Origin: Oscillospiraceae bacterium
Lineage (GTDB): Bacteria; Bacillota; Clostridia; Oscillospirales; Oscillospiraceae
Length of the DNA: 64,000 nt
Reading direction: 5' to 3'
Assembly (NCBI GenBank): GCA_902783035.1
Contig: CACZPK010000023.1
Location: 104,089-168,088, forward strand
A program made the translations under genes and the position numbers. This document shows, piece after piece, positions 1-64,000 of this stretch (position 1 is its first letter; every line of letters begins with the position of its first letter). Below the pieces are notes generated by a model, which worked only from the letters and a program-made list of their open reading frames with translations, made no database searches and was not told the DNA's origin.

Positions 1-139
1 CATCGGCGTGATCGAGGCCATGGCGAAGGCGTACATTTCCACACAGCTTGCCAACTCGGTTGTGTTCGCAGTGCTGATCGTGGTGCTGCTGGTGCGTCCG
101 GCGGGTCTTTTGGGCAAGTATGTGCCCGAGAAAGTGTGA
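1..139 (+). CDS. livH: Branched-chain amino acid ABC transporter permease, C-terminal fragment
   Basis: This is the last 45 codons of a gene that begins before the window. The frame starting at base 2 is open to a TGA at 137-139. It encodes one hydrophobic helix (AVLIVVLLVRP) and a tail with RPAGLLGK, which resembles the usual end of LivH-type inner membrane permeases. It sits 10 bases before livM, with livG and livF following, which is the standard order of this import operon. Assignment rests on the tail motif and the neighbours; the substrate could be another hydrophobic amino acid or a urea-type solute. Confidence 0.8.
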   Translation, partial: IGVIEAMAKAYISTQLANSVVFAVLIVVLLVRPAGLLGKYVPEKV

Positions 140-149
140 GGTGACGGGA

Positions 150-1214
150 ATGAAGAATTTAAAGCCCCATACCAAGCACAACATTGTGACCTTTGCGGGT
201 CTTGCCCTGGTTTGGATCATCGTGTCGGTCATGCGCGGTCAGGGCGTACTCGGCCGCTCCACCACAGGACTGCTCGTGCCGATCTGCTGTTACGTCGTCA
301 TGGCGCTTTCGCTGAATCTGACGGTCGGCATCATGGGCGAGCTGAGCCTCGGTCATGCCGGTTTCATGGGAATCGGCGCGTTTTCCGGCATCATCGCCTC
401 GCAAAGCCTGCTGAACATCATTCCCTCGGTGCCGCTGCGCCTGATCACCGCAATGCTTGTCGGTGCGATTTTCGCCGGTATCTTCGGCTTTCTCATCGGC
501 ATCCCGGTGCTGCGTCTGCGCGGTGACTACCTCGCCATCGTGACGCTCGCCTTCGGCGAGATCATCAAGGAGCTGATCACCTGCCTGCTGGTGGGCGTGG
601 ATGAACACGGCCTGCACATGATCTTCAACTACCGCGGCCTGAAGAACGTGGACGATCTGGGGCTTTCCCCGACCGGCCAGGTCATCATCAAGGGTGCGCA
701 GGGCGCCACGGGCACGCAGCCCATCGCCTCGTTTACCGCCGGCATGCTGTTGATCATGGTGACGCTTTTCATCATCCTCAACCTGATCTACAGCCGCACG
801 GGCCGTGCAATCATGGCGATCCGCGATAACCGCATTGCCGCCGAGAGCGTCGGCATCGACATTACAAAGCACAAGATGATTGCCTTTGTCATGTCCGCCG
901 CCATGGCGGGCGCGGCAGGCGCGCTCTACGGTCTGAACTACTCCAACCTCGTTGCGGCGAAGTTCGATTTCAACACCTCGATCCTTGTGCTGGTGTTCGT
1001 GGTGCTCGGCGGCCTCGGCAATATGCGCGGCTCCATCATCGCCGCGGTGCTGCTCTATGTGCTGCCCGAAGCGCTGCGCGGAATGCATGATTACCGCATG
1101 CTGATCTACGCGATCGTGCTCATCGTCGTGATGCTTACCACCAACAGCCCCGTGGCCCGGAACCTCTTCTCCCGCTGGTTCCGTTTCGGCAAGAAAGGAG
1201 AGGAGGACGCATGA
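150..1214 (+). CDS. livM: Branched-chain amino acid ABC transporter permease LivM
   Basis: This is the second membrane subunit of a LIV-type importer, 354 residues with about eight to ten hydrophobic segments. Family motifs are visible: GELSLGHAGFMGIGAFSG at residues 63-80, RGDYLAIVTLAFGEI near 124-138, and the cytoplasmic coupling segment GRAIMAIRDNRIAAESVGI in the second half. I chose the ATG at 150 over one at 120 because the upstream one overlaps livH and gives a charged, unrelated leader, while GAGGTG lies just before 150. The stop overlaps the livG start by four bases (ATGA), implying translational coupling. Precise substrate is inferred from family only. Confidence 0.92.
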   Translation: MKNLKPHTKHNIVTFAGLALVWIIVSVMRGQGVLGRSTTGLLVPICCYVVMALSLNLTVGIMGELSLGHAGFMGIGAFSGIIASQSLLNIIPSVPLRLITAMLVGAIFAGIFGFLIGIPVLRLRGDYLAIVTLAFGEIIKELITCLLVGVDEHGLHMIFNYRGLKNVDDLGLSPTGQVIIKGAQGATGTQPIASFTAGMLLIMVTLFIILNLIYSRTGRAIMAIRDNRIAAESVGIDITKHKMIAFVMSAAMAGAAGALYGLNYSNLVAAKFDFNTSILVLVFVVLGGLGNMRGSIIAAVLLYVLPEALRGMHDYRMLIYAIVLIVVMLTTNSPVARNLFSRWFRFGKKGEEDA

Positions 1215-2074
1215 GCCAGCAGAAGAGCCGTTTGAACATCAAGATGGTGCCGGTGCAGTCACACGCCATCGTGCCGGACCGCGACGCCGACAAGAGTCCC
1301 ATTCTGGAATGCCACCATCTCGGTATTGACTTCGGCGGTCTGACCGCCGTGAACAACTTCAACCTCATGATCGGGCGCACGGAGATCGCGGGTCTGATCG
1401 GTCCGAACGGCGCGGGCAAGACGACCGTGTTCAACATGCTCACGAAGGTCTATCAGCCCACGCGCGGTTCCATTTTGCTCGACGGGCGTGACACCTCCAA
1501 GCTCAGCACGGCGCAGGTCAGCCGTCTCGGCATCGCGCGTACGTTCCAGAACATCCGTCTTTTCAAGGATCTGACGGTGCTGGACAACGTGCTTGTCGGC
1601 TTGCACGACGAGATGGACTACCGTCTGCCGAGCGCGATCTTCCGTCTGCCCGACTTCTGGCGCGGCGAGCGCATCGCCCGTGAGCGTGCACGCGAGCTGC
1701 TGTCGATCTTCGACATGCAGGACATGGCGGACGCAAAGGCGGGCAGCCTACCTTATGGCGCACAGCGCCGTCTGGAAATCGTGCGCGCGCTGGCGACCAA
1801 CCCCAGCCTGTTGCTGCTCGACGAGCCGGCAGCGGGCATGAACCCGAGCGAAACCTCGGAGCTGATGGACAACATCGTCAAGATCCGCGATCTGTTCCAC
1901 ATCGCCATCATGCTCATCGAGCACGACATGAACCTCGTCATGGGCATTTGCGAGGGCATCTGCGTCCTCAACTTCGGCGAGGTGATCGCCAAGGGCACGC
2001 CCGACGAGATCAAGAGCAACCCCGTCGTTATCGAGGCATACCTCGGCAAGAAGGACAAGAAGGAGGAGGCGTAA
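1211..2074 (+). CDS. livG: Branched-chain amino acid ABC transporter ATP-binding protein LivG
   Basis: This is one of the two ATPases of the LIV importer, 287 residues. It has a Walker A at about residues 64-72 (GPNGAGKTT), a Q-loop TFQN, the signature PYGAQRRLEI and Walker B LLLLDEPAAGMNP. About 30 residues precede the usual family start; they are hydrophilic, and the start is fixed by the ATGA overlap with livM. The third codon position is strongly G or C, as in its neighbours. The next gene, livF, begins only three bases after the stop. Confidence 0.93.
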   Translation: MSQQKSRLNIKMVPVQSHAIVPDRDADKSPILECHHLGIDFGGLTAVNNFNLMIGRTEIAGLIGPNGAGKTTVFNMLTKVYQPTRGSILLDGRDTSKLSTAQVSRLGIARTFQNIRLFKDLTVLDNVLVGLHDEMDYRLPSAIFRLPDFWRGERIARERARELLSIFDMQDMADAKAGSLPYGAQRRLEIVRALATNPSLLLLDEPAAGMNPSETSELMDNIVKIRDLFHIAIMLIEHDMNLVMGICEGICVLNFGEVIAKGTPDEIKSNPVVIEAYLGKKDKKEEA

Positions 2075-2076
2075 GG

Positions 2077-2787
2077 ATGGCTGAATTGCTCAAGGTTGAA
2101 GACATCAACGTCTATTACGGCGCGATCCACGCCATCAAGGGCGTCTCCTTCCACGTCGACGAAGGGGAGATCGTCACCCTCATCGGCGCAAACGGCGCAG
2201 GCAAATCCACAACGCTGCAAACCGTATCCGGTCTGCTGCGCAGCAAAACCGGGTCCATCATCTTTGAGGGCAAGAGCATCTCCGGCGTCCCGGCGCATAC
2301 GCTCGTGTCCCATGGCCTCGCCCATGTGCCGGAGGGCCGCCGCATCTTCCTGCAAATGACGGTGGAGGAAAATCTGGAGATGGGCGCCTTCACCCAGCCA
2401 AACGCCAGCACCGCATCCTCGATGGAGAAGGTGTTCGCACAGTTCCCCCGTCTGGAGGAGCGCCGTCGCCAAATCGCCGGCACACTTTCCGGCGGTGAGC
2501 AGCAGATGCTCGCCATGGGCCGCGCGCTCATGAGCCATCCCAAGCTTCTGATGCTCGACGAACCGTCGATGGGTCTCGCGCCCATTCTGGTCGAGCAGAT
2601 CTTCGACATCATTCGCGAGCTGCACAAAGCGGGCACGACCATTCTGCTCGTCGAGCAGAACGCGCAGATGGCGCTTTCGGTCGCCGACCGTGCTTATGTG
2701 CTGGAAACGGGCAAGATCACCCTCTCCGGCACCGGTGCGGAGCTGGCGCAGAGCGACGCGGTCAAAAAGGCATATCTTGGCGGCTGA
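2077..2787 (+). CDS. livF: Branched-chain amino acid ABC transporter ATP-binding protein LivF
   Basis: This is the second ATPase of the LIV importer, 236 residues, the normal LivF length. Walker A GANGAGKST lies at about residues 37-45, with the signature LSGGEQQMLAMGRALM and Walker B LMLDEPSMGLAP. The ATG at 2077 follows the livG stop by two bases, and AAGGAGGAGGCG at the end of livG supplies the ribosome site. A longer in-frame ORF starts inside livG but has no family similarity there. It is the last gene of the liv operon; no strong terminator is visible before the next promoter at 2820. Confidence 0.93.
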   Translation: MAELLKVEDINVYYGAIHAIKGVSFHVDEGEIVTLIGANGAGKSTTLQTVSGLLRSKTGSIIFEGKSISGVPAHTLVSHGLAHVPEGRRIFLQMTVEENLEMGAFTQPNASTASSMEKVFAQFPRLEERRRQIAGTLSGGEQQMLAMGRALMSHPKLLMLDEPSMGLAPILVEQIFDIIRELHKAGTTILLVEQNAQMALSVADRAYVLETGKITLSGTGAELAQSDAVKKAYLGG

Positions 2788-2819
2788 TATCTGTCTTCCG
2801 GAAAATTATCAATTGCCTA

Positions 2820-2848
2820 TTGACAAACTAGGCATAGCGTGCTATCAT
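2820..2848 (+). promoter_or_regulatory. Sigma-A-type promoter of the methionine transport operon
   Basis: TTGACA at 2820-2825 is separated by 17 bases from TATCAT at 2843-2848. Transcription would start near 2855, about 25 bases before the methionine-rich leader peptide. The gap between livF and this promoter is too short to hold an S-box or T-box. Confidence 0.75.
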
Positions 2849-2879
2849 ACCCCCATCCTGAGGAAAGGAGAGCAACATC

Positions 2880-2969
2880 ATGAAGCGTACTGTGACGATG
2901 ACCATGATGGAGATGTGCATGCGCATGCGTATGGACGTCTGTTTCGATATGCTCTCCGTCAGGGATTGA
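2880..2969 (+). CDS. Methionine-rich leader peptide of the met transport operon
   Basis: A 29-codon ORF with a good ribosome site (AGGAAAGGAG, 2861-2870) lies between the promoter and metQ. Nine of 29 residues are methionine, at positions 1, 7, 9, 10, 12, 14, 16, 18 and 24, and two are cysteine. The densest stretch is MTMMEMCMRMRM. Its stop at 2967-2969 lies 29 bases before a strong intrinsic terminator (2999-3034). The arrangement (promoter, short ORF rich in the regulated amino acid, terminator, then the transporter) is that of ribosome-mediated transcription attenuation. No homology is claimed; the call is from composition and placement. It is too short for most gene finders. Confidence 0.72.
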   Translation: MKRTVTMTMMEMCMRMRMDVCFDMLSVRD

Positions 2970-3034
2970 TCGCCGGATTGCGGCGCAAATCGTAAATGAC
3001 CGGAAGGCATATCAAGCCTTCCGGTTTCATTTTT
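2952..3034 (+). promoter_or_regulatory. Attenuator: terminator with a candidate antiterminator arm
   Basis: The terminator is a perfect 10-bp stem, ACCGGAAGGC (2999-3008) with GCCTTCCGGT (3016-3025), a seven-base loop and a T-rich tail to 3034. A small hairpin CGCCG-GATTG-CGGCG (2971-2985) precedes it. CTCTCCGTCA (2952-2961), codons just after the last Met of the leader, can pair imperfectly with TGACCGGAAG (2997-3006), which would sequester the 5' arm of the terminator. A ribosome stalled at Met codons would leave this arm free; one reaching the stop would cover it. The pairing is inferred by eye. Confidence 0.6.
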
Positions 3035-3066
3035 CAGCAAACAAAAAGCAGAAAGGAAGTATCCCC

Positions 3067-3912
3067 ATGAAAAAGCTCATTTCTCTTGCCCTTGCACTGG
3101 TATTGACCCTGTCCCTTGCCGCTTGCGGCGGCAAAAGCAAGTCCCTCACCATCGCCGTGCCGAATGACACAACCAACGAAGCGCGCGCGCTGATGCTGCT
3201 GGAAAACCTGGGCTACATCAAGCTCAAGGACGGCGCTGGCATCACCGCCACGAAGCTCGATATCACCGAGAACCCCCACAACATTGAGATCAACGAGATT
3301 GAGGCCGCGCAGCTGCCCAACGTCCTCAAGGATGTGGATTACGCCGTCATCAACTCCAACTACGCGCTCGACGGCGGGCTCAACCCCTCCAAGGACGCGC
3401 TCGGCATCGAAGGTTCCTTCTCCGCTTACGGCAACATTCTCTGCGTGAAGGAAGGCCGCGAGAACGATCCGATCATCAAGGCGCTGCTCGCCGCGCTGGA
3501 AAGCCAGCAGGTCGCGGACTACATCACCGACAAGTATGACGGCGCGGTCATCTCCGTCGTCGACCAGCCCACCGACGGCTACGACGCCTCCGTGGACTAT
3601 GACGCACTGAACGGCCAGACCGTCTCCGTCGCCGCCACGCCGACCCCGCACGCCGAGATCCTCAATGATGTGGTCAAGGGCATCCTCGCCGCCAAGGGCA
3701 TCACCCTTGATGTGAAGGAATTCACCGATTACGTCCAGCCCAACAACGTTGTGGACAGCGGCGAGATCGACGCCAACTACTTCCAGCACCTGCCCTATCT
3801 GGAGGACTTCAACGCCGAGAACGGCACGAAGGTCGTCAGCATCGGTGCGATCCACGTGGAGCCGATGGGACTCTACGGTGGCAAACAGACCACCCTTGAC
3901 GCGCTGAAATAA
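3067..3912 (+). CDS. metQ: MetQ/NlpA-family methionine-binding lipoprotein, circularly permuted
   Basis: This is a 281-residue secreted lipoprotein: a signal with lipobox LAAC at Cys20, then the NlpA/MetQ fold. The two halves are in reversed order. Residues 27-165 carry what is normally the C-terminal half (IAVPNDTTNEARALMLLE, IKLKDGAG, EAAQLPNVL, AVINSNYAL, LNPSKDAL). A linker of about 19 residues follows. Residues 185-281 carry the normal N-terminal half (ATPTPHAEIL, EFTDYVQPN, DANYFQHLPYLEDF, VEPMGLYGGK), and the protein ends at TTLDALK, where the family normally runs into VAIPND. It is the first gene after the Met leader and is followed by metN and metI, so its role as the substrate receptor of a methionine ABC importer is well supported. 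Confidence 0.9.
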   Translation: MKKLISLALALVLTLSLAACGGKSKSLTIAVPNDTTNEARALMLLENLGYIKLKDGAGITATKLDITENPHNIEINEIEAAQLPNVLKDVDYAVINSNYALDGGLNPSKDALGIEGSFSAYGNILCVKEGRENDPIIKALLAALESQQVADYITDKYDGAVISVVDQPTDGYDASVDYDALNGQTVSVAATPTPHAEILNDVVKGILAAKGITLDVKEFTDYVQPNNVVDSGEIDANYFQHLPYLEDFNAENGTKVVSIGAIHVEPMGLYGGKQTTLDALK

Positions 3913-3924
3913 TTGGTTTATATT

Positions 3925-3955
3925 CAAAAGGAGCGGCAAAAGGCCGCTCCTTTTG
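3925..3955 (+). terminator. Intercistronic hairpin between metQ and metN
   Basis: A perfect 13-bp stem, CAAAAGGAGCGGC with GCCGCTCCTTTTG, has a five-base loop. Only four Ts follow the GC-rich part, and the metN ribosome site GAGGTG overlaps its end. It may act as a leaky terminator or an mRNA 3'-end stabiliser that raises MetQ over MetN and MetI. Confidence 0.6.
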
Positions 3956-3967
3956 AGGTGAACTGAC

Positions 3968-4981
3968 ATGATCGAAATCAAAAACCTGTCCAAGACCTTC
4001 CGCACGGCGGAGGGGGAAGTCGAGGCGCTGAAGGACGTTTCTCTTTCCATTCCCGACGGCGATATTTTCGGCATCATCGGCATGTCCGGCGCGGGCAAAT
4101 CCACGCTGGTACGCACGATCAACATGCTCGAGCGCCCCACCGAGGGCAGCGTCATCATCGACGGCGTGGACATGGGCGCACTCAGCGAAGCGGAGCTGCG
4201 CAAAAAGCGCCGCGAAATCACTATGATTTTCCAGGGTTTCAATCTGCTCATGCAGAAGACCTGTCTGGACAACATCTGCTTCCCGCTGCGTCTCGCGGGC
4301 ATATCGGCGCCGCAGGCACGCGAACGCGCGCTTGCACTGCTGGAAACCGTGGGGCTTGCGGACAAGGCCAAGGCGTATCCCGCGCAGCTCTCCGGCGGAC
4401 AGCAGCAGCGCGTCGCCATTGCCCGCGCGCTGGCGACCGATCCAAAGGTTCTGCTTTGCGACGAGGCGACCAGCGCCCTTGACCCGACAACGACGGCGTC
4501 CATTCTGGAGTTGATCCGCTCGATCAACGAAATCACAGGCATCACCGCCATTCTGATCACACACCAGATGAGCGTTGTGGAAAGCATCTGCCGCCATGTT
4601 GCCATTCTCGACGGCGGTGTCATCGCCGAAGTCGGCGAGGTGGGCGAGGTCTTCTCCCACCCGAAGAGCGCGGCGGCACGCCGGCTCGTGTTCCCGGACG
4701 GCGACGCTGCGGCGTCCCTGACACGGGATCGGGACGAACACATCCTGCGCGTCGTGTTCAACGGCAATCAGGCGACGGCCACGCCGCTGATCGCCCACAT
4801 GGCGGTGGAAAAAGGCATAGAGGCAAACATCGCCTACGCCTCCACCAAGACCATCGACGGGCGGGAATTCGGCTCGATGCTGCTGGGCATCCGCGGCGGC
4901 GACAACGTGCTGCGCGAGGCGATCGGATATCTGACCAGAAACCCCGATATTCTGGCGGAGGAGGTGCATTTGGATGATTGA
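3968..4981 (+). CDS. metN: Methionine ABC transporter ATP-binding protein MetN
   Basis: This 337-residue ATPase powers methionine import. Walker A GMSGAGKST is at about residues 38-46, the signature is LSGGQQQRVAIARAL and Walker B ends in CDEATSALDP. Residues from about 250 to the end form the extra C-terminal NIL/ACT-like domain typical of MetN, which in characterised homologues binds methionine and inhibits transport when the cell is replete. The start at 3968 follows GAGGTG by seven bases. Its stop overlaps metI by eight bases. Confidence 0.95.
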   Translation: MIEIKNLSKTFRTAEGEVEALKDVSLSIPDGDIFGIIGMSGAGKSTLVRTINMLERPTEGSVIIDGVDMGALSEAELRKKRREITMIFQGFNLLMQKTCLDNICFPLRLAGISAPQARERALALLETVGLADKAKAYPAQLSGGQQQRVAIARALATDPKVLLCDEATSALDPTTTASILELIRSINEITGITAILITHQMSVVESICRHVAILDGGVIAEVGEVGEVFSHPKSAAARRLVFPDGDAAASLTRDRDEHILRVVFNGNQATATPLIAHMAVEKGIEANIAYASTKTIDGREFGSMLLGIRGGDNVLREAIGYLTRNPDILAEEVHLDD

Positions 4982-5684
4982 CAAGCTGTTCGCGCCCGAG
5001 GTACTGGCGGAGGCAGGGGATATCATTCGTACACAATTTCCGCTGGCGATCTGGGAAACGGTATACGTCACCATTCTGTCCACGGCGTTTGCCATCATCA
5101 TCGGCCTGCCGCTGGGCGTGATCCTCGTCGTGGGCGAAAAGGGCGGCGTCAAGCCGCTGCCCGCATGGCTGATGCGCACTTTGAACGTCGTGATCAACCT
5201 GCTGCGCTCGGTGCCCTTTCTGATCCTGATGGTGCTGGTATTTCCGCTCACGCGTCTGATCGTCGGCACCGTTGTCGGCACGGTGGCCAGCATCGTGCCG
5301 CTGGTGATTGCAGCGTTCCCGTTTGTCGCGCGTCTTGCCGAAGGCAGTCTGCGCGAGGTAAACCCGAACACCATTGAAATGGCGCAGAGCCTCGGCGCGT
5401 CCCCGATGCAGATCATCACGCGCGTGATGATCCCTGAGAGCGTACCGAGCCTCATTTCCAACGCGACCATCGCCATTACAACCATTCTCGGATACTCCGC
5501 CATGAGCGGCATCATCGGCGGCGGCGGTCTCGGCAAGATCGCGATGAACTACGGCTACTACCGTTACAAATACCTCATCATGGTGGCGGCGGTGGTTCTG
5601 CTGATCGTCCTGGTGCAGGTGTTCCAGACCGTCGGCACGCATCTCGCCGTCCGGACGGACAAACGTCTGAAAAACAAGACCTGA
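4974..5684 (+). CDS. metI: Methionine ABC transporter permease MetI
   Basis: This is the membrane subunit of the methionine importer, 236 residues with about five hydrophobic helices. RSVPFLILMVLVFPLTR and the cytoplasmic EAA-type loop AEGSLREVNPNTIEMAQSLG (about residues 122-141) are typical of MetI. It overlaps the end of metN, so expression is probably coupled. It is the last gene of the operon, followed by a strong terminator. Confidence 0.95.
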   Translation: MIDKLFAPEVLAEAGDIIRTQFPLAIWETVYVTILSTAFAIIIGLPLGVILVVGEKGGVKPLPAWLMRTLNVVINLLRSVPFLILMVLVFPLTRLIVGTVVGTVASIVPLVIAAFPFVARLAEGSLREVNPNTIEMAQSLGASPMQIITRVMIPESVPSLISNATIAITTILGYSAMSGIIGGGGLGKIAMNYGYYRYKYLIMVAAVVLLIVLVQVFQTVGTHLAVRTDKRLKNKT

Positions 5685-5690
5685 ACGAGC

Positions 5691-5729
5691 GAACCGGAGA
5701 GGTATCATCCTCTCCGGTTCCCTTTATTT
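5691..5729 (+). terminator. Terminator of the metQNI operon
   Basis: A 12-bp perfect stem, GAACCGGAGAGG with CCTCTCCGGTTC, around a TATCAT loop is followed by a T-rich tail. It separates metI from the converging nnrD gene. Confidence 0.88.
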
Positions 5730-6603
5730 ATACAACCTCTGCAAATGCCGCCGCCAGTCCCTCGTCCGCTACGTCTCCTGGCGTAACACAGTACGGCGTC
5801 AGTCGCTGCGCCAAAATATCCCCCGCGCGGGCGTGGAGCCAGACGCCGCACGCTGCCGCGTCCGCCGCACTCGCACCCTGGGCAAGCAGCGCGGCGATCA
5901 CGCCCGTGAGCACATCGCCGCTGCCGCCCTTGGCAAGCGCGGAACCGCCGCAGGTGTTTTCCAGCACCGATCCATTCGGCAGGGCGACCAGCGTGCGGTG
6001 CCCCTTGCGCACCAGTATACAGCCGTGGGCTGCAGCAAACGCCCGCGCGGTCTCCTCGCGGTCCCGTGCCGACAATTCGGCGATCGAAACCCCCAACAGC
6101 CGCGCCAGCTCGCCGTCATGCGGCGTAAGCACCGTCACGCGGCCTCGCCGCGCGTCGAGAACCGACAGATCCTCCGACAGCGCGTTCAGTCCGTCCGCAT
6201 CCAGCACAACGCCTTGCTCCGCCTCGCGCAGCAGCGCGGCGGTAAGTGCCGTCGTTCCGGCGCTGCGTCCGAGGCCGGGCCCCAGCGCCAGCACATTGCA
6301 GCCGCGCATTTTCTCCCTGATCGGCGCCAGCGCATCCGCCGACAGGCGCTCGCCATCGTCGGGCAGGGGAAAGGGCATTGCCGAAACGCATTTCTCCGCC
6401 TCAACCGCCCAAATACAGCGCGGCACACCGAGGTAGACCAGCCCGCAGCCGGCGCGCACGGCAGCCTGCGCCGTGAGGTACGGCGCACCCGTATAGCCGA
6501 CCGCTCCGCCAACGACAAGCAGCTTGCCGAAGTTGCCCTTATGTCCGTCCGCCTTGCGCTGTGGCAACGCATCGCGGACATAGGCCGCGTCGATCCGAGT
6601 CAT
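5728..6603 (-). CDS. nnrD: ADP-dependent (S)-NAD(P)H-hydrate dehydratase
   Basis: This 291-residue protein is the YjeF C-terminal (ribokinase-like) domain that repairs hydrated NADH and NADPH using ADP. Recognisable motifs are GNFGKLLVVGG near residue 23, ALGPGLGR around 105, TPHDGELARLL near 157 and, near 223, AKGGSGDVLTGVIAALLAQG with the catalytic Asp of GGSGD. The epimerase (YjeF N-terminal) domain found fused in many bacteria is absent, so it is either encoded elsewhere or missing. It is a single gene, converging with metI. Confidence 0.92.
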   Translation of the reverse strand: MTRIDAAYVRDALPQRKADGHKGNFGKLLVVGGAVGYTGAPYLTAQAAVRAGCGLVYLGVPRCIWAVEAEKCVSAMPFPLPDDGERLSADALAPIREKMRGCNVLALGPGLGRSAGTTALTAALLREAEQGVVLDADGLNALSEDLSVLDARRGRVTVLTPHDGELARLLGVSIAELSARDREETARAFAAAHGCILVRKGHRTLVALPNGSVLENTCGGSALAKGGSGDVLTGVIAALLAQGASAADAAACGVWLHARAGDILAQRLTPYCVTPGDVADEGLAAAFAEVV

Positions 6604-6712
6604 GTGATCACATCCTTTGTCTGAATTTTACCATGCCTGCTGAAAAAACGGTAGAAAAACCTTGCATGGCGTGATAAGATGTTTCGCGCAACAGAAAAAG
6701 AGAGGAAATGGT

Positions 6713-7483
6713 ATGGACACATTTCTCAAAACCTGTCTCATTGTCTGCCCGCTGGTGTTTCTTGCGGGCTTTGTCGATTCCGTGGCGGGCGGCGGCGGGA
6801 TCATCTCGCTGCCCGCCTATCTGATGGCCGGCCTGCCCGCCCACCTTGCCGCGGGCACGAACAAGGTCGTCAACGGCTGCGGCACGCTGATGGCGACAAC
6901 CAAATATTTCCGCAACGGCAAGGTACGCATCCGGGCCGCGGCTGCGGCTGCCGCCGGGGCGCTGCTCGGCTCCGTGATCGGAGCGCAGCTCGCGTCCATG
7001 ATCCCGGAAGCAACGCTCAAGACCATCATGCTTGTTGCGCTGCCCTGCGTGGCGGTGTTTCTCGTCATCAAACGCGACTTTGGCGGAGATGATACAACTG
7101 CGGATACGCTTGCACCGGGGCGGGAGCTTGTCATTTCCGCGCTCATCGGCCTTGGTGTCGGCTGCTACGACGGACTGCTCGGCCCCGGCACCGGCACGTT
7201 CATGATCATCTGCTTTACGGCCTTTCTCTCCATGGATCTTCTCACCGCGTCCGGCTGCGCCAAGGCGGCAAACCTGGCTTCCAACATTGGCAGCGCCGTG
7301 GTGTGGATTCTGCACGGCAGCGTACTGTGGAAGCTTGCCGTGCCCGCGATCGTCTGCAACATTCTGGGCGCCTGGTTCGGCGCGCGCTATGCCATCCGCG
7401 GCGGCAGCAAAAAGGTGCGCAGTATGATGTTCATTGTGCTGGGGCTGTTGTTTCTGAAAATGCTCTATGACCTGTTCGCGTAA
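6713..7483 (+). CDS. TSUP family (TauE/SafE) anion exporter
   Basis: This 256-residue membrane protein has about eight hydrophobic segments arranged as two repeats. The first repeat carries FVDSVAGGGGIISLPAYL and PAHLAAGTNK and the second GLGVGCYDGLLGPGTGTF; both are hallmarks of the sulfite/sulfonate TauE/SafE exporter family. The ATG at 6713 is chosen because AGAGAGG lies seven bases upstream and an earlier in-frame ATG gives a charged extension. The direction of transport and the substrate cannot be read from the sequence. The convergent neighbour is an IclR regulator, but no shared control is evident. Confidence 0.88.
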   Translation: MDTFLKTCLIVCPLVFLAGFVDSVAGGGGIISLPAYLMAGLPAHLAAGTNKVVNGCGTLMATTKYFRNGKVRIRAAAAAAAGALLGSVIGAQLASMIPEATLKTIMLVALPCVAVFLVIKRDFGGDDTTADTLAPGRELVISALIGLGVGCYDGLLGPGTGTFMIICFTAFLSMDLLTASGCAKAANLASNIGSAVVWILHGSVLWKLAVPAIVCNILGAWFGARYAIRGGSKKVRSMMFIVLGLLFLKMLYDLFA

Positions 7484-7536
7484 AATCGTGCGCAGTGCGG
7501 CGGAAGACCCGGTTTTCGGGTTTTCCGCCGCGTTTT

Positions 7537-8319
7537 CTATCTCTGTGCCTCCCGCCAGCCAAGCGCGGCAGAGAGCAGCGCCGCCTGCCGCGCCGTTTCC
7601 TCCGTTGCGGCGCGGAACTCCTCCGACTGCACGCGCCGGAACAAGCCAACCAGGCCAAGGGCATATCGCACCGCGCCCGTGCTGTCCCGCACGGGCGCTG
7701 AAACCGAACGCAGACCGATCTTGTACTCGCCGTCCTCCACGGCAAATCCGTCTTGCCGGATGTGTTCCAGACCGGCGAGCAGCACCTCCGCATCCGTAAG
7801 CGTGTGCGGCGTATAGGGCGCAAGCCCGGCGTCCGACAGGCGTTTGCGCGCCTCACCCGCGGGGAGATACGCGAGAAGCAGCTTGCCCTGCGACGTGGCA
7901 TGCAGCGGCAGGCGCGAGCCGATCTCCGGCACCACCTGCACCCCCGCGCCGCCCGTGCACTGGTCGAAGGAGATGACGTGGTTGCCTTCCAAAATCGACA
8001 GGAACGCGCTTCCGCCCGTCCGTTCGGACAGCAGTTCCAAATAGGGCCGCGCCACGCGGGACACATCCCAGCCCGCGCTGACGGCACAGCCGCATTCAAA
8101 CAGCCGTACGCCCAGCGCATACCGCCCATCGGCACGCTGCTCCACCATTGCATGTTCCCGCAAGGTCGAAAGCAGCGCATACACCGTGCTTTTGGGATGG
8201 CCCACGGCAGCGGACAGCTCTTGCAGGCTCATAGGCGCGCGTCGCGCCAGCAGCGCCTCCAGCAGCTCCATCGCCTTTGCGACGGCGTGCACCTGTGCGG
8301 TTTTTCTTTCTTTTGACAC
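7537..8319 (-). CDS. IclR family transcriptional regulator
   Basis: This 260-residue protein has an N-terminal winged helix-turn-helix (about residues 12-70; MSLQELSAAVGHPKSTVYAL marks the recognition helix) and a C-terminal IclR effector domain (DQCTGGAGVQVVPEIGSRLPLHATSQGKLLLA). I place the start at the GTG at 8319, seven bases after AAGGAAAGGAAG, rather than the ATG at 8409, whose 30 extra residues do not resemble the family. IclR proteins usually sense small carbon acids. It lies upstream of and divergent from modA, with about 185 bases between them, but a link to molybdate is not supported by family knowledge. Confidence 0.88.
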   Translation of the reverse strand: MSKERKTAQVHAVAKAMELLEALLARRAPMSLQELSAAVGHPKSTVYALLSTLREHAMVEQRADGRYALGVRLFECGCAVSAGWDVSRVARPYLELLSERTGGSAFLSILEGNHVISFDQCTGGAGVQVVPEIGSRLPLHATSQGKLLLAYLPAGEARKRLSDAGLAPYTPHTLTDAEVLLAGLEHIRQDGFAVEDGEYKIGLRSVSAPVRDSTGAVRYALGLVGLFRRVQSEEFRAATEETARQAALLSAALGWREAQR

Positions 8320-8436
8320 CGCTTTTCTTCCTTTCCTTACATTCTGTCTCTGCAAAGAATAGCATGGCGCCACCGACCGCGCAAGCAAAAATTCGTCATG
8401 GCAGAACATTTATTCCGTTATGCCGAACAGCTTGCC

Positions 8437-8465
8437 TTGCAACAGCCGTGTCGACGCGGTACAAT
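8437..8465 (+). promoter_or_regulatory. Promoter of the molybdenum operon
   Basis: TTGCAA (8437-8442), a 17-base spacer and TACAAT (8460-8465) fit a sigma-A promoter 40 bases before modA. I see no Moco riboswitch before modA: the leader is about 30 nt. Confidence 0.6.
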
Positions 8466-8504
8466 GCCGTTATCTCATGCGAAAAATAACGGAGGTTGAG
8501 AACG

Positions 8505-9398
8505 ATGAAAAAGTATCTGTCCTTTCTGCCGGCATTGGCCATGTTCTGCACCCTGCTGAGCGCCTGCGGCACGGCAGCGCCGGCTGAAACCACAGCAGCA
8601 CAGGCATCCGCGCCGGCTGAAGCTGCCGCACCGGCCGCAGCCGCGCCAGCAACGGAGCCGGTAGAGCTGATCGTCTTTGCCGCGGCGTCCATGAAAGAAA
8701 CGCTGACCACCATCGGTGAGCAGTACAAGACGGTCGCCCCGAACGTGACGCTTTCGTTCAACTTTGATTCGTCCGGCACGCTCAAAACGCAGATTGCGGA
8801 AGGCGCAGACTGCGACCTGTTCATTTCCGCCGCGCCCAAGCAGATGAACCAGCTCGACGGCGCGCTCAAGGACGATGCAGACAAAAACCCGGACGGGCTT
8901 GACTTCGTCATGCAGGGCACGCGCTGCAACCTGCTGGAAAACAAGGTCACGCTCGTCGTACCGGAAGGGAACCCCAAGGATATACAGTCTTTTGACGACC
9001 TTGCCGCAAAGCTGCTCTCCGGCGGCATTCTGCTGGCGATGGGGAACGGCGATGTGCCGGTGGGGCAGTACACGCAAAAGATTTTCGCCCATTACGGCAT
9101 CGACGAGAGCGCGGTTGCGTCCTGTCTGACCTACGGTTCCAACGTCAAGGAGGTCACAACGCAGGTGGCAGAGGGTGCGGCAGATTGCGGTGTGGTATAC
9201 GCCACCGATGCTTTTTCCGCCGGTCTGACCGTTGTGGACGAGGCAACGGCGGAAATGTGCGGGCAGGTCATTTATCCCGCAGCGGTGCTGCGTGCCACGC
9301 AGCATGAAGCGGAGGCAAAGGCATTCCTGGATTACCTCAAGGGCGCGGATGCCACGGCGGTCTTTGCAAGCGTAGGCTTTACATCGCTTGCAAAATAG
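8505..9398 (+). CDS. modA: Molybdate ABC transporter substrate-binding lipoprotein ModA
   Basis: This is a 297-residue lipoprotein with lipobox LLSAC (Cys21), an Ala/Pro/Glu-rich linker to about residue 50, then the ModA fold. LIVFAAASMKETL and FDSSGTLKTQIAEGADCDLFISA give the Ser residues used for oxyanion binding in this family. The start is the ATG at 8505 behind GGAGG (8491); a TTG three codons earlier is less well spaced. It heads an operon with modB, modC and molybdenum cofactor genes, which supports molybdate over tungstate, though tungstate cannot be excluded. Confidence 0.93.
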   Translation: MKKYLSFLPALAMFCTLLSACGTAAPAETTAAQASAPAEAAAPAAAAPATEPVELIVFAAASMKETLTTIGEQYKTVAPNVTLSFNFDSSGTLKTQIAEGADCDLFISAAPKQMNQLDGALKDDADKNPDGLDFVMQGTRCNLLENKVTLVVPEGNPKDIQSFDDLAAKLLSGGILLAMGNGDVPVGQYTQKIFAHYGIDESAVASCLTYGSNVKEVTTQVAEGAADCGVVYATDAFSAGLTVVDEATAEMCGQVIYPAAVLRATQHEAEAKAFLDYLKGADATAVFASVGFTSLAK

Positions 9399-9450
9399 TA
9401 TAAAATAAGGGGTACGCGATTGCCCCTATTTTATACAGGAGGGTCCCTGA

Positions 9451-10119
9451 ATGGATTGGTTCCCCCTTCTCAACTCGCTGCGCATTGCCGCGATCTCGTC
9501 CGTGATCGTTTTCTTTCTCGGCGTTGCGGCTGCGTACTATATCGCGCGGCTCCCCCGGCTGGTCAAGGGTGTGCTGGACCTGGTGCTCACGCTGCCTCTC
9601 GTCCTGCCGCCGACGGTCGTGGGATATCTGTTGCTGTGCCTGCTGGGGCCGCGCCGCGTCATCGGCGCCTGGGTGCTGGAAAATTGGGGCACAAAGCTTG
9701 TCATGCAGTGGTGGTCGGCGATTTTTGCCGTCAGCGTGGTCATCTTCCCGCTGATGTATCGCACGGCGCGCGGTGCGTTTGAAAGTTTCGATGAAACGCT
9801 TGCCGCCGCGGGCCGGACGCTTGGCCTCTCCAACACCTTCATATTCTGGCATATCCGCATGCCGCTGTGCCGTCAGGGCATTCTGGCGGGTGCGGTGCTT
9901 TCCTTCGCCCGCGCTCTGGGCGAATACGGCGCGACGAGCATGATCGCGGGCTACACGCCCGGCAAGACCGCCACGATCTCCACCGAGGTCTACCAGCTCT
10001 GGCGCACCGGAGACGATGCAACGGCGCTGAAATGGGTGTTGGTGAACATTGCGATCTCGGCGGTGGTGCTGCTGGCCGTGAATCTGCTGGAGCGCAAAGA
10101 AGGGAGGAAAAAGTCGTGA
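9451..10119 (+). CDS. modB: Molybdate ABC transporter permease ModB
   Basis: This is a 222-residue inner membrane permease with five hydrophobic helices. LTLPLVLPPTVVGYLLL near the start and EYGATSMIAGYTPGKTATIS near residue 153 match the conserved ModB coupling loop. Its stop overlaps the modC GTG start by four bases (GTGA). A short hairpin-like repeat of AAAATAAGGGG lies in the 52-base gap after modA, possibly setting ModA excess. Confidence 0.94.
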   Translation: MDWFPLLNSLRIAAISSVIVFFLGVAAAYYIARLPRLVKGVLDLVLTLPLVLPPTVVGYLLLCLLGPRRVIGAWVLENWGTKLVMQWWSAIFAVSVVIFPLMYRTARGAFESFDETLAAAGRTLGLSNTFIFWHIRMPLCRQGILAGAVLSFARALGEYGATSMIAGYTPGKTATISTEVYQLWRTGDDATALKWVLVNIAISAVVLLAVNLLERKEGRKKS

Positions 10120-11168
10120 GCCTCTCTGTCAATATCCATAAGGAACTGGACGATTTCACGCTGAACGTCAACTTTGAGACCGCGGGCGACATGATGGCGC
10201 TGCTCGGCGCGTCGGGCTGCGGCAAGAGCATGACGCTCAAATGCATTGCGGGTCTGGAGAAGCCCGATCGCGGCCGCATTGTACTCAACGACCGTGTGCT
10301 CTATGACAGTGAAAAGCACATCAACCTCCCGCCGCAAAAGCGCCGCGTGGGGTATCTGTTTCAGCAGTATGCGCTCTTCCCGCACATGACCGTGCGGGAG
10401 AATCTGGAAACCGCCGTGCAGCGGCTGCCCAAGGAACGGCGCAAGGCCCCGGTGGACGAGAAGCTGCGCGCGTTTCGTCTGGAGGGTACGGATCATCTCT
10501 ATCCGCACCAGCTCTCCGGCGGGCAGCAACAGCGCACCGCGCTTGCCCGCGTACTGCTCAACGAGCCGGAGTGCCTGCTGCTCGACGAGCCGTTTTCCGC
10601 GCTCGACACCTATCTCAAATGGCAGACGGAACTGGAGCTTGGCGAACTGCTGCGTCCCTTCATGGGCGACGTGCTGTTCGTTTCCCATGACCGCGACGAG
10701 GTTTACCGCCTCTGCTCCACGGTCTGCGTGCTTGCAGACGGAAAGAGCGAGGAAAAGGTCACCGTGCGCGATCTGATGGCGGAGCCGCACACGGTCAGCG
10801 CTGCGCTGATCTCCGGCTGCAAGAACTTCTCCCGCGTCAAGCGGATCGACGCGACACATGTAAAGTGTCTGGACTGGGGCGTAACGCTGGAAACGCTTCA
10901 GCTCGTGAGCAACATCTGCAACTATGCGGGCGTGCGCGCCCACAGCTTTCACATCGCCAAAAGCGGCGAACCGAATCGTTTTGACGCACGCGTTGTGCGC
11001 GTCATCGACGATACGTTTTCCACCATCCTCATGCTTGCGCCGGAGGGCGGCACCTCTCTCATCCGCATGGAGATGCCCAAAAACGAATGGCGCGCAATGC
11101 GCAATCCGTCCGTGGTGCTTCTCGGCGTTGCGCCCGAGGAGGTCATGACGCTTTCGGGCGAACTATAA
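10116..11168 (+). CDS. modC: Molybdate ABC transporter ATP-binding protein ModC
   Basis: This 350-residue ATPase has Walker A GASGCGKS at about residues 30-37, Q-loop LFQQYALFPHM, signature LSGGQQQRTALARVLL and Walker B LLLDEPFSALD. A C-terminal region of about 120 residues probably contains a regulatory TOBE-like domain. The start is the GTG at 10116, set by the overlap with modB and by AGGGAGG upstream; a much longer in-frame reading through modB is not coding. moaA follows after 21 bases. Confidence 0.92.
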   Translation: MSLSVNIHKELDDFTLNVNFETAGDMMALLGASGCGKSMTLKCIAGLEKPDRGRIVLNDRVLYDSEKHINLPPQKRRVGYLFQQYALFPHMTVRENLETAVQRLPKERRKAPVDEKLRAFRLEGTDHLYPHQLSGGQQQRTALARVLLNEPECLLLDEPFSALDTYLKWQTELELGELLRPFMGDVLFVSHDRDEVYRLCSTVCVLADGKSEEKVTVRDLMAEPHTVSAALISGCKNFSRVKRIDATHVKCLDWGVTLETLQLVSNICNYAGVRAHSFHIAKSGEPNRFDARVVRVIDDTFSTILMLAPEGGTSLIRMEMPKNEWRAMRNPSVVLLGVAPEEVMTLSGEL

Positions 11169-11189
11169 CACTGATTTTGCGAGGCTTCT

Positions 11190-12134
11190 ATGCTTGATCT
11201 GCATGGCCGCACAATCCGATATCTGCGCCTGTCCGTAACCGATCTGTGCAACTACCGCTGCACCTACTGCATGACAGAGGACGGCGTTCCCAAGCGCGCG
11301 CACAGCGATATTCTTTCCATCGAAGAGCTGGCCGAAATCGGTGCAGCCGCGGTGCGCTGCGGCGTCAACAAGATCCGTCTCACCGGGGGGGAACCGCTGG
11401 TGCGGCACGGCGTGCTGACGCTGTGCGAGCGATTGTCCGCACTGCACGGACTGGACGAGCTGGCGCTGACCACAAACGGCGCGTTGCTCGGCACAATGGC
11501 GCGCGATTTGCGCAGCGCGGGTGTCAGACGGCTGAACATCAGTCTGGACACGTTGCGTCCCGCGCGTTTCCGCGCCATCACGCGGCGCGGCGAGCTTGCC
11601 GACGTACTCGGCGGCATTGATGCTGCAAAGGCGGCAGGCTTTACCGACATAAAGCTGAACACGGTGCTGCTCGGCGGCATCAACGACGACGAAATCCAGG
11701 ACTTTGCCGCGCTCACGCGGGACGAGGATGTCTGCGTGCGTTTCATCGAGCTGATGCCGATGGGCGTCTGCGCCGCGTTCCCGAAAGAGCGTTTTCTCTC
11801 CGCGGACGCGGTGCTCCATGCACTGCCCGCGCTGGAGAGCGTGGGAGGCGAGGGCGTGGCGGAGCTGTACCGCCTGCCGGGACATCGCGGCACGGTGGGC
11901 CTGATCCGTCCGTTGTCGCACGGCTTTTGCGCGCAGTGCGACCGCCTGCGGGTCACGGCAGACGGCAAGCTCAAGCCCTGTCTGCACTCGGGCGAAGAGA
12001 TTTCCCTGCGCGGGCTGCATGGGCCGGCGCTGGATGCCGCGCTGCGCAGCGGTGCGGCGGCAAAGCCCGCGTGCCATCATCTCACGCAGGGCGGCACCGA
12101 AACACTGCGTGGTATGTTTCAAATCGGCGGCTGA
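11190..12134 (+). CDS. moaA: GTP 3',8-cyclase MoaA
   Basis: This radical SAM enzyme starts molybdenum cofactor synthesis from GTP. It has 314 residues. Cys20, Cys24 and Cys27 in CNYRCTYCM hold the SAM cluster, LTGGEPLVR binds SAM, and a second cluster motif [18 protein letters not shown] lies near residue 250. The protein ends in the conserved double glycine needed for activity in the family. It follows modC closely, so transport and cofactor synthesis are co-transcribed. Confidence 0.95.
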
Positions 12135-12195
12135 GCGGGGCTTTTCCCGAAACCGTGCCCGCGCAAACAGGATTTCCCGCAAAAGGAGCAAAACC

Positions 12196-12678
12196 ATGGA
12201 CTTCACCCATTTTAATCAACAGGGCCGCGCCCGCATGGTGGACGTATCCGACAAGGCGCCGACCTTGCGCACCGCAACGGCGGCGGGTACGGTTTTCATG
12301 CGCCCCGAAACGGTTGAGGCCATCCGCACCGGCGGCTTGCCGAAGGGAGACGTGCTGGCGGTGGCACAGGTGGCGGGTGTGATGGCGGCAAAGCGCACCG
12401 GTGATATCATTCCCATGTGTCATCCGCTTACGCTCACCGGCGTGGATGTGCGCTTTTCGCTGCGCGATGATGCGGTGGACATCGAGGCAACGGTCAAATG
12501 CAAGGGCGAGACTGGCGTGGAGATGGAGGCATTGCACGCAGTCTCCGCCGCGGCGCTGACGGTCTACGACATGTGCAAGGCGCTGCAAAAGGACATGGTG
12601 ATCGCAAACGTGCGGTTATTGGAGAAAACGGGCGGAAAAAGCGGCGATTTCCACCGCACGGAAGACAGCGCTCAATGA
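12196..12678 (+). CDS. moaC: Cyclic pyranopterin monophosphate synthase MoaC
   Basis: With MoaA this 160-residue enzyme makes cyclic pyranopterin monophosphate. The conserved active-site segment [12 protein letters not shown] is near residue 75 and [21 protein letters not shown] near 100. The ATG at 12196 follows AAAAGGAG and gives the normal family length; longer readings overlap moaA in another frame. It is the third kind of step encoded in this operon. Confidence 0.95.
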
Positions 12679-12715
12679 GTTTTATTTCCATCTCATATCA
12701 GGGAGGCATTTTATT

Positions 12716-13153
12716 ATGGCAAAGGTACTCGCCGTGTGTGTCAGTACCCGTAAGGGGGAACGCAAGCGGCCCGTCGAAGCGATACAGCTCCGCATCGACC
12801 ACGGCATTGTCGGTGACGCACACGCGGGCAACTGGCACCGTCAGATCAGCCTGCTCGCCAACGAAAGCGTCGACAAAATGCGCGAAAAGGGACTGACCCT
12901 GGAGGCAGGCGATTTCGCGGAAAACATTCTGACCGAGGGGATCTTGCTGCGCACGCTGCCCATCGGCACGCGCCTGCGCGTGGGAGAAACGCTTCTGGAA
13001 GTCACGCAGATCGGCAAGGAATGCCACAGCGACTGTGAGATCAAGAAGAAGGTCGGTATCTGTGTCATGCCCGCCGAGGGCATATTCGCCGTCGTCAAAA
13101 AAGAAGGAACGATCCGCGCAGGGGATGAGATCATCGTGGAGGCGCAGGCATGA
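12716..13153 (+). CDS. MOSC domain protein
   Basis: This is a small stand-alone MOSC domain of 145 residues, a beta-barrel found in molybdenum cofactor sulfurases and related carriers. HAGNWHRQISLLANESVDK, GDFAENILTEGI and IGKECHSDCEI (with the conserved Cys) are recognisable. Stand-alone clostridial MOSC proteins sit in molybdenum cofactor operons and may handle sulfur or selenium on the metal; that role is inferred. Its stop overlaps the next start by four bases (ATGA), which also fixes the true start of the UGA-containing gene downstream. Confidence 0.88.
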   Translation: MAKVLAVCVSTRKGERKRPVEAIQLRIDHGIVGDAHAGNWHRQISLLANESVDKMREKGLTLEAGDFAENILTEGILLRTLPIGTRLRVGETLLEVTQIGKECHSDCEIKKKVGICVMPAEGIFAVVKKEGTIRAGDEIIVEAQA

Positions 13154-14169
13154 AACTGATTCGTACCGAGGACGCGGTGGGGCATGTGCTTTGACACGAT
13201 ATGACGCAGATCATTCCCGGGCAGTATAAGGATGCCCGGTTCCGCAAGGGGCACATTGTCACGGCGGAGGATGTTCCCGTGCTGCTGTCCATGGGCAAGG
13301 AAAATCTCTACATCTTTGAGATGGACGAGGGTAAGCTGCACGAAAACGACGCGGCAGAGCGCATGTGCGCCCTGTGTCTGAACGAGGGTATGACCCGCAG
13401 TGAGGTCAAGGAAGGCAAGATCGAGCTGTTTGCCGCGCACGACGGCTTGTTCCGTGTGGATACGGAGCGGCTCAACGCCGTCAACGCCGTGGACGAGCTG
13501 ATGATTGCCACGCGCCACGGCAACACCGCGGTCAAGGCAGGGGACAAGCTGGCCGGCACGCGTGTCATCCCGCTGGTCATCGATGCGCAGCGGCTCGCCG
13601 ATGCGGAAGCGATCGTCGGCGGCAAGCCGCTGCTGGAGCTTTTGCCCTACAAGCTGCGCCGCGCGGGCATCATTACCACGGGCAGCGAAGTCTTTCACGG
13701 GCGCATCGAGGACAAGTTCACGCCCGTGGTTGAGAAAAAGCTCGCCGCTTTCGGCATAGAAACCTCGTCGCACGTCGTGGTGGACGACGGTCTGGAACAC
13801 ATTCGCGACGCCATCGACCGGCTGCGTGCGACGGATGTGGATATGATCGTCTGCACGGGCGGCATGAGCGTCGATCCCGACGACAACACCCCCGGCGCGA
13901 TCAAGGCAAGCGGAGCCCGTATCGTAACCTATGGTGCGCCCGTTCTGCCCGGTGCGATGTTCCTGCTGGGCTATTTCGACGACGGCCGGCCCGTCATGGG
14001 GCTGCCCGGCTGCGTCATGTACGCAAAATCCACCATTTTTGACATTGTTTTGCCGCGTATCGCAGCGGGTATCGAGCTGACGCGGCGCGATTTCACCACG
14101 CTGGGCGAGGGCGGACTTTGCCTCGGTTGTCCGGTCTGCACCTATCCCAACTGCGGGTTCGGCAAGTGA
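13150..14169 (+). CDS. MoeA-like molybdopterin-binding protein with in-frame UGA (candidate selenocysteine)
   Basis: The gene starts at the ATG overlapping the MOSC stop (ATGA) and reads MKLIRTEDAVGHVL, then TGA at 13192-13194, then HDMTQIIPGQYKDARFRKGH and onward to 14169 without interruption (339 residues). As I recall the family, relatives have Cys or a small residue before HD at this place, so the UGA is best read as selenocysteine. The middle holds the molybdopterin-binding fold (TTGSEVF, VCTGGMSVDPDDNTPGAIK, GLPGCVMYAKSTIFD); the C-terminus has a CLGCPVCTYPNC cysteine cluster. Without readthrough, translation would have to begin at 13201 and lose a conserved segment. It may insert or modify molybdenum. 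A sense mutation or pseudogene is the alternative. Confidence 0.8.
13192..13239 (+). promoter_or_regulatory. Candidate bacterial SECIS element after the UGA
   Basis: Downstream of the TGA at 13192-13194 lies a hairpin with a perfect 6-bp stem, CCGGGC (13217-13222) with GCCCGG (13234-13239). Its 11-base apical loop AGTATAAGGAT has G at its second position. The loop begins 28 bases after the UGA. Bacterial SECIS models ask for a G in the first two loop bases and a spacing of roughly 16-37 bases; both hold. Confidence 0.6.
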
Positions 14170-14186
14170 GCGGGGGAGGAGACGGA

Positions 14187-14687
14187 ATGGGTTATTCGGC
14201 AAGAGTCGTTGCCGTCAGCGACCGGAGTTTTCGCGGCGAGCGCGTTGACGAGGGCGGTCCCGCCGTCGCGGCGCTGCTGACGGCCGCGGGTTACGCCGTG
14301 GACAAGATCGTGCTTGTTCCCGACGAGGTCGCGCAGATCGAGCAGGCGCTGCGCGAGGCCGCGCGCGACGGCGTCGCGCTTTGCGTCACGACGGGCGGCA
14401 CGGGCTTTGCGCCCCGGGACGTAACGCCGGAGGCAACCGTCGCCGTTTGTGACAAGCTCGCCCCCGGTATCCCCGAGGCCATGCGCTTCGCCTCCATGCA
14501 AATCACGAAGCGTGCCATGCTCTCCCGCGCACAGGCGGGTATTCTGGAGCGCACGCTGATCGTTAACCTCCCCGGCAGTCCAAAGGGAGCGCGGGAGAAT
14601 CTGGAAGCCGTGCTGGACACGCTCCGGCACGGGCTGAACATGCTCTGCGGCGACGGTCCCGCCGATTGCGCACATCTCACGGATTGA
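14187..14687 (+). CDS. mogA: Molybdenum cofactor biosynthesis protein MogA/MoaB
   Basis: This is a 166-residue molybdopterin adenylyltransferase-type protein. It has the family core: VVAVSDRSFRGERVDEGGPA near the start, CVTTGGTGFAPRDVTPEAT near residue 72, and LPGSPKGARENLEAVLDTL near the end. It would activate molybdopterin by adenylation before metal insertion. The ATG at 14187 follows GGGGGAGGAG closely; an earlier in-frame ATG overlaps the preceding gene. It is the last gene of the molybdenum operon. Confidence 0.92.
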   Translation: MGYSARVVAVSDRSFRGERVDEGGPAVAALLTAAGYAVDKIVLVPDEVAQIEQALREAARDGVALCVTTGGTGFAPRDVTPEATVAVCDKLAPGIPEAMRFASMQITKRAMLSRAQAGILERTLIVNLPGSPKGARENLEAVLDTLRHGLNMLCGDGPADCAHLTD

Positions 14688-14700
14688 TCCGATACGGACA

Positions 14701-14730
14701 AAAAACGGTTGTCAGACGACAACCGTTTTT
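14701..14730. terminator. Terminator of the molybdenum operon
   Basis: A 13-bp perfect stem, AAAAACGGTTGTC with GACAACCGTTTTT, and an AGAC loop. A/T runs on both sides let it serve both mogA and the converging mntP. Confidence 0.9.
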
Positions 14731-14765
14731 GTTATGCGTTTTGTGATGTAATGGCGGGCAATGCC

Positions 14766-15347
14766 TTACAAAAACACGCCCTTGATGAAGATCTCCAGTC
14801 CGATCAGGATCAGGATCGAACCGCCGAGCAGCGACGCCTTGCCGGACAACCGCGTTCCCGCGGCGCGACCGATACGCAGCCCGCCCATGCAAATGGCAAA
14901 GGTCACCGCGGCGATGATGAGCGCGCAGACGAAAGCCGCGATCACATCATATTCCGCAATGGTAAATCCGACGGACAGCGCGTCGATCGAGGTAGCAACG
15001 CCCTGCACCAGCAACGCGCCGAACCCGACGCCGGAGGGTCCCTCCGCATCGTCTCCGCCGCGCAGGCCCTCGCGCAGCATCGAGCCGCCGATCCAAAGCA
15101 GCAGCGCCAGCGCAACCCATGGCACAAAACGCTGGAACGCGGCAAAGCGTTCCACCAGCATATGCACGCAGACCCAGCCGAGCATCGGCATGAGAAACTG
15201 GAAAAACGCAAACGTCCCCGCGATGGCGCATTCGCGCCGTCCCGACATATGCGGCTCGTTCAGTCCGTTTGCCAGCGAGACAGAGAATGCATCCATCGCA
15301 AGGCCAATACCCAGCAGTATGCTGTTGAACAAAAATACAACATCCAT
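14766..15347 (-). CDS. mntP: Manganese efflux pump MntP
   Basis: This 193-residue protein has six hydrophobic helices in two repeats, each with the acidic metal motif of the family: MDAFSVSLANG near residue 18 and SIDALSVGFTIAEYD near 120. MntP exports Mn2+ and protects against manganese excess. I looked for a yybP-ykoY manganese riboswitch in the 158 bases before it and saw none. It is monocistronic. Confidence 0.92.
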   Translation of the reverse strand: MDVVFLFNSILLGIGLAMDAFSVSLANGLNEPHMSGRRECAIAGTFAFFQFLMPMLGWVCVHMLVERFAAFQRFVPWVALALLLWIGGSMLREGLRGGDDAEGPSGVGFGALLVQGVATSIDALSVGFTIAEYDVIAAFVCALIIAAVTFAICMGGLRIGRAAGTRLSGKASLLGGSILILIGLEIFIKGVFL

Positions 15348-15431
15348 AGTAAGATGAGATTATACCCTGAGTTTGTGCAAATTTCAAGGGAAAAAGCATG
15401 TGAAAAAGCTGTAAAGCCCTGCTAATATGGC

Positions 15432-15460
15432 TTGATGTTTTGTGCAAAAAGTGGTATGGT
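15432..15460 (+). promoter_or_regulatory. Putative promoter of the ATP synthase operon
   Basis: TTGATG (15432-15437), 17 bases, then TATGGT (15455-15460), about 45 bases before atpB. Confidence 0.5.
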
Positions 15461-15505
15461 TATGGATATTGCAGAGGCATATCCCGACAGCAAGGAGGGA
15501 GCGGA

Positions 15506-16321
15506 TTGAAACAACACAAAAAGGGCCTGATCATCTGGCTCGGCATAGTCACGGTTCTGCTGGTGCTCACGTTCGTCGTCGGCTCGCCCGGCGAGCACGG
15601 GGATGTGCAGGCGGCCATGCGGGACGCCGTGCTCCACGACATGAACCGTATCAGTCTCTTTGGGCTTAAGGAAGTGAATCCGGCACTCATCTCGGCGATG
15701 ACGGTCTCCGCGATCCTGTTGATTGCGGCGCTGCTGATCCGGATTTTGGTGATCCCGCGTTTTTCCTATGTACCGGGACGGTTCCAACTGGCACTGGAGA
15801 CGGTCGTCTCCACGCTGGACGGCATGGCGCTGATAAAGGAACCGGGCAGGATCTCATTCGTCGGCGCTTACGTCTTCGCCGCAGGCGTATATATCTTCTG
15901 CGGCACGCTGTTTGAGCTGTTCGGCTTTCAGGCGGTGACCACAGCGGGCCATTCCATCGCGCTGCCAGCGCCGCTTTCGGATGTGAACGCCGCGATCTGC
16001 ATGGGCTGCATGAGCTATCTCGCGATCCTCGGCGGCGGCATCCGTCACGCGGGGATGCACGGTTTCAAGGCAACACTCAAGGAATTCTCGCTGCCCATCT
16101 CGATGAGCTTCCGTCTTTTCGGCGCGCTGCTCTCGGGATTGCTGGTAACGGAGCTGGTGTACCACTACGCTGCACTGAGCTATGTGCTGCCGGTGATCGT
16201 GGGCATCATGTTCACACTGCTCCATGCGCTGGTGCAGGCATACGTGCTGACGATGCTCGTCGGCATGTACTACCATGAGGTAACGGAAAAACCGGAGTCG
16301 AAACCCCAAAAGGCAAAATAG
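15506..16321 (+). CDS. atpB: F-type ATP synthase subunit a
   Basis: This is the 271-residue membrane stator subunit that forms the ion half-channels against the c-ring. About six hydrophobic helices are visible. The essential arginine lies in SMSFRLFGALLSG near residue 207; the residue after FG is Ala, where many homologues have Asn. I use the TTG at 15506, seven bases after AAGGAGGG, since the upstream ORF start gives an unrelated Cys/Tyr-rich leader. No atpI precedes it. Order a-c-b-(delta)alpha-gamma-beta-epsilon is canonical except for delta. Confidence 0.93.
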   Translation: MKQHKKGLIIWLGIVTVLLVLTFVVGSPGEHGDVQAAMRDAVLHDMNRISLFGLKEVNPALISAMTVSAILLIAALLIRILVIPRFSYVPGRFQLALETVVSTLDGMALIKEPGRISFVGAYVFAAGVYIFCGTLFELFGFQAVTTAGHSIALPAPLSDVNAAICMGCMSYLAILGGGIRHAGMHGFKATLKEFSLPISMSFRLFGALLSGLLVTELVYHYAALSYVLPVIVGIMFTLLHALVQAYVLTMLVGMYYHEVTEKPESKPQKAK

Positions 16322-16381
16322 CGGCGCAGCGCCCTGATGATCGTATTCAACCAGAACATAAACATATTGGAGGAACATGAA

Positions 16382-16735
16382 ATGAATCGCAAGAAATCCT
16401 TTGCACTCACACTGCTGCTCACCCTCGTGCTTGTGGCGGTACTGCCCACACTGGTCTTTGCCGCAGACGGCGCGGACGGCGAAGCCACCGTGGCCGCGGC
16501 GGAGGCCGCTTCCGTTTCCGGCAAGGCGCTCGGCTCCGGCATTGCCATCGGCATTGCCGCTGCGGGCGGCGCCATCGGCATGGGTATCGCGGTGGCCAAG
16601 TCCGCCGAGGGTGTATCCCGCCAGCCGGAAGCCGCGGGACAGATCCGCTCGTCCATGATGCTGGGTCTTGTTTTTATCGAAACGGCGATCATCTATGCGC
16701 TTTTGGCGGTCATTCTGATTATTTTCGTGTTATAA
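16382..16735 (+). CDS. atpE: F-type ATP synthase subunit c with N-terminal signal-like extension
   Basis: This is the ring proteolipid, 117 residues against the usual 70-90. The extra N-terminus looks like a cleavable signal: MNRKK, a hydrophobic stretch, then LVFAADG. Next come the two-helix hairpin, with the glycine-rich helix GIAIGIAAAGGAIGMGIAVA, the polar loop SRQPEA and the ion-carrying Glu in FIETAIIYALL. In sodium c-rings a Gln sits in helix one and Ser/Thr pairs follow the Glu; here the Gln place looks like Met and Ala follows ET, so protons are the likelier ion. That inference is tentative. Confidence 0.93.
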   Translation: MNRKKSFALTLLLTLVLVAVLPTLVFAADGADGEATVAAAEAASVSGKALGSGIAIGIAAAGGAIGMGIAVAKSAEGVSRQPEAAGQIRSSMMLGLVFIETAIIYALLAVILIIFVL

Positions 16736-16756
16736 AACGAAAAGGAGCAAGTTAGC

Positions 16757-17239
16757 ATGCCTTTGAATATTGACTGGCAGCAAATCCTGCTGCATCTGCT
16801 CAACTTCACCATCCTTGCAGGCGGGCTGTACTTTCTGCTTTACAAGCCCGTGAAGGATTTCATGGCGAAACGCGAGCAGCATTATAAGGAAATCGACGAC
16901 TTAGCCATGCAGGATCGCACTGAGACGGCGCAGCTGCGCCGTGCAGCGCAGGAGAAGTACGACGCCATGTCCGACGAGATCGCGCTGATGCGCTCAAAGG
17001 CGAGCGACGAGATCGAGGCCGAAAAGGCCCGCATGCTCGGCGAGGCGCGTGCCGAGGCGCGCCGCATTCTGGAGACGGCGGGCAAGACGGCGGACATGCG
17101 CGCGAAGAAGGCACTGGCCGACTCCAACGAGCAGATCCGTGAAATTGCCCTGGAGGCCGTGCATAAGCTCATCATCAACGACGGCAGTGCGCTGGACCAG
17201 TTCCTGGACGCAGCGGAAAGCGAGTCGCACAATGCGTAA
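16757..17239 (+). CDS. atpF: F-type ATP synthase subunit b
   Basis: This 160-residue peripheral-stalk subunit has one N-terminal membrane helix ([22 protein letters not shown]), then a long charged coiled coil from about residue 30 to the end. ATG at 16757 follows AAAGGAGC. The length is normal, so the missing delta domain is not hidden here, unlike the b-delta fusion of mycobacteria. It overlaps the start of the next gene by eight bases. Confidence 0.93.
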
Positions 17240-19065
17240 CGAACAGAAACTCCCGCGCGCCATTCTCTACAGCGATACTGAACCGACGCCGGAACAGACC
17301 GCTCGTCTGGAGGCTTTTCTGGAGCGCACCTATCATGAGTCCATTGCCCTGAAATGGGCGCAATCACCCGCGATCAAGGACGGATTCCGTCTGGAGGTCG
17401 GCTCTGACGTTTATGACTGGACGCTGGAGGGACGCGTGCGCCAGTTCCAGGAGCGGCTCAACCGGCTTGACCCAAGCGCCCAGAGCGTCATTCCGCTGAT
17501 TCGCAGCGCGGTCAACAATTTTGCTCCCGCCGTGGAGCGCGAGGAAAAGGGCGAGGCCATCTTCGTCGGCGACGAGATCGCCCGCGTGCGCGGCCTGCCC
17601 AGCGTGCAGTACGGCGAGGTCGTGGAGTTCGCCAACGGCGTACACGGCATGGTGCAGGATCTGCGCAAGGACAGCGTGGGCGTGGTGCTCTTCGGCGCAC
17701 AGCGCGACATTGTCGAAGGCAGCGTGGTCAAACGCACGGGGCGCACGGCAGGCATGCCCGTCGGCATCCGCTTCCTCGGGCGTGTGGTCAACGCGCTGGG
17801 CGTGCCCATTGACGGCAAGGGCGCCATTGAGCACGACGGTTACCGTCCCATTGAAGTTGCCGCTCCCGGCATCCTCGACCGTCAGGCGGTCGATCGCCCG
17901 CTGGAAACGGGTATTTTGTGCATCGACTCGATGTTCCCCATCGGCCGCGGCCAGCGTGAGCTGATCATCGGCGACCGCCAGACCGGCAAGACTGCCATCG
18001 CGGTGGACACCATCATCAACCAGAACCATCGCAACGTCATCTGTATCTATGTCGCCATCGGACAGAAGGCGAGTTCCGTCGCCCAGATCGCGGCGAATCT
18101 GGAACGCCGCGGCGCGTTGGAGCATACGATTATCGTCAGCGCCAGCGCTTCTGACCCTGCGGCGGAGCAGTATATCGCGCCCTACGCCGCCACGGCGCTG
18201 GGTGAGCATTTCATGAACACCGGACGCGACGTGCTGATCGTCTATGATGATCTGAGCAAGCATGCGATCGCCTATCGCGCGCTCTCGCTGCTGCTGGAGC
18301 GCTCCCCGGGACGCGAGGCGTATCCCGGCGACGTATTCTATCTGCACTCCCGTCTGCTGGAGCGCTCGGCGCATCTCTCGGAAGAGCGCGGCGGCGGCAG
18401 CATGACGGCGCTCCCCATCATCGAAACGCAGGCGGGCGACGTGTCCGCTTATATCCCCACAAACGTCATTTCCATCACCGACGGACAGATCTATCTGGAG
18501 AGCAATCTGTTCTTCTCCGGACAGCGCCCGGCGGTGAACGTGGGTCTGTCCGTCTCCCGTGTCGGCGGCGCGGCGCAGACCAAGGCAATGAAGCAGAGCG
18601 CGGGCTCGCTGCGCATCGACCTCGCCCAGTTCCGTGAGATGGAGGCGTTCACGCAGTTTTCCAGTGACCTCGACGAGGTGACGAAACGCCAGCTCGTCTA
18701 TGGACAGGGCCTGATGCGTCTGCTGCGGCAGGATCAATACAAGCCCTTTTCCCAGCATCAGATGGTCATTCTGCTCATTGCGGCGCTGAACCACACGATG
18801 GTGGACGTGCCGCTCGACGAGCTGCTGACCTACCGCGATAAACTGCTGGAGGCGGTAGAGACAAAGCATGACCACATCTGCCGCCGCATCGATCGCAACG
18901 GCAAGCTGCTCGACCGCGACAAAGAGCTGCTGCTCGGCGAGGCGAAGGCTTTTACTGAGCAATGGCTGCACGGTGCACGCGACGCGGCAAAAGCCGCGGA
19001 GGACGTATCGACAGCGGAAACCGCGGACGACGCCACAGCAGCGCCGCCGGCGCAGGAGGCTCCCG

Positions 19066-19079
<14 letters not shown>
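17232..19079 (+). CDS. atpA: Fusion of ATP synthase delta C-terminal domain and alpha subunit
   Basis: This 615-residue protein is about 110 longer than usual alpha subunits. Residues 1-78 match the pattern of the delta subunit C-terminal domain ([15 protein letters not shown], then [20 protein letters not shown] and [12 protein letters not shown]). The normal alpha sequence starts near residue 85 ([24 protein letters not shown]). It has Walker [12 protein letters not shown], the arginine-finger region [14 protein letters not shown] and an Ala/Glu-rich tail. There is no separate atpH, and the N-terminal helical domain of delta is not found anywhere in the operon. The ATG at 17232 is within the atpF end. 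No frameshift is needed: one open frame covers both parts. Confidence 0.92.
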
Positions 19080-21349
<2,270 letters not shown>

Positions 21350-21426
21350 CGCCGCGCCGCCGGATATGATGGCACGCAAAAACGGCAATGCTCCCCCGCG
21401 CTCGCGGGGATGCACGGAGGAACAAC

Positions 21427-21837
21427 ATGGCCCGATCCTTTCATCTTCGAATCCTTGCGGCAGACAAGGACTTTTATGAGGGCGAGTGCGTCAGCCTGAC
21501 GATCCCGATCACCGACGGGCAGCTTGGTATCCTCGCCCTGCACAGCCCGATAGCCGCCGCGGTCATACCCGGGCGTCTGACCTGTCGGCTGCCGCATGAC
21601 GAAATGCTCAACGCTGTTGTCGGTCACGGCATTCTGCGCTTTGAAAACAATGATGCGCTCGTCCTGCTCGACAGCGCCGAGTACCCGCAGGACGTGGACG
21701 TCACGCGGGCACAGTCCGCCGCCGAACAGGCACGCGAGGCGCTGCACGAGAGCAAAACGCCGCAGGAGCAGGCGCAGGCCCGCGCCGACCTCGCCCGCGC
21801 CGAGAACCGCCTTCGTACCTCCAGAACCGAATCGTAA
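21427..21837 (+). CDS. atpC: F-type ATP synthase subunit epsilon
   Basis: This is a 136-residue subunit with the N-terminal beta-sandwich (DFYEGECVSLTIPITDGQLGIL; HSPIAA) and a C-terminal pair of helices rich in Ala, Glu and Gln that in the family regulates hydrolysis. ATG at 21427 follows CGGAGG. It is last in the operon, 77 bases after atpD. Confidence 0.93.
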   Translation: MARSFHLRILAADKDFYEGECVSLTIPITDGQLGILALHSPIAAAVIPGRLTCRLPHDEMLNAVVGHGILRFENNDALVLLDSAEYPQDVDVTRAQSAAEQAREALHESKTPQEQAQARADLARAENRLRTSRTES

Positions 21838-21844
21838 ATCGCGT

Positions 21845-21874
21845 AAGCGACCGCCGGAAGGCGGCCGCTTTTTT
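21845..21874 (+). terminator. Terminator of the ATP synthase operon
   Basis: Stem AAGCG-CCGCC with GGCGG-CGCTT, one internal mismatch, GGAA loop, then a T run. Confidence 0.88.
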
Positions 21875-21904
21875 CTCTGTGCCGTTTTGTTACCGAATCG
21901 TTGC

Positions 21905-21933
21905 TTGTCTTATCCCCAGCAACGTTATATAAT
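21905..21933 (+). promoter_or_regulatory. Promoter of the 21965 lipoprotein gene
   Basis: TTGTCT (21905-21910), 17 bases, TATAAT (21928-21933); the coding start is 31 bases further on. Confidence 0.7.
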
Positions 21934-21964
21934 AGACATATTCAATAGCCTTGGAGGATTTTGC

Positions 21965-22963
21965 ATGAAACGATATCAAACCGCTTTGCTCGCGCTTTGC
22001 GTGCTCTGCGCGCTCTTGCTTGCGGGCTGCGGAGACAAGGAACCGCCACAGGAGGTCGTGCCGGAACCCCCTGCGCCACCGGTCATTGCCGAGACCCCGC
22101 CGGCCGCTCAGCCGAGCGCGGAGGATGCAGACGTTCTCTACCGCGTGGGCGGCCTGGATGTGCGCATTCCTGTGGAATACAAGGATCTGCTCATCGTGGA
22201 AACGGAGCTTGAGGCATGGAGCGAACACTGGGAGCCGCTGCTTTCGCTGACGGAGCGCGCCTCTGCCGAGGCGTATGAGCGCGATGAGCCGGGGCAGGAG
22301 AACGGCATGGGTTGGCTCTGCTCCATTACGCGACTGGACCGTATCGGCTTTGAGGACTGGATCTCCGGTGATGAAACGGGTACCGCTATCTTTGCCAAAG
22401 ACGCCAACGATTGCTATTACGTCATTTCCCAGCCGACGGATGTGCGTTTCTACCGTTCCGGTTCCGGCAGCAACGATCCGGCGGAGATGGAACAGTGGAT
22501 AAAGCTCAACGAGTGGGCACAGGAACTGTCAAACGACATCGTCACGATCAACCGCCTCACGCCTTACGACGCGTCCGATCTGTTGGAGGCGGACTACACC
22601 TATTCCGGTGAGCATGTTGACCTCGGCTACCGGTTCCCCGGCCAGCCGATGGATCTGGTGGTTCTCTCCCTTTCCCAGCCCGTCAAGCAGGGCGAGGGCG
22701 GCATCTGGTGCGTCGAACGCACACGCGAGGTCTACAGCGACTACAACTTCACCCACACCTCTCTCGTGTTCCCGGCCGCGCTGGGTTTTGACGAAACCGC
22801 AAAGGACTACTACGCAAGGCTGCAGGCTGAAGCCGACGCGGGACAGAATACCGCACTGCTCACGCCGGAGGGCGCAGTGTTGGATTACGCTAAGCGCGTT
22901 CCCTGGCTTTTCGGCGAAGACGTGTCCGCTTCGGACTTTGAGATTGTCGAAGCGCTGGGCTGA
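21965..22963 (+). CDS. Lipoprotein of unknown function
   Basis: This 332-residue protein has a signal with lipobox LLAGC (Cys20), then a Pro/Glu-rich linker to about residue 53, and a globular part with no motif I recognise. The segment VLYRVGGLDVRIPVEYKDLL and the frequent acidic and aromatic residues suggest a beta-rich extracytoplasmic domain. I have the impression of similar hypothetical lipoproteins in clostridia, but cannot name a family. It is monocistronic: a clear promoter lies before it and a strong terminator after it. Confidence 0.8.
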   Translation: MKRYQTALLALCVLCALLLAGCGDKEPPQEVVPEPPAPPVIAETPPAAQPSAEDADVLYRVGGLDVRIPVEYKDLLIVETELEAWSEHWEPLLSLTERASAEAYERDEPGQENGMGWLCSITRLDRIGFEDWISGDETGTAIFAKDANDCYYVISQPTDVRFYRSGSGSNDPAEMEQWIKLNEWAQELSNDIVTINRLTPYDASDLLEADYTYSGEHVDLGYRFPGQPMDLVVLSLSQPVKQGEGGIWCVERTREVYSDYNFTHTSLVFPAALGFDETAKDYYARLQAEADAGQNTALLTPEGAVLDYAKRVPWLFGEDVSASDFEIVEALG

Positions 22964-23000
22964 ACAGGCCGGAATACGGCAGCGACAAAGCATAGGGCTA

Positions 23001-23032
23001 AAAGGGGAGCGCCGCAGCGCTCCCTTTTTTGG
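23001..23032 (+). terminator. Terminator after the lipoprotein gene
   Basis: Stem GGGAGCGC with GCGCTCCC, loop CGCA, flanked by an A run and followed by six Ts. Confidence 0.88.
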
Positions 23033-23045
23033 CTATTACGCACTC

Positions 23046-23074
23046 TTGCGCTTTTTCGGCGGATACCGCATAAT
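23046..23074 (+). promoter_or_regulatory. Promoter of xpt-guaA
   Basis: TTGCGC (23046-23051), 17 bases, CATAAT (23069-23074). The leader is about 40 bases, too short for a purine riboswitch, and I see no PurR-box pair. Confidence 0.55.
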
Positions 23075-23121
23075 AAAAGCAATCACCGACCACACATCGA
23101 CCGATAAGGAGGAGGCTTCCC

Positions 23122-23697
23122 ATGCAGCTTTTGATCGACCGCATTCGCAAGGAAGGTAAAGTACTGCCCGGAGACATCATCAAGGTGGACGGCTTTTTGA
23201 ACCACCGCGTCGACACCGCACTGCTCTCCCAGCTGGCGGATGAGTTCGCAAAGTATTTTCCCATCGACAAGATCACCATGGTCCTTACCGCGGAGGCAAG
23301 CGGCATCGCGCTGGCTACAATCTGCGCCCAGAAATACGGTGTTCCCATGCTGTTCGCCAAAAAGGCGAAAAGCGACAACATCGAGGGCGGTTTGTACCAG
23401 AGCGATGTTTTTTCATATACCTACAAGAAAAAGGTCACTTACATCATTTCGCAGGAATGGCTGCATGAGAACGACCATGTCCTGATCATCGACGACTTTA
23501 TGGCCAAGGGCAACGCCATGCAGGGTCTCGTCGATCTTGTTCAGGCTGCCGGCGCAACGCTTGAAGGCATTGGCGTTGCTGTGGAGAAGGGCTTCCAGCA
23601 GGGCGGCGACCGTTTCCGCGAGCTGGGCGTGCCGTACAAGGCGCTTGCCGTCATTGACCGCGTGGACGGCTCGGAGCTGATTTTCCGCGAGGATTGA
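23122..23697 (+). CDS. xpt: Xanthine phosphoribosyltransferase
   Basis: This 191-residue salvage enzyme converts xanthine and PRPP to XMP. The PRPP motif [14 protein letters not shown] lies near residue 122, and the N-terminus ([28 protein letters not shown] with a gap) and [12 protein letters not shown] are typical of Xpt. GGAGGAGG gives a strong ribosome site. GMP synthase, the next gene, uses the XMP it makes, so the two-gene operon leads from xanthine to GMP. Confidence 0.95.
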
Positions 23698-23710
23698 GCG
23701 GAGGCGCACC

Positions 23711-25243
23711 ATGAAAAGAGTTCTGGTTCTGGACTTCGGCGGGCAGTACAACCTGCTCGTCGCGCGTCGCGTGCGCGAATGCGGCGTTTACTGCGAGATT
23801 AAGCCCTATCGCATGACGATGGACGAGATCCGCGCCTTTGACCCTGCCGCCATCATCTTTACCGGCGGCCCCGCCACGGTATTTGAGCCGAACGCTCCGC
23901 AGCTTGACCCCGCCATCTTTTCGCTGGGTCTGCCGATTCTCGGTATCTGCTACGGTCAGCAGCTCATGATCCACCAGCTCGGCGGCGCCTGCCACAAGGC
24001 GGACGTGCGTGAATATGGCAAGGTAGAGCTGACGCACGACGGCAAGAGCGAGCTGTTCCACGGCGTGGAGCCGACGAGCGTGTACTGGATGAGCCACGGC
24101 GTCGAGGTCGAGCGCCTCGCTCCAGGTTTCCGCGTCACGGCGACCACGGCGGGCTGCGCCTTCGCCGCGATTGAGGACGCACAGCGCAAGCTCTACGGCG
24201 TACAGTTCCATCCCGAGGTGCTGCACACCGTGCACGGCATGGAGATCATCAAAAACTTCCTGTTCCGCATCTGCGGCCTCTCGCCCGAGTGGTCCATGGC
24301 GTCCTATGTCACGGAGGCCGTGGAGGAGTGCCGCGCAAAGATCGGCTCCGGCCGCGTGCTGCTGGCGCTCTCCGGCGGTGTGGACAGTGCCGTTGCCGCC
24401 GCGCTGTTGTATAAGGCGGTGGGCGAGCAGCTGACCTGTATCTTCGTCGACCACGGCCTGCTGCGCAAGAACGAAGGCGACGAGGTCGAGGCGGCAATGA
24501 AAAACGCGCTCGGCATGAAAATCATCCGCGTGGACGCCGCCGACCGTTTCCTCGGCAAGCTCGCGGGCGTGACGGAACCGGAGCGCAAGCGCAAAATCAT
24601 CGGTGAGGAATTCATTCGTGTCTTTGAGGCGGAGGCAAAGAAGATCGGCAAGGTCGATTTTCTCGCGCAGGGCACGATCTACCCCGACGTCGTGGAAAGC
24701 GGCGCAGGCGGTGAGAGCGTCGTCATCAAGAGCCATCACAACGTCGGCGGTCTGCCGGATCACGTCGATTTCAAGGAGATCATCGAACCGCTGCGCCGTC
24801 TGTTCAAGGACGAAGTGCGTGCGCTGGGTATTGAACTGGGCCTGCCTGAAAAGCTGGTCTGGCGTCAGCCGTTCCCCGGCCCCGGCCTTGCCATCCGCGT
24901 CATTGGTGAAATTACGCGCGACAAGCTGGCAATCCTGCGTGAGGCAGATGCTATTTTCCGCGAGGAAGTGGCAAAGGCGGGTCTCGACCGCACGGTAAAC
25001 CAGTATTTCGCCGTGTTGACAAATCTGCGCAGTGTCGGTGTCATGGGCGATGAGCGCACCTATGACTATACCGTGGCGCTTCGCGCGGTCGAAACACAGG
25101 ACTTTATGACCGCGGATTTCTCCCGCCTGCCGTGGGAGCTGCTGGACACGGTTTCCCGCCGCATTGTCGGCGAGGTCAAGCATGTCAACCGCATCTGCTA
25201 CGACGTCACAAGCAAACCCCCCGCAACAGTGGAGTGGGAATGA
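23711..25243 (+). CDS. guaA: GMP synthase (glutamine-hydrolysing)
   Basis: This 510-residue enzyme aminates XMP to GMP. The class I amidotransferase domain has Cys80 in GICYGQQLM and the His-Glu pair in FHPEVLHT; the ATP pyrophosphatase loop is [13 protein letters not shown] near residue 220; the C-terminal dimer domain ends in [11 protein letters not shown] as in nearly all GuaA. It follows xpt after 13 bases. Confidence 0.97.
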
Positions 25244-25282
25244 TCGCCGGCAGCTTGCGGGTCAGCCCTCCAAACGCTTTAT

Positions 25283-25316
25283 ACAGCAGACATTCTTCGG
25301 AGTGTCTGCTGTTTTT
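25283..25316 (+). terminator. Terminator of xpt-guaA
   Basis: A 13-bp stem, ACAGCAGACATTC with GAGTGTCTGCTGT (one G-T pair), a UUCG tetraloop closed by C-G, then five Ts. A close relative of this hairpin recurs at 27893-27926. Confidence 0.9.
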
Positions 25317-25334
25317 GTTATCACGCGTGATAAC
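25317..25334. repeat. 18-bp perfect palindrome, copy 1
   Basis: GTTATCACGCGTGATAAC reads the same on both strands. A second copy with one centre change lies at 27753-27770, and the following bases also match (GATTTGAT here, AATTTGAT there). The two copies bracket the phosphoesterase gene. It could be an operator or a small mobile-type repeat. Confidence 0.6.
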
Positions 25335-25341
25335 GATTTGA

Positions 25342-25455
25342 TCATGTTTTGGCGCGGGCAGAGTGGAGGAGCAGGTCAGAGCAATCCGGGAGCAGGAGGA
25401 GCAGAAACGGCAGAGACTGATGCAGCGGCAGAGGCACAGCATCGGAGCGCGGTGA
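25342..25455 (+). pseudogene. Possible C-terminal remnant of a Gln/Arg-rich protein
   Basis: The frame reads about 37 residues with no ATG, mostly VEEQVRAIREQEEQKRQ and a basic RQRHSIGAR end. Such highly charged coiled tails occur at the end of mobilisation relaxases, which is only a resemblance. No start or family domain remains. It could equally be chance open frame. Confidence 0.25.
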
Positions 25456-25610
25456 GCAATAAGGGACGGATCATGATGGCTTGTCCCTTATCTATCTTAA
25501 CCCAGCATAGCTTAGAACAAAAAATAAACAACGACTTTCCCTATATAACAGTTTGTGATATAATTATAATACCATAACAAATCCTGGGATATCAATTTGG
25601 GAGCAAAAAT

Positions 25611-27662
25611 ATGGATAGCCGGATCAAACAATGGATGAGCCTGTTCTTTGACGGTCTGCCCTACAGCGAGGACGCTGCCAAAGCGCGTAAGCGCATCGAA
25701 GCTGCGCTCTGTGAGCAGGCGGCGGACGCACAGCCGGACGAGCTGGCCGCGCGTTACGGCAGCTATGAAGCGCTCGCGGCGCTCGGGGGCTGCTCGGCGG
25801 AGGAAGCAAAAGCCTGGCGGAGCACGGAATCCCTGCGCGGCGGCGATGCGGTGAAGAAGGAGCTGCGCGGCCAGCGCTGGCGCGTTTATCTGATCTCCGC
25901 GCTCTTCGCGGCGGTTTTGTCCGAGGCGGCATGGACGGTCTACAGCGCGGTAACAGGACAGGTATTTCTCCTCACGCTGGCGTTCGGCGCGGCGCTTGCC
26001 GTGCTCGCGTGGCTGCTGCTGCACAGATTCCGCCGCGTGGAACAGCAGCGACGCGGCGAGCGGTATGACGCGGCGACCTATGCCTTTTTGCGCGGGAAAT
26101 CGGATCAGTACGCCAAGCGTCTGCTGTACTCCATCGCGCTGTGCTTCAGCTTTCTGACGATGTTTTTCGGCGCGGAGCTGAGCTTCTTCATTCTCGGCAA
26201 TTCCAAACCCGCCGAACTGGTCGAGAACGTCTTCTTCAACCTGAATTTGATCCTGATTCCGTTTTATCTGCTGGCGAAGAACATACTGCTGACGCGGTTG
26301 TTCCAAAGCCGCATCGGCCTTCCGGAGCGCGGACGCTTCCGGTGGCACTGCCTCGGCGTCACGTTCGGATCTCTTGCCTATTGGCTGGCCGTTGTCGCTG
26401 CGACCGTGCTGCTGTGGGAGAACCTCAACTATCCCGCAAACGTATTTTTGATTGCCGGGGTCGTGTTCTGCCTGCTCATGCTGGCGTATGACCTGACGCT
26501 GCGCAAGCGCGTGACGTACCGCAACCTTGTGTTTAACGCTCGGCGCGTCGCCATCGTGACCTCCGCTGCCGTGCTGCTCAGCGCTTTTACGATCATGCGG
26601 CGCGAGACCTACTTCACCCAGCCGTACATCAACTCGCTCCCCGTGGTGTCGCACAACGCAAACGCCATCGCCTACGACGAGGCAAGCGGCGTCTACACCG
26701 TTACCGCCGCGCAGGACGATTTCAAAATTCTGCATCTGACGGACATTCACCTCGGCGGCAGTCTCTTTTCCTACCGTCAGGATCATAAGGCGCTTGCCGC
26801 GTGCTACGCGCTCATCGAGCACTCGCACCCCGATCTGGTCATCGTCACGGGCGACATGTCTTTCCCGCTCGGCATCATGTCCATGTCGTTCAACAACTCC
26901 GCGCCGGTCTATCAGTTTGCCTCGTTCATGCGCAACCTCGGCATTCCGTGGGCGTTTACCTACGGCAATCACGACACGGAAAGCCTTGCCTCGATGAACA
27001 GCGAAGACCTGAACAGCGTCTATATGTCGCTGTCCTTCAAGACCTCCGGCACGCTGCTCTATCCCTACGTCCAGCCGGAGATCACCGGGCGAAACAACCA
27101 GCTCATCGAGCTGCGCAACGCGGACGGCAGTCTGAACACGGCGCTGTTTCTGATTGACTCCAACGCCTACACCGGCGAGGGCATTAACGCCTATGACTAC
27201 ATCCACGACGATCAGGTGGACTGGTACGCCGCGCAGGTCGAGCGCCTGAGGGCGGAGGCGGGGCGCGCCGTGCCGTCCATGCTCTTTTTCCACATCCCGC
27301 TCCAGCAGTATCGCACCGCCTACGAGCTGTATGTGGCGGACAGCGACAAGGTGACGTATTTTTTCGGCGAGAACGGCGAGAAGATGATCAACAAGATCTG
27401 CTGCTCCGATTATCCCAGCAGTCTTTTTGACCGCTCACGCGAGCTGGGCGCCGAGGCGATGTTCTGCGGCCACGACCACTACAACAACATGTCCCTGGAG
27501 TATCAGGGTGTCCGTCTGACCTATGGCATGAGCATCGACTACCTGGCCATGCCGGGGATTGAGAACGACACCGCGCAGCGCGGCGGCGAGCTGATCACCA
27601 TCCACCGCGACGGTGCGTGGGATCTGCGGCAAATCCCGCTGACGAGCGTTGTCGCTCCATAG
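25611..27662 (+). CDS. Membrane-anchored calcineurin-like phosphoesterase
   Basis: This is a 683-residue three-part protein. Residues 1-75 are a cytoplasmic helical module resembling the HAAS/DUF1700-type domain of clostridial membrane proteins (MDSRIKQWMSLFFDGLPYSE). About seven hydrophobic segments fill residues 88-330. The rest is a metallophosphoesterase with all metal motifs: LHLTDIHLGG, VTGDMSF, TYGNHDTES, FFHIPL and CGHDHYN. The catalytic domain would face outward if the helix count is odd. Substrate is unknown; phospholipid headgroups, nucleotides or wall polymers are all possible. It stands alone between two palindrome copies. Confidence 0.85.
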   Translation: MDSRIKQWMSLFFDGLPYSEDAAKARKRIEAALCEQAADAQPDELAARYGSYEALAALGGCSAEEAKAWRSTESLRGGDAVKKELRGQRWRVYLISALFAAVLSEAAWTVYSAVTGQVFLLTLAFGAALAVLAWLLLHRFRRVEQQRRGERYDAATYAFLRGKSDQYAKRLLYSIALCFSFLTMFFGAELSFFILGNSKPAELVENVFFNLNLILIPFYLLAKNILLTRLFQSRIGLPERGRFRWHCLGVTFGSLAYWLAVVAATVLLWENLNYPANVFLIAGVVFCLLMLAYDLTLRKRVTYRNLVFNARRVAIVTSAAVLLSAFTIMRRETYFTQPYINSLPVVSHNANAIAYDEASGVYTVTAAQDDFKILHLTDIHLGGSLFSYRQDHKALAACYALIEHSHPDLVIVTGDMSFPLGIMSMSFNNSAPVYQFASFMRNLGIPWAFTYGNHDTESLASMNSEDLNSVYMSLSFKTSGTLLYPYVQPEITGRNNQLIELRNADGSLNTALFLIDSNAYTGEGINAYDYIHDDQVDWYAAQVERLRAEAGRAVPSMLFFHIPLQQYRTAYELYVADSDKVTYFFGENGEKMINKICCSDYPSSLFDRSRELGAEAMFCGHDHYNNMSLEYQGVRLTYGMSIDYLAMPGIENDTAQRGGELITIHRDGAWDLRQIPLTSVVAP

Positions 27663-27752
27663 TTGTGCGTATACCTTTTCTCTTGAAACGCTTGATAATA
27701 CATATAATTTCTGCTATATAGGAATACAAACAAGGATTGTTGCAAGCCTTTT

Positions 27753-27770
27753 GTTATCACGCCTGATAAC
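27753..27770. repeat. 18-bp palindrome, copy 2
   Basis: GTTATCACGCCTGATAAC differs from copy 1 at one base and is followed by AATTTGATAAC, which adds a partial half-site. Confidence 0.6.
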
Positions 27771-27892
27771 AATTTGATAACATTCCATCGTATAGGCAGG
27801 ATAATGTGGATATATCAAATAATCAAAAGAACAGGGTATCATATATCCGGAACAGAATGGGAATGACAAGTATTCAACCCTCCCGAATAGCT

Positions 27893-27926
27893 GAAGCAGC
27901 AGACATCCTTCGGATGTCTGCTGCTT
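27893..27926. terminator. Hairpin between convergent genes, related to the guaA terminator
   Basis: Stem GCAGCAGACATCC with GGATGTCTGCTGC and a TTCG-containing loop. It shares CAGCAGACAT..TTCGG..TGTCTGCTG with 25283-25312. Few Ts follow on either strand, so termination may be weak. Confidence 0.55.
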
Positions 27927-27940
27927 TGCGTCTATCTTCT

Positions 27941-30022
27941 CTACCGGCCGCCATGCTTTTCGTAATATGCCCTCTTGTCTTCATACATGGCCTGGTCCGC
28001 CCGTTTGAATACCTCCATATAGCTGGCATCCGTCCCGGGGATGTACGCCGCCGCGCCTTTGGCGAGGGACAGGGGAGCCACATAAGGCCGCTCTGTCCGA
28101 TTGACCTCCTCCAACTCCCAATCCAGCAGGGCGAAGCGCTGCCGCATCTCCTCCAGCGTCGAATTCGTCTCAATGGCAATGAACTCATCTCCGCCGAAAC
28201 GGTAGAGGCGGGCATTTCCAAACACCTTCTTCAGACATCTGCCCGCGTCGGCCAGTGCCATGTCTCCGAACTCGTGGCCATAGGTGTCATTGATGATTTT
28301 AAGCCCGTTCAGGTCGAAAACCGCCACGGCAAAATCCGTCCTGCCCTCCGTCTGCCTGACGGCATCCAAATAGGCTCTTTTGTTTCCGAACCCCGTAAGG
28401 CTGTCAATATACGCCTGATGATGGACGTACTGGATCGTAACGATCAGGCCAATGATAACCAGCACCACGAAGAGAACCAGACTGATATGGTCCAAAAGAA
28501 AGTCGGTAAGCGAATATTCCAGATTGGAATCTATATACGCGTACATGGCGTTGGTCGTATTGGACTTGTCTATGAGCGAAATACCGCGGGAGAGCAGGGA
28601 ATACATGACATTATTACCCTTTTTCACGCCCATACAGTAGTTGATGCTCTCACCCAGCGTCAAGCGGTTCAAGGTCTGGTACTTTCTCTTTGAGAGCAGG
28701 GTCTCGGCCTGCCCGCTGTCAAAGAAGGTGCAGGTCGCTTTTCCTTGTTTCACCGCCTCCAGACAGTCCTCCAGCGTATCCGCGACATAGATCTCGCTTT
28801 CCGGATAGTTCATCGCCACAAAGTTCCGTTGGAAAGCGCTGCGGTCTGAGACGGCGATGCGTCCCGTGGTAGCCTTGTCGTGATACTCGCCCTTATACAC
28901 CAGATAGACGCCGGACTCTATCAGGTCATTGGTCTGGACAATTCTCTGCTCCTCCGAGCTCCAGATACTGTCGTGCACCGGAAAGGCAACGTCGATCTCC
29001 CCGGATTGAAGGGCGGCGATCAAGTCCGTGTAGCGGGGATAGGATTTGTATTCGATGCTGATCCGTTTCGACAGGTCGAGCTGCCTTTGCCACTCCCGGA
29101 AGATATCCGTGATCACGCCGACGGAAGCCCCGTCCGCACCGGAGCCGCAGTAGGGCATATAAGCGTCAATATGGCCCACGCGAATGGAACTGTGGCTGCC
29201 GATCCAAGCGCTCTCCTCCGGGGAAAGGGTGGCGTTGACCGCCGTGTGGTTGAAATACTTGATTTGCAGGCTCTGGATAAAAAGCGGATTGCTCTCCTTG
29301 AGGGCGGCAAGCGCTTTGTTGAGCTGTGCCAGCAGGTCCGGCCTGTTCTTGGTCACGGCAAGATAATAGGATGACTCTCCCACCATTACCACGGGGGTAA
29401 AACCGGAGTTGGCCGCCACGTTGTTGTTCACCGCGATCAGCGCGTCGATGCTCCCGTTCGCAAAAGCCTCGTCCCTCATCTGGAAATCATCGAGCAGAAC
29501 CGTCTCGCAGGCTAAGTTGGATTCTCTCATCCAGACTTCAAAATAGTCGGTCATCAGGTTGTTCTTCAGGGTACCGACCCGTTTTCCGTCCAGCGTGGAT
29601 AAATCAATGCCGTTGATTTCCTCGTTTCCGGCTCTTTTGTAGAGATAGTAGGACTCATAGCCCATTTCATATGCGGGATAATTCACCAGCGACGCCCGCT
29701 CCTCCGTAAAGGAGAGCCCCGCCAGCAAGTCTATCTCCCCGTTCACGAGGGCATCATAAAGCTCTGACCAACTGCCGGAAACATATTCGTATTCCCAGCC
29801 GGTGTAGTTGGCGACATCCTGAAGGTATTCATAGGAATACCCGCTCTTCCGGTCCCGTTCCGCATCGCCCTCCTGAAAGCGATCGGAATTGTACCACCCC
29901 ACCCGCACTCTCTGGCTCTGCTCCGCTGTGTCCCCGCCGGTCGCGGCAAAGGAAGGAACAGTGGACAACAGGAACGTGAACAAGAACAGGAACAGGAACA
30001 TTCTTTTTATCATACGCTTCAT
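27941..30022 (-). CDS. Diguanylate cyclase with two extracytoplasmic solute-binding domains
   Basis: This 693-residue signalling protein makes c-di-GMP. It has a signal peptide (to about TVPSFAA), two bacterial extracellular solute-binding family 3 modules (about 35-260 and 265-490, each with the GYSYEYL or DLIAALQSGEIDVAF type of motif), one membrane helix (ISLVLFVVLVIIGLIVTI) and a GGDEF domain with an intact active site RFGGDEF. The RxxD product-inhibition site five residues upstream of GGDEF is absent. The ATG at 30022 is chosen for AAGGA before it. Base composition is visibly less GC-rich than in flanking operons, suggesting acquisition. The ligand is probably an amino acid by family. 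Confidence 0.9.
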   Translation of the reverse strand: MKRMIKRMFLFLFLFTFLLSTVPSFAATGGDTAEQSQRVRVGWYNSDRFQEGDAERDRKSGYSYEYLQDVANYTGWEYEYVSGSWSELYDALVNGEIDLLAGLSFTEERASLVNYPAYEMGYESYYLYKRAGNEEINGIDLSTLDGKRVGTLKNNLMTDYFEVWMRESNLACETVLLDDFQMRDEAFANGSIDALIAVNNNVAANSGFTPVVMVGESSYYLAVTKNRPDLLAQLNKALAALKESNPLFIQSLQIKYFNHTAVNATLSPEESAWIGSHSSIRVGHIDAYMPYCGSGADGASVGVITDIFREWQRQLDLSKRISIEYKSYPRYTDLIAALQSGEIDVAFPVHDSIWSSEEQRIVQTNDLIESGVYLVYKGEYHDKATTGRIAVSDRSAFQRNFVAMNYPESEIYVADTLEDCLEAVKQGKATCTFFDSGQAETLLSKRKYQTLNRLTLGESINYCMGVKKGNNVMYSLLSRGISLIDKSNTTNAMYAYIDSNLEYSLTDFLLDHISLVLFVVLVIIGLIVTIQYVHHQAYIDSLTGFGNKRAYLDAVRQTEGRTDFAVAVFDLNGLKIINDTYGHEFGDMALADAGRCLKKVFGNARLYRFGGDEFIAIETNSTLEEMRQRFALLDWELEEVNRTERPYVAPLSLAKGAAAYIPGTDASYMEVFKRADQAMYEDKRAYYEKHGGR

Positions 30023-30107
30023 TTTGTTTTCCTTATCGCATTCCGGTCTCATCCCATGTCTCCAGGTGTATCAAAAAAGAGGGTGTGTCTTGGCAATTAT
30101 CTAATCA

Positions 30108-30136
30108 ACTATATCTGAGACGCCGGCGAAAGTCAA
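30108..30136 (-). promoter_or_regulatory. Promoter of the diguanylate cyclase gene
   Basis: Read on the minus strand: TTGACT (30136-30131), 17 bases, TATAGT (30113-30108). Transcription would begin near 30101. Confidence 0.7.
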
Positions 30137-30360
30137 GGACAAGACGCTGTCTTTCGCTCCGTCAGCGATACTTATTGAGGCGAAAAACGGCACATTTGTT
30201 GAAATGCGCATCAAATTGAAACATATAGCGTGGATGGCTTGCGGAGGCAGGTCGGGACAATCCGCGCGCAGGCAGTGCAAAAGCGGCAGACAGATCAGAT
30301 TCCTTTCGGCCTGTCTGTTTTCGTTTCCGCCCGCTCCCGCTTGCATACCGGAAGTCCATA

Positions 30361-30389
30361 TTGAAAACCCCTGTTGTCTCGTGTATAAT
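30361..30389 (+). promoter_or_regulatory. Promoter of the NYN-domain gene
   Basis: TTGAAA (30361-30366), 17 bases, TATAAT (30384-30389). This rules out the longer coding start at 30361, which would lie within the promoter. Confidence 0.75.
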
Positions 30390-30438
30390 GGGGAGCACTG
30401 TTTATCATGGAAATCATAACGCCAAGGATGTGACGAAA

Positions 30439-31191
30439 ATGGATAATTTGCAGCATATCGCCCTGCTGGTCGATGCGGACAATACCCAGCTATCCAAGCT
30501 GGAAGATGTAATTCGCGAGGTTTCCAAGCACGGGCGTATCGTGGTCAAACGCGCTTACGGCAACTGGAAAAAGGAAACGCTCAAAAAATGGGAAGACGAA
30601 CTCAAACGACTCGCCATCAAGGCTGAGCAGCAGTTTGACTATGTCGCCGGAAAGAATACGACCGACATTGCTCTGGTGATCGACGCAATGAACCTCATGT
30701 ACCGCGGACTGTATGACGGTTTTGTGATCGTATCCAGCGACAGCGACTTCACGCCGCTTGCCATCCATCTGCATGAGTCGGGCGTATACGTCATGGGCGT
30801 CGGCGTCCAGTCTACGCCGGAATCCTTCAAAAACAGCTGCGATGAATTCATTTTGCTGGAGAACATTGACACGGAGGAGCCGTCCGTCACGCAAAAGCAG
30901 CCCGCAAAGACCGCTAAAAAGAACACACGCTCCCAAAAGAAGGCGGCAGAGCCGGTGCAGCCCATTGACGAGATCCACCACCTTCTGCGCCTGGCTTGGG
31001 ACAGCTATCAGGATGACGACGGCTTTGCCTACGTCAGCAATGCCGGCTCCTACATCAAGCGCGTAAAACCGGATTTTGACGTGCGTACCTTCTCTTTTAA
31101 GAAACTCACCGATCTCATTGAGGCGTTTCCCAAGCTCTATGAAACCCGCTCGGCGGGTCCGTCCATCAAGGTCTACCGCTGCAAGACATGA
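30439..31191 (+). CDS. NYN-domain (LabA-like) nuclease-fold protein with OST-HTH/LOTUS domain
   Basis: This is a 250-residue protein. Residues 1-145 form a PIN-like NYN domain with the acidic metal residues: LLVDADN at the start, TDIALVIDAMN in the middle, IVSSDSDFTPL further on. A basic Lys/Gln linker follows, and residues 175-250 form an OST-HTH/LOTUS domain (HHLLRLAWDSYQDDDGFAYV). Relatives are RNA-binding or RNA-cleaving proteins. The start at ATG 30439 follows AAGGA. It is monocistronic with its own promoter and terminator. Confidence 0.85.
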   Translation: MDNLQHIALLVDADNTQLSKLEDVIREVSKHGRIVVKRAYGNWKKETLKKWEDELKRLAIKAEQQFDYVAGKNTTDIALVIDAMNLMYRGLYDGFVIVSSDSDFTPLAIHLHESGVYVMGVGVQSTPESFKNSCDEFILLENIDTEEPSVTQKQPAKTAKKNTRSQKKAAEPVQPIDEIHHLLRLAWDSYQDDDGFAYVSNAGSYIKRVKPDFDVRTFSFKKLTDLIEAFPKLYETRSAGPSIKVYRCKT

Positions 31192-31281
31192 TGAAGTCTG
31201 CTGAAATGCAGCAAAATAACGGTAAACTGCGCTTATTTCGTGTTTCCAAAGCAGTAAACCGCCTAATATGGTAGGATAAAA

Positions 31282-31316
31282 CCGGTTTCGCTCTGCGCCG
31301 AAACCGGTCTTTCTAC
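31282..31316 (+). terminator. Terminator after the NYN-domain gene
   Basis: A 10-bp perfect stem ACCGGTTTCG with CGAAACCGGT, loop CTCTGCGC, then CTTTCTACTTTTT. Confidence 0.85.
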
Positions 31317-31436
31317 TTTTTGCACATTCCCCGACGGCTTTCCCGCGTTTTCGCGTGTTCTGCCTCCTACAATATGTGGTATCAAAGCAAATAGTAAAAC
31401 TCAACATTATGCTTGTAAACCAAGGAGGGCACCCCC

Positions 31437-32264
31437 ATGGAATTGACGCGAAAAAACTCTTTTTTGTCCCGCCGGGTCTTTTACCTGCCCGTGGATAAGA
31501 TCCATCCCAATCCATCCCAGCCGCGCCGTTATTTTGACGAAACATCGCTTGTCGAACTCAGCCGCAGCATTTTGCGCTACGGCATCATCCAACCTCTGAC
31601 CGTACGCCACGGCGCACAGGGTTACGAACTGATTGCAGGTGAACGCCGGTTGCGCGCCGCGCGCATGGCGGGCCTGCGGGAGGTGCCCTGTCTGCTGGCG
31701 CGGGCGGATGAAGAGGATTCGCCGCTGCTGGCGTTGATTGAGAACCTGCAGCGTCGCGACTTGCACTGGTTTGAGGAGGCGGCCGCCATCGCCAAGCTGA
31801 TCTCCAGCTACGGCCTGTCCCAGGAGCAGGCAGCCGAAAAGCTGGGAAAGTCCCAGTCAGCGATCGCAAACAAGCTGCGGTTGCTGCGGCTTTCGCCGGA
31901 ATGTGTGGCTCTGCTGCGCGAACACGGCCTTTCGGAGCGCCATGCCCGCGCGCTTTTGCGTCTGGAAGACGATGAGACGCGCCTCGCTGCGGTACGGGAA
32001 ATCGCGGAGCGCAGTTACAATGTCGCACAGACCGAAGCGTATGTCGAGTCGCTTTTGCACCGGACAGAGAGCACGCCGCCCCCGCGCCAGCCGACCTACA
32101 TCATCAAGGACGTGCGCATTTTTCTCAACAGCATCCGCCGTCAGCTGGGTGTGATGCAGCGCGCGGGCGTGAACGCCGCCGTGGAGCGGGAGGACACAGA
32201 CGACGAGATCCGTATGACCATCCGCATCCCGCGCAGCACCGCACAGCAGCCCGCCGAGGTATAA
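31437..32264 (+). CDS. noc: Nucleoid occlusion protein Noc (ParB-family CTPase)
   Basis: This 275-residue ParB-like protein has the CTP-binding motifs GERRLRAARMAG and LIENLQRRDL, a helix-turn-helix (LSQEQAAEKLGKSQSAIANK) and a C-terminal region KDVRIFLNSIRRQL..MTIRIP, which follows the Noc pattern better than that of chromosomal ParB. Noc loads on specific DNA sites and keeps the division machinery off the nucleoid. It usually lies beside rsmG and parAB; here it is some 12 kb from rsmG and 15 kb from parB, among unrelated genes. AAGGAGGG precedes the ATG. Confidence 0.82.
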   Translation: MELTRKNSFLSRRVFYLPVDKIHPNPSQPRRYFDETSLVELSRSILRYGIIQPLTVRHGAQGYELIAGERRLRAARMAGLREVPCLLARADEEDSPLLALIENLQRRDLHWFEEAAAIAKLISSYGLSQEQAAEKLGKSQSAIANKLRLLRLSPECVALLREHGLSERHARALLRLEDDETRLAAVREIAERSYNVAQTEAYVESLLHRTESTPPPRQPTYIIKDVRIFLNSIRRQLGVMQRAGVNAAVEREDTDDEIRMTIRIPRSTAQQPAEV

Positions 32265-32300
32265 ATCCGGTGCAAATAAGAAAAAAGTCACCAGATTGTA

Positions 32301-32329
32301 ATGACAAACCGCTGAAAATGTGATATGCT
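32301..32329 (+). promoter_or_regulatory. Putative promoter of the vanW gene
   Basis: ATGACA (32301-32306), 17 bases, TATGCT (32324-32329). TATGCTGAA is repeated directly at 32335. Confidence 0.5.
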
Positions 32330-32340
32330 GAATGGTATGC

Positions 32341-32378
32341 TGAAAGGGTTTTGCATAGGAAGACACAAAACCCTTTCA
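32341..32378 (+). promoter_or_regulatory. Perfect 13-bp hairpin in the vanW 5' leader
   Basis: TGAAAGGGTTTTG pairs perfectly with CAAAACCCTTTCA around a 12-base loop. No T run follows, so it is not a terminator of noc. It would sit within a few bases of the predicted mRNA start. ATTGTAACAAT, a short inverted repeat, follows at 32393-32403. Confidence 0.65.
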
Positions 32379-32420
32379 CGCAAAGAGATATCATTGTAAC
32401 AATCTGGGGAGGTTTCCGGC

Positions 32421-34181
32421 ATGGCAGGGAAACGGGAACTCGTAGTAGAAAAGAGCGGGCATCCGTGGCTGATCCCGAGCATCGCCGTCGGAGCGCTGGT
32501 CGCGGGCTACGCGGGCTTTTGTATCGCGTCGGTAGCCGGGGATGCCATCAATCCGAATACGATCATCGGCGGACAGGACGTCGGCGGATTGACGCGCACG
32601 GAGGCGGCGGAAGTGCTGCATCCGGCGCTCAAGCGCCTCGGCACGCAAAGCGGCGTGCATCTGACCCTCGACAACAGCGAAGAGCTTGCATTTTTGACCT
32701 ATGACGAGCTGGGCGTCACCTTTGACGCGCAAGCGCTGGCGGACGAGGCGTATGAAAGCAGCCACGGCGGCAACGCACTTTCCGACGGCTGGAACCTGCT
32801 CTGCTCTACCCTTGGCAAGCATACGGCGGTCACACCGGAGCCGGACAGCGGCTGGACGGCGCAGGCAGCCGAGAAGCTGGCGGAAGCCGGCCAGCTTGCC
32901 CACACGGATTTTACCTATGAGGTCGGCAACAATTTGCTGCGCCTGACGAAGGCGCGTGACGGGCGCAGCTCGGATCGCGTGGCGTTGGAAGCCCGGCTGG
33001 GCGATTCCTCTGCCGACGAGGACGGTTCCCGTACGGTCGATTTGCCCTACACTATTGATTATGCCGATCAGGGAGATCTCAACGCCCTCAACAGCTCCCT
33101 CGGCGGAGAGATGGCAAACGCACGCTACGATGCGCAGACCCAGTCCATCATTCCCGAGCGTCCCGCGCTCCGGTTTGATGTGGGGCAGGCGCAGTCCATG
33201 CTGGACGCCGCCGCCCCCGGCGAAACCATCACCGTCCCCGCAACCTCGGAGGCACCGCAGGTCACGGCGGAAGATCTGGAAAAGGTCCTGTTCCGCGATC
33301 TGCTCGGCACCTACACCACCGTCGTCAGCGGCGCAGCCGGGCGGCGTGCCAACGTCAAGCTGACGGCGCAGCGCGTCAACGGCGCCGTGCTCAACAGCGG
33401 CGAAGAGTTCAACTACTACGAACTGTGCGGCCCGTTCAGCGCATCCAACGGCTATCAGAGCGCACCGGGCTATCTCCACGGCAAGACGGTGGAGATGGAC
33501 GGCGGCGGCGCATGCCAATGCAGCTCGACGACCTATGCTGCGGCGCTGTCGGCAAATCTGGAGATCGTCAAGCGCACGGCGCACGGCTTTGCCTCCACCT
33601 ATATCGGTCTTGGTCTGGACGCAACCGTGTCCGGCGGTGGCCCGGACTTTATCTTCCGCAACAACACGCTCTACCCGATCAAGGTCGAAACGGTCTACAG
33701 CAGCGATCACCGTCTGACCGTCAACATCCGCGGCACCAAAACAGACGACACCTATGTGAAGATGCGCTCCGTGGTAATTTCCACGACCCCCTATGAGGAA
33801 GAGGTCGTCGAAAAAGAGGATATGGAACCCGGCACGCGCGTCGTCGATCAAACGCCCTATGTCGGCTATGTTGTAGACACCTACCGCGATCTGTATGATG
33901 GCAGCGGCAAGCTGATTTCGTCTACCTTTGAGGCGCGCAGCCGTTACAACAAGCGCAACCGCATCGTCTTTGTCGGCCCCGCGGTTGAAGACACGGGCGG
34001 CGAGACCGCTCCCGGTGCGGAAGGCGGCGGAGAAGCGCAGGAGCCTGCTCCCACACCGGCTCCGGAGGTCACTCCCGTTCCGGGTGTAACGCCGATTCCG
34101 GAACCGCAGCCTGAGATCCCGACGCCGACGCCCGTACCGACACCGACTGAACCGGCCGAAACGGGGGCGGCAGACGTATGA
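32421..34181 (+). CDS. VanW family membrane-anchored protein
   Basis: This 586-residue protein has one N-terminal membrane helix (about residues 16-37), two peptidoglycan-binding-like repeats to about residue 290, the VanW domain near 310-430 (NGAVLNSGEEFNYYE, GGGACQCSSTTYAAAL), a possible G5-like stretch after it and a Pro/Thr/Glu-rich tail of about 60 residues. VanW proteins are cell-surface proteins of unknown activity linked to the wall. GGGGAGG lies before the ATG. It overlaps the following lipoprotein by four bases (ATGA), so the pair is probably co-translated. Confidence 0.88.
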   Translation: MAGKRELVVEKSGHPWLIPSIAVGALVAGYAGFCIASVAGDAINPNTIIGGQDVGGLTRTEAAEVLHPALKRLGTQSGVHLTLDNSEELAFLTYDELGVTFDAQALADEAYESSHGGNALSDGWNLLCSTLGKHTAVTPEPDSGWTAQAAEKLAEAGQLAHTDFTYEVGNNLLRLTKARDGRSSDRVALEARLGDSSADEDGSRTVDLPYTIDYADQGDLNALNSSLGGEMANARYDAQTQSIIPERPALRFDVGQAQSMLDAAAPGETITVPATSEAPQVTAEDLEKVLFRDLLGTYTTVVSGAAGRRANVKLTAQRVNGAVLNSGEEFNYYELCGPFSASNGYQSAPGYLHGKTVEMDGGGACQCSSTTYAAALSANLEIVKRTAHGFASTYIGLGLDATVSGGGPDFIFRNNTLYPIKVETVYSSDHRLTVNIRGTKTDDTYVKMRSVVISTTPYEEEVVEKEDMEPGTRVVDQTPYVGYVVDTYRDLYDGSGKLISSTFEARSRYNKRNRIVFVGPAVEDTGGETAPGAEGGGEAQEPAPTPAPEVTPVPGVTPIPEPQPEIPTPTPVPTPTEPAETGAADV

Positions 34182-34870
34182 GACGCCTGAACGCTGTGCT
34201 TCGCGCCGGCCTCGGCGTGATGCTTGCTCTCACGTTGGTCGTGTCCCTTGCTGCATGCAGCGGTACGCAGCGTCCAACCGAAACGCCGGTCACACCGGAC
34301 GCGCCGAATGCCCCGGGCAGCGCCGGCGGTGTTGAAACCCCGGCCGCGCCGGCAACCGCGCCGCTGACGATCAGCAAAATGGATGTTGAGTTTTCCGTGG
34401 GCGCACGTGATGTAGACGCGTTGTTGCAGCTGCAAAAGGACTTTCCGCAGGCACTCATTACCGTGCTGGACAAACAGCAGGTCAAGGTCGACGCAGTGAA
34501 TGTTACTTTCGGCACCAGCGGCGAGGCAACGGAGACCGCGTTGCGCTCCGGCGCAGTGCAGTTGGCGTTTCTGTCCGCGGAGGACTATTACCCCTATCGC
34601 AGCGGCATGATCGTGGCGGCGGAGCGCGGTGAAACCCCCGACCTGTCACTGGGCCTGGTCGTTGCCGCCGTTTCAGAGGATGCAGACGCGGATGAGCGTC
34701 TCGCCGAAGCCCTGCGCCGCGCGTTGCCGGATCTGGCCGATGTTCTTGCCGGGTACACCGCGCCGTATGCAAACGGGATCTATGTGTATGACGCAGCGTC
34801 GCTTGAACAGCTCGCCGCACTGTACGACAAGGAAACGCAAGCGGCGGAACTCACTTCCGCCGCTAAATAG
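34178..34870 (+). CDS. Small lipoprotein related to PhnD-type substrate-binding proteins
   Basis: This 230-residue lipoprotein has lipobox SLAAC (Cys27), a Pro/Thr-rich linker to about residue 62, then a domain with VDAVNVTFGTSGEATETALRSG and LAFLSAEDYYPYRSGMIVAAE. These resemble one lobe of phosphonate-binding PhnD/phosphate SBP proteins, but the domain is shorter than a complete two-lobed receptor. No ABC transporter is adjacent. Coupling to the VanW gene suggests a cell-surface partner role; that is inference. Its last codons and terminator are duplicated downstream. Confidence 0.7.
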   Translation: MRRLNAVLRAGLGVMLALTLVVSLAACSGTQRPTETPVTPDAPNAPGSAGGVETPAAPATAPLTISKMDVEFSVGARDVDALLQLQKDFPQALITVLDKQQVKVDAVNVTFGTSGEATETALRSGAVQLAFLSAEDYYPYRSGMIVAAERGETPDLSLGLVVAAVSEDADADERLAEALRRALPDLADVLAGYTAPYANGIYVYDAASLEQLAALYDKETQAAELTSAAK

Positions 34871-34880
34871 GCAGAACTTA

Positions 34881-34910
34881 AAAGAGAGACAGCTTTTGCT
34901 GTCTCTCTTT
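34881..34910 (+). terminator. Terminator of the vanW-lipoprotein operon
   Basis: A 13-bp perfect stem AAAGAGAGACAGC with GCTGTCTCTCTTT, loop TTTT. Confidence 0.88.
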
Positions 34911-34993
34911 CGCGTATGGTTGCGCGTCAATTCGCAGCGCAGCGCAGAATTGCCACAGGCGGAATTCATTTCCGCCGCTAAGTGGGCAGGATT

Positions 34994-35027
34994 CAAAAAA
35001 AAGACAGCTTTTGCTGTCTCTTTTTTT
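34994..35027. terminator. Second, bidirectional terminator (also ends tRNA-Gly)
   Basis: GACAGC-TTTT-GCTGTC flanked by a long A run and T run, so U-rich tails arise on both strands. On the minus strand it begins at the end of the tRNA CCA. Confidence 0.85.
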
Positions 35028-35100
35028 GGAGCAGGGTACGGGAGTCGAACCCGCCTTAACGGCTTGGGAAGCCGCTGTAATACCGATATACCAACCCTGC
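35027..35100 (-). tRNA. tRNA-Gly, anticodon CCC
   Basis: On the minus strand the sequence folds into a cloverleaf: acceptor GCAGGGT with ACCCTGC, a short D stem, anticodon stem GCGGC/GCCGT around loop TTCCCAA (anticodon CCC at 35068-35066), T arm with TTCGACT, discriminator T and an encoded CCA at the 3' end. It reads GGG glycine codons. Confidence 0.93.
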
Positions 35101-35139
35101 TGATGCAATTTTTGGGGACGTTTGCCCTTCGCGAAATGT

Positions 35140-35168
35140 ATGATACCATACTTTTACGTGCTTTGCAA
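35140..35168 (-). promoter_or_regulatory. Promoter of tRNA-Gly
   Basis: On the minus strand TTGCAA (35168-35163), 17 bases, TATCAT (35145-35140). TTGCAA is its own complement and may also serve as a -35 box for the divergent dacF (TATGTA 16 bases on). Confidence 0.6.
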
Positions 35169-35244
35169 GGCGAAATATGTCCGATATGTATGTTTTGTCC
35201 TCCGCGCTCATAGCATTTACCAAAACCATGTCGGAGGGAATGCC

Positions 35245-36375
35245 ATGAAACGCTTTTTTGCCTGTCTTTGCCTCTGTGTGCTCCTGCTCGGCAACGCAAG
35301 CGCACAGGCGCTGGACGTCAGTGCGCCGTCTGCCGTGCTGATGGAAAAAACCACAGGAACCGTCCTTTTTGCCAAGGATGAACACACGCCGCGCGAGCCT
35401 GCCAGCGTCACCAAAGTGATGACGCTGCTGCTGACAATGGAAGCGATCGACGACGGACGCCTGTCCTATGACGATACCGTCACCGGAAGCGCTCACGCGG
35501 CCTCCATGGGTGGCAGCCAGATCTGGCTGAAGGAAGGTGAAACGATGACCGTTCGCGATCTGCTCAAGGCGGTGTGCGTCGTGTCCGGCAACGACGCCGC
35601 CGTGGCGTTGGGCGAGCATCTTGCCGGCAGCGAAGACGCTTTTGTGGAGCGGATGAACAAACGCGCGGCGGAACTCGGCATGAACGACACCCACTTTGTC
35701 AATGCAACGGGTCTGCCCGCCGCCGGGCACATGACATCCGCCCACGACATTGCCGTCATGTCCCGTGAGCTGATCCGAAATCACCCTGACATCCGCCAGT
35801 TTACTACGATCTGGATGGATTCGCTGCGAGACGGGGCATCCATGCTCGTAAACACCAACAAACTCATCCGATTTTATCAGGGTGCAACCGGGCTAAAGAC
35901 CGGCTCCACGGATGCAGCCGGCTACTGTCTCAGCGCCACCGCCGAACGCGACGGCATGGAGCTGATTGCCGTCATTATGAAAGGGAAAACCAGCGACGAG
36001 CGCTTTGCCGACGCCCGCACGCTGCTCGATTACGGTTTCGCGACCTATACGCTTATGACCGTTACGCCTGACGCCGCACTCGCCCCGCTTCCCGTCCGTC
36101 TCGGCGAGCGCAGCGCCGTGCAGCCCGTCCTGACCCGGGACAATACGATGCTGTTGGAACGGACCGCTGCCTCCGGCCTGCAAAAAGAACTATCCCTGCC
36201 GGCGTATGTGGACGCGCCCGTTTCAGCGGGCGACCGCCTCGGCGAACTGCGGGTAAAGGACGCCACGGGCGATACCGTTGCCGTGCTGCCCATTCTTGCG
36301 GGTGAAGATGTGGCGCATATAACTTGGGGACAGATGTTCCGCCGTGTATGCAGGGTCGCCTTCTGTGCGCAGTGA
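35245..36375 (+). CDS. dacF: D-alanyl-D-alanine carboxypeptidase (DacF-type PBP)
   Basis: This is a 376-residue exported penicillin-binding protein trimming peptidoglycan pentapeptides. A signal peptide ends near NASAQA. The serine peptidase S11 motifs are all present: SVTK at residues 54-57, SGN at 114-116 and KTG at 218-220. A C-terminal beta-rich PBP5-type domain follows from about residue 270. No obvious membrane amphipathic anchor is seen at the very end. CGGAGGG before the ATG at 35245 decides the start. Confidence 0.92.
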   Translation: MKRFFACLCLCVLLLGNASAQALDVSAPSAVLMEKTTGTVLFAKDEHTPREPASVTKVMTLLLTMEAIDDGRLSYDDTVTGSAHAASMGGSQIWLKEGETMTVRDLLKAVCVVSGNDAAVALGEHLAGSEDAFVERMNKRAAELGMNDTHFVNATGLPAAGHMTSAHDIAVMSRELIRNHPDIRQFTTIWMDSLRDGASMLVNTNKLIRFYQGATGLKTGSTDAAGYCLSATAERDGMELIAVIMKGKTSDERFADARTLLDYGFATYTLMTVTPDAALAPLPVRLGERSAVQPVLTRDNTMLLERTAASGLQKELSLPAYVDAPVSAGDRLGELRVKDATGDTVAVLPILAGEDVAHITWGQMFRRVCRVAFCAQ

Positions 36376-36467
36376 TCGTCTTTGTGCACATTGACAATCT
36401 CTGATTGGCATTCACCGCTTTACTTGGGTGAAGTGAACAAAATTCGTCAAAACCTTCACTTTAGCGC

Positions 36468-36495
36468 TTGACACAACCAAAAATGCGATTATACT
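36468..36495 (+). promoter_or_regulatory. Promoter of the riboswitch-nhaC transcript
   Basis: TTGACA (36468-36473), 16 bases, TATACT (36490-36495); transcription would start near 36502, just before the aptamer. Confidence 0.75.
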
Positions 36496-36513
36496 GACAC
36501 TAACCAAATAAAG

Positions 36514-36680
36514 TTGTGATAGAGGCGCGGCCGACAAGAGTAACTCCGAAAAGCGACAGGAATCGCGGAGCGAAAGGGGAGGCCGCCGAGGGTTGATACG
36601 GGTTCCTGTCCGTATCTTCGCCGGATCGTCGGGAAATACCCGCCGGACTGTCGCCGAGAGGCGGAGAGCTGTCATGACAA
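36514..36680 (+). ncRNA. Lysine riboswitch (L-box)
   Basis: The stretch shows the L-box landmarks in order: GATAGAGGCGCG, AAGAGTA, GCGAAAGGGGAGGCCGCCGA, a variable stem, ACCCGCCGGACTGTCGCC and GAGAGCTGTCATGAC. TTGTGAT at the front can close helix P1 with ATGACAA at 36674-36680, one mismatch. Lysine binding would favour the downstream terminator. Confidence 0.92.
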
Positions 36681-36711
36681 AACGCAGGGCGCTTGTGTGA
36701 CGTCTTCTGTT

Positions 36712-36742
36712 CGGTCATGATGGAAATCATGACCGTTTTTTT
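36712..36742 (+). terminator. Riboswitch-controlled terminator
   Basis: A 10-bp perfect stem CGGTCATGAT with ATCATGACCG, GGAA loop and seven Ts. GTCATGA also occurs in the 3' side of helix P1 (36672-36678), giving the switch a competing partner. Confidence 0.88.
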
Positions 36743-36872
36743 CTGTTTTGCCGGCAGAAAAATATTTGGTTCGCCAAAGCCATACCGGTCCGAACGATTG
36801 GCTTTGACGCGGTCCTGACGGCGCCGAACAGTCGTCTGATGGTTGCCCAAAACAGAAAGGAGCTAGAATCAC

Positions 36873-38402
36873 ATGTTTGAAAACACCTTCTGGAGCCTCG
36901 CCCCCGCAATCATCGCCATCGCTTTGGCGCTGATTACCAAAGAGGTCTATTCGTCCCTGTTCATCGGTATTCTTGCCGGTGGCCTGATGTATGCCAACTT
37001 CAGCTTTTCCGGCACGCTGCAGCACGTCTTCGTCGACGGCATGATCGGTTCGCTGACGGATGCATGGAACATCGGCATCATCATTTTCCTCGTCGTCCTC
37101 GGCGCAATGGTCATGCTGATGAACCGTGCCGGCGGCAGCGCGGCGTTCGGCCGCTGGGCTGCCGAGCATGTGCACAGCCGCATGGGCGCGCAGCTCGCCA
37201 CCATCGCCCTCGGCGTACTGATCTTTGTGGACGACTATTTTAACTGCCTGACGGTCGGTTCGGTCATGAGCCCGCTGGCGGAGCGTCAGGGTCTCTCCCG
37301 CGCCAAGCTCGCCTATCTGATCGATGCGACCGCCGCACCGGTTTGCGTCATCGCGCCGATTTCTTCCTGGGCCGCTGCCATCGTCAGCTACGTCCCCGAG
37401 GGCGTCAACGGTATGACGGTGTTCATCCGTGCGATCCCTTATAACTTCTACGCGGTGCTGACCATCGTGATGATGCTCACCCTTGCCGCCGGCAAGTTCG
37501 ACTACGGCCCGATGCGCGTCGCCGAAATGGCGGAGCATCTGGAGAAGAAGACCACCCAGCGCGCCAGCATCACCGGCGCCGAGGACATGCCCACCCCGCC
37601 TGTCAGCGGCAACGGCAAGGTCATCCACCTCGTACTTCCCATTCTGGTTCTGATCGTTTCCTGCGTCCTCGGCCTGGCGTATACGGGCGGCCTGTTTGAT
37701 GGCGAGACTTTCGTCAACGCCATGGCAAATTCCGACGCCGCCACCGGCCTTGTCTACGGTTCCGTCGTGGCGCTGGTCATCACGATCGTGTTCTATCTTT
37801 GCACGCGCGTGCTGACTTTCAGTGAGTGCATGAACTCCATCCCCGAGGGCTTTAAGGCCATGGTCCCGCCGATCCTCGTGCTGACCTTCGCATGGACGCT
37901 CAAGTCGATGACCGACTCCCTCGGCTCCACCGAATATGTCACCGGCGTCGTCGAGTCCTTCTCCGAGAACCAGGCGCTGATGAGCCTGCTGCCCGCGTTC
38001 CTGTTCCTGATCGCCTGCGGCATTGCGTTTGCCACCGGTACAAGCTGGGGCACCTTCGGCATCATGGTCCCCATCGCCTGCAAGGCGTTCGGTGCAAATC
38101 TGGACAGCGAGCTGATGATCGTCGCGATTGCCGCCTGCATGGCTGGCGGCGTGTTTGGCGACCACTGCTCCCCGATCTCCGACTCGACCATCATGGCGTC
38201 TGCCGGCGCGCAGTGCGACCACATCCAGCACGTTTCGACGCAGCTGCCCTATGCGCTGACGGTCGGCGCGGTTTCTCTGGTGAGCTACATCCTCGCCGGC
38301 TTCCTCCGCAACTGGTTGATTTGCCTGCCGGTGAGCATCGTGCTGATGATTGCAACACTCTTCGTCATCCGTTCGACGGAAGGCAAGAAAACTGCCGCGT
38401 AA
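36873..38402 (+). CDS. NhaC family transporter, probably lysine uptake
   Basis: This 509-residue membrane protein has about eleven to twelve hydrophobic helices and NhaC features (DDYFNCLTVGSVMSPL, DATAAPVCVIAPISSWAA, ATGTSWGTFGIMVPIA, GVFGDHCSPISDSTIMAS). NhaC proteins are named as Na+/H+ antiporters, but those behind lysine riboswitches are proposed lysine transporters, and the riboswitch here directly supports that. Experimental substrate is not known from sequence. It forms a single-gene unit with a strong terminator. Confidence 0.9.
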   Translation: MFENTFWSLAPAIIAIALALITKEVYSSLFIGILAGGLMYANFSFSGTLQHVFVDGMIGSLTDAWNIGIIIFLVVLGAMVMLMNRAGGSAAFGRWAAEHVHSRMGAQLATIALGVLIFVDDYFNCLTVGSVMSPLAERQGLSRAKLAYLIDATAAPVCVIAPISSWAAAIVSYVPEGVNGMTVFIRAIPYNFYAVLTIVMMLTLAAGKFDYGPMRVAEMAEHLEKKTTQRASITGAEDMPTPPVSGNGKVIHLVLPILVLIVSCVLGLAYTGGLFDGETFVNAMANSDAATGLVYGSVVALVITIVFYLCTRVLTFSECMNSIPEGFKAMVPPILVLTFAWTLKSMTDSLGSTEYVTGVVESFSENQALMSLLPAFLFLIACGIAFATGTSWGTFGIMVPIACKAFGANLDSELMIVAIAACMAGGVFGDHCSPISDSTIMASAGAQCDHIQHVSTQLPYALTVGAVSLVSYILAGFLRNWLICLPVSIVLMIATLFVIRSTEGKKTAA

Positions 38403-38416
38403 GACTTTTCCCAATC

Positions 38417-38455
38417 AAGAAGAGCTGACCTGTACGGTCAGCTCTTCTTTTGTTT
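38417..38455 (+). terminator. Terminator of nhaC
   Basis: A 14-bp perfect stem AAGAAGAGCTGACC with GGTCAGCTCTTCTT, loop TGTAC, then Ts. Confidence 0.88.
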
Positions 38456-38462
38456 ACGTGTT

Positions 38463-39629
38463 TTACTTTTCTTCCGACGGCACCGACGCAAAAAATGCCT
38501 CGATCTCTCTGCGGCTGCACGCGGCGCTGCCCTGCACGAAAAAGGGCTTACCGCCGCCGCGGCCGTTCAGCGCCGCATTGAGCTGCTTTGTCAGCTCCCG
38601 CAGATCGCCGCCGAGCTGGCCGAGCGCGTACTTCCACGCACCGTCCATACCGGCAAACACCGCACAGCGTCCGCCGCAGGTGTTTGACACCGCGTCACAG
38701 AGCTTTTGCACGCTTTGCGGCGCCATGTCTTCCTCAAACAGCAGCACGTCGCCCGCACCCGATAGGCGTTCCGCCACCTGTGCGAACACAGACGCCTCCA
38801 GATGCGCCGCACGCAGCTTGAGTGTGCTCAGCTCTGCCTCCAGACGTTCCACCGCTGCCGCGCTGGCAGTCGGCTTGACGGACAGTGCCTGCGCGATGCG
38901 CAGATCCTGCTCCCACGTTGCGGCAAGATAGCGGTAAGCGCGCTCGCCGCAGCGCAGCTCGATACGCACGCCGTCGCGGAATTTCTGGCAGGAGAGGAAC
39001 TTAACGATACCGACCTGCCCGCTGCGCGCAACATGCGTTCCACAGCAGGCGCAACAGTCCGCGCCGGGGAAAGCAACAATGCGCACATCGCCGTCGAGCG
39101 GTTTCTTGCTGCGATAGTCGATTGCGTCCAGTTCAGCGCCGCGATGAAACTGAATGTCGATCTCATGGTCCTCGTAGATGTAACGGTTCGCGCATGCCTC
39201 GATCTCCATCAGCTCATCCCAGCCGATATCGGCGTTGAAGTCAATGGTCACGACATCCGCTCCCATATGGAAACCGACATTGTCGCAGGAAAAGCGTGCG
39301 CAGATCATACCGGAGCAGATGTGCTCGCCGGAATGCTGCTGCATGTGGTCAAAGCGCCGCGCCCAGTCAATCGTGCCATGGACGGTCTCGCCGGGTTCAA
39401 ACCCACCGTCACACAGGTGCGTAATGACGCCGTCCTTCTCATGGACATCGAGGACGTGCACCGTTCCCAATGTGCCGTGGTCGGCAGGCTGACCGCCGCC
39501 CTCGGGATAAAGCGCAGTCTGATCCAGCACGACGGCAAAGCCCTTCTCCGTTTCCTCACAGGAGAGGACACGCGCCGAAAATTCCCGCATAAACGGATCG
39601 TCGTAATAGAGTTTTTTCGTCTCGGTCAT
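38463..39629 (-). CDS. alaX: Alanyl-tRNA editing protein AlaX, long form
   Basis: This 388-residue trans-editing enzyme would remove Ser or Gly wrongly loaded on tRNA-Ala. The zinc motif HMQQH (His95, His99) lies in FDHMQQHSGEH, and the second pair is CCACCGTH near residue 200. A coiled segment and a DHHA1-like C-terminal domain (GGDLRELTKQLN, NGRGGGKPFFVQGSA) make it the long type. It overlaps the GH3 gene upstream by four bases. Confidence 0.9.
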   Translation of the reverse strand: MTETKKLYYDDPFMREFSARVLSCEETEKGFAVVLDQTALYPEGGGQPADHGTLGTVHVLDVHEKDGVITHLCDGGFEPGETVHGTIDWARRFDHMQQHSGEHICSGMICARFSCDNVGFHMGADVVTIDFNADIGWDELMEIEACANRYIYEDHEIDIQFHRGAELDAIDYRSKKPLDGDVRIVAFPGADCCACCGTHVARSGQVGIVKFLSCQKFRDGVRIELRCGERAYRYLAATWEQDLRIAQALSVKPTASAAAVERLEAELSTLKLRAAHLEASVFAQVAERLSGAGDVLLFEEDMAPQSVQKLCDAVSNTCGGRCAVFAGMDGAWKYALGQLGGDLRELTKQLNAALNGRGGGKPFFVQGSAACSRREIEAFFASVPSEEK

Positions 39630-40933
39630 GGGGTTACTCCTTCCAGTTCATATGGCATCGCAAAGCGCTCCGCCTTCGCGCGCAGCACATGCAGACAGGC
39701 AAGGTCGATCACCTCGCGCGAGAGTGTGCCGTCTTCAACCGCCGCAAGCACCTGCCTGATCTGCGCCTCATAGTCGCTGGTAACGAGCATGTCATTGCCC
39801 GCCTTGAGCGCCAGCACCGCCGCGCTGCCATCCTCGACATACGCCTTGAGTGCATCCATCGCCAGATCGTCGGTCAGGATCACGCCCTCAAAGCCCAATT
39901 CCTTGCGCAAAATGCTGTGTACGGCAGGGGAGAGGGACGCCGGCAGTTCCGGGTCCATGCAGTTCACAATATTGTGAGAGACCAGCACAAAGGGTGTGAT
40001 CTTGCTCCCGGCTCCGATCCCAGCGCGAAACGGCAGAAAATCACTGTTCACAAAGGTCTCATAGGGGCGCTCATCCACGGCGATGCCCGTGTGCGTATCG
40101 ACGTTGTTCCCATAGCCGGGGAAGTGTTTTAAAACGCTGCCCATCCCCGCGTCGCCCATGGCCATCACAACGCGTTCAACGTAAGCCGCGGTCGTTCTTG
40201 CGTCCTGTCCAAAGCTGCGGTCATAGATGAAGTCCGCCGGATTGGTGGACACATCGCACACCGGCGCAAAGTTGAGGTTGATGCCCAGCTCATGCAGAAT
40301 GTAGCTCTTCTGCATCGTGTCGTTCAGGATCGCGCCGATACCGCCCGCCGCATAAAGCTGTTGCGGCGATTTGGAAACGGCAGGGAAGAGGTTGGGATTC
40401 CGGCTCGCTCGGGTTACGGTGCCGCCCTCCTCGTCGGAGCCGATCAACAGCGGCAGTCCCGTATCCGACTGCGCCGCAGCCTGCCAGTTTTGCAGCTTGG
40501 CTGAGAATTCGTCCTTTGCCAGCCAGTTTTCGCTCACGTCTTTGTAGTCCGCGGTGAACAGCAGCACACCGCCGAGATGGCAGCGCGCCACATCCTCCGC
40601 CATGTCTCCGCCGCGGCTGCACGCGAAAAAGAGCTGCCCGACCTTTTCTTCCAGCGTCATCCCGTTGAGAAACGCCCGCGCACGCTCTTCCGCGTTGGCG
40701 CGGCGCTGTGCCTCCCGCGCGGCGAGCTCCTGCTCGGTGAGGCTTTCTTCCGCCTCCCGCTCCGGCGTACGCTCGGGCAGGTACTCATGGTAGCCGAGGT
40801 TGGGGTTTTCCTCCGCCGGCGTTTCGGCCGCCGTGCCCGCGGCAGGTGTTTCGGATACAGAGGCTTGACGCCCGCCGCAGGCGGCGAGCGTCAAAGCAAG
40901 CAGTAACAAAACAATGATCCAGAAGCGTTTCAT
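39626..40933 (-). CDS. Glycoside hydrolase family 3 lipoprotein (NagZ-like)
   Basis: This 435-residue lipoprotein has lipobox TLAAC (Cys19), an acidic linker to about residue 85 and a single GH3 TIM-barrel. LIGSDEEGGTVTRAS and KHFPGYGNNVDTHTGIAVDE match the NagZ-type loops, with His and Asp of the catalytic dyad. The enzyme would remove beta-linked GlcNAc outside the cell, in wall turnover. It overlaps both alaX and aspS by four bases, an unlikely functional set, so the grouping is probably only transcriptional. Confidence 0.88.
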   Translation of the reverse strand: MKRFWIIVLLLLALTLAACGGRQASVSETPAAGTAAETPAEENPNLGYHEYLPERTPEREAEESLTEQELAAREAQRRANAEERARAFLNGMTLEEKVGQLFFACSRGGDMAEDVARCHLGGVLLFTADYKDVSENWLAKDEFSAKLQNWQAAAQSDTGLPLLIGSDEEGGTVTRASRNPNLFPAVSKSPQQLYAAGGIGAILNDTMQKSYILHELGINLNFAPVCDVSTNPADFIYDRSFGQDARTTAAYVERVVMAMGDAGMGSVLKHFPGYGNNVDTHTGIAVDERPYETFVNSDFLPFRAGIGAGSKITPFVLVSHNIVNCMDPELPASLSPAVHSILRKELGFEGVILTDDLAMDALKAYVEDGSAAVLALKAGNDMLVTSDYEAQIRQVLAAVEDGTLSREVIDLACLHVLRAKAERFAMPYELEGVTP

Positions 40934-42696
40934 TCGTCTTCTTTCGCGGTAACGGCGATATGCAGCTCGTCGAGCTGTTTCTGCGTCACTTCGCTCGGCG
41001 CGCCCATCATCACATCCTGCGCATTCTTGTTCATCGGGAAGGGAATAATCTCGCGGATCGAATCCTCGCCCGCCAGCAGCATGACCATGCGGTCAACACC
41101 CGGGGCAATGCCCGCATGCGGCGGCGCGCCATAGCAGAATGCATTATACATCGCGGGGAACTTCGCCTTGACGTCATCCTCACCGAGGCGCACCAGCTCA
41201 AACGCCTTGACCATGATCTCCGGATCGTGGTTGCGCACCGCGCCGGAAGAAAGCTCCACACCGTTGCAGACAAGGTCATACTGATCCGCTATGATCGTCA
41301 GCGGATCGATCTCGCCGCGCTCCGCCTTGAGCAGCACATCGAGGCCGCCCTTGGGCATCGAGAACGGGTTGTGGCAGAACTCCAGCTCGCCGCTTTCGTC
41401 GCCGATCTCATACATCGGGAAGTCGGTGATCCAGCAGAATTCGTAGCGTTCCTTGTCCATGTGGCCCTCGCAGGCGCGACCGAAGGTCTTGATCTCCACG
41501 CCGACCATCTTCGTCGCCAGTTCACCCGCAGCCAACACGACCAGTGTGTTCGGTGCGAGCGCAAGCATCGCCTTCGCCTTTTCGGCGTCCACAAACTTCG
41601 CCACGCCGCCGGCAATCGCGCCGGACTCGTCGGTCTTGAACCAATAGCCCTTTGCGCCGCTTTGCACCTCACAATCACCAAGCAGCTTTTCGATCTGCTT
41701 GCGCGTAAGCGTGCAGTTGGAAATAACGACAGCCTTGACGGTTTTGCCCTGGAACGGCTCAAACTCCGTGCCATCGAACAGGCTCGTCACATCGGTCGCG
41801 GTCAGGTCGATGCGCAGATCCGGTTTGTCGGAGCCATAGGTCGCCAGCGCCTCAAGATAGGGAATGCGCTTGAACGGGGGCTTCGAAGCGATGTTATAGG
41901 TACCAAACTTCGCAAAGATCGGCGGGAGCACATCCTCGCAGATGGCAAACACATCCTCCTGCGAGGCAAATGCCATCTCCATATCAAGCTGGTAAAACTC
42001 GCCGGGGGAACGGTCGCCGCGCGCGTCCTCATCGCGGAAGCAGGGCGCAATCTGGAAGTAGCGGTCAAACCCGGAGGTCATGAGCAGCTGTTTAAACTGC
42101 TGCGGTGCCTGGGGAAGGGCATAAAACTTGCCGGGATGCTTGCGCGCAGGCACCAGATAATCGCGCGCGCCCTCGGGGGACGACGCGGTCAAAATCGGCG
42201 TCGTGATCTCCAAAAAATCATGGGCAAGCATCGCGCTGCGCAGCGCCGCGATGACGTTGCAGCGCAGAATGATGTTCGCTTTGACAGCGGGATTGCGCAG
42301 ATCGAGGTAACGGTACTTCAGCCGCGCGGACTCGTCCGCTTCGCGGGACCGGTTGATCTCAAAGGGCAGCTCGTTGTAGCGGCAGCGGCCAAGCAGCTCG
42401 ATCTTCTCCGGCACGATTTCAATATCGCCCGTTGCCTGCTTGGGGTTCTTGCTGGCGCGCTCGCGCACAACACCCTCGACGCTGATGGTGGATTCTTTGT
42501 TGTAGCCCTTGACCTGAGCAAGGATCGCAGCGTCCTCTACAACGATCTGGGTCGTGCCGTAGAAATCGCGCAACACCAGAAATGCGAGGTTTCCGCCGAC
42601 CTCGCGCAAATTTTCCATCCAGCCGACGAGCTTGGCCTTTTCGCCGACATTCTCCATGCGGAGCTGATTGCAATTGTGGGTACGGGACTGCATCAT
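40930..42696 (-). CDS. aspS: Aspartyl-tRNA synthetase
   Basis: This 588-residue class II synthetase has an N-terminal OB anticodon domain, motif 2 FRDEDARGDRSPGEFYQLDM, a GAD insertion domain (about 300-410) and motif 3 GAPPHAGIAPGVDRMVMLLA. Its sequence is of the bacterial type with GAD. Whether it is discriminating or also acts on tRNA-Asn is not decided. AGGAGATAG precedes two adjacent ATG codons; either could be the start. Confidence 0.96.
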   Translation of the reverse strand: MMQSRTHNCNQLRMENVGEKAKLVGWMENLREVGGNLAFLVLRDFYGTTQIVVEDAAILAQVKGYNKESTISVEGVVRERASKNPKQATGDIEIVPEKIELLGRCRYNELPFEINRSREADESARLKYRYLDLRNPAVKANIILRCNVIAALRSAMLAHDFLEITTPILTASSPEGARDYLVPARKHPGKFYALPQAPQQFKQLLMTSGFDRYFQIAPCFRDEDARGDRSPGEFYQLDMEMAFASQEDVFAICEDVLPPIFAKFGTYNIASKPPFKRIPYLEALATYGSDKPDLRIDLTATDVTSLFDGTEFEPFQGKTVKAVVISNCTLTRKQIEKLLGDCEVQSGAKGYWFKTDESGAIAGGVAKFVDAEKAKAMLALAPNTLVVLAAGELATKMVGVEIKTFGRACEGHMDKERYEFCWITDFPMYEIGDESGELEFCHNPFSMPKGGLDVLLKAERGEIDPLTIIADQYDLVCNGVELSSGAVRNHDPEIMVKAFELVRLGEDDVKAKFPAMYNAFCYGAPPHAGIAPGVDRMVMLLAGEDSIREIIPFPMNKNAQDVMMGAPSEVTQKQLDELHIAVTAKEDE

Positions 42697-42716
42697 GATT
42701 GACTATCTCCTCAATA

Positions 42717-42740
42717 ATTTCGCGCCCGAAGGCGCGAAAT
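42717..42740. other. Hairpin between mgsA and aspS
   Basis: ATTTCGCGCC pairs with GGCGCGAAAT around CGAA. There is no good T run on the minus strand, where it would follow mgsA, so it may only weakly terminate or separate the two messages. Confidence 0.45.
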
Positions 42741-42784
42741 GAATTTGATCGTTTTTTCTGACGAAACGCGTCAGGAAATACGTT

Positions 42785-43201
42785 TTACGCCATAAACGGC
42801 TTGGTCTTGGGATTGACGATGTCGCGCCAGTCAAGATCGCCGCGTCCGAGCGCAAGGATCAGCGCCTCTGCCGTGGCGGAGTTTGTTGCAAACGGAACAC
42901 GGTTCTTGTCGCACAGTTTTGCCATATATGCAATGCTGCTGTCATAGTTCGCACTGCCGGGATCATGGAAGTAGAGCACCAAATCGATCTCATTGCAGTC
43001 GATTCGCGCGCCGATCTGCTCGTCTCCGCCCTGCGCTCCGTTCATAAACAGGTGGATATTCAGGCCCGTCGCGTCAGAAATGACCTTGCCGGTGGTGTTC
43101 GTAGCGCAAAGCGTGTGCCGGGAAAGAATGCCCGCATAAGCGGTGCAGAACTGAACCATCAGTTCCTTGCGGTTGTCATGTGCGATCAATGCGATGTTCA
43201 T
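42785..43201 (-). CDS. mgsA: Methylglyoxal synthase
   Basis: This 138-residue enzyme converts dihydroxyacetone phosphate to methylglyoxal, a bypass when phosphate is short. The start MNIALIAHDNRKELMVQF, the catalytic region FMNGAQGGDEQIGARI and DPGSANYDSSI are typical. It lies 142 bases after the MinD-like gene; mgsA follows the mre-min cluster in several clostridia, so this is residual synteny. Confidence 0.93.
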   Translation of the reverse strand: MNIALIAHDNRKELMVQFCTAYAGILSRHTLCATNTTGKVISDATGLNIHLFMNGAQGGDEQIGARIDCNEIDLVLYFHDPGSANYDSSIAYMAKLCDKNRVPFATNSATAEALILALGRGDLDWRDIVNPKTKPFMA

Positions 43202-43343
43202 GTTTTCCCTTTCTGCCTGTCGGCTGTCTCAGAAACCGTGCTTGCGCCACCGTACACCCTCTTGCAGACACGATTTCAGGCACAATCCTTCCATGAAACC
43301 ATCCAACCGTTGTTCGATTGTTTCACGGAGGAATCCTGCCTCC

Positions 43344-44081
43344 TTATACCTTCATCAACGGAACACGCTCGCCGCAAAGCCGGCGGGCAATGTTGCGGCA
43401 CGCACGGCGCGCACCGGAATAGTAGCTCAGTCCGTTTACCTTTCCCTTGCCCAGCAGCACCGGAAGATCTTCGTCCTCCGGCACCACACCCAGCAACGGC
43501 AGGCCCGCCGCATCCATCGCATCGTCGATGTTCGCGCGCAGGGACTTGAGCAGTCTGCGGCGCAGACGGTTTACCACCAGATGCAGCTTGCCGGACGGGA
43601 AATCGTTCAGTTCCATAACCGTGCGCTGCGCATCGCGCAGACAGCTCGGCTCCGTCGTCGAAACAACGACCGCGCGGTCGGCGTTCTCCGTTGCCAATTG
43701 GAACGACTCGCCCAGTCCCGCGCCCGCGTCGATCAGGCAGAAGTCGAAGCTCTCGCGCGCCGCGTCCAGCAGTTCGCGCATCGCTTCCGGAGACAGAGCC
43801 GCCGAGGTTGTCACCGGTGCGGTGAGCAGATACAGCTTCTCAAACTCCGGATGGCGTACGACCGCTTCTTCCAGCGTCGCTCGGTGCGCGGCAACGTCGG
43901 AAAAGTCCATCAGCACGCGGTCGGAGAGTCCCAGCGCAAGATCAAGGTCGCGCAGGCCCACGTCGCAGTCCAGCAGCAGCGTGCGCTTGCCGAGACCGGC
44001 AAGCGCCGCGCCGATGAGCGCGGTCAATGAAGTTTTACCCGTGCCGCCCTTGCCGGACACGATGGCAATGACCTGACCCAA
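43344..44081 (-). CDS. minD: MinD-like septum-site ATPase
   Basis: This is a 245-residue ParA/MinD family ATPase. The deviant Walker A is GKGGTGKT at residues 10-17, and LLLDCDVGLRDLDLALGL and FDFCLIDAGAGLGESF follow. MinD positions the division septum. The usual C-terminal amphipathic membrane helix is not obvious (the end is GARRACRNIARRL..VPLMKV, which may serve). Neither minC nor minE is beside it. The start is a TTG at 44081 after GGAGGG. A FleN/MotR-type ATPase is the alternative. Confidence 0.78.
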   Translation of the reverse strand: MGQVIAIVSGKGGTGKTSLTALIGAALAGLGKRTLLLDCDVGLRDLDLALGLSDRVLMDFSDVAAHRATLEEAVVRHPEFEKLYLLTAPVTTSAALSPEAMRELLDAARESFDFCLIDAGAGLGESFQLATENADRAVVVSTTEPSCLRDAQRTVMELNDFPSGKLHLVVNRLRRRLLKSLRANIDDAMDAAGLPLLGVVPEDEDLPVLLGKGKVNGLSYYSGARRACRNIARRLCGERVPLMKV

Positions 44082-44123
44082 TGCTTTCCCTCCGATCCAT
44101 GAGTACGCGATATTCCTGCGCTC

Positions 44124-44819
44124 TCACAGAGGTTTCTTTTTAATCTGCCCAAACGCGCGGGGATATTTTGCCGGGGTGGGGGAGACCTTGTCGATCACGA
44201 TCACCCGGTGCGTTACATCGCTGTCCGGAATCTCGTAATCTGTCACGCGCACAACCCGTCCGCCCAGCGTACCGATGGCATGCCGCGCTGCGTCCAACTC
44301 CTCGTCGCTCCGCGCGCTTTTCATGGCGAGAAACTGCCCGCCCACGCGCACCAGCGGCAGGCACAGCTCACAGAGCACAGGCAACGCAGCCACCGCACGG
44401 GATACCGCTATGTCAAAATGCTCACGCTGCGCCGCGGCGAATTCCTCCGCGCGCGCATGTACGCAATCCACGCGCGTGAGCGACAGCGACGCGCATGCCT
44501 CACGCAGAAAATCGATGCGCTTGCCTGTGCTGTCAAGCAGCGTAAGGTCAAAATCATCGCGCAAAATCCGCAGCGGTACGCCGGGAAACCCCGCGCCCGT
44601 ACCCACGTCTACCACGCGCTTGCCGCTGAAATCAGCCATATTCAGCAATGCCGCGCTGTCCAGCAGATGCAATCGCGCAAAGTCCGCCGGCTCGGTGATG
44701 GCGGTCAGGTTCATGACACGGTTGCGCTCCAGTACATCGTCAGCGAACGCGGCAAGCGACTCCGCTTTCGTTGGATCCAGTCCCAGCGCGGCAAGCCCGG
44801 CGCGCAAAATATCCAGCAC
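44124..44819 (-). CDS. rsmG: 16S rRNA (guanine-N7) methyltransferase RsmG
   Basis: This 231-residue SAM methyltransferase modifies G527 of 16S rRNA. VVDVGTGAGFPGVPLRIL is the SAM loop; FDIAVSRAVAALPVL and GGQFLAMKS are typical of GidB. The start is a GTG directly after the mscL stop. The gene is near parAB, as near many replication origins, but mnmE and mnmG are not in the window. Confidence 0.93.
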   Translation of the reverse strand: MLDILRAGLAALGLDPTKAESLAAFADDVLERNRVMNLTAITEPADFARLHLLDSAALLNMADFSGKRVVDVGTGAGFPGVPLRILRDDFDLTLLDSTGKRIDFLREACASLSLTRVDCVHARAEEFAAAQREHFDIAVSRAVAALPVLCELCLPLVRVGGQFLAMKSARSDEELDAARHAIGTLGGRVVRVTDYEIPDSDVTHRVIVIDKVSPTPAKYPRAFGQIKKKPL

Positions 44820-45242
44820 TTACTTGCGCTCCTTGAGAAGGTCGCGGATCTCGGTGAGCAGCTTCTCCTCGGCGGAGGGCTCTGCCGGAGCGGCCTCTTC
44901 CTCTTTTTTCTTGTTCTTCTCGGCAAGTTCTTTTGCCTTGTTCATCGCCTTGATGACCGAGAAGAGCACCAGCGCAATGACAAGGAAATTGACGATCGTG
45001 CCGACAAACGTGCCCAGGCCGAGTACGACGGCTTCGCTGTCCGCCGTGGCAGCGCGCAGTGTGATGTTCAGCGCGTCGGTGTTGGGGCTGTTGAACAGCA
45101 CGGCGAGCAGGGGGGTAATCACGTCGCTGACCAGCGAACCGGTGATCGCCGCGAACGCGCCGCCGATGATGACACCGATCGCCATGTCCATGACGTTGCC
45201 CTTGAGTGCAAAAGCCTTGAATTCATCGAGGAACTTCTTCAT
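44820..45242 (-). CDS. mscL: Large-conductance mechanosensitive channel MscL
   Basis: This 140-residue channel releases solutes on osmotic downshock. The first helix (KGNVMDMAIGVIIGGAFAAI) and second helix (FVGTIVNFLVIALVLFSVIK) flank a periplasmic loop, and a Lys/Glu-rich C-terminal bundle follows. It abuts rsmG with no gap. Confidence 0.96.
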   Translation of the reverse strand: MKKFLDEFKAFALKGNVMDMAIGVIIGGAFAAITGSLVSDVITPLLAVLFNSPNTDALNITLRAATADSEAVVLGLGTFVGTIVNFLVIALVLFSVIKAMNKAKELAEKNKKKEEEAAPAEPSAEEKLLTEIRDLLKERK

Positions 45243-45289
45243 AATGCTCTCTCTCCTTTATCAATTACCCTTGCGGGGGACATTCCGTT

Positions 45290-46603
45290 TCAGGGAACCA
45301 GCTTTTCTTTTCCGCCCATATACGGTTGCAGAACCTTGGGAATCAGCACACTGCCGTCTGCCTGCAGGTTGTTCTCCAGCAGCGCAATGAGCATGCGCGG
45401 CGGTGCAACGACGGTGTTGTTGAGCGTGTGGGGCAGATAGAGCTTGCCGTCCTTGCCCTTGATACGGATCTTGAGCCGGCGCGCCTGCGCATCACCGAGG
45501 TTGGAGCAGGAGCAAACCTCGAAATACTTCTTCTGACGCGGGGACCATGCCTCGATATCGCAGGATTTGACCTTCAGATCGGCCAGATCGCCGGAGCAGC
45601 ACTCCAGCTGGCGCACGGGGATATCCATGCTGCGGAACAGCTCGACGCTGTACTTCCACATCTGGTCGTACCATTTCATCGAATCCTCAGGACGGCAGAC
45701 GACGATCATCTCCTGCTTCTCGAACTGATGGATACGGTACACGCCGCGCTCTTCAATGCCATGCGCGCCTTTTTCCTTGCGGAAACAGGGAGAGTAGGAC
45801 GTAAGCGTCTGGGGCAGCGTCTCTTCGGGCACGATCTGGTCGATGAACTTGCCGATCATCGAATGCTCGCTCGTACCGATCAGATAGAGGTCTTCGCCCT
45901 CGATCTTATACATCATGGCGTCCATGTCGGTCTGGCTCATGACGCCCTCGACCACGTTGCCGTGGATCATGAACGGGGGGATGCAGTAGGTGAAACCCTT
46001 GCCGATCATGAAGTCGCGCGCGTAGGCGATAACCGCCTCATGCAGCCGTGCAATGTCGCCGAGCAGATAATAGAACCCGTTGCCGGAAACGCGCAGCGCG
46101 GAATCGATGTCGATGCCGTTAAAGCTCGCCATGATGTCCGTGTGATAGGGAACCTCAAAATCGGGCACTTTCGGCTCGCCGAAGCGCTCGACCTCGACGT
46201 TCTTGCTGTCGTCCTCGCCGATGGGCACGCTGGGATCGATGATGTTGGGGATCAGCAGCATATCATGGTGCAGCTTTGCCTCCAGCTCTGTTTCCTGCGC
46301 CTCCAGCGCGCTGAGCCGCTCGTCGTTCGCCTTGACCTCCGCCATGTTCGCGTCGATCTGCTTTTGGATCTCGTCCTTCTCGGCGCCCTCCGCCTTTTTG
46401 AGCTTGCCGAACAGCGGTCCGTTTGCCTTGGAAAGCTGGTTGCGCTTCGCGCGCAGCTCGCTTGCCTCTGTGATGGCGGCACGGAGCTTTTCATCGAGCG
46501 CGATCGCCTCGTCCACCAATGGGAGCTTCGCGTCCTGGAACTTTTTTCTGATGTTCTCTTTGACGATCTCGGGGTTCTCGCGCAGGAATTTGATGTCAAG
46601 CAT
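45290..46603 (-). CDS. serS: Seryl-tRNA synthetase
   Basis: This 437-residue class II synthetase has the long N-terminal coiled arm for the tRNA-Ser variable loop (about residues 30-105), motif 2 FRKEKGAHGIEERGVYRIHQ and motif 3 EVCSCSNLGDAQARR. AAAGGAG precedes the ATG. In clostridia serS often follows parA and parB, as here. No T-box fits in the 62 bases before it. Confidence 0.96.
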   Translation of the reverse strand: MLDIKFLRENPEIVKENIRKKFQDAKLPLVDEAIALDEKLRAAITEASELRAKRNQLSKANGPLFGKLKKAEGAEKDEIQKQIDANMAEVKANDERLSALEAQETELEAKLHHDMLLIPNIIDPSVPIGEDDSKNVEVERFGEPKVPDFEVPYHTDIMASFNGIDIDSALRVSGNGFYYLLGDIARLHEAVIAYARDFMIGKGFTYCIPPFMIHGNVVEGVMSQTDMDAMMYKIEGEDLYLIGTSEHSMIGKFIDQIVPEETLPQTLTSYSPCFRKEKGAHGIEERGVYRIHQFEKQEMIVVCRPEDSMKWYDQMWKYSVELFRSMDIPVRQLECCSGDLADLKVKSCDIEAWSPRQKKYFEVCSCSNLGDAQARRLKIRIKGKDGKLYLPHTLNNTVVAPPRMLIALLENNLQADGSVLIPKVLQPYMGGKEKLVP

Positions 46604-46621
46604 AGTATGTTTTCTCCTTTA

Positions 46622-46637
46622 CGTTTCACGTGAAACA
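46622..46637. promoter_or_regulatory. parS site, one mismatch
   Basis: CGTTTCACGTGAAACA matches the Firmicute parS consensus at 15 of 16 places. It lies between serS and the coiled-coil protein gene, downstream of parB. Confidence 0.85.
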
Positions 46638-46665
46638 CGGTGGTTTTTCACAGGTTTTTGCGGGA

Positions 46666-47235
46666 TCATTCCTGTTCGGCAAGCACAGCCAGAATCTCGT
46701 TGTAGCGCTCCAGCTCAGAGGGATAGGTCTCGTTTCCCTCTTTTTGCAGCGCATTACGAAGCGGTTCGATCTGCTCCACCGTTTCGCGGCACAAATCGTA
46801 TTCACCGCGCGCAAGGCGGTACTCAAGCAACCACAGCAAGCCGCGGACGGCGGCATGCTCGTCTGCCTCGTTCTTTGCAGTCTCCAGCGCCGCAGCAGCC
46901 TTTTCCTGTGCCCGGGTACTCTCTTCCAGCGCTTCAACTTCGTTTTCCAGCTCTTCCACACGCTTTTCCAGTTCAATATTACGGTCAAGCGTCGATTGCA
47001 GGGTGTTCGCGTTGCCACGCAGCTCCGAGAGCACCTGATCCGTACTGCGCTGGTTCATGAAAAACGACCACACCAGCAGGGAAAACGCGACAATGAACAG
47101 AATAAAGATGTATCCGTAGACGCGCTTTTGCCCCGTCATTTCGTCAGGCACCGTTTCCTCTGCCGGAGCAGGGGAGGGCACAGCCGGCACCGCGGATGTT
47201 TCGTTCTTGGGATGTTCGTGGATAAAATCGGTCAT
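46666..47235 (-). CDS. Membrane protein with extracytoplasmic or cytoplasmic coiled coil, unknown function
   Basis: This 189-residue protein has a Pro/Glu-rich N-terminus, a single membrane helix near residues 39-60 (VYGYIFILFIVAFSLLVWSF), then a heptad-rich coiled coil (ELRGNANTL through ALETAKNE) and a helical tail. It occupies the place between parB and serS where clostridia often have a small membrane protein (DUF4446), but the sequence does not clearly fit that family. It starts two bases upstream of the parB stop region, within the par operon. Confidence 0.75.
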   Translation of the reverse strand: MTDFIHEHPKNETSAVPAVPSPAPAEETVPDEMTGQKRVYGYIFILFIVAFSLLVWSFFMNQRSTDQVLSELRGNANTLQSTLDRNIELEKRVEELENEVEALEESTRAQEKAAAALETAKNEADEHAAVRGLLWLLEYRLARGEYDLCRETVEQIEPLRNALQKEGNETYPSELERYNEILAVLAEQE

Positions 47236-47237
47236 GG

Positions 47238-48116
47238 TCAGGCTTTACCGTTCCTTTTCTTAATAAATGCCAGCGCTTCCAACAGATCGTTCAAATCGTC
47301 CATGCCGTAGTAGTCCAGCTCGATACGGCCTTTCTTCCGGCCCGGCACAATGCGGCAGCCGCGGCCGAGCTTCGTCGTCAGCTCACTTGCCGCCAGTTTC
47401 GTATAATTGACGGTTTCCGCGTCGTCCTGCTTCTTTGTGCGGGGCTTCGCGGTGTACTTCTTGACCAGCGCCTCGGTCTGGCGCACATTCAATCCGCCGT
47501 CGATGACCTCCTGCGCCGCCTTCTTCTGCATGGCTGCCGAAAGCGGCAACAATGCGCGGGCATGCCCACCGGAGAGCTTGCCCGCCTCGACCAGCGCACG
47601 TACATCGGGGCAGAGTCCCAGCAAACGCAGTGCATTTGCCACGGCGGAACGCGACTTGCCGACCCGTTCCGCCACGTCCTCCTGCGTCATCTGATAGCCG
47701 TCCATGAGTTTCTTGTAACCCTCGGCCTCTTCCAGCGGATCAAGGTCCTCGCGCTGCAGATTCTCAATCAGTGCCAGCTCCATCGCCTTGCGATCGTCCG
47801 CTTCGATGACGATGGCCGGGACTTCCGTCAGTCCCGCCAGACGCGCAGCGCGCCAGCGGCGTTCGCCCGCGATGATCTGATAATAGCCGGAAGCAAGACG
47901 GCGCACGGTCAGAGGCTGCAGAACGCCATGCTTGCCGATGGAGTCCGCCAGCTCCTCCAGCGCCTCGTCGTCAAAGCGCTTGCGGGGCTGGTCTGCATTG
48001 CACTCGACCTGTGAAATAGGGAGCAGGTGCAGATTTTCACTGGTATCGGTGCGGATTGCCGCGTCGCCGAGCAGCGCGCCGAGTCCTTTGCCGAGTCCAC
48101 GGGGTGAATTTGCCAT
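47238..48116 (-). CDS. parB: Chromosome partitioning protein ParB (Spo0J)
   Basis: This 292-residue CTPase clamp loads at parS. The motifs GERRWRAARLAG and LIENLQREDLDPLEEA are the CTP-binding parts, MTQEDVAERVGKSRSAVANAL is the helix-turn-helix, and a basic linker and dimer domain (RIELDYYGMDDLNDLLEALAFI) close the protein. It is downstream of parA, and two parS sites lie within 2.5 kb. Confidence 0.95.
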   Translation of the reverse strand: MANSPRGLGKGLGALLGDAAIRTDTSENLHLLPISQVECNADQPRKRFDDEALEELADSIGKHGVLQPLTVRRLASGYYQIIAGERRWRAARLAGLTEVPAIVIEADDRKAMELALIENLQREDLDPLEEAEGYKKLMDGYQMTQEDVAERVGKSRSAVANALRLLGLCPDVRALVEAGKLSGGHARALLPLSAAMQKKAAQEVIDGGLNVRQTEALVKKYTAKPRTKKQDDAETVNYTKLAASELTTKLGRGCRIVPGRKKGRIELDYYGMDDLNDLLEALAFIKKRNGKA

Positions 48117-48138
48117 AGCGATATACTCCTATTATAAA

Positions 48139-48894
48139 TTAAGCGTTCTTCTTCAGAAATTCCTGCACGAAAGCGTCATATGCCTCCGCGCCACGGCTGG
48201 CGCGATCATAGGCGCTGATGGGCTTGCCGTGGCTGGGTGCCTCCGAAAGGCGCACATTGCGGGGGATGACCGTCGCATAGACCTTGCCGGGGAAGTAGCG
48301 CTTGACCTCTTCCGCCACCTGCATGGCGAGGTTCGTACGCCCATCGTACATCGTCAGCAGCACGCCCTCCAGCTCCAGCGCCGGGTTCAGAGAGCGCTTG
48401 ACAATACGCACGGTGTTGATCAGATCGCTCAGGCCCTCCAGCGCGAAATACTCGCTCTGCACCGGGACCAGAATCGTATCCGCCGCACACAGCGCGTTGA
48501 GCGTCAGCAGCTCCAGCGAAGGGGGACAGTCAATCAGGATGAAGTCATATTCCGCGCCAACGGCGGCAAGCGACTCCTTCAAAAGAAACTCGCGCTTTTC
48601 GCGATCGATCATTTCGATACCCGCGCCCGCCAGCGCCTTACTCGAAGGCAGCACATCGCCGTAGCGCGTATGTACGACATTTGCGTGCGCGTCCGCATTG
48701 TTGATGATAACGTCGTAAACGCCCTGTGCCGCGCCCTTGTCCACGCCCATACCGGAGGTGGAGTTTGCCTGCGGGTCAAAATCGCACAACAGCACCCGCT
48801 TACCCGCTTCCGTCAGCGCAGCTGCCATATTGACACAGGTTGTCGTCTTACCGACGCCGCCCTTTTGATTCACGATCGCGATGGTCTTTGCCAA
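48139..48894 (-). CDS. parA: Chromosome partitioning ATPase ParA (Soj)
   Basis: This 251-residue ATPase has the deviant Walker A QKGGVGKTT near residues 10-18, DFDPQANSTSGMG and LIDCPPSLELLTLNAL. It acts with ParB on origin segregation and in Bacillus also on DnaA. The start is a TTG at 48894 (MAKTIAI), with GGGGATCAGG before it. Confidence 0.95.
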   Translation of the reverse strand: MAKTIAIVNQKGGVGKTTTCVNMAAALTEAGKRVLLCDFDPQANSTSGMGVDKGAAQGVYDVIINNADAHANVVHTRYGDVLPSSKALAGAGIEMIDREKREFLLKESLAAVGAEYDFILIDCPPSLELLTLNALCAADTILVPVQSEYFALEGLSDLINTVRIVKRSLNPALELEGVLLTMYDGRTNLAMQVAEEVKRYFPGKVYATVIPRNVRLSEAPSHGKPISAYDRASRGAEAYDAFVQEFLKKNA

Positions 48895-49015
48895 GCCTGA
48901 TCCCCGCTTTCCAACGGCAAAACCCCCGAGTGGGGCATTTTATCCGATTATCTTTTTGATACAGTTTATTAGTATACCACAAAGTCCCATGATTTCAACC
49001 GCAAAATCGGAAATG

Positions 49016-49060
49016 GGCGAAAAAATCGACGTCCGCGCCGCCTTCCGCGGCGCGGACGTC
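49016..49060 (-). terminator. Terminator of the PBP2-GH13 transcript
   Basis: A very strong 14-bp GC-rich stem, GACGTCCGCGCCGC with GCGGCGCGGACGTC, is followed on the minus strand by GATTTTTTCG. It lies between the GH13 gene and parA. Confidence 0.8.
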
Positions 49061-49065
49061 GTCTT

Positions 49066-49081
49066 TGTTTCACGTGAAACA
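49066..49081. promoter_or_regulatory. parS site, perfect
   Basis: TGTTTCACGTGAAACA matches the Firmicute parS consensus exactly and is a perfect palindrome. It is 170 bases upstream of parA. Confidence 0.95.
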
Positions 49082-49154
49082 ATCCACAGTTTTCCACCGT
49101 CTTGACCCGGATAGAGCCCTGTTCGCACCAAGAAACGCGTTTGGAACAAGCTCT

Positions 49155-51020
49155 TTATCCTTCGATGAGCAGCAGGCCTTCCAGCGGCTCCAGTTCGATC
49201 TGCAAAATGCCCGCCGCAGGGCGGAAACGTTTGCCGGTCAGTGCGTCGAGCGCCTCACCCTCCGCCGAGGGAACGGCAAATGTCGAGGTTGTGTCGGCAG
49301 CGTTGCACACCACAAGGTCGGACACGCCGCCCGCTGTACGGCGGAACGCCAGCAGCGGGCCTTCGGCGCGCAGGTATTCAATGCTTCCGCCCTGCAGGGA
49401 CGCCCGGGCGTTGCGCAGGGCGCCAAGGCGCGTAAAGTAGGCGATCAGCTCATGATCCTCACGCCCCCACGGATAGGTCGCACGGTTGAACGGATCTTCA
49501 AACCCCTGCATTCCCGCTTCGTCGCCATAGTAGACCGTTGGGGAGCCGGGGAAGGCAAACATCACCAGTGCCGCCAGACGCAGCCGCCGCATGCCTTTGT
49601 GGTATTCGCTGGCGTTGAGCAGCATCCGCGCACGTTCTTCCCGCGTCTGCGGCCATGTGCCCGTATAGCCCAGCACCGTCAGAATGCGCGGTGTGTCGTG
49701 CGTGGAGAGGAAGTTCATCGCGCCATAGAAGGCGGCGGGAGGATAATTCTCGCGCAGGGTCTCCATCGCGTCGCGGAAGGAAGCGGCATCCTGTTGCAGC
49801 AGATAATGCAGCAGCGCATTGCGGAACGGATAGTTCATCAGTGCATGCGTCTGCGCACCGAGCAGATACTTGCGGCGCGTGGAATAAGCGATCTTGTTCG
49901 ATCCGTCTTCCCACACTTCACCGATGAGATAGGCGTCGGGGTTCTCCTCATTCATAACGCGGCGGATACGCTCGATGAAGGCGCCGGGCAACTCGTCCGC
50001 CACATCCAGCCGCCATCCGGACGCGCCCGCGCGCAGCCAGTGGCGCACGACGCTGTCCGTCCCTTCAATGATAAAGTCGATGTAGTCGGGATCACTTTCC
50101 TCGATGGCGGGCAGCGTCTTAAACCCCCACCATGCATCGTACTCGTCCGGGAAGCGGCTAAAATGATACCAGCTCGCATAAGGGGAATGCCGGCTCTGCG
50201 CCGCGCCGAGCGTAGGATAAAACGCATCCGCGTTGAAGTAAACACTGTTCGAGCCGGTATGATTGAATACGCCGTCGAGCACAACATGGATGCCATGCGC
50301 CTTCGCGGTTTCGCAAAGCACGCGGAAATCCTCCTCCGTGCCGAGCAGGGGATCGATATGCCGGTAGTCCGCCGTATCGTAGCGGTGATTGCTCGCCGCC
50401 TCAAAGATCGGATTGAGGTAAAGTGTCGTCACGCCCAGCGAACGCAGATACTCCAGTTTTTCCGTAATACCCGCAAGATCGCCGCCAAAGAAGTCGGAGC
50501 AGGTGATCTCTCCCTGTGCGTTGGGCAGGTACTCGATCATCTCGTCCCAACTCTCGTGCAGTGTGCGCCGTCCCACGAGGCCGGACACATCGCGCCGCAC
50601 CGCGCGGCGGAAACGGTCGGGAAAAATCTGATAGCTCACGCCGCGTCCGAACCACTCCGGCGTTTTGCCCGTACCGTCATAAACGGTCAGCTGAAAAGTC
50701 GCCAGCTGCTCCCACGGCTGGAACCCGTTCTTGCCGAAGCGGCGCTCCGTACCGTCGGCAGAGACGATCTTAAAGTGATACCACACCAGCTCCGGTTCTC
50801 CGGGCGCGGTGTAAACGCAGCGATACACATACTCCCCGCCGAGGGGCAGCGCCTCCAGCTCGGTTTCCTCCCAGGTGTCAGCAAATTCTCCGTGGGCGAC
50901 GAGAACGATGCGCTCAACGGCGTCTCCGCGATCCGGATATACGCTCAGCGTGACCTGTGTGCCGCAGGTTACCGCACCGTAGGGCGATTTGCAGCGGCTT
51001 TCCCTCGAATTAAAATACAT
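49155..51020 (-). CDS. GH13 alpha-glucan hydrolase (neopullulanase/cyclomaltodextrinase type)
   Basis: This is a 621-residue intracellular enzyme without a signal peptide. The first 120 residues form an N-terminal beta-sandwich typical of neopullulanases. The barrel has DGVFNHTG, the nucleophile region GWRLDVADELP, the acid Glu in IGEVWEDG and STHDTPRI, where most relatives have NHD. It would cleave maltooligosaccharides, cyclodextrin or pullulan fragments. I start at the ATG at 51020 because GGAGGG lies six bases upstream; an ATG 18 bases earlier lacks one. Confidence 0.9.
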   Translation of the reverse strand: MYFNSRESRCKSPYGAVTCGTQVTLSVYPDRGDAVERIVLVAHGEFADTWEETELEALPLGGEYVYRCVYTAPGEPELVWYHFKIVSADGTERRFGKNGFQPWEQLATFQLTVYDGTGKTPEWFGRGVSYQIFPDRFRRAVRRDVSGLVGRRTLHESWDEMIEYLPNAQGEITCSDFFGGDLAGITEKLEYLRSLGVTTLYLNPIFEAASNHRYDTADYRHIDPLLGTEEDFRVLCETAKAHGIHVVLDGVFNHTGSNSVYFNADAFYPTLGAAQSRHSPYASWYHFSRFPDEYDAWWGFKTLPAIEESDPDYIDFIIEGTDSVVRHWLRAGASGWRLDVADELPGAFIERIRRVMNEENPDAYLIGEVWEDGSNKIAYSTRRKYLLGAQTHALMNYPFRNALLHYLLQQDAASFRDAMETLRENYPPAAFYGAMNFLSTHDTPRILTVLGYTGTWPQTREERARMLLNASEYHKGMRRLRLAALVMFAFPGSPTVYYGDEAGMQGFEDPFNRATYPWGREDHELIAYFTRLGALRNARASLQGGSIEYLRAEGPLLAFRRTAGGVSDLVVCNAADTTSTFAVPSAEGEALDALTGKRFRPAAGILQIELEPLEGLLLIEG

Positions 51021-51055
51021 CGTGATCCCTCCCGGCAAATCTCTGCATGGTTTGA

Positions 51056-53089
51056 CTACTTCAGCAAAACGTTCTCGCCGACGATATTGGGATCGGCGGC
51101 GGTAAAGTAGGCATTGAGGATATCTACCGCGGTAGACGCCAGCGCGCCGCCGCTGTTTCCCTTTTCGATGACGAGGGCAATGGCAATCTGCGGATCGTCA
51201 TAGGGCGCAAAAGCTACGAACACACCGTTGCTGATCGTACCGCGTCCGCCGGTCTGCGCCGTGCCCGTCTTGGCGGCAGCGTCGACAACGCAGTTGGTAA
51301 ATTGTGTGCGCACGCTGCCCTCGGTCACCAGCTTGCGCATGCCCGAGAGCACCGCGCGCAGGTTTTCATCACTGATAGAAACGGTATCTACGGGCGCCTC
51401 GTCATACACAAAGACGGGAACGGCACTGTCGTACTTGCTCACGCTTTTTAGCAAATGCGCATTGTAGCGCGCGCCGCCGCCGGAAAGGGTAGCAATATAG
51501 TTTGCGAGCTGGAGTGGCGTGAAGAGGTCATAAGCCTGCCCGATTGCCGCCTGAAGCGTCATACCGTCCGTCCAATGCTGGCCTTTGAGGGAATTGACGT
51601 ATTCCGGGGAGGTCATGGTTCCCACACTCTCGGGAATCTCAATGCCCGTCGGCTCTCCGAGACCGAAGGCGCGGGCATAGCGTTCCATCGTGGAAATGCC
51701 CGTGAGTTTGCCGACTTCATAAAAGAAGTAGTTGCATGATACCTTGATTGCGTCGGTGACATTGACATAGCCGTGGTTCCCCGGCCAGATCCAGCAGTGG
51801 AGGTTGAGGTCGTAGAACTTGTAAACGCCGAGGTCTCTGATCTTCGTGCGTGTGTCGATGATGCCGGTCTCCAGCGCGGCGACCGCCATGGCAGGCTTAA
51901 AGGTCGAGCCGGGCGCAAACGCCCACTGCGTTGCACGGTTAAGCATGGGGCGCATGGGGTCGGCATTGAGCTCGGCGAAATCCTGATTGAACGTCTTGCG
52001 CGAGAAAGAGGGATAGGTGGCAAGCGCCAGCACATCGCCTGTTCCGACCTGAACCACCGCTGCTGCCGCGCCGCGCTCGATGCCGTCCGCATCCGTCATC
52101 GCCTGCGTGGATTCTGCAAGGACCTTCTCAACCTGTGACTGGAAGTCGATGTCCAGCGTCAGCGCCACGTTGTTGCCCGGTTTCGGCTCCACAGACCAAA
52201 TCTCGTCGATGACCTTTCCGTCGGCGTTCATCGTCACGACGCGCTTGCCGTCCGTACCGCGCAGATAGTCCTCAAAGGACAGCTCCACTCCGTCGATGCC
52301 GACAAGATCGTTCCACTTATAGCCTTCTTTTTCCTTGTAATCGTCCCAGTTCTGGATCTTGCCGATATGGCCCAAAATGTGCGGTGCAGCGTCTGTCTGA
52401 TACTCGCGCACCGTGGAAGTGCCGACGCGCACGCCGCTGTAGCCCCCGTCCTTAAGCAATGAAATGAGCGGTACATCCACGCCGCGCGCAAAGAGGAAGG
52501 TGCCGTCGCCGTCCAGTTTCGCGGTGGCAAGCGAATAGCGCAGCCCTACCAAAGCGCGTTTCTGCGTCGCGCTGAGGGAGTCGTCCACCGCAAACTCCTC
52601 GCACATCAATGCAAAGATCTTTTCCGGTGACACGCCGTCGCGCAGCTCGGCGGAGGTCATTCCCGCCTCAATCCACTTCTTGCTCTCCAGATACTTCACC
52701 AGCATGCCGGAGCGGTTTACGCTGTAGTCGTAAGCGTAGGGGGGCAGGGCCGTCATCGGCAGTTCGTCGTACCAGCTCACACCCTCGCGCCGCAACAGCG
52801 CGATCAGGCGCAGCAGTGCCTCGTTGATGTCGCCGCTGACCATCTCCGGGTCAAAGCTCAGCGTGTAAACGGCGCGGTTGCTCACCAAAACCTTGCCGTT
52901 GCGGTCGGTAATTACGCCGCGGGACGCCTCCACCTTCTCCACGGTGGTGTTTGTGCTGACCGACATGGCGCGGTAATCCGCTCCGTGGACAACCTGCGCA
53001 TCAAACATTGTGGCAAAAAAGACCGCCAGCACAGCCATAAAGAGGAAAGCGAGCGTAAGCAGGCGATAGCGCAGTTTTTTGGTTTCCAT
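51056..53089 (-). CDS. mrdA: Penicillin-binding protein 2 (MrdA-type transpeptidase)
   Basis: This 677-residue class B PBP cross-links peptidoglycan in cell elongation. One membrane helix (about 11-30) is followed by the dimerisation domain and the transpeptidase with STFK at residues 395-398, SCN in KVSCNYFFYEVG and KTGT in AAKTGTAQTGG. It lies downstream of mreC and mreD, the usual elongasome order, with only a GNAT gene between. Confidence 0.93.
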   Translation of the reverse strand: METKKLRYRLLTLAFLFMAVLAVFFATMFDAQVVHGADYRAMSVSTNTTVEKVEASRGVITDRNGKVLVSNRAVYTLSFDPEMVSGDINEALLRLIALLRREGVSWYDELPMTALPPYAYDYSVNRSGMLVKYLESKKWIEAGMTSAELRDGVSPEKIFALMCEEFAVDDSLSATQKRALVGLRYSLATAKLDGDGTFLFARGVDVPLISLLKDGGYSGVRVGTSTVREYQTDAAPHILGHIGKIQNWDDYKEKEGYKWNDLVGIDGVELSFEDYLRGTDGKRVVTMNADGKVIDEIWSVEPKPGNNVALTLDIDFQSQVEKVLAESTQAMTDADGIERGAAAAVVQVGTGDVLALATYPSFSRKTFNQDFAELNADPMRPMLNRATQWAFAPGSTFKPAMAVAALETGIIDTRTKIRDLGVYKFYDLNLHCWIWPGNHGYVNVTDAIKVSCNYFFYEVGKLTGISTMERYARAFGLGEPTGIEIPESVGTMTSPEYVNSLKGQHWTDGMTLQAAIGQAYDLFTPLQLANYIATLSGGGARYNAHLLKSVSKYDSAVPVFVYDEAPVDTVSISDENLRAVLSGMRKLVTEGSVRTQFTNCVVDAAAKTGTAQTGGRGTISNGVFVAFAPYDDPQIAIALVIEKGNSGGALASTAVDILNAYFTAADPNIVGENVLLK

Positions 53090-53109
53090 GCCGGGGCCTC
53101 CTTTCTGAA

Positions 53110-53556
53110 TCAGGTTTGGAATGTGATGCGGTGTTCACCGCCTGGCAGCGTGCGCACGGTACGCGGATAAGCCGCCGTCACACGCTCCCAAAAATGCGAC
53201 GCGGGAATGTTTTTCTCAATGAACTTCACGCGCCAACGCCCCGGATACAGGGCAAAGAGGGCGCGGGCGGCGGACATGCCGCGCTCCGCGCCGCGAAAGG
53301 CAGGAAAGACCGTAAATTCCGCCACGGTGTGGTCCGGCATTCCGGGGCGCGAGTGGTCGTTTACCAGTGCAAATCCGATCCACGCGCAATCGTCATACAG
53401 GAGACAGGGGAGCCGTCCCGGTTCCGTAAAATAGCGCGCCAGCTCAGGCTGTGCGGATACTGTGGCGTAATACGCCTTCAGCTCGCGCAGATAATCTTGC
53501 AGAGCGTCTGCAAGCCGCGCTTCATCGGCGCGCCGCGCCGGAACGATCCGCACCAT
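53110..53556 (-). CDS. GNAT family N-acetyltransferase
   Basis: This 148-residue protein has the GNAT layout: an N-terminal helix pair, AWIGFALVNDHS, the acetyl-CoA part AEFTVFPAFRGAERGMSAARALF with a variant of the Q/RxxGxG/A loop, and ASHFWERV near the end. The substrate is unknown. It is set between mreD and mrdA with gaps under 25 bases, so it is co-transcribed with cell-shape genes. Confidence 0.75.
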   Translation of the reverse strand: MVRIVPARRADEARLADALQDYLRELKAYYATVSAQPELARYFTEPGRLPCLLYDDCAWIGFALVNDHSRPGMPDHTVAEFTVFPAFRGAERGMSAARALFALYPGRWRVKFIEKNIPASHFWERVTAAYPRTVRTLPGGEHRITFQT

Positions 53557-53560
53557 GGCC

Positions 53561-54067
53561 TTACAGCGTAAACTTGCGGTGCAGCATCCACAGCACCGGA
53601 TGACAAACGATCAAAAACAGGCAGGATACGACCGTCTCCTGCACCGCCAACAGCGCCATTGCGCCAAAGGATGCACGCTGGCGCAAAAACAGCGCAAGCA
53701 TGTTTAGCATATCAACAAAAAGAAACGTCAGCGCCGTCACCGCAACGGAGCAAAGAACCCCCGGCTGTAACACGCTCTTGGCCAGCGCCGAGCAAGCCAT
53801 CGCCGCAAGCGTAAACGCCAGCGTATACACGCAGGGAAATGTGCCCGCCGTCGTCAGGTCACACAGCACGCCGCAGGCAAGGCCGAAGATCGTACCCGCA
53901 CGCGCATCCTCCATGGACGCAACGACGCCGACGAACAGCGGCGGCAAAAACATACGCACGCCGAACAGCTCCACGTCACGCAGCAACAGCGCAAAGAGAA
54001 GCAACAGCAGCAGGCAGGCCGCCGCATAGCTCGACCACTTGATAATGATGTCCCGTCTGGTCAGCAT
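53561..54067 (-). CDS. mreD: Rod shape-determining protein MreD
   Basis: This 168-residue membrane protein has five or six hydrophobic helices and little else conserved, as is usual for MreD. The position directly after mreC and the length are the main support. FVGVVASMEDARAGTIFGLACGVL fits the family's central motif. Confidence 0.85.
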   Translation of the reverse strand: MLTRRDIIIKWSSYAAACLLLLLLFALLLRDVELFGVRMFLPPLFVGVVASMEDARAGTIFGLACGVLCDLTTAGTFPCVYTLAFTLAAMACSALAKSVLQPGVLCSVAVTALTFLFVDMLNMLALFLRQRASFGAMALLAVQETVVSCLFLIVCHPVLWMLHRKFTL

Positions 54068-54139
54068 AAATAACTCCTGTCAGAAAGCGGCACGGCGCGC
54101 AAGGCAGGGAAGGGGCGCCGTATGGATCAAGGGCCGCCG

Positions 54140-54985
54140 TTACTCTACAATATCAAAACTCTTGATGATAAATACTTCCGTCAGCGTGTCAAAGTCGCAC
54201 ATCGGCGCAAGCACAGCATACTGCGCAAGCCCGTTCTCATCCGTCTCGACGCGCTCCACCGTACCGATCACAATATTGGAAGGATAGTAACCGCCAAGGC
54301 CGGAGGTGACAATATAGTCTCCCACCAGCAGCGACGTATCCGCGGGCAGATAGCTGACCTTGAGGCGCTTTTCCCGCATCAGCGTAAAGTCTCCCTCCGC
54401 GATCACCGCATCGCCGGTGCGGAACAGCAGCGCGCCCAGCTCGGTGTCGGTATCGATGATGGTCTGCACCGTACACCAGTTGAGACCCACCTCCGTCACC
54501 ACACCAACCAAATGACCCTCGCTGGAGCTGGTAACGACCATATTGTTTCTGGCTACGCCGTGCGCAGTGCCGCGATTGAGCGTCATCGTACGCGTCCAGT
54601 TGCTGCTGGAGCGTTCCAGGATCATCGCCGACTCCAGCTCCAGCTCGCGGCGCTGCTCCCTTAAGCCGATCAAATCGCGCAGCAGGGCATTCTCCTCCCG
54701 GTCGCGGTCGGCCTGGCGCGCATTGGCACGCAGCTCCGCCACTTCCTGCTTGAGCGCGGCGTTCTCCGCCAGCAAATCGTTATAGCTTTTATAATAGCGC
54801 TGCTTGTCGGTAAACCATTGGCCGACCGACTCCGCCGCAAAGCGGAATGGCGAGGTCACAACCCCTGCCGCATTCTCCAGCACCGTCGAGGTGGAGGTAA
54901 AGTACGAAAACGCACTCAACGCCACCGCAAACAGCGCCGCAACCGCAAGAATCCACACGCCATAGCGCGAGAAAAAATCTTTCAT
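54140..54985 (-). CDS. mreC: Rod shape-determining protein MreC
   Basis: This 281-residue elongasome protein has one N-terminal helix, a coiled coil (about 55-110; YNDLLAENAALKQEVAELRA) and the periplasmic double beta-barrel (VVTSSSEGHLVGVVTEVG; GDYIVTSGLGGYYPSNIVIGTV). mreB, normally just upstream, is not here; maf is. Confidence 0.93.
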   Translation of the reverse strand: MKDFFSRYGVWILAVAALFAVALSAFSYFTSTSTVLENAAGVVTSPFRFAAESVGQWFTDKQRYYKSYNDLLAENAALKQEVAELRANARQADRDREENALLRDLIGLREQRRELELESAMILERSSSNWTRTMTLNRGTAHGVARNNMVVTSSSEGHLVGVVTEVGLNWCTVQTIIDTDTELGALLFRTGDAVIAEGDFTLMREKRLKVSYLPADTSLLVGDYIVTSGLGGYYPSNIVIGTVERVETDENGLAQYAVLAPMCDFDTLTEVFIIKSFDIVE

Positions 54986-55015
54986 AGTTCCATCCGTCCA
55001 TTTCGGAACAGAATT

Positions 55016-55612
55016 TTACGACAACAAGTCTATGCCGAACGTCTTCAGGCTCTGCGCCAGACGCAGCACCGGAAGCCCCATCACATTAAAAAAGTCGCCG
55101 TCAATTCGCTCAACCAGCAAAGCGCCCAGGCCCTGAATCCCGTAGGCACCCGCTTTATCCATCGGCTCGCCGCTGCGGATATAAGCGCGCAGCTCTGCTT
55201 CCGACGCCGTACGGAAAAACACGTCGGTGGAAACCGTAAAGCAGTCCAGCCGATCGCCCCGCCGCACCGTAACACCCGTGCAGACCGTATGCCGGTTGCC
55301 GGAAAGCTCCGTCAGCATGCGCAGCGCTTCCGCCTCGTCGTGCGGCTTGCCCAGCCGTTCGTCGCCGAGAAATACCATCGTATCCGCCGTGATCACCAGG
55401 TCGTCCGGCGCGGTCAGAGACTGCGCCGCCTCCGCTTTCTTGCGGGCAATATAGGCGACCGTTTCCTGCGCCGTCAATCCGGCGGGATAGGTCTCATCCG
55501 CATGCGGCACAACAACGGAAAAATCACGGATCCCAATGCGCCGCAACAATTCCTGCCGCCGCGGAGAACCGGACGCCAACACAATATTATATTTCGTATA
55601 ATCTTCCATCAT
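55016..55612 (-). CDS. maf: Maf nucleotide pyrophosphatase
   Basis: This 198-residue house-cleaning enzyme hydrolyses non-canonical or excess dTTP/UTP-type nucleotides. ASGSPRRQELLRR and LVITADTMVFLGDERLGKP are the active-site loops. maf next to mreC is common in Firmicutes, normally with radC and mreB between. The first two codons are both ATG; either can start. Confidence 0.92.
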   Translation of the reverse strand: MMEDYTKYNIVLASGSPRRQELLRRIGIRDFSVVVPHADETYPAGLTAQETVAYIARKKAEAAQSLTAPDDLVITADTMVFLGDERLGKPHDEAEALRMLTELSGNRHTVCTGVTVRRGDRLDCFTVSTDVFFRTASEAELRAYIRSGEPMDKAGAYGIQGLGALLVERIDGDFFNVMGLPVLRLAQSLKTFGIDLLS

Positions 55613-55667
55613 TATTACCTTTTGTTGTTATAAAAGGACATGTCAGCAAGCCGCATCACAGCCGCTT

Positions 55668-57704
55668 TCATTCCACACCGCGATAGAACAATCCGCGGGT
55701 CAGGTCTTCGGGGGCACAATCCCTGCCTTCCACATGCGCACGCAGAATTGCCGCGCACTCCTCCGGCGTCTCCGTCGTAAAGCGAAGTCGCGCGTAGGAA
55801 AGGCCCACGCTGCGCCAATCGTCATGGTCGGCAAGGCAGAGTGTTTTGGCGTTCTCGATCTCGCTGCGTCCGCCATACACCTCCACGACCGGAAACCGTT
55901 CGCCGCGGCGGTCGGTCAGAACACCGTCCGCATTCAGCGCGATGCGGTTTTCCGTGATCATCAGCGGCAAACGGCCATAGATCACAGCCTCACAGGGCAG
56001 GCACTTTTGCAAATCCCGAATCTGCTCACGCCGCAATTCAAAAGAAACGGCGGCGGTATCCAAACCTTGTTCCTTCAAAAAGCGCAGCGCTGCAGAATTA
56101 AATACGTTAAGCGATAATTCGCCTCGTTTTTCCACTTTGTAATCACGCATCAACGCAAAATGCCCCAGATTGGCAATCCCTACGGCATCTGCGCCGCAAC
56201 GCAAAGCGGCCTCCAGTTTCGTACGCAACAGCGCCTCGTCCCGCGTACGATAGATCCGCGGCAGCACGGCACAAAAGCGCGTCTTGCCGCGATAGGGCGT
56301 CAGATCCAGCTGCTCATATTCCATCAGCGGCAGCGAGATCAGTGCCGCGCCTGCCTCCGCAAGGGCGGGGGTAAGCTGAGATGCATGCAGGAGCGAAACG
56401 GTAAAGCGCGGGGGCTCTGCCGGATTGTTGATCTCCTCCGGCGCGACGTAGCGCCCGGTACGGCGCTCCGGCGTGGCGGTGCGCACCGCTTCCAGCTCTG
56501 CCAGCGCGTCACGCCGCAGTGCGTTGAGCGATGCAGCGGAAACGGCAATCCCCGGTGTGACTCGCACAACGCATTCCCGCACGGTGAAGGCGGTACCGCC
56601 GGTCTTGCGCAAACGCTGCTCCGCCTCCTCGGCGGTCACGCTGCGATTGCGGGCACTCTCCGGTGTCGCACCCGTAACCGTGACAAGGTGATCGTCATCG
56701 TCCGCTGCGAGCAGGGTCATCGGCTCATCCGGTGCAAGCTTTGCAGCAAAGCGCACCGGAACGGTGCGCATCGTGCCCCGCTCATAATCTGCGCGCAGCT
56801 GCGCGAACCACTCTTCCGGCCAGCGGGCGTTCGCCGGGCGGACGCCAAACATGGATTCGCCCGTCTGTCCCGTATAATAGCCGTCCGTAAAGCCGTCGCG
56901 CGAAAACGCCGCGGCAAGCTGGCCACGCTCCTCGTCGGTGGGGCCGCGGTGCTCGCGGATGAGGCGGGCATAAATACCCGTTACCGCCGCGACATACTCC
57001 GGCCGTTTCATACGCCCTTCGAGCTTCAGGCAGGCAACGCCCATGTCCATCAGTTCCGGCACATAGTCGGCAAGGCAGTTATCGCGCAGGCTCAGCGGGT
57101 GCCCGCCGTCGTAGGGCAGGCGGCAAGGCTGGGCGCAAAGTCCGCGGTTGCCGCTGCGCTGCCCGATAACGGCGCTCATCGCGCATTGCCCCGACCAGCA
57201 CATACAAAGCGCACCGTGAGCAAAGACCTCCAGTTCGATCGGGCTTTCCCGGCAAAGCTCGGCTATCTCGTTTCGGCTCAGCTCCCGTGCAAGCACAGCG
57301 CGGGTGATGCCCAAACGCGCCGCCTCACGCACGCCGGAAAGCGTGTGCACAGTCATCTGTGTGCTGGCGTGCAGCGGCAAGTCCGGTACGACACGGCGCA
57401 GAGTGTCCAGCACACCCCAGTCCTGCACAAGGATGGCGTCGACGCCTGCCTCGTTTGCCACGCGGGCGGCTGAGGCAAGCGCATGGAGCTCCCGGTCGGT
57501 AATGAGGGTGTTGAGCGTCAGATAGACCTTTACGCCGCGCAAATGGCAATAGTTTACGGCAGGGCGCAGCTCGTCCAGGGTAAAATTGCGCGCACCGCGG
57601 CGGGCGTTGAACTCATCAACACCAAGATATACCGCGTCCGCGCCGTTCTGTACGGCGGCGACAAGCGCTTCTTTTGATCCGGCAGGTGCCAGTAACTCCG
57701 TCAT
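55668..57704 (-). CDS. U32 family protein, RlhA-type RNA hydroxylase
   Basis: This 678-residue protein is called peptidase U32, but long members such as E. coli RlhA hydroxylate rRNA and short ones act on tRNA. It begins MTELLAPAGSKEALVAAVQ and has the cysteine motifs CMCWSGQCAMS and SGNRGLCAQPC, which bind an iron-sulfur cluster in relatives. Its length with a C-terminal extension matches RlhA. It lies 11 bases after zapA and probably uses translational coupling, since no strong ribosome site is seen. Confidence 0.85.
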   Translation of the reverse strand: MTELLAPAGSKEALVAAVQNGADAVYLGVDEFNARRGARNFTLDELRPAVNYCHLRGVKVYLTLNTLITDRELHALASAARVANEAGVDAILVQDWGVLDTLRRVVPDLPLHASTQMTVHTLSGVREAARLGITRAVLARELSRNEIAELCRESPIELEVFAHGALCMCWSGQCAMSAVIGQRSGNRGLCAQPCRLPYDGGHPLSLRDNCLADYVPELMDMGVACLKLEGRMKRPEYVAAVTGIYARLIREHRGPTDEERGQLAAAFSRDGFTDGYYTGQTGESMFGVRPANARWPEEWFAQLRADYERGTMRTVPVRFAAKLAPDEPMTLLAADDDDHLVTVTGATPESARNRSVTAEEAEQRLRKTGGTAFTVRECVVRVTPGIAVSAASLNALRRDALAELEAVRTATPERRTGRYVAPEEINNPAEPPRFTVSLLHASQLTPALAEAGAALISLPLMEYEQLDLTPYRGKTRFCAVLPRIYRTRDEALLRTKLEAALRCGADAVGIANLGHFALMRDYKVEKRGELSLNVFNSAALRFLKEQGLDTAAVSFELRREQIRDLQKCLPCEAVIYGRLPLMITENRIALNADGVLTDRRGERFPVVEVYGGRSEIENAKTLCLADHDDWRSVGLSYARLRFTTETPEECAAILRAHVEGRDCAPEDLTRGLFYRGVE

Positions 57705-57715
57705 ATCGTTCGCGA

Positions 57716-58030
57716 TTACTTCTTGTTCTGCAGTTTGAACAGCTCACGCTTGAGCTCCGACGTTTCGTTGCGGGCGCGGGTTGCCTCATCGCTGTATTCC
57801 TTCACCTGTGCGCGCAGCGCCTCGGTGGCCTCGCGTTCCTTAAACAACTCGTCGGCAATGTTGACCGCCGTGAGCACAGCGGCGTCGGTACGGCCGACCT
57901 TTGCCGCTGCGATCAGCTCGCTCATCTTGGTATCGACGTAACCGCCTACTTTCTGCATATAGGACGGCGCCTCTTCGGCCACAAGGTTATAATCCTCTCC
58001 GCAGATGCTGACGGTGACCCGGTTTTCCAT
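57716..58030 (-). CDS. zapA: Cell division protein ZapA
   Basis: This 104-residue protein cross-links FtsZ filaments. The start ENRVTVSICGEDYNLVAEE and the coiled-coil C-terminus (EREATEALRAQVKEYSDEAT) are typical. I prefer the ATG at 58030, nine bases after AAAGGA, over two earlier in-frame ATGs. Confidence 0.88.
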   Translation of the reverse strand: MENRVTVSICGEDYNLVAEEAPSYMQKVGGYVDTKMSELIAAAKVGRTDAAVLTAVNIADELFKEREATEALRAQVKEYSDEATRARNETSELKRELFKLQNKK

Positions 58031-58087
58031 GACTGTCATTCCTTTCATTTTGATAGAATGTCCACTTCACCTAATGATTCATTCTAT

Positions 58088-58115
58088 ACTATAGCACAAA
58101 GCATTTGTCTTGCAA
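58088..58115 (-). promoter_or_regulatory. Promoter of zapA
   Basis: On the minus strand TTGCAA (58115-58110), 16 bases, TATAGT (58093-58088). On the plus strand TTTACG-17-TAATAT near 58174-58202 may serve dnaD, less convincingly. Confidence 0.55.
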
Positions 58116-58231
58116 AGGGGGATTCATCGAAAAAACAGAATAAGAAACCATTCAGTCCAAAAATTTTGGGTTTACGAAACCATATTTTTATTGTAATATA
58201 AATTGGTTTTGTATCGAAAGGGGGCGGACGC

Positions 58232-59179
58232 GTGAGCGACTATGTGCTGCACCTGACACAGGAAGAGAATATCGTCCTCGGCGCCGGCGCGGTGCGCCGC
58301 CTCATCGAGGGTGGAGACGGAGACGCAGCGCTGCTGTATCTCTGTCTGGTGCGGCGTGGTTCGGCGGAACCGGACGCGCTGCGCGGCGAGCTGCGTTGGA
58401 ACGCGGAGCGCTTCGCCGCCGCCGAAAAGATGCTGCACACGCTGGGGCTCATCAGTGCGCCGCACAGTGCATCGCCCTTGGGAGAAAACGTTTCCCGCAG
58501 CGCGGCGCCGCCCGTACCGGAAACCGCCATTCCGGATTACAGCCGTGACGATTTGATGGGTAAGCTGGAAGGCGACGCATCTTTTGCGGAACTGCTGCGC
58601 GAGGTCGAGCGCAAGCTCGGCAAGCTCAGCGACCCATCGGTAAAGAAACTGCTGGGGCTGTATGACTATCTTGGCTTACCGGCAGATGTGATCTATCTTC
58701 TGGTAAACTATTGTGCGGAGCGCAAGGCAGAGCAATTCGGCGCCGGCAAACCGCCGACGATGCGCGAAATCGAAAAAGAAGGCTATACCTGGGCACGGCT
58801 GGAGCTGTTTTCGCTGGAGGCGGCAGACGCCTATCTTCAGCACGAACGGAGCAAGCGCGGCAGCTATGGCGCATATATGGAAGCGCTGGGGCTGGGCGGA
58901 CGTGCCGCGGTACCCGGTGAGGAGCGTTATCTGGGGGCCTGGGCGGAAATGGGCTTTCCGCCCGAAACGGTCGCCATTGCCTATGACAAGACCATGCTCC
59001 GCTGCCACGAACTCAAGTGGCCATATCTTAACGGCATCCTCAAGCGCTGGCACGAAAAAGGGCTGCATACACCGCAAGAGGTCGGCACCGAAAACGCGGC
59101 GCCGCGCAAAGGTGCGCAGAAGGGCACCGGCAGAGCGGACTACGACAAAAACGCCTGGATGGACGAATTCATCAAGTGA
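58232..59179 (+). CDS. dnaD: DnaD domain protein (primosome component)
   Basis: This 315-residue protein has an N-terminal winged-helix region and two DnaD/DnaB_2 domains. FAELLREVERKLGKLSDPSV and AIAYDKTMLRCHELKWPYLNGIL..WHEKG mark them. It would help load the replicative helicase. The GTG start follows AAAGGGGGCGG. It is followed after nine bases by a helicase-loader gene, a conserved pairing. Confidence 0.88.
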   Translation: MSDYVLHLTQEENIVLGAGAVRRLIEGGDGDAALLYLCLVRRGSAEPDALRGELRWNAERFAAAEKMLHTLGLISAPHSASPLGENVSRSAAPPVPETAIPDYSRDDLMGKLEGDASFAELLREVERKLGKLSDPSVKKLLGLYDYLGLPADVIYLLVNYCAERKAEQFGAGKPPTMREIEKEGYTWARLELFSLEAADAYLQHERSKRGSYGAYMEALGLGGRAAVPGEERYLGAWAEMGFPPETVAIAYDKTMLRCHELKWPYLNGILKRWHEKGLHTPQEVGTENAAPRKGAQKGTGRADYDKNAWMDEFIK

Positions 59180-59188
59180 GGGATCGCT

Positions 59189-60181
59189 ATGGCATACGAC
59201 AGCAAGGTCCTGCGCCGCGCGGCGGCGCGCTATGACGAGGATAAGCAGCGGCGCGAGGCACAGTTCCGCGCCTTGCAGCGCACCTGCTACGACCGGGAGC
59301 CGCGTCTGCAGGAAATCGACCGCGAGCTGTCACACACGATGGCAAAGATCATTGCCTCCGGTCTGCGCCGCGGCACCGATCCCCGCAGCGCCATCGAATC
59401 GCTGAAGGAGGAGAACCTTGCCCTTCAGCAGGAGCGCGGCGAACTGCTTGTCCGTCTTGGATATCCTGCCGACGCATTGGAGCCAAAACCCGCCTGCGAG
59501 GCGTGCAATGACTCGGGCTGGGTGGGCAGCAGCATGTGCGACTGTCTGCGCCGCTACTATGTGCGCGAACAGAATGCCGAGCTCTCCCGCATGCTCGACC
59601 TCGGTACGCAGAGCTTCGACACCTTCGACATCCAATACTATTCACCCACCGAAACCTTCGGCCGCAAAACCACCGCCCGCGAAAACATGGACCATAACCG
59701 CGACACCTGCTATGGTTTCGCACGGTATTTCCCTTCGTCTCTGAAAAACCTCTTGCTCTCCGGCGACCCGGGGCTGGGCAAGACCTTCCTCTCCGCCTGC
59801 GTCGCGCGTGAGGTGAGCGGGCGCGGCTACTCCGTGGTCTACGACACGGCAGCGCATATCTTTCAGCGTTTTGAGGCACAGAAATTCCGCCGCGACGAGG
59901 ACGCGGATGAGGCGGAAGACGATGTGTCGCGCTATCTGCGCTGCGACCTGCTGATCATCGACGATCTGGGTACGGAGATGACGACCAGCTTTGTGCAAAG
60001 CGCGCTCTACCAGATTATCAACTCCCGCCTCATCGCACAGCGCTCGACCATCATCTCGACGAACCTCAACCCGCTCCAGATCGGCGAGCGCTACGGCGAG
60101 GCAATCCTCTCCCGTATCCGCGGGGAGTATGAATTTCTACCCTTCTTTGGGGATGATATCCGAAAGCTGAAAAAGAAATGA
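59189..60181 (+). CDS. DnaC/DnaI-type helicase loader ATPase
   Basis: This 330-residue AAA+ protein has a coiled N-terminus, a zinc-type motif CEACNDSGWVGSSMCDC near residue 106, Walker A GDPGLGKTFLSACV near 192 and Walker B LLIIDDLGTE. The final part has LSRIRGEYEFLPFFGDDIR. It is related to DnaI and IstB; the context with dnaD favours helicase loading. Confidence 0.9.
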   Translation: MAYDSKVLRRAAARYDEDKQRREAQFRALQRTCYDREPRLQEIDRELSHTMAKIIASGLRRGTDPRSAIESLKEENLALQQERGELLVRLGYPADALEPKPACEACNDSGWVGSSMCDCLRRYYVREQNAELSRMLDLGTQSFDTFDIQYYSPTETFGRKTTARENMDHNRDTCYGFARYFPSSLKNLLLSGDPGLGKTFLSACVAREVSGRGYSVVYDTAAHIFQRFEAQKFRRDEDADEAEDDVSRYLRCDLLIIDDLGTEMTTSFVQSALYQIINSRLIAQRSTIISTNLNPLQIGERYGEAILSRIRGEYEFLPFFGDDIRKLKKK

Positions 60182-62067
60182 CCAATCCCATTCGACAAAA
60201 CCTCTGGGCGGAAAAGCCCGGTGAACGCGCGGCGAAACGCGCCGCGCGCCTGTGGCTGCCGCCGCTGATCCTGCTGGTCTTCGCGCTTGCCAACGGTTTT
60301 CTGGCGCTGCGGCTCGCCGCGTGCTCCTACGCGCCGCTCTGGCACCCCGCGGTCTGGCAATCCTATTTCGACCATCCGCCCATCGTGCTGCTCAATGTGC
60401 TGCCGGCGGTTCTGCTCATGGCGCTGGGACTGTTTCTCACGCGTCGGCCATGGGCCGCATACCTTCTCTCCGCCGTACCGGTCATCGGTCTGGCGCTGGT
60501 CAACTATTACAAGATCCAGCTGCGCGGCGATCCGCTGCTTGCCTCCGACTTTCGTCTGATCCGCACGGCGGGCGGTATCCTGAACCACTACTCCCTCGAC
60601 CTCTCGCGCGTCGTGCTCGTCGCGGTGGGCGGCGCGGGACTGATGTTCCTCTGCTGCCTGCTCCTGCTGCCCGACATGCCGCTGCGCCGCATGCCGCGCT
60701 TTGCGGGGTCGGCGGTCTGTCTGGCGCTGGTTCCGCTGCTCTATTCGCAGGTCTACATGAACTGGGACCTCTATTTGCAAACGCAAAACCTGGACGCCAT
60801 CGAAAACGAGTGGTCGCAGGTGGAGATCTTCGTCTCCCGCGGATTCTGGTATCCCTTTATGCGCAGTGTCTCCAAAGCATTTCCCCAGATACCGGAGGGA
60901 TACAATGCCCGCAAAGCAGAAGAATTTCTCGCCCAATACCCCAGTGGCGACATTTCCCCGGAAACAAAGGTCAACGTCGTCGGCGTCATGCTGGAGGCGT
61001 TTTCTGACCTGACGGATTATCCCGTGCTGGCGGCACAGCCGCGGGTTGCGGAGCTTTACGAGCCGCTGCACGCACTGGAGGCGCAAAGCGTGTCCGGCGA
61101 ATTGTTGACCAACATTTTCGCGGGCGGTACGGTGGACACCGAATGGGGCTTTCTCTCCGGCTATTCCCACCACAGCGAGTTCCGCGGAGATGTGGACTCC
61201 TATGTACGCTACTTCGCCGCGCAGGGCTACGACACGGTCTATAGCCACCCCGGTTACGACTGGTTCTACAACCGCCGCAACATCAATGGCTATCTCGGTT
61301 TTGACAATAGCGTGTTCACAAACGACGGCTTCGGCGCACTCGTCGATCCCGAGGAAGCGCCGAAACGCTCCGACCGCATTCTGTTCGACTATCTGCTTGG
61401 GGAGCTGGACGCACGCGGGGCAGGGGACAAGCCTCTGTTCTCATTCTCGGTGACGTATCAGAACCATGGTCCCTACGACGACCACAATCGGCCGGTCGGT
61501 GCATTGACCGAGGCGGAAACCGGCTGGTCGCTCTCGTCGGTGAGCATCCTCAACAACTATTTCGACGGCATCTCCGACACCATCACGGAGCTGACGCGTT
61601 TCACGCAGGAGCTGGAAGCGCGTGACGCACCCGTCGTACTGGTCCTTTTCGGCGACCACAAGCCCTGGCTCGGCAACGATGCGTCGGTCTACACGGAGTT
61701 AGATATCGACTTTGACATGTCCACGGTGGAAGGGCTTGCCAATTACTATGCCACACCGTACCTCATCTGGGGAAACAGCGCGGCAAAAGCTGTGCTGGGG
61801 CAAGACTTTACCGGACGGGGACGCGACTGTTCGCCCTGCTTCCTGATGGCGGAGCTGTTCGACCTCTGCGGCTGGGACGGGCCGTCGTTCATGGCGCTCC
61901 AGCGTGCGGTGCGCGAGCAGCTGCCGTTGGTGCATGAGGATGGCTTTCTCCTTTTCAATGGTGCGGTCACGACCAAGCAGGCGCTTGATCCGGAGCTGCT
62001 CGACTTCTATATGAACTACCGCCGCGTCGAATACTGGCGCGAAACGCGCGCGCTCCGCGCAGCGTAA
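60178..62067 (+). CDS. LTA synthase family membrane sulfatase-fold protein
   Basis: This 629-residue protein has about five N-terminal helices and an extracellular alkaline-phosphatase-fold domain. GVMLEAFSD gives the metal Glu, FAGGTVDTEWGFLSGY contains the presumptive catalytic Thr, TYQNHGPYDDH and FGDHKPWLG complete the site. It would transfer glycerol phosphate or phosphoethanolamine on surface polymers. It overlaps the helicase-loader gene by four bases, an unusual partner. Confidence 0.88.
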   Translation: MTNPIRQNLWAEKPGERAAKRAARLWLPPLILLVFALANGFLALRLAACSYAPLWHPAVWQSYFDHPPIVLLNVLPAVLLMALGLFLTRRPWAAYLLSAVPVIGLALVNYYKIQLRGDPLLASDFRLIRTAGGILNHYSLDLSRVVLVAVGGAGLMFLCCLLLLPDMPLRRMPRFAGSAVCLALVPLLYSQVYMNWDLYLQTQNLDAIENEWSQVEIFVSRGFWYPFMRSVSKAFPQIPEGYNARKAEEFLAQYPSGDISPETKVNVVGVMLEAFSDLTDYPVLAAQPRVAELYEPLHALEAQSVSGELLTNIFAGGTVDTEWGFLSGYSHHSEFRGDVDSYVRYFAAQGYDTVYSHPGYDWFYNRRNINGYLGFDNSVFTNDGFGALVDPEEAPKRSDRILFDYLLGELDARGAGDKPLFSFSVTYQNHGPYDDHNRPVGALTEAETGWSLSSVSILNNYFDGISDTITELTRFTQELEARDAPVVLVLFGDHKPWLGNDASVYTELDIDFDMSTVEGLANYYATPYLIWGNSAAKAVLGQDFTGRGRDCSPCFLMAELFDLCGWDGPSFMALQRAVREQLPLVHEDGFLLFNGAVTTKQALDPELLDFYMNYRRVEYWRETRALRAA

Positions 62068-62078
62068 CGCATACAAAA

Positions 62079-62118
62079 AAAGAAGCGTTTCCCGAAAGCG
62101 GGAAACGCTTCTTTTTTT
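62079..62118. terminator. Bidirectional terminator between the LTA-synthase-like gene and glyQS
   Basis: A 16-bp perfect stem AAAGAAGCGTTTCCCG with CGGGAAACGCTTCTTT, loop AAAG, with A and T runs on both sides. Confidence 0.92.
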
Positions 62119-62125
62119 CATGCCA

Positions 62126-63556
62126 TCAGAAACTCACGCGCTCGGCAAGGTAGCTCTTGACCTGGTCGATGGGGATACGCACCTGCTGCATCGTGTCGCG
62201 CTCGCGCACGGTGACGCAGTGGTCGGCGGGGGTGCCCTTCTCAGCGTCGCCCACGGTGTCAAAGTCGAAGGTAATGCAGAACGGCGTGCCGATCTCATCC
62301 TCGCGGCGATAGCGCTTGCCGATCGAACCGGTCTCGTCGTAGTCGATCATGAAGTCCTTCGCCAGCTCCGCATAAAGCTCCTTCGCCGGACCGGTGAGCA
62401 CTTCCTTCTTGGAAAGAGGCAGGATCGCCGCCTTGTAGGGGGCAAGGAAGGGGTGCAGGTGCAGCACGGTGCGGACATCGTCGTTGCCCTTCTTGTCCTG
62501 ACCGACGACCTCCTCGTCATAGGCATCGCAAAGGAACGCCAGTGCCACACGGTCACAGCCGAGCGACGGCTCGATGACGTAGGGGATATAATGCTCGTTG
62601 GTATCGGGATCGAAGTAGGTCAGATCCTTGCCGGACGCCTCCTGATGACGGCCGAGGTCGTAATCGGTACGGTCGGCAATGCCCCACAGCTCGCCCCAGT
62701 CGGTGAACGGGAAGGCATACTCGATATCGGTTGTGGCGCGGGAGTAGAACGCCAGCTCCGCAGGCTCATGGTCACGCAGGCGCAGATGCTCCTTGTTGAT
62801 GCCGAGGCTCGTGAGCCAATTGGTGCAGTAATCTTTCCAGTAAGCAAACCAATCCAGATCGGTGCCGGGCTTGCAGAAGAACTCGCACTCCATCTGCTCA
62901 AACTCACGGGTGCGGAAGGTGAAGTTGCCCGGCGTGATCTCGTTGCGGAATGCCTTACCGACCTGGCAGACACCGAACGGGAGCTTTTTGCGCGTGGTGC
63001 GTGCGATGTTTGCAAAGTTGACAAAGATGCCCTGCGCCGTCTCGGGGCGGAGGTACACGGTGGAGGAGGAATCCTCCGTCACGCCGATGGCGGTCTTGAA
63101 CATCAGGTTGAACTTGCGGATGGGCGTAAAATCATGCTTGCCGCACACCGGGCAGATGACGTTCTCATGGGAGGCGATAAACTCGTCCATCTCGTCAAAG
63201 GTCATGGCGTCGGTATTCACGTCGGGGAACTCCTCGCCGATGAGCTTATCCGCGCGGTGGCGCGCCTTGCACGCCTTGCAGTCGAGCAGGGGGTCGGAGA
63301 AGCTGGCAACGTGGCCGGTCGTGACCCATGTGGTCGGGTTCATGATGATCGCGGCGTCGAGGCCCACGTTGTACGGACTCTCCTGCACGAACTTTTTGAG
63401 CCATGCCTTCTTGACGTTGTTCTTGAACTCCACGCCAAGCGGGCCGTAGTCCCAGGAGTTGGCGAGGCCGCCGTAGATTTCGCTGCCGGGGAAGATAAAG
63501 CCGCGGTTCTTGCAGAGGTTGACGATCGAGTCAAAATTCTTCTTGCTGTGTTCCAT
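62126..63556 (-). CDS. glyQS: Glycyl-tRNA synthetase, single-chain (alpha2) type
   Basis: This 476-residue class II synthetase is the dimeric archaeal/eukaryal-like form, not the GlyQ/GlyS pair. Motif 2 is [20 protein letters not shown], motif 3 lies in [14 protein letters not shown], and the start [20 protein letters not shown] is typical. AAAGGAG precedes the ATG. It is controlled by a T-box in its leader. Confidence 0.95.
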
Positions 63557-63592
63557 GTGGATCTGCTCCTTTCAAGTTGTGGCTCAGAGCAC

Positions 63593-63828
63593 AAAAAACG
63601 CCCCAAGCCGGTTTTAGTCGGCTCAGGGCGAGTTAATCATAACCCGTGGTTCCACCTGAATTCGCGTCTGGCTGACGCGCACTCTTTCCCGGTAACGGCG
63701 GGGTGCCGGCGGCGCATTTCCGCGCCGCTGCTCAAGGGCGCCTTCTTTTCCGCTCCGTAAAAGGCTTGCACCGGCCGCCTTCTCTCTGCATACGTTCCGC
63801 GAAAAATACTGTTCCCTGTCAACGCAGT
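63593..63828 (-). ncRNA. T-box riboswitch of glyQS
   Basis: On the minus strand the leader has stem I with AGAGAGAAGGC and GGCCGGTGCAAGCC, a probable specifier GGC (in AGAAGGCGCC), the T-box AGGTGGAACCACGGG (63656-63642) and a terminator GCCCTGAGCCGAC/GCCGGCTTGGGGC type stem followed by six Ts (63630-63593). Uncharged tRNA-Gly would favour antitermination. Confidence 0.9.
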
Positions 63829-63834
63829 GAGGTC

Positions 63835-63863
63835 ATTTTAATATAGGGCGGCAGGTTTGTCAA
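63835..63863 (-). promoter_or_regulatory. Promoter of the T-box-glyQS transcript
   Basis: On the minus strand TTGACA (63863-63858), 17 bases, TAAAAT (63840-63835). Confidence 0.78.
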
Positions 63864-63869
63864 GCAGGA

Positions 63870-63897
63870 AAAAGCACCGCCTTTGAGCGGTGCTTTT
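63870..63897 (-). terminator. Terminator of rpsT
   Basis: An 11-bp stem AAAAGCACCGC with GCGGTGCTTTT, six-base loop; on the minus strand five Ts follow. Confidence 0.85.
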
Positions 63898-63907
63898 GCT
63901 TTGCTGT

Positions 63908-64000
63908 TCAGTTCAGGCCGTTGAGCTTCAGCGTCAGCGCGCTCTTCTTGTGCGCGGCGTTGTTCTTATGCAGAATGCCCTTGGCGACCGCCTTGTCCAC
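63908..64000 (-). CDS. rpsT: 30S ribosomal protein S20, C-terminal fragment
   Basis: The last 30 residues are in the window: VDKAVAKGILHKNNAAHKKS then ALTLKLNGLN. The pattern KGxxHKNxAAxKKS is that of the S20 C-terminus. The gene continues beyond the window end. Confidence 0.9.
   Translation of the reverse strand: MDKAVAKGILHKNNAAHKKSALTLKLNGLN

Follow-up and report, generated by a model that had tools for sequence, protein, structure and literature searches.

The gene at 3067–3912 of the window (the whole stretch of 64,000 nucleotides analysed here, from contig CACZPK010000023.1 of an Oscillospiraceae bacterium) raises the question of whether a methionine-binding lipoprotein of the MetQ/NlpA family can carry its two halves in exchanged order and still serve its importer. 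An earlier note, made from the letters alone, had read the gene as a natural circular permutant. The features of the locus are collected in Table 1.

Table 1. Features of the permuted metQ locus, with positions in the window, strand and basis of assignment
Feature	Position	Strand	Basis
Putative sigma-70-like promoter, TTGACA-17-TATCAT	2820..2848	+	Consensus scan, 11/12 matches
29-codon Met-rich leader ORF with 9 Met, putative attenuator peptide	2880..2969	+	ORF, enrichment in P1 loci
Intrinsic-terminator-like hairpin with T-run, in the leader–metQ gap	2998..3036	+	11-pair stem
metQ, circularly permuted (whole gene, 281 aa)	3067..3912	+	ORF, motif order, Pfam and PDB alignments
Lipoprotein signal peptide with lipobox LAAC, Cys20	3067..3126	+	Sequence
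Very short tether, Cys20 to first strand	3127..3144	+	Tether comparison, P1 against unpermuted
Residues 27–165, PF03180 positions 99–234 (second part of the family, IAVPND..INSNYA..YGNIL)	3145..3561	+	hmmscan
New linker, residues 166–184, old C-terminus joined to old N-terminus	3562..3618	+	Conservation and model
Residues 185–281, PF03180 positions 1–95 (first part of the family, DYVQPN, NYFQHLPY)	3619..3909	+	hmmscan
metN, ATPase with C-terminal NIL domain	3968..4981	+	ABC_tran and NIL; TIGR02314 MetN best NCBIfam match, below cut-off
metI, permease	4974..5684	+	BPD_transp_1; NF008049 MetI 5.4e-58, slightly below cut-off

Order of the two halves

The reversed lobe order claimed for the single 281-aa reading frame is borne out by separate alignment of the two parts, which the note had proposed as a check. 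Each part matches strongly on its own, residues 28–163 to PF03180 positions 99–234 (hmmscan, E = 1.2e-47) and residues 186–281 to positions 1–95 (E = 3.2e-33). The protein as a whole scores 272 bits against a curated cut-off of 27, split into two stretches; a colinear single-domain match to PF03180 was not obtained, the order being 99–234 and then 1–95, and the protein is therefore a permuted variant and not an ordinary member of the family. TIGR00363 (NCBIfam), run on the permuted MetQ alone, gave 159.6, under its cut-off of 228.85. Moreover, all 22 PDB sequences among the matches listed align in two stretches, and both of the alignments examined show the swap. A second PF03180 gene was not found in the window's own metagenome-assembled genome (MAG), which is 85% complete.

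The two halves are joined by a linker of about 19 residues that had been described as new and that proves real: among 60 members of P1, the clade of this gene, six of the 19 linker positions reach at least 90% conservation, and the linker lies in a confidently modelled region (AlphaFold, pLDDT 95–98 in the 10-residue blocks from 161 to 190). The protein ends at TTLDALK, which the note took as the exact point where the family would continue; the break itself, however, seems to fall past the hinge strand, in the loop that directly follows it, and not within the strand itself, a placement made because of the strand order of the model and the unpermuted relatives, which read SLDELxxGxxIAVPND or similar at this loop. 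Taken together, the evidence is best explained by a natural circular permutation in the methionine-binding lipoprotein MetQ encoded at 3067–3912, a reading that we hold with high confidence.

Methionine contacts, structural model and selection

In NmMetQ, according to the available text of PMC6739813, one lobe contacts methionine through R156, N213 and N238, and the other through Y81, F98, H100 and Y103. We mapped these contacts from motifs and their spacing, one lobe having small indels; their counterparts in the permuted protein are R40, N96 and N123, within residues 27–165, and Y222, F239, H241 and Y244, within residues 185–281. All seven mapped contacts are invariant in the 60 P1 proteins, and their equivalents are invariant in the four proteins of a second permuted group, P2.

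The AlphaFold (AF2) model of the permuted protein has a pLDDT of 93.6 and a pTM of 0.84, with a similar strand–helix order in both lobes. Its best Foldseek matches in the PDB are MetQ-family proteins, aligned piecewise (the rank 1 hit spans 141 columns with 55% identity, and 4yah, E. coli MetQ, spans 87 columns at 0.8 Å), and from rank 18 onwards they are other binding proteins with poor rmsd. Because the program aligns sequentially, the TM scores normalised by the model (0.27–0.42 in the first 20 rows) refer to pieces only. The structure prediction suggested in the note thus yielded a confident model with best matches in the MetQ family, but the superposition only in pieces. The note had also held that unpermuted copies in this clade, together with halves that fold otherwise, would speak against a permutant; unpermuted copies do exist in relatives, yet the solved structures that best match the model, in pieces, are those of the MetQ family.

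The gene is under purifying selection among its near relatives. Against the five nearest relatives tried, dN/dS was 0.085–0.133 over residues 27–281, with 0.017–0.105 for lobe 1 and 0.082–0.145 for lobe 2; the 19 codons of the linker gave 0.19–1.0, above both lobes, and the linker is thus the least constrained part. One of four more distant comparisons gave 0.099, and the other three had no usable dS. The permuted protein would adopt the two-lobed trap fold usual for the family, its lipid anchor shifted from lobe 1 to lobe 2, and would bind methionine and pass it to its own MetNI. The invariant mapped contacts, the confident model, a dN/dS of about 0.1 and the metN and metI genes downstream all agree with the earlier judgement that the permutant is probably functional.

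Distribution of the permuted form

A scan of GTDB contigs confirmed at least 583 relatives among at least 595 candidate stretches; the best 80 were kept, and their order was classified with an HMM made from 14 unpermuted relatives. The permuted order was found in all 80, isolates included, in a set that was ranked by similarity to the query and is hence biased to permuted forms. The titles of these loci name Oscillospiraceae, Lachnospiraceae, isolates of Faecalibacterium prausnitzii and of Oscillibacter, [Eubacterium] infirmum NCTC12940, one MAG of Erysipelotrichaceae and two of spirochaetes. Genome samples with less bias show the permuted form as a minority. Among 99 relatives searched, 41 genomes had a PF03180 match, permuted in 15, 13 of which, with the window genome included, come from the same genus as the window; of 391 genomes sampled from the class, 169 had the match, which was permuted in at least 18 (the window genome again included), spanning ten family codes, with the P2 genome G756 in addition; and in a phylum sample of 398 genomes, 210 had the match and at least three the permuted form.

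The window genome is itself a fragmented MAG of 154 contigs, from which an assembly or binning artefact could be suspected. We rejected this explanation and give it practically no weight: the same order stands in the 80 other loci, isolates among them, and in a one-contig genome of the class sample (G866). Related genomes with the same order, for which the note had proposed to search, are therefore at hand, and the assembly join that it had named as a possible refutation is excluded. Two genomes of the window's genus (G006 and G011) hold both a permuted and an unpermuted MetQ; their unpermuted copies (L015, L020) group with relatives of P2 in the IQ-TREE tree described below.

Two permuted lineages

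In the loci fetched, 186 reading frames were classified, 111 as permuted and 75 as unpermuted. The permuted ones make up P1 (107 frames) and P2 (4 proteins). On 182 distinct rows, FastTree placed the 103 distinct P1 proteins in one group (0.892) and the four P2 proteins in another (1.0). IQ-TREE on 79 chosen rows (26 of the 103 P1, all four P2 and 49 of the 75 unpermuted proteins) gave P1 as one branch (100/100) beside the unpermuted L012 and L137 (84/90), and P2 (100/100), with a long stem branch (0.87), nested in a different unpermuted group (100/99). The sister relation of P1 to L012 and L137 has moderate support; in the tree of lobe 1 alone, L006 and L013 lie nearer to P1 (74/77). The P1 branch in single-lobe trees is weak in FastTree (0.487 and 0.101) and stands at 100/98 and 100/97 in IQ-TREE on the 79 rows.

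We also considered P1 as a chimera of two diverged metQ paralogs, as the lobe 2 tree first placed P1 away from L012 and L137. Holding P1 with these two gave a higher likelihood in lobe 2 (p-AU 0.647), and in lobe 1 the grouping of P1 with the other unpermuted set was not clearly rejected (p 0.128). There is thus no good evidence for a chimera.

P2 was first met as a divergent colinear hit in G756 and was then found in four genera among 299 genomes sampled from one family; a class sample of 391 genomes returned G756 again only. An apparent further P2 genome, G598, turned out to have two ordinary metQ genes in tandem. The breakpoints of P1 and P2 coincide within about three residues, judged by HMM alignment edges, which, together with the long P2 stem, would be expected if both shared one permutation and the tree had been misled by fast evolution. 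Forcing P1 and P2 into one clade, however, costs 120 log-likelihood units (p-AU 6e-6) and is rejected also by lobe 1 alone (p 3.6e-4), p-values that are weakened by the grouping having been named after the tree was seen; moreover, a motif like GVxGxxNxxW, recognised by eye, ties P2 to its unpermuted neighbours L182, L183 and L187. A single origin is accordingly improbable in our judgement. Since the single clade is rejected and P2 stands among different unpermuted MetQ proteins, two permutations are the best reading, and P2 appears to be a second lineage, probably permuted independently at the same place. The permutant reading of the note is in this way supported and widened, to a widespread form whose clade is nested in normal MetQ and to a second group of probably independent origin.

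Origin of the permutation

In the permuted gene the 19-residue linker would connect the former ends, the new ends would lie in the loop that follows the first hinge strand, and a lipoprotein signal peptide precedes the second part of the family (lobe 2). The probable route is that metQ was duplicated in tandem and in phase and that the outer halves were then lost, much as the note had supposed. This origin is plausible because an in-phase tandem pair exists: in L191 (1051–2811, genome G598), downstream of a metI-like permease gene, two unpermuted metQ genes share a reading frame and are separated by one stop. Such a pair is what the duplication model requires as a precursor, but it is neither fused nor permuted, and the model is not proven; no fused double MetQ (L1-L2-L1-L2) was found among the 186 classified frames, which come from loci fetched for good matches.

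The lack of that intermediate lends some weight to fission and fusion, by which the same anatomy would come from half-genes or from two metQ fragments joined without homology. By eye, too, clear homology of the linker to an unpermuted tether is confined to the residues immediately preceding the first strand, and some partial PF03180 matches occur among relatives (G008, G034, G061, G092). Against this, the 186 frames, from loci fetched for good matches, are all either full permuted or full unpermuted forms, metQ genes do occur in tandem and in phase, and G601 has three metQ-type matches in a row. We regard fission and fusion as unlikely, although deserving of attention, and favour duplication with loss of the outer halves. 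A different kind of fusion was seen by eye in L026 (G090), where a 577-aa frame joins an amino-acid-binding-type substrate-binding domain in frame to an unpermuted MetQ domain.

The metN and metI neighbourhood

As had been stated for this in-frame gene, metN and metI lie beside it, directly downstream on the same strand. Of the 67 permuted loci that have 2.5 kb or more of downstream sequence, 62 have metN and 64 have metI after metQ. Where a metI frame was found nearby, it lies downstream in all 74 P1 loci and upstream in 66 of the 68 unpermuted loci, the two exceptions being the unpermuted operon of L089 and L012. A general rule that permutation goes with a metQ-first operon fails on P2, since three of its four loci have metI upstream and one, L171, is Q-N-I; operon order and permutation are thus separate matters.

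L012 comes from a genome of the same family and, with L137, stands next to P1 in the tree as an unpermuted MetQ. Its operon is Q-N-I, with a Met-rich leader frame and a hairpin with T-run ahead of it and a promoter-like site seen by eye, which suggests that the P1 event probably took place in situ, within an operon already arranged leader-Q-N-I. In L089, a Treponema MAG, a complete unpermuted metQ-N-I operon (150–2766) and a complete permuted one (5001–7568) lie about 2 kb apart, which suggests transfer of the whole permuted operon; the permuted protein there has a signal peptide that lacks a lipobox.

A candidate methionine attenuator

The Met-rich frame and the hairpin upstream of metQ fit ribosome-mediated attenuation by Met-tRNA supply, and we regard them as a candidate methionine attenuator by which metQ expression would probably rise when Met-tRNA is short. 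A leader rule of at least six Met and at least 20% Met, applied to loci with at least 200 nt upstream, was passed in 30 of 97 P1, 1 of 71 unpermuted and 0 of 3 P2 loci, and in 3 of 775 control upstreams, one of which is the L062 leader itself; a looser rule gave 36/100 permuted and 3/72 unpermuted loci. Of the 30 leader-bearing P1 loci, 29 have a hairpin with T-run after the leader. Any such hairpin occurs in 59 of 97 P1 and 22 of 71 unpermuted upstreams, so that the hairpin alone is common, and by count the single terminator-like hairpin of the scanned stretch is not significant against a shuffle average of 1.5. No Rfam element was found at metQ above gathering score in the window; elsewhere in it, a T-box leader (63621–63831, minus strand) and a lysine riboswitch (36512–36679, plus strand) exceed that score. 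One account of Firmicutes leader peptides we take to be by Naville and Gautheret. Its available text describes regular leader peptides for hisS and does not mention a methionine leader (PMC2965389).

Permutation could release docking constraints, and the permuted protein might have ceased to import methionine in favour of another ligand or a sensor role. This is a poor prospect given the invariance of the seven mapped methionine contacts, the presence of metN and metI downstream in most loci, the single branch formed by MetI of 74 P1 loci (FastTree, 145 MetI, support 0.877) and the Met-rich leader ahead of part of the clade. Methionine import through MetNI remains the preferred function.

Lipid anchor and tether

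C20 is conserved in at least 90% of the 60 P1 members. Six P1 members fail the lipobox pattern, four of which (L086, L089, L111, L112) lack the lipobox Cys by eye; L111 and L112 are from Clostridia MAGs and have a permuted MetQ with a signal peptide and metN and metI downstream. Four Faecalibacterium loci (L104, L108, L109, L101) have permuted MetQ with signal peptides that look twin-arginine-like by eye and are possibly Tat-exported lipoproteins; L108, the sole one of the four tested, exceeds the TIGR01409 cut-off.

With strand starts that are approximate, the tether from Cys to the first strand has a median of 7 residues in P1 (range 5–32; 100 of 107 frames measured) and about 21 in unpermuted proteins (range 8–50; 54 of 75). 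The P2 tethers measure 8, 17, 27 and 57 residues, so the short tether is a trait of P1 only. The MetI permease is a homodimer, and with the similar layout of the lobes a swap of the anchored lobe could be tolerated. We put forward tentatively, and with limited confidence, that MetQ is a repeatable natural target of permutation, in which alike lobes and the MetI homodimer keep docking workable after the anchor swap; docking of the permutant may then place its anchor on the opposite MetI subunit, and selection may have favoured the very short tether of P1. In E. coli and N. meningitidis, lipidation matters for MetQ–MetNI, according to the available text of PMC8416018.

Relation to known systems and significance

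Both halves of the permuted protein are homologous to those of canonical MetQ/NlpA proteins (PF03180; E. coli, N. meningitidis), with which it shares the mapped contacts, the lipoprotein nature and the metN and metI neighbours; it differs in its swapped halves and new linker, and in an anchor that sits on the other lobe by a shorter tether. The MetQ/NlpA protein presumably has a type II fold, and the best matches of the permutant are PF03180 and MetQ structures, not the type I sugar-binding fold of Cluster Bc. The latter is represented by TpMglB-2 (Tp0684), which the available text of PMC4990184 describes as 'Type Ic / Cluster Bc', a circularly permuted sugar-binding lipoprotein of treponemes and Gram-positive gut bacteria with a type I fold and an additional, fourth hinge cross-over. 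Like the permuted MetQ, TpMglB-2, as described there, is an ABC substrate-binding lipoprotein that has been circularly permuted in nature; unlike it, the permuted MetQ has its whole front half moved and is a methionine-binding NlpA protein. Among the open-licence papers listed for permuted MetQ, NlpA and substrate-, solute- or periplasmic-binding proteins, covered by titles and the starts of abstracts, no described permuted MetQ was found, in line with the remark of the note that none was known, and TpMglB-2, by its available text a sugar binder, is the sole described natural permutation of a substrate-binding protein that we met.

The permuted MetQ is real, widespread and probably functional, and a second independent event is probable. 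The permuted form stands beside metN and metI in many gut Clostridia, Faecalibacterium prausnitzii among them. Models of colinear domains split such proteins in two, so they could pass for fragments. With unpermuted relatives nearby and a probable second event at the same breakpoint, the family offers a natural experiment on the fixation of circular permutations, one that bears also on how the position of the lipid anchor affects an ABC importer.
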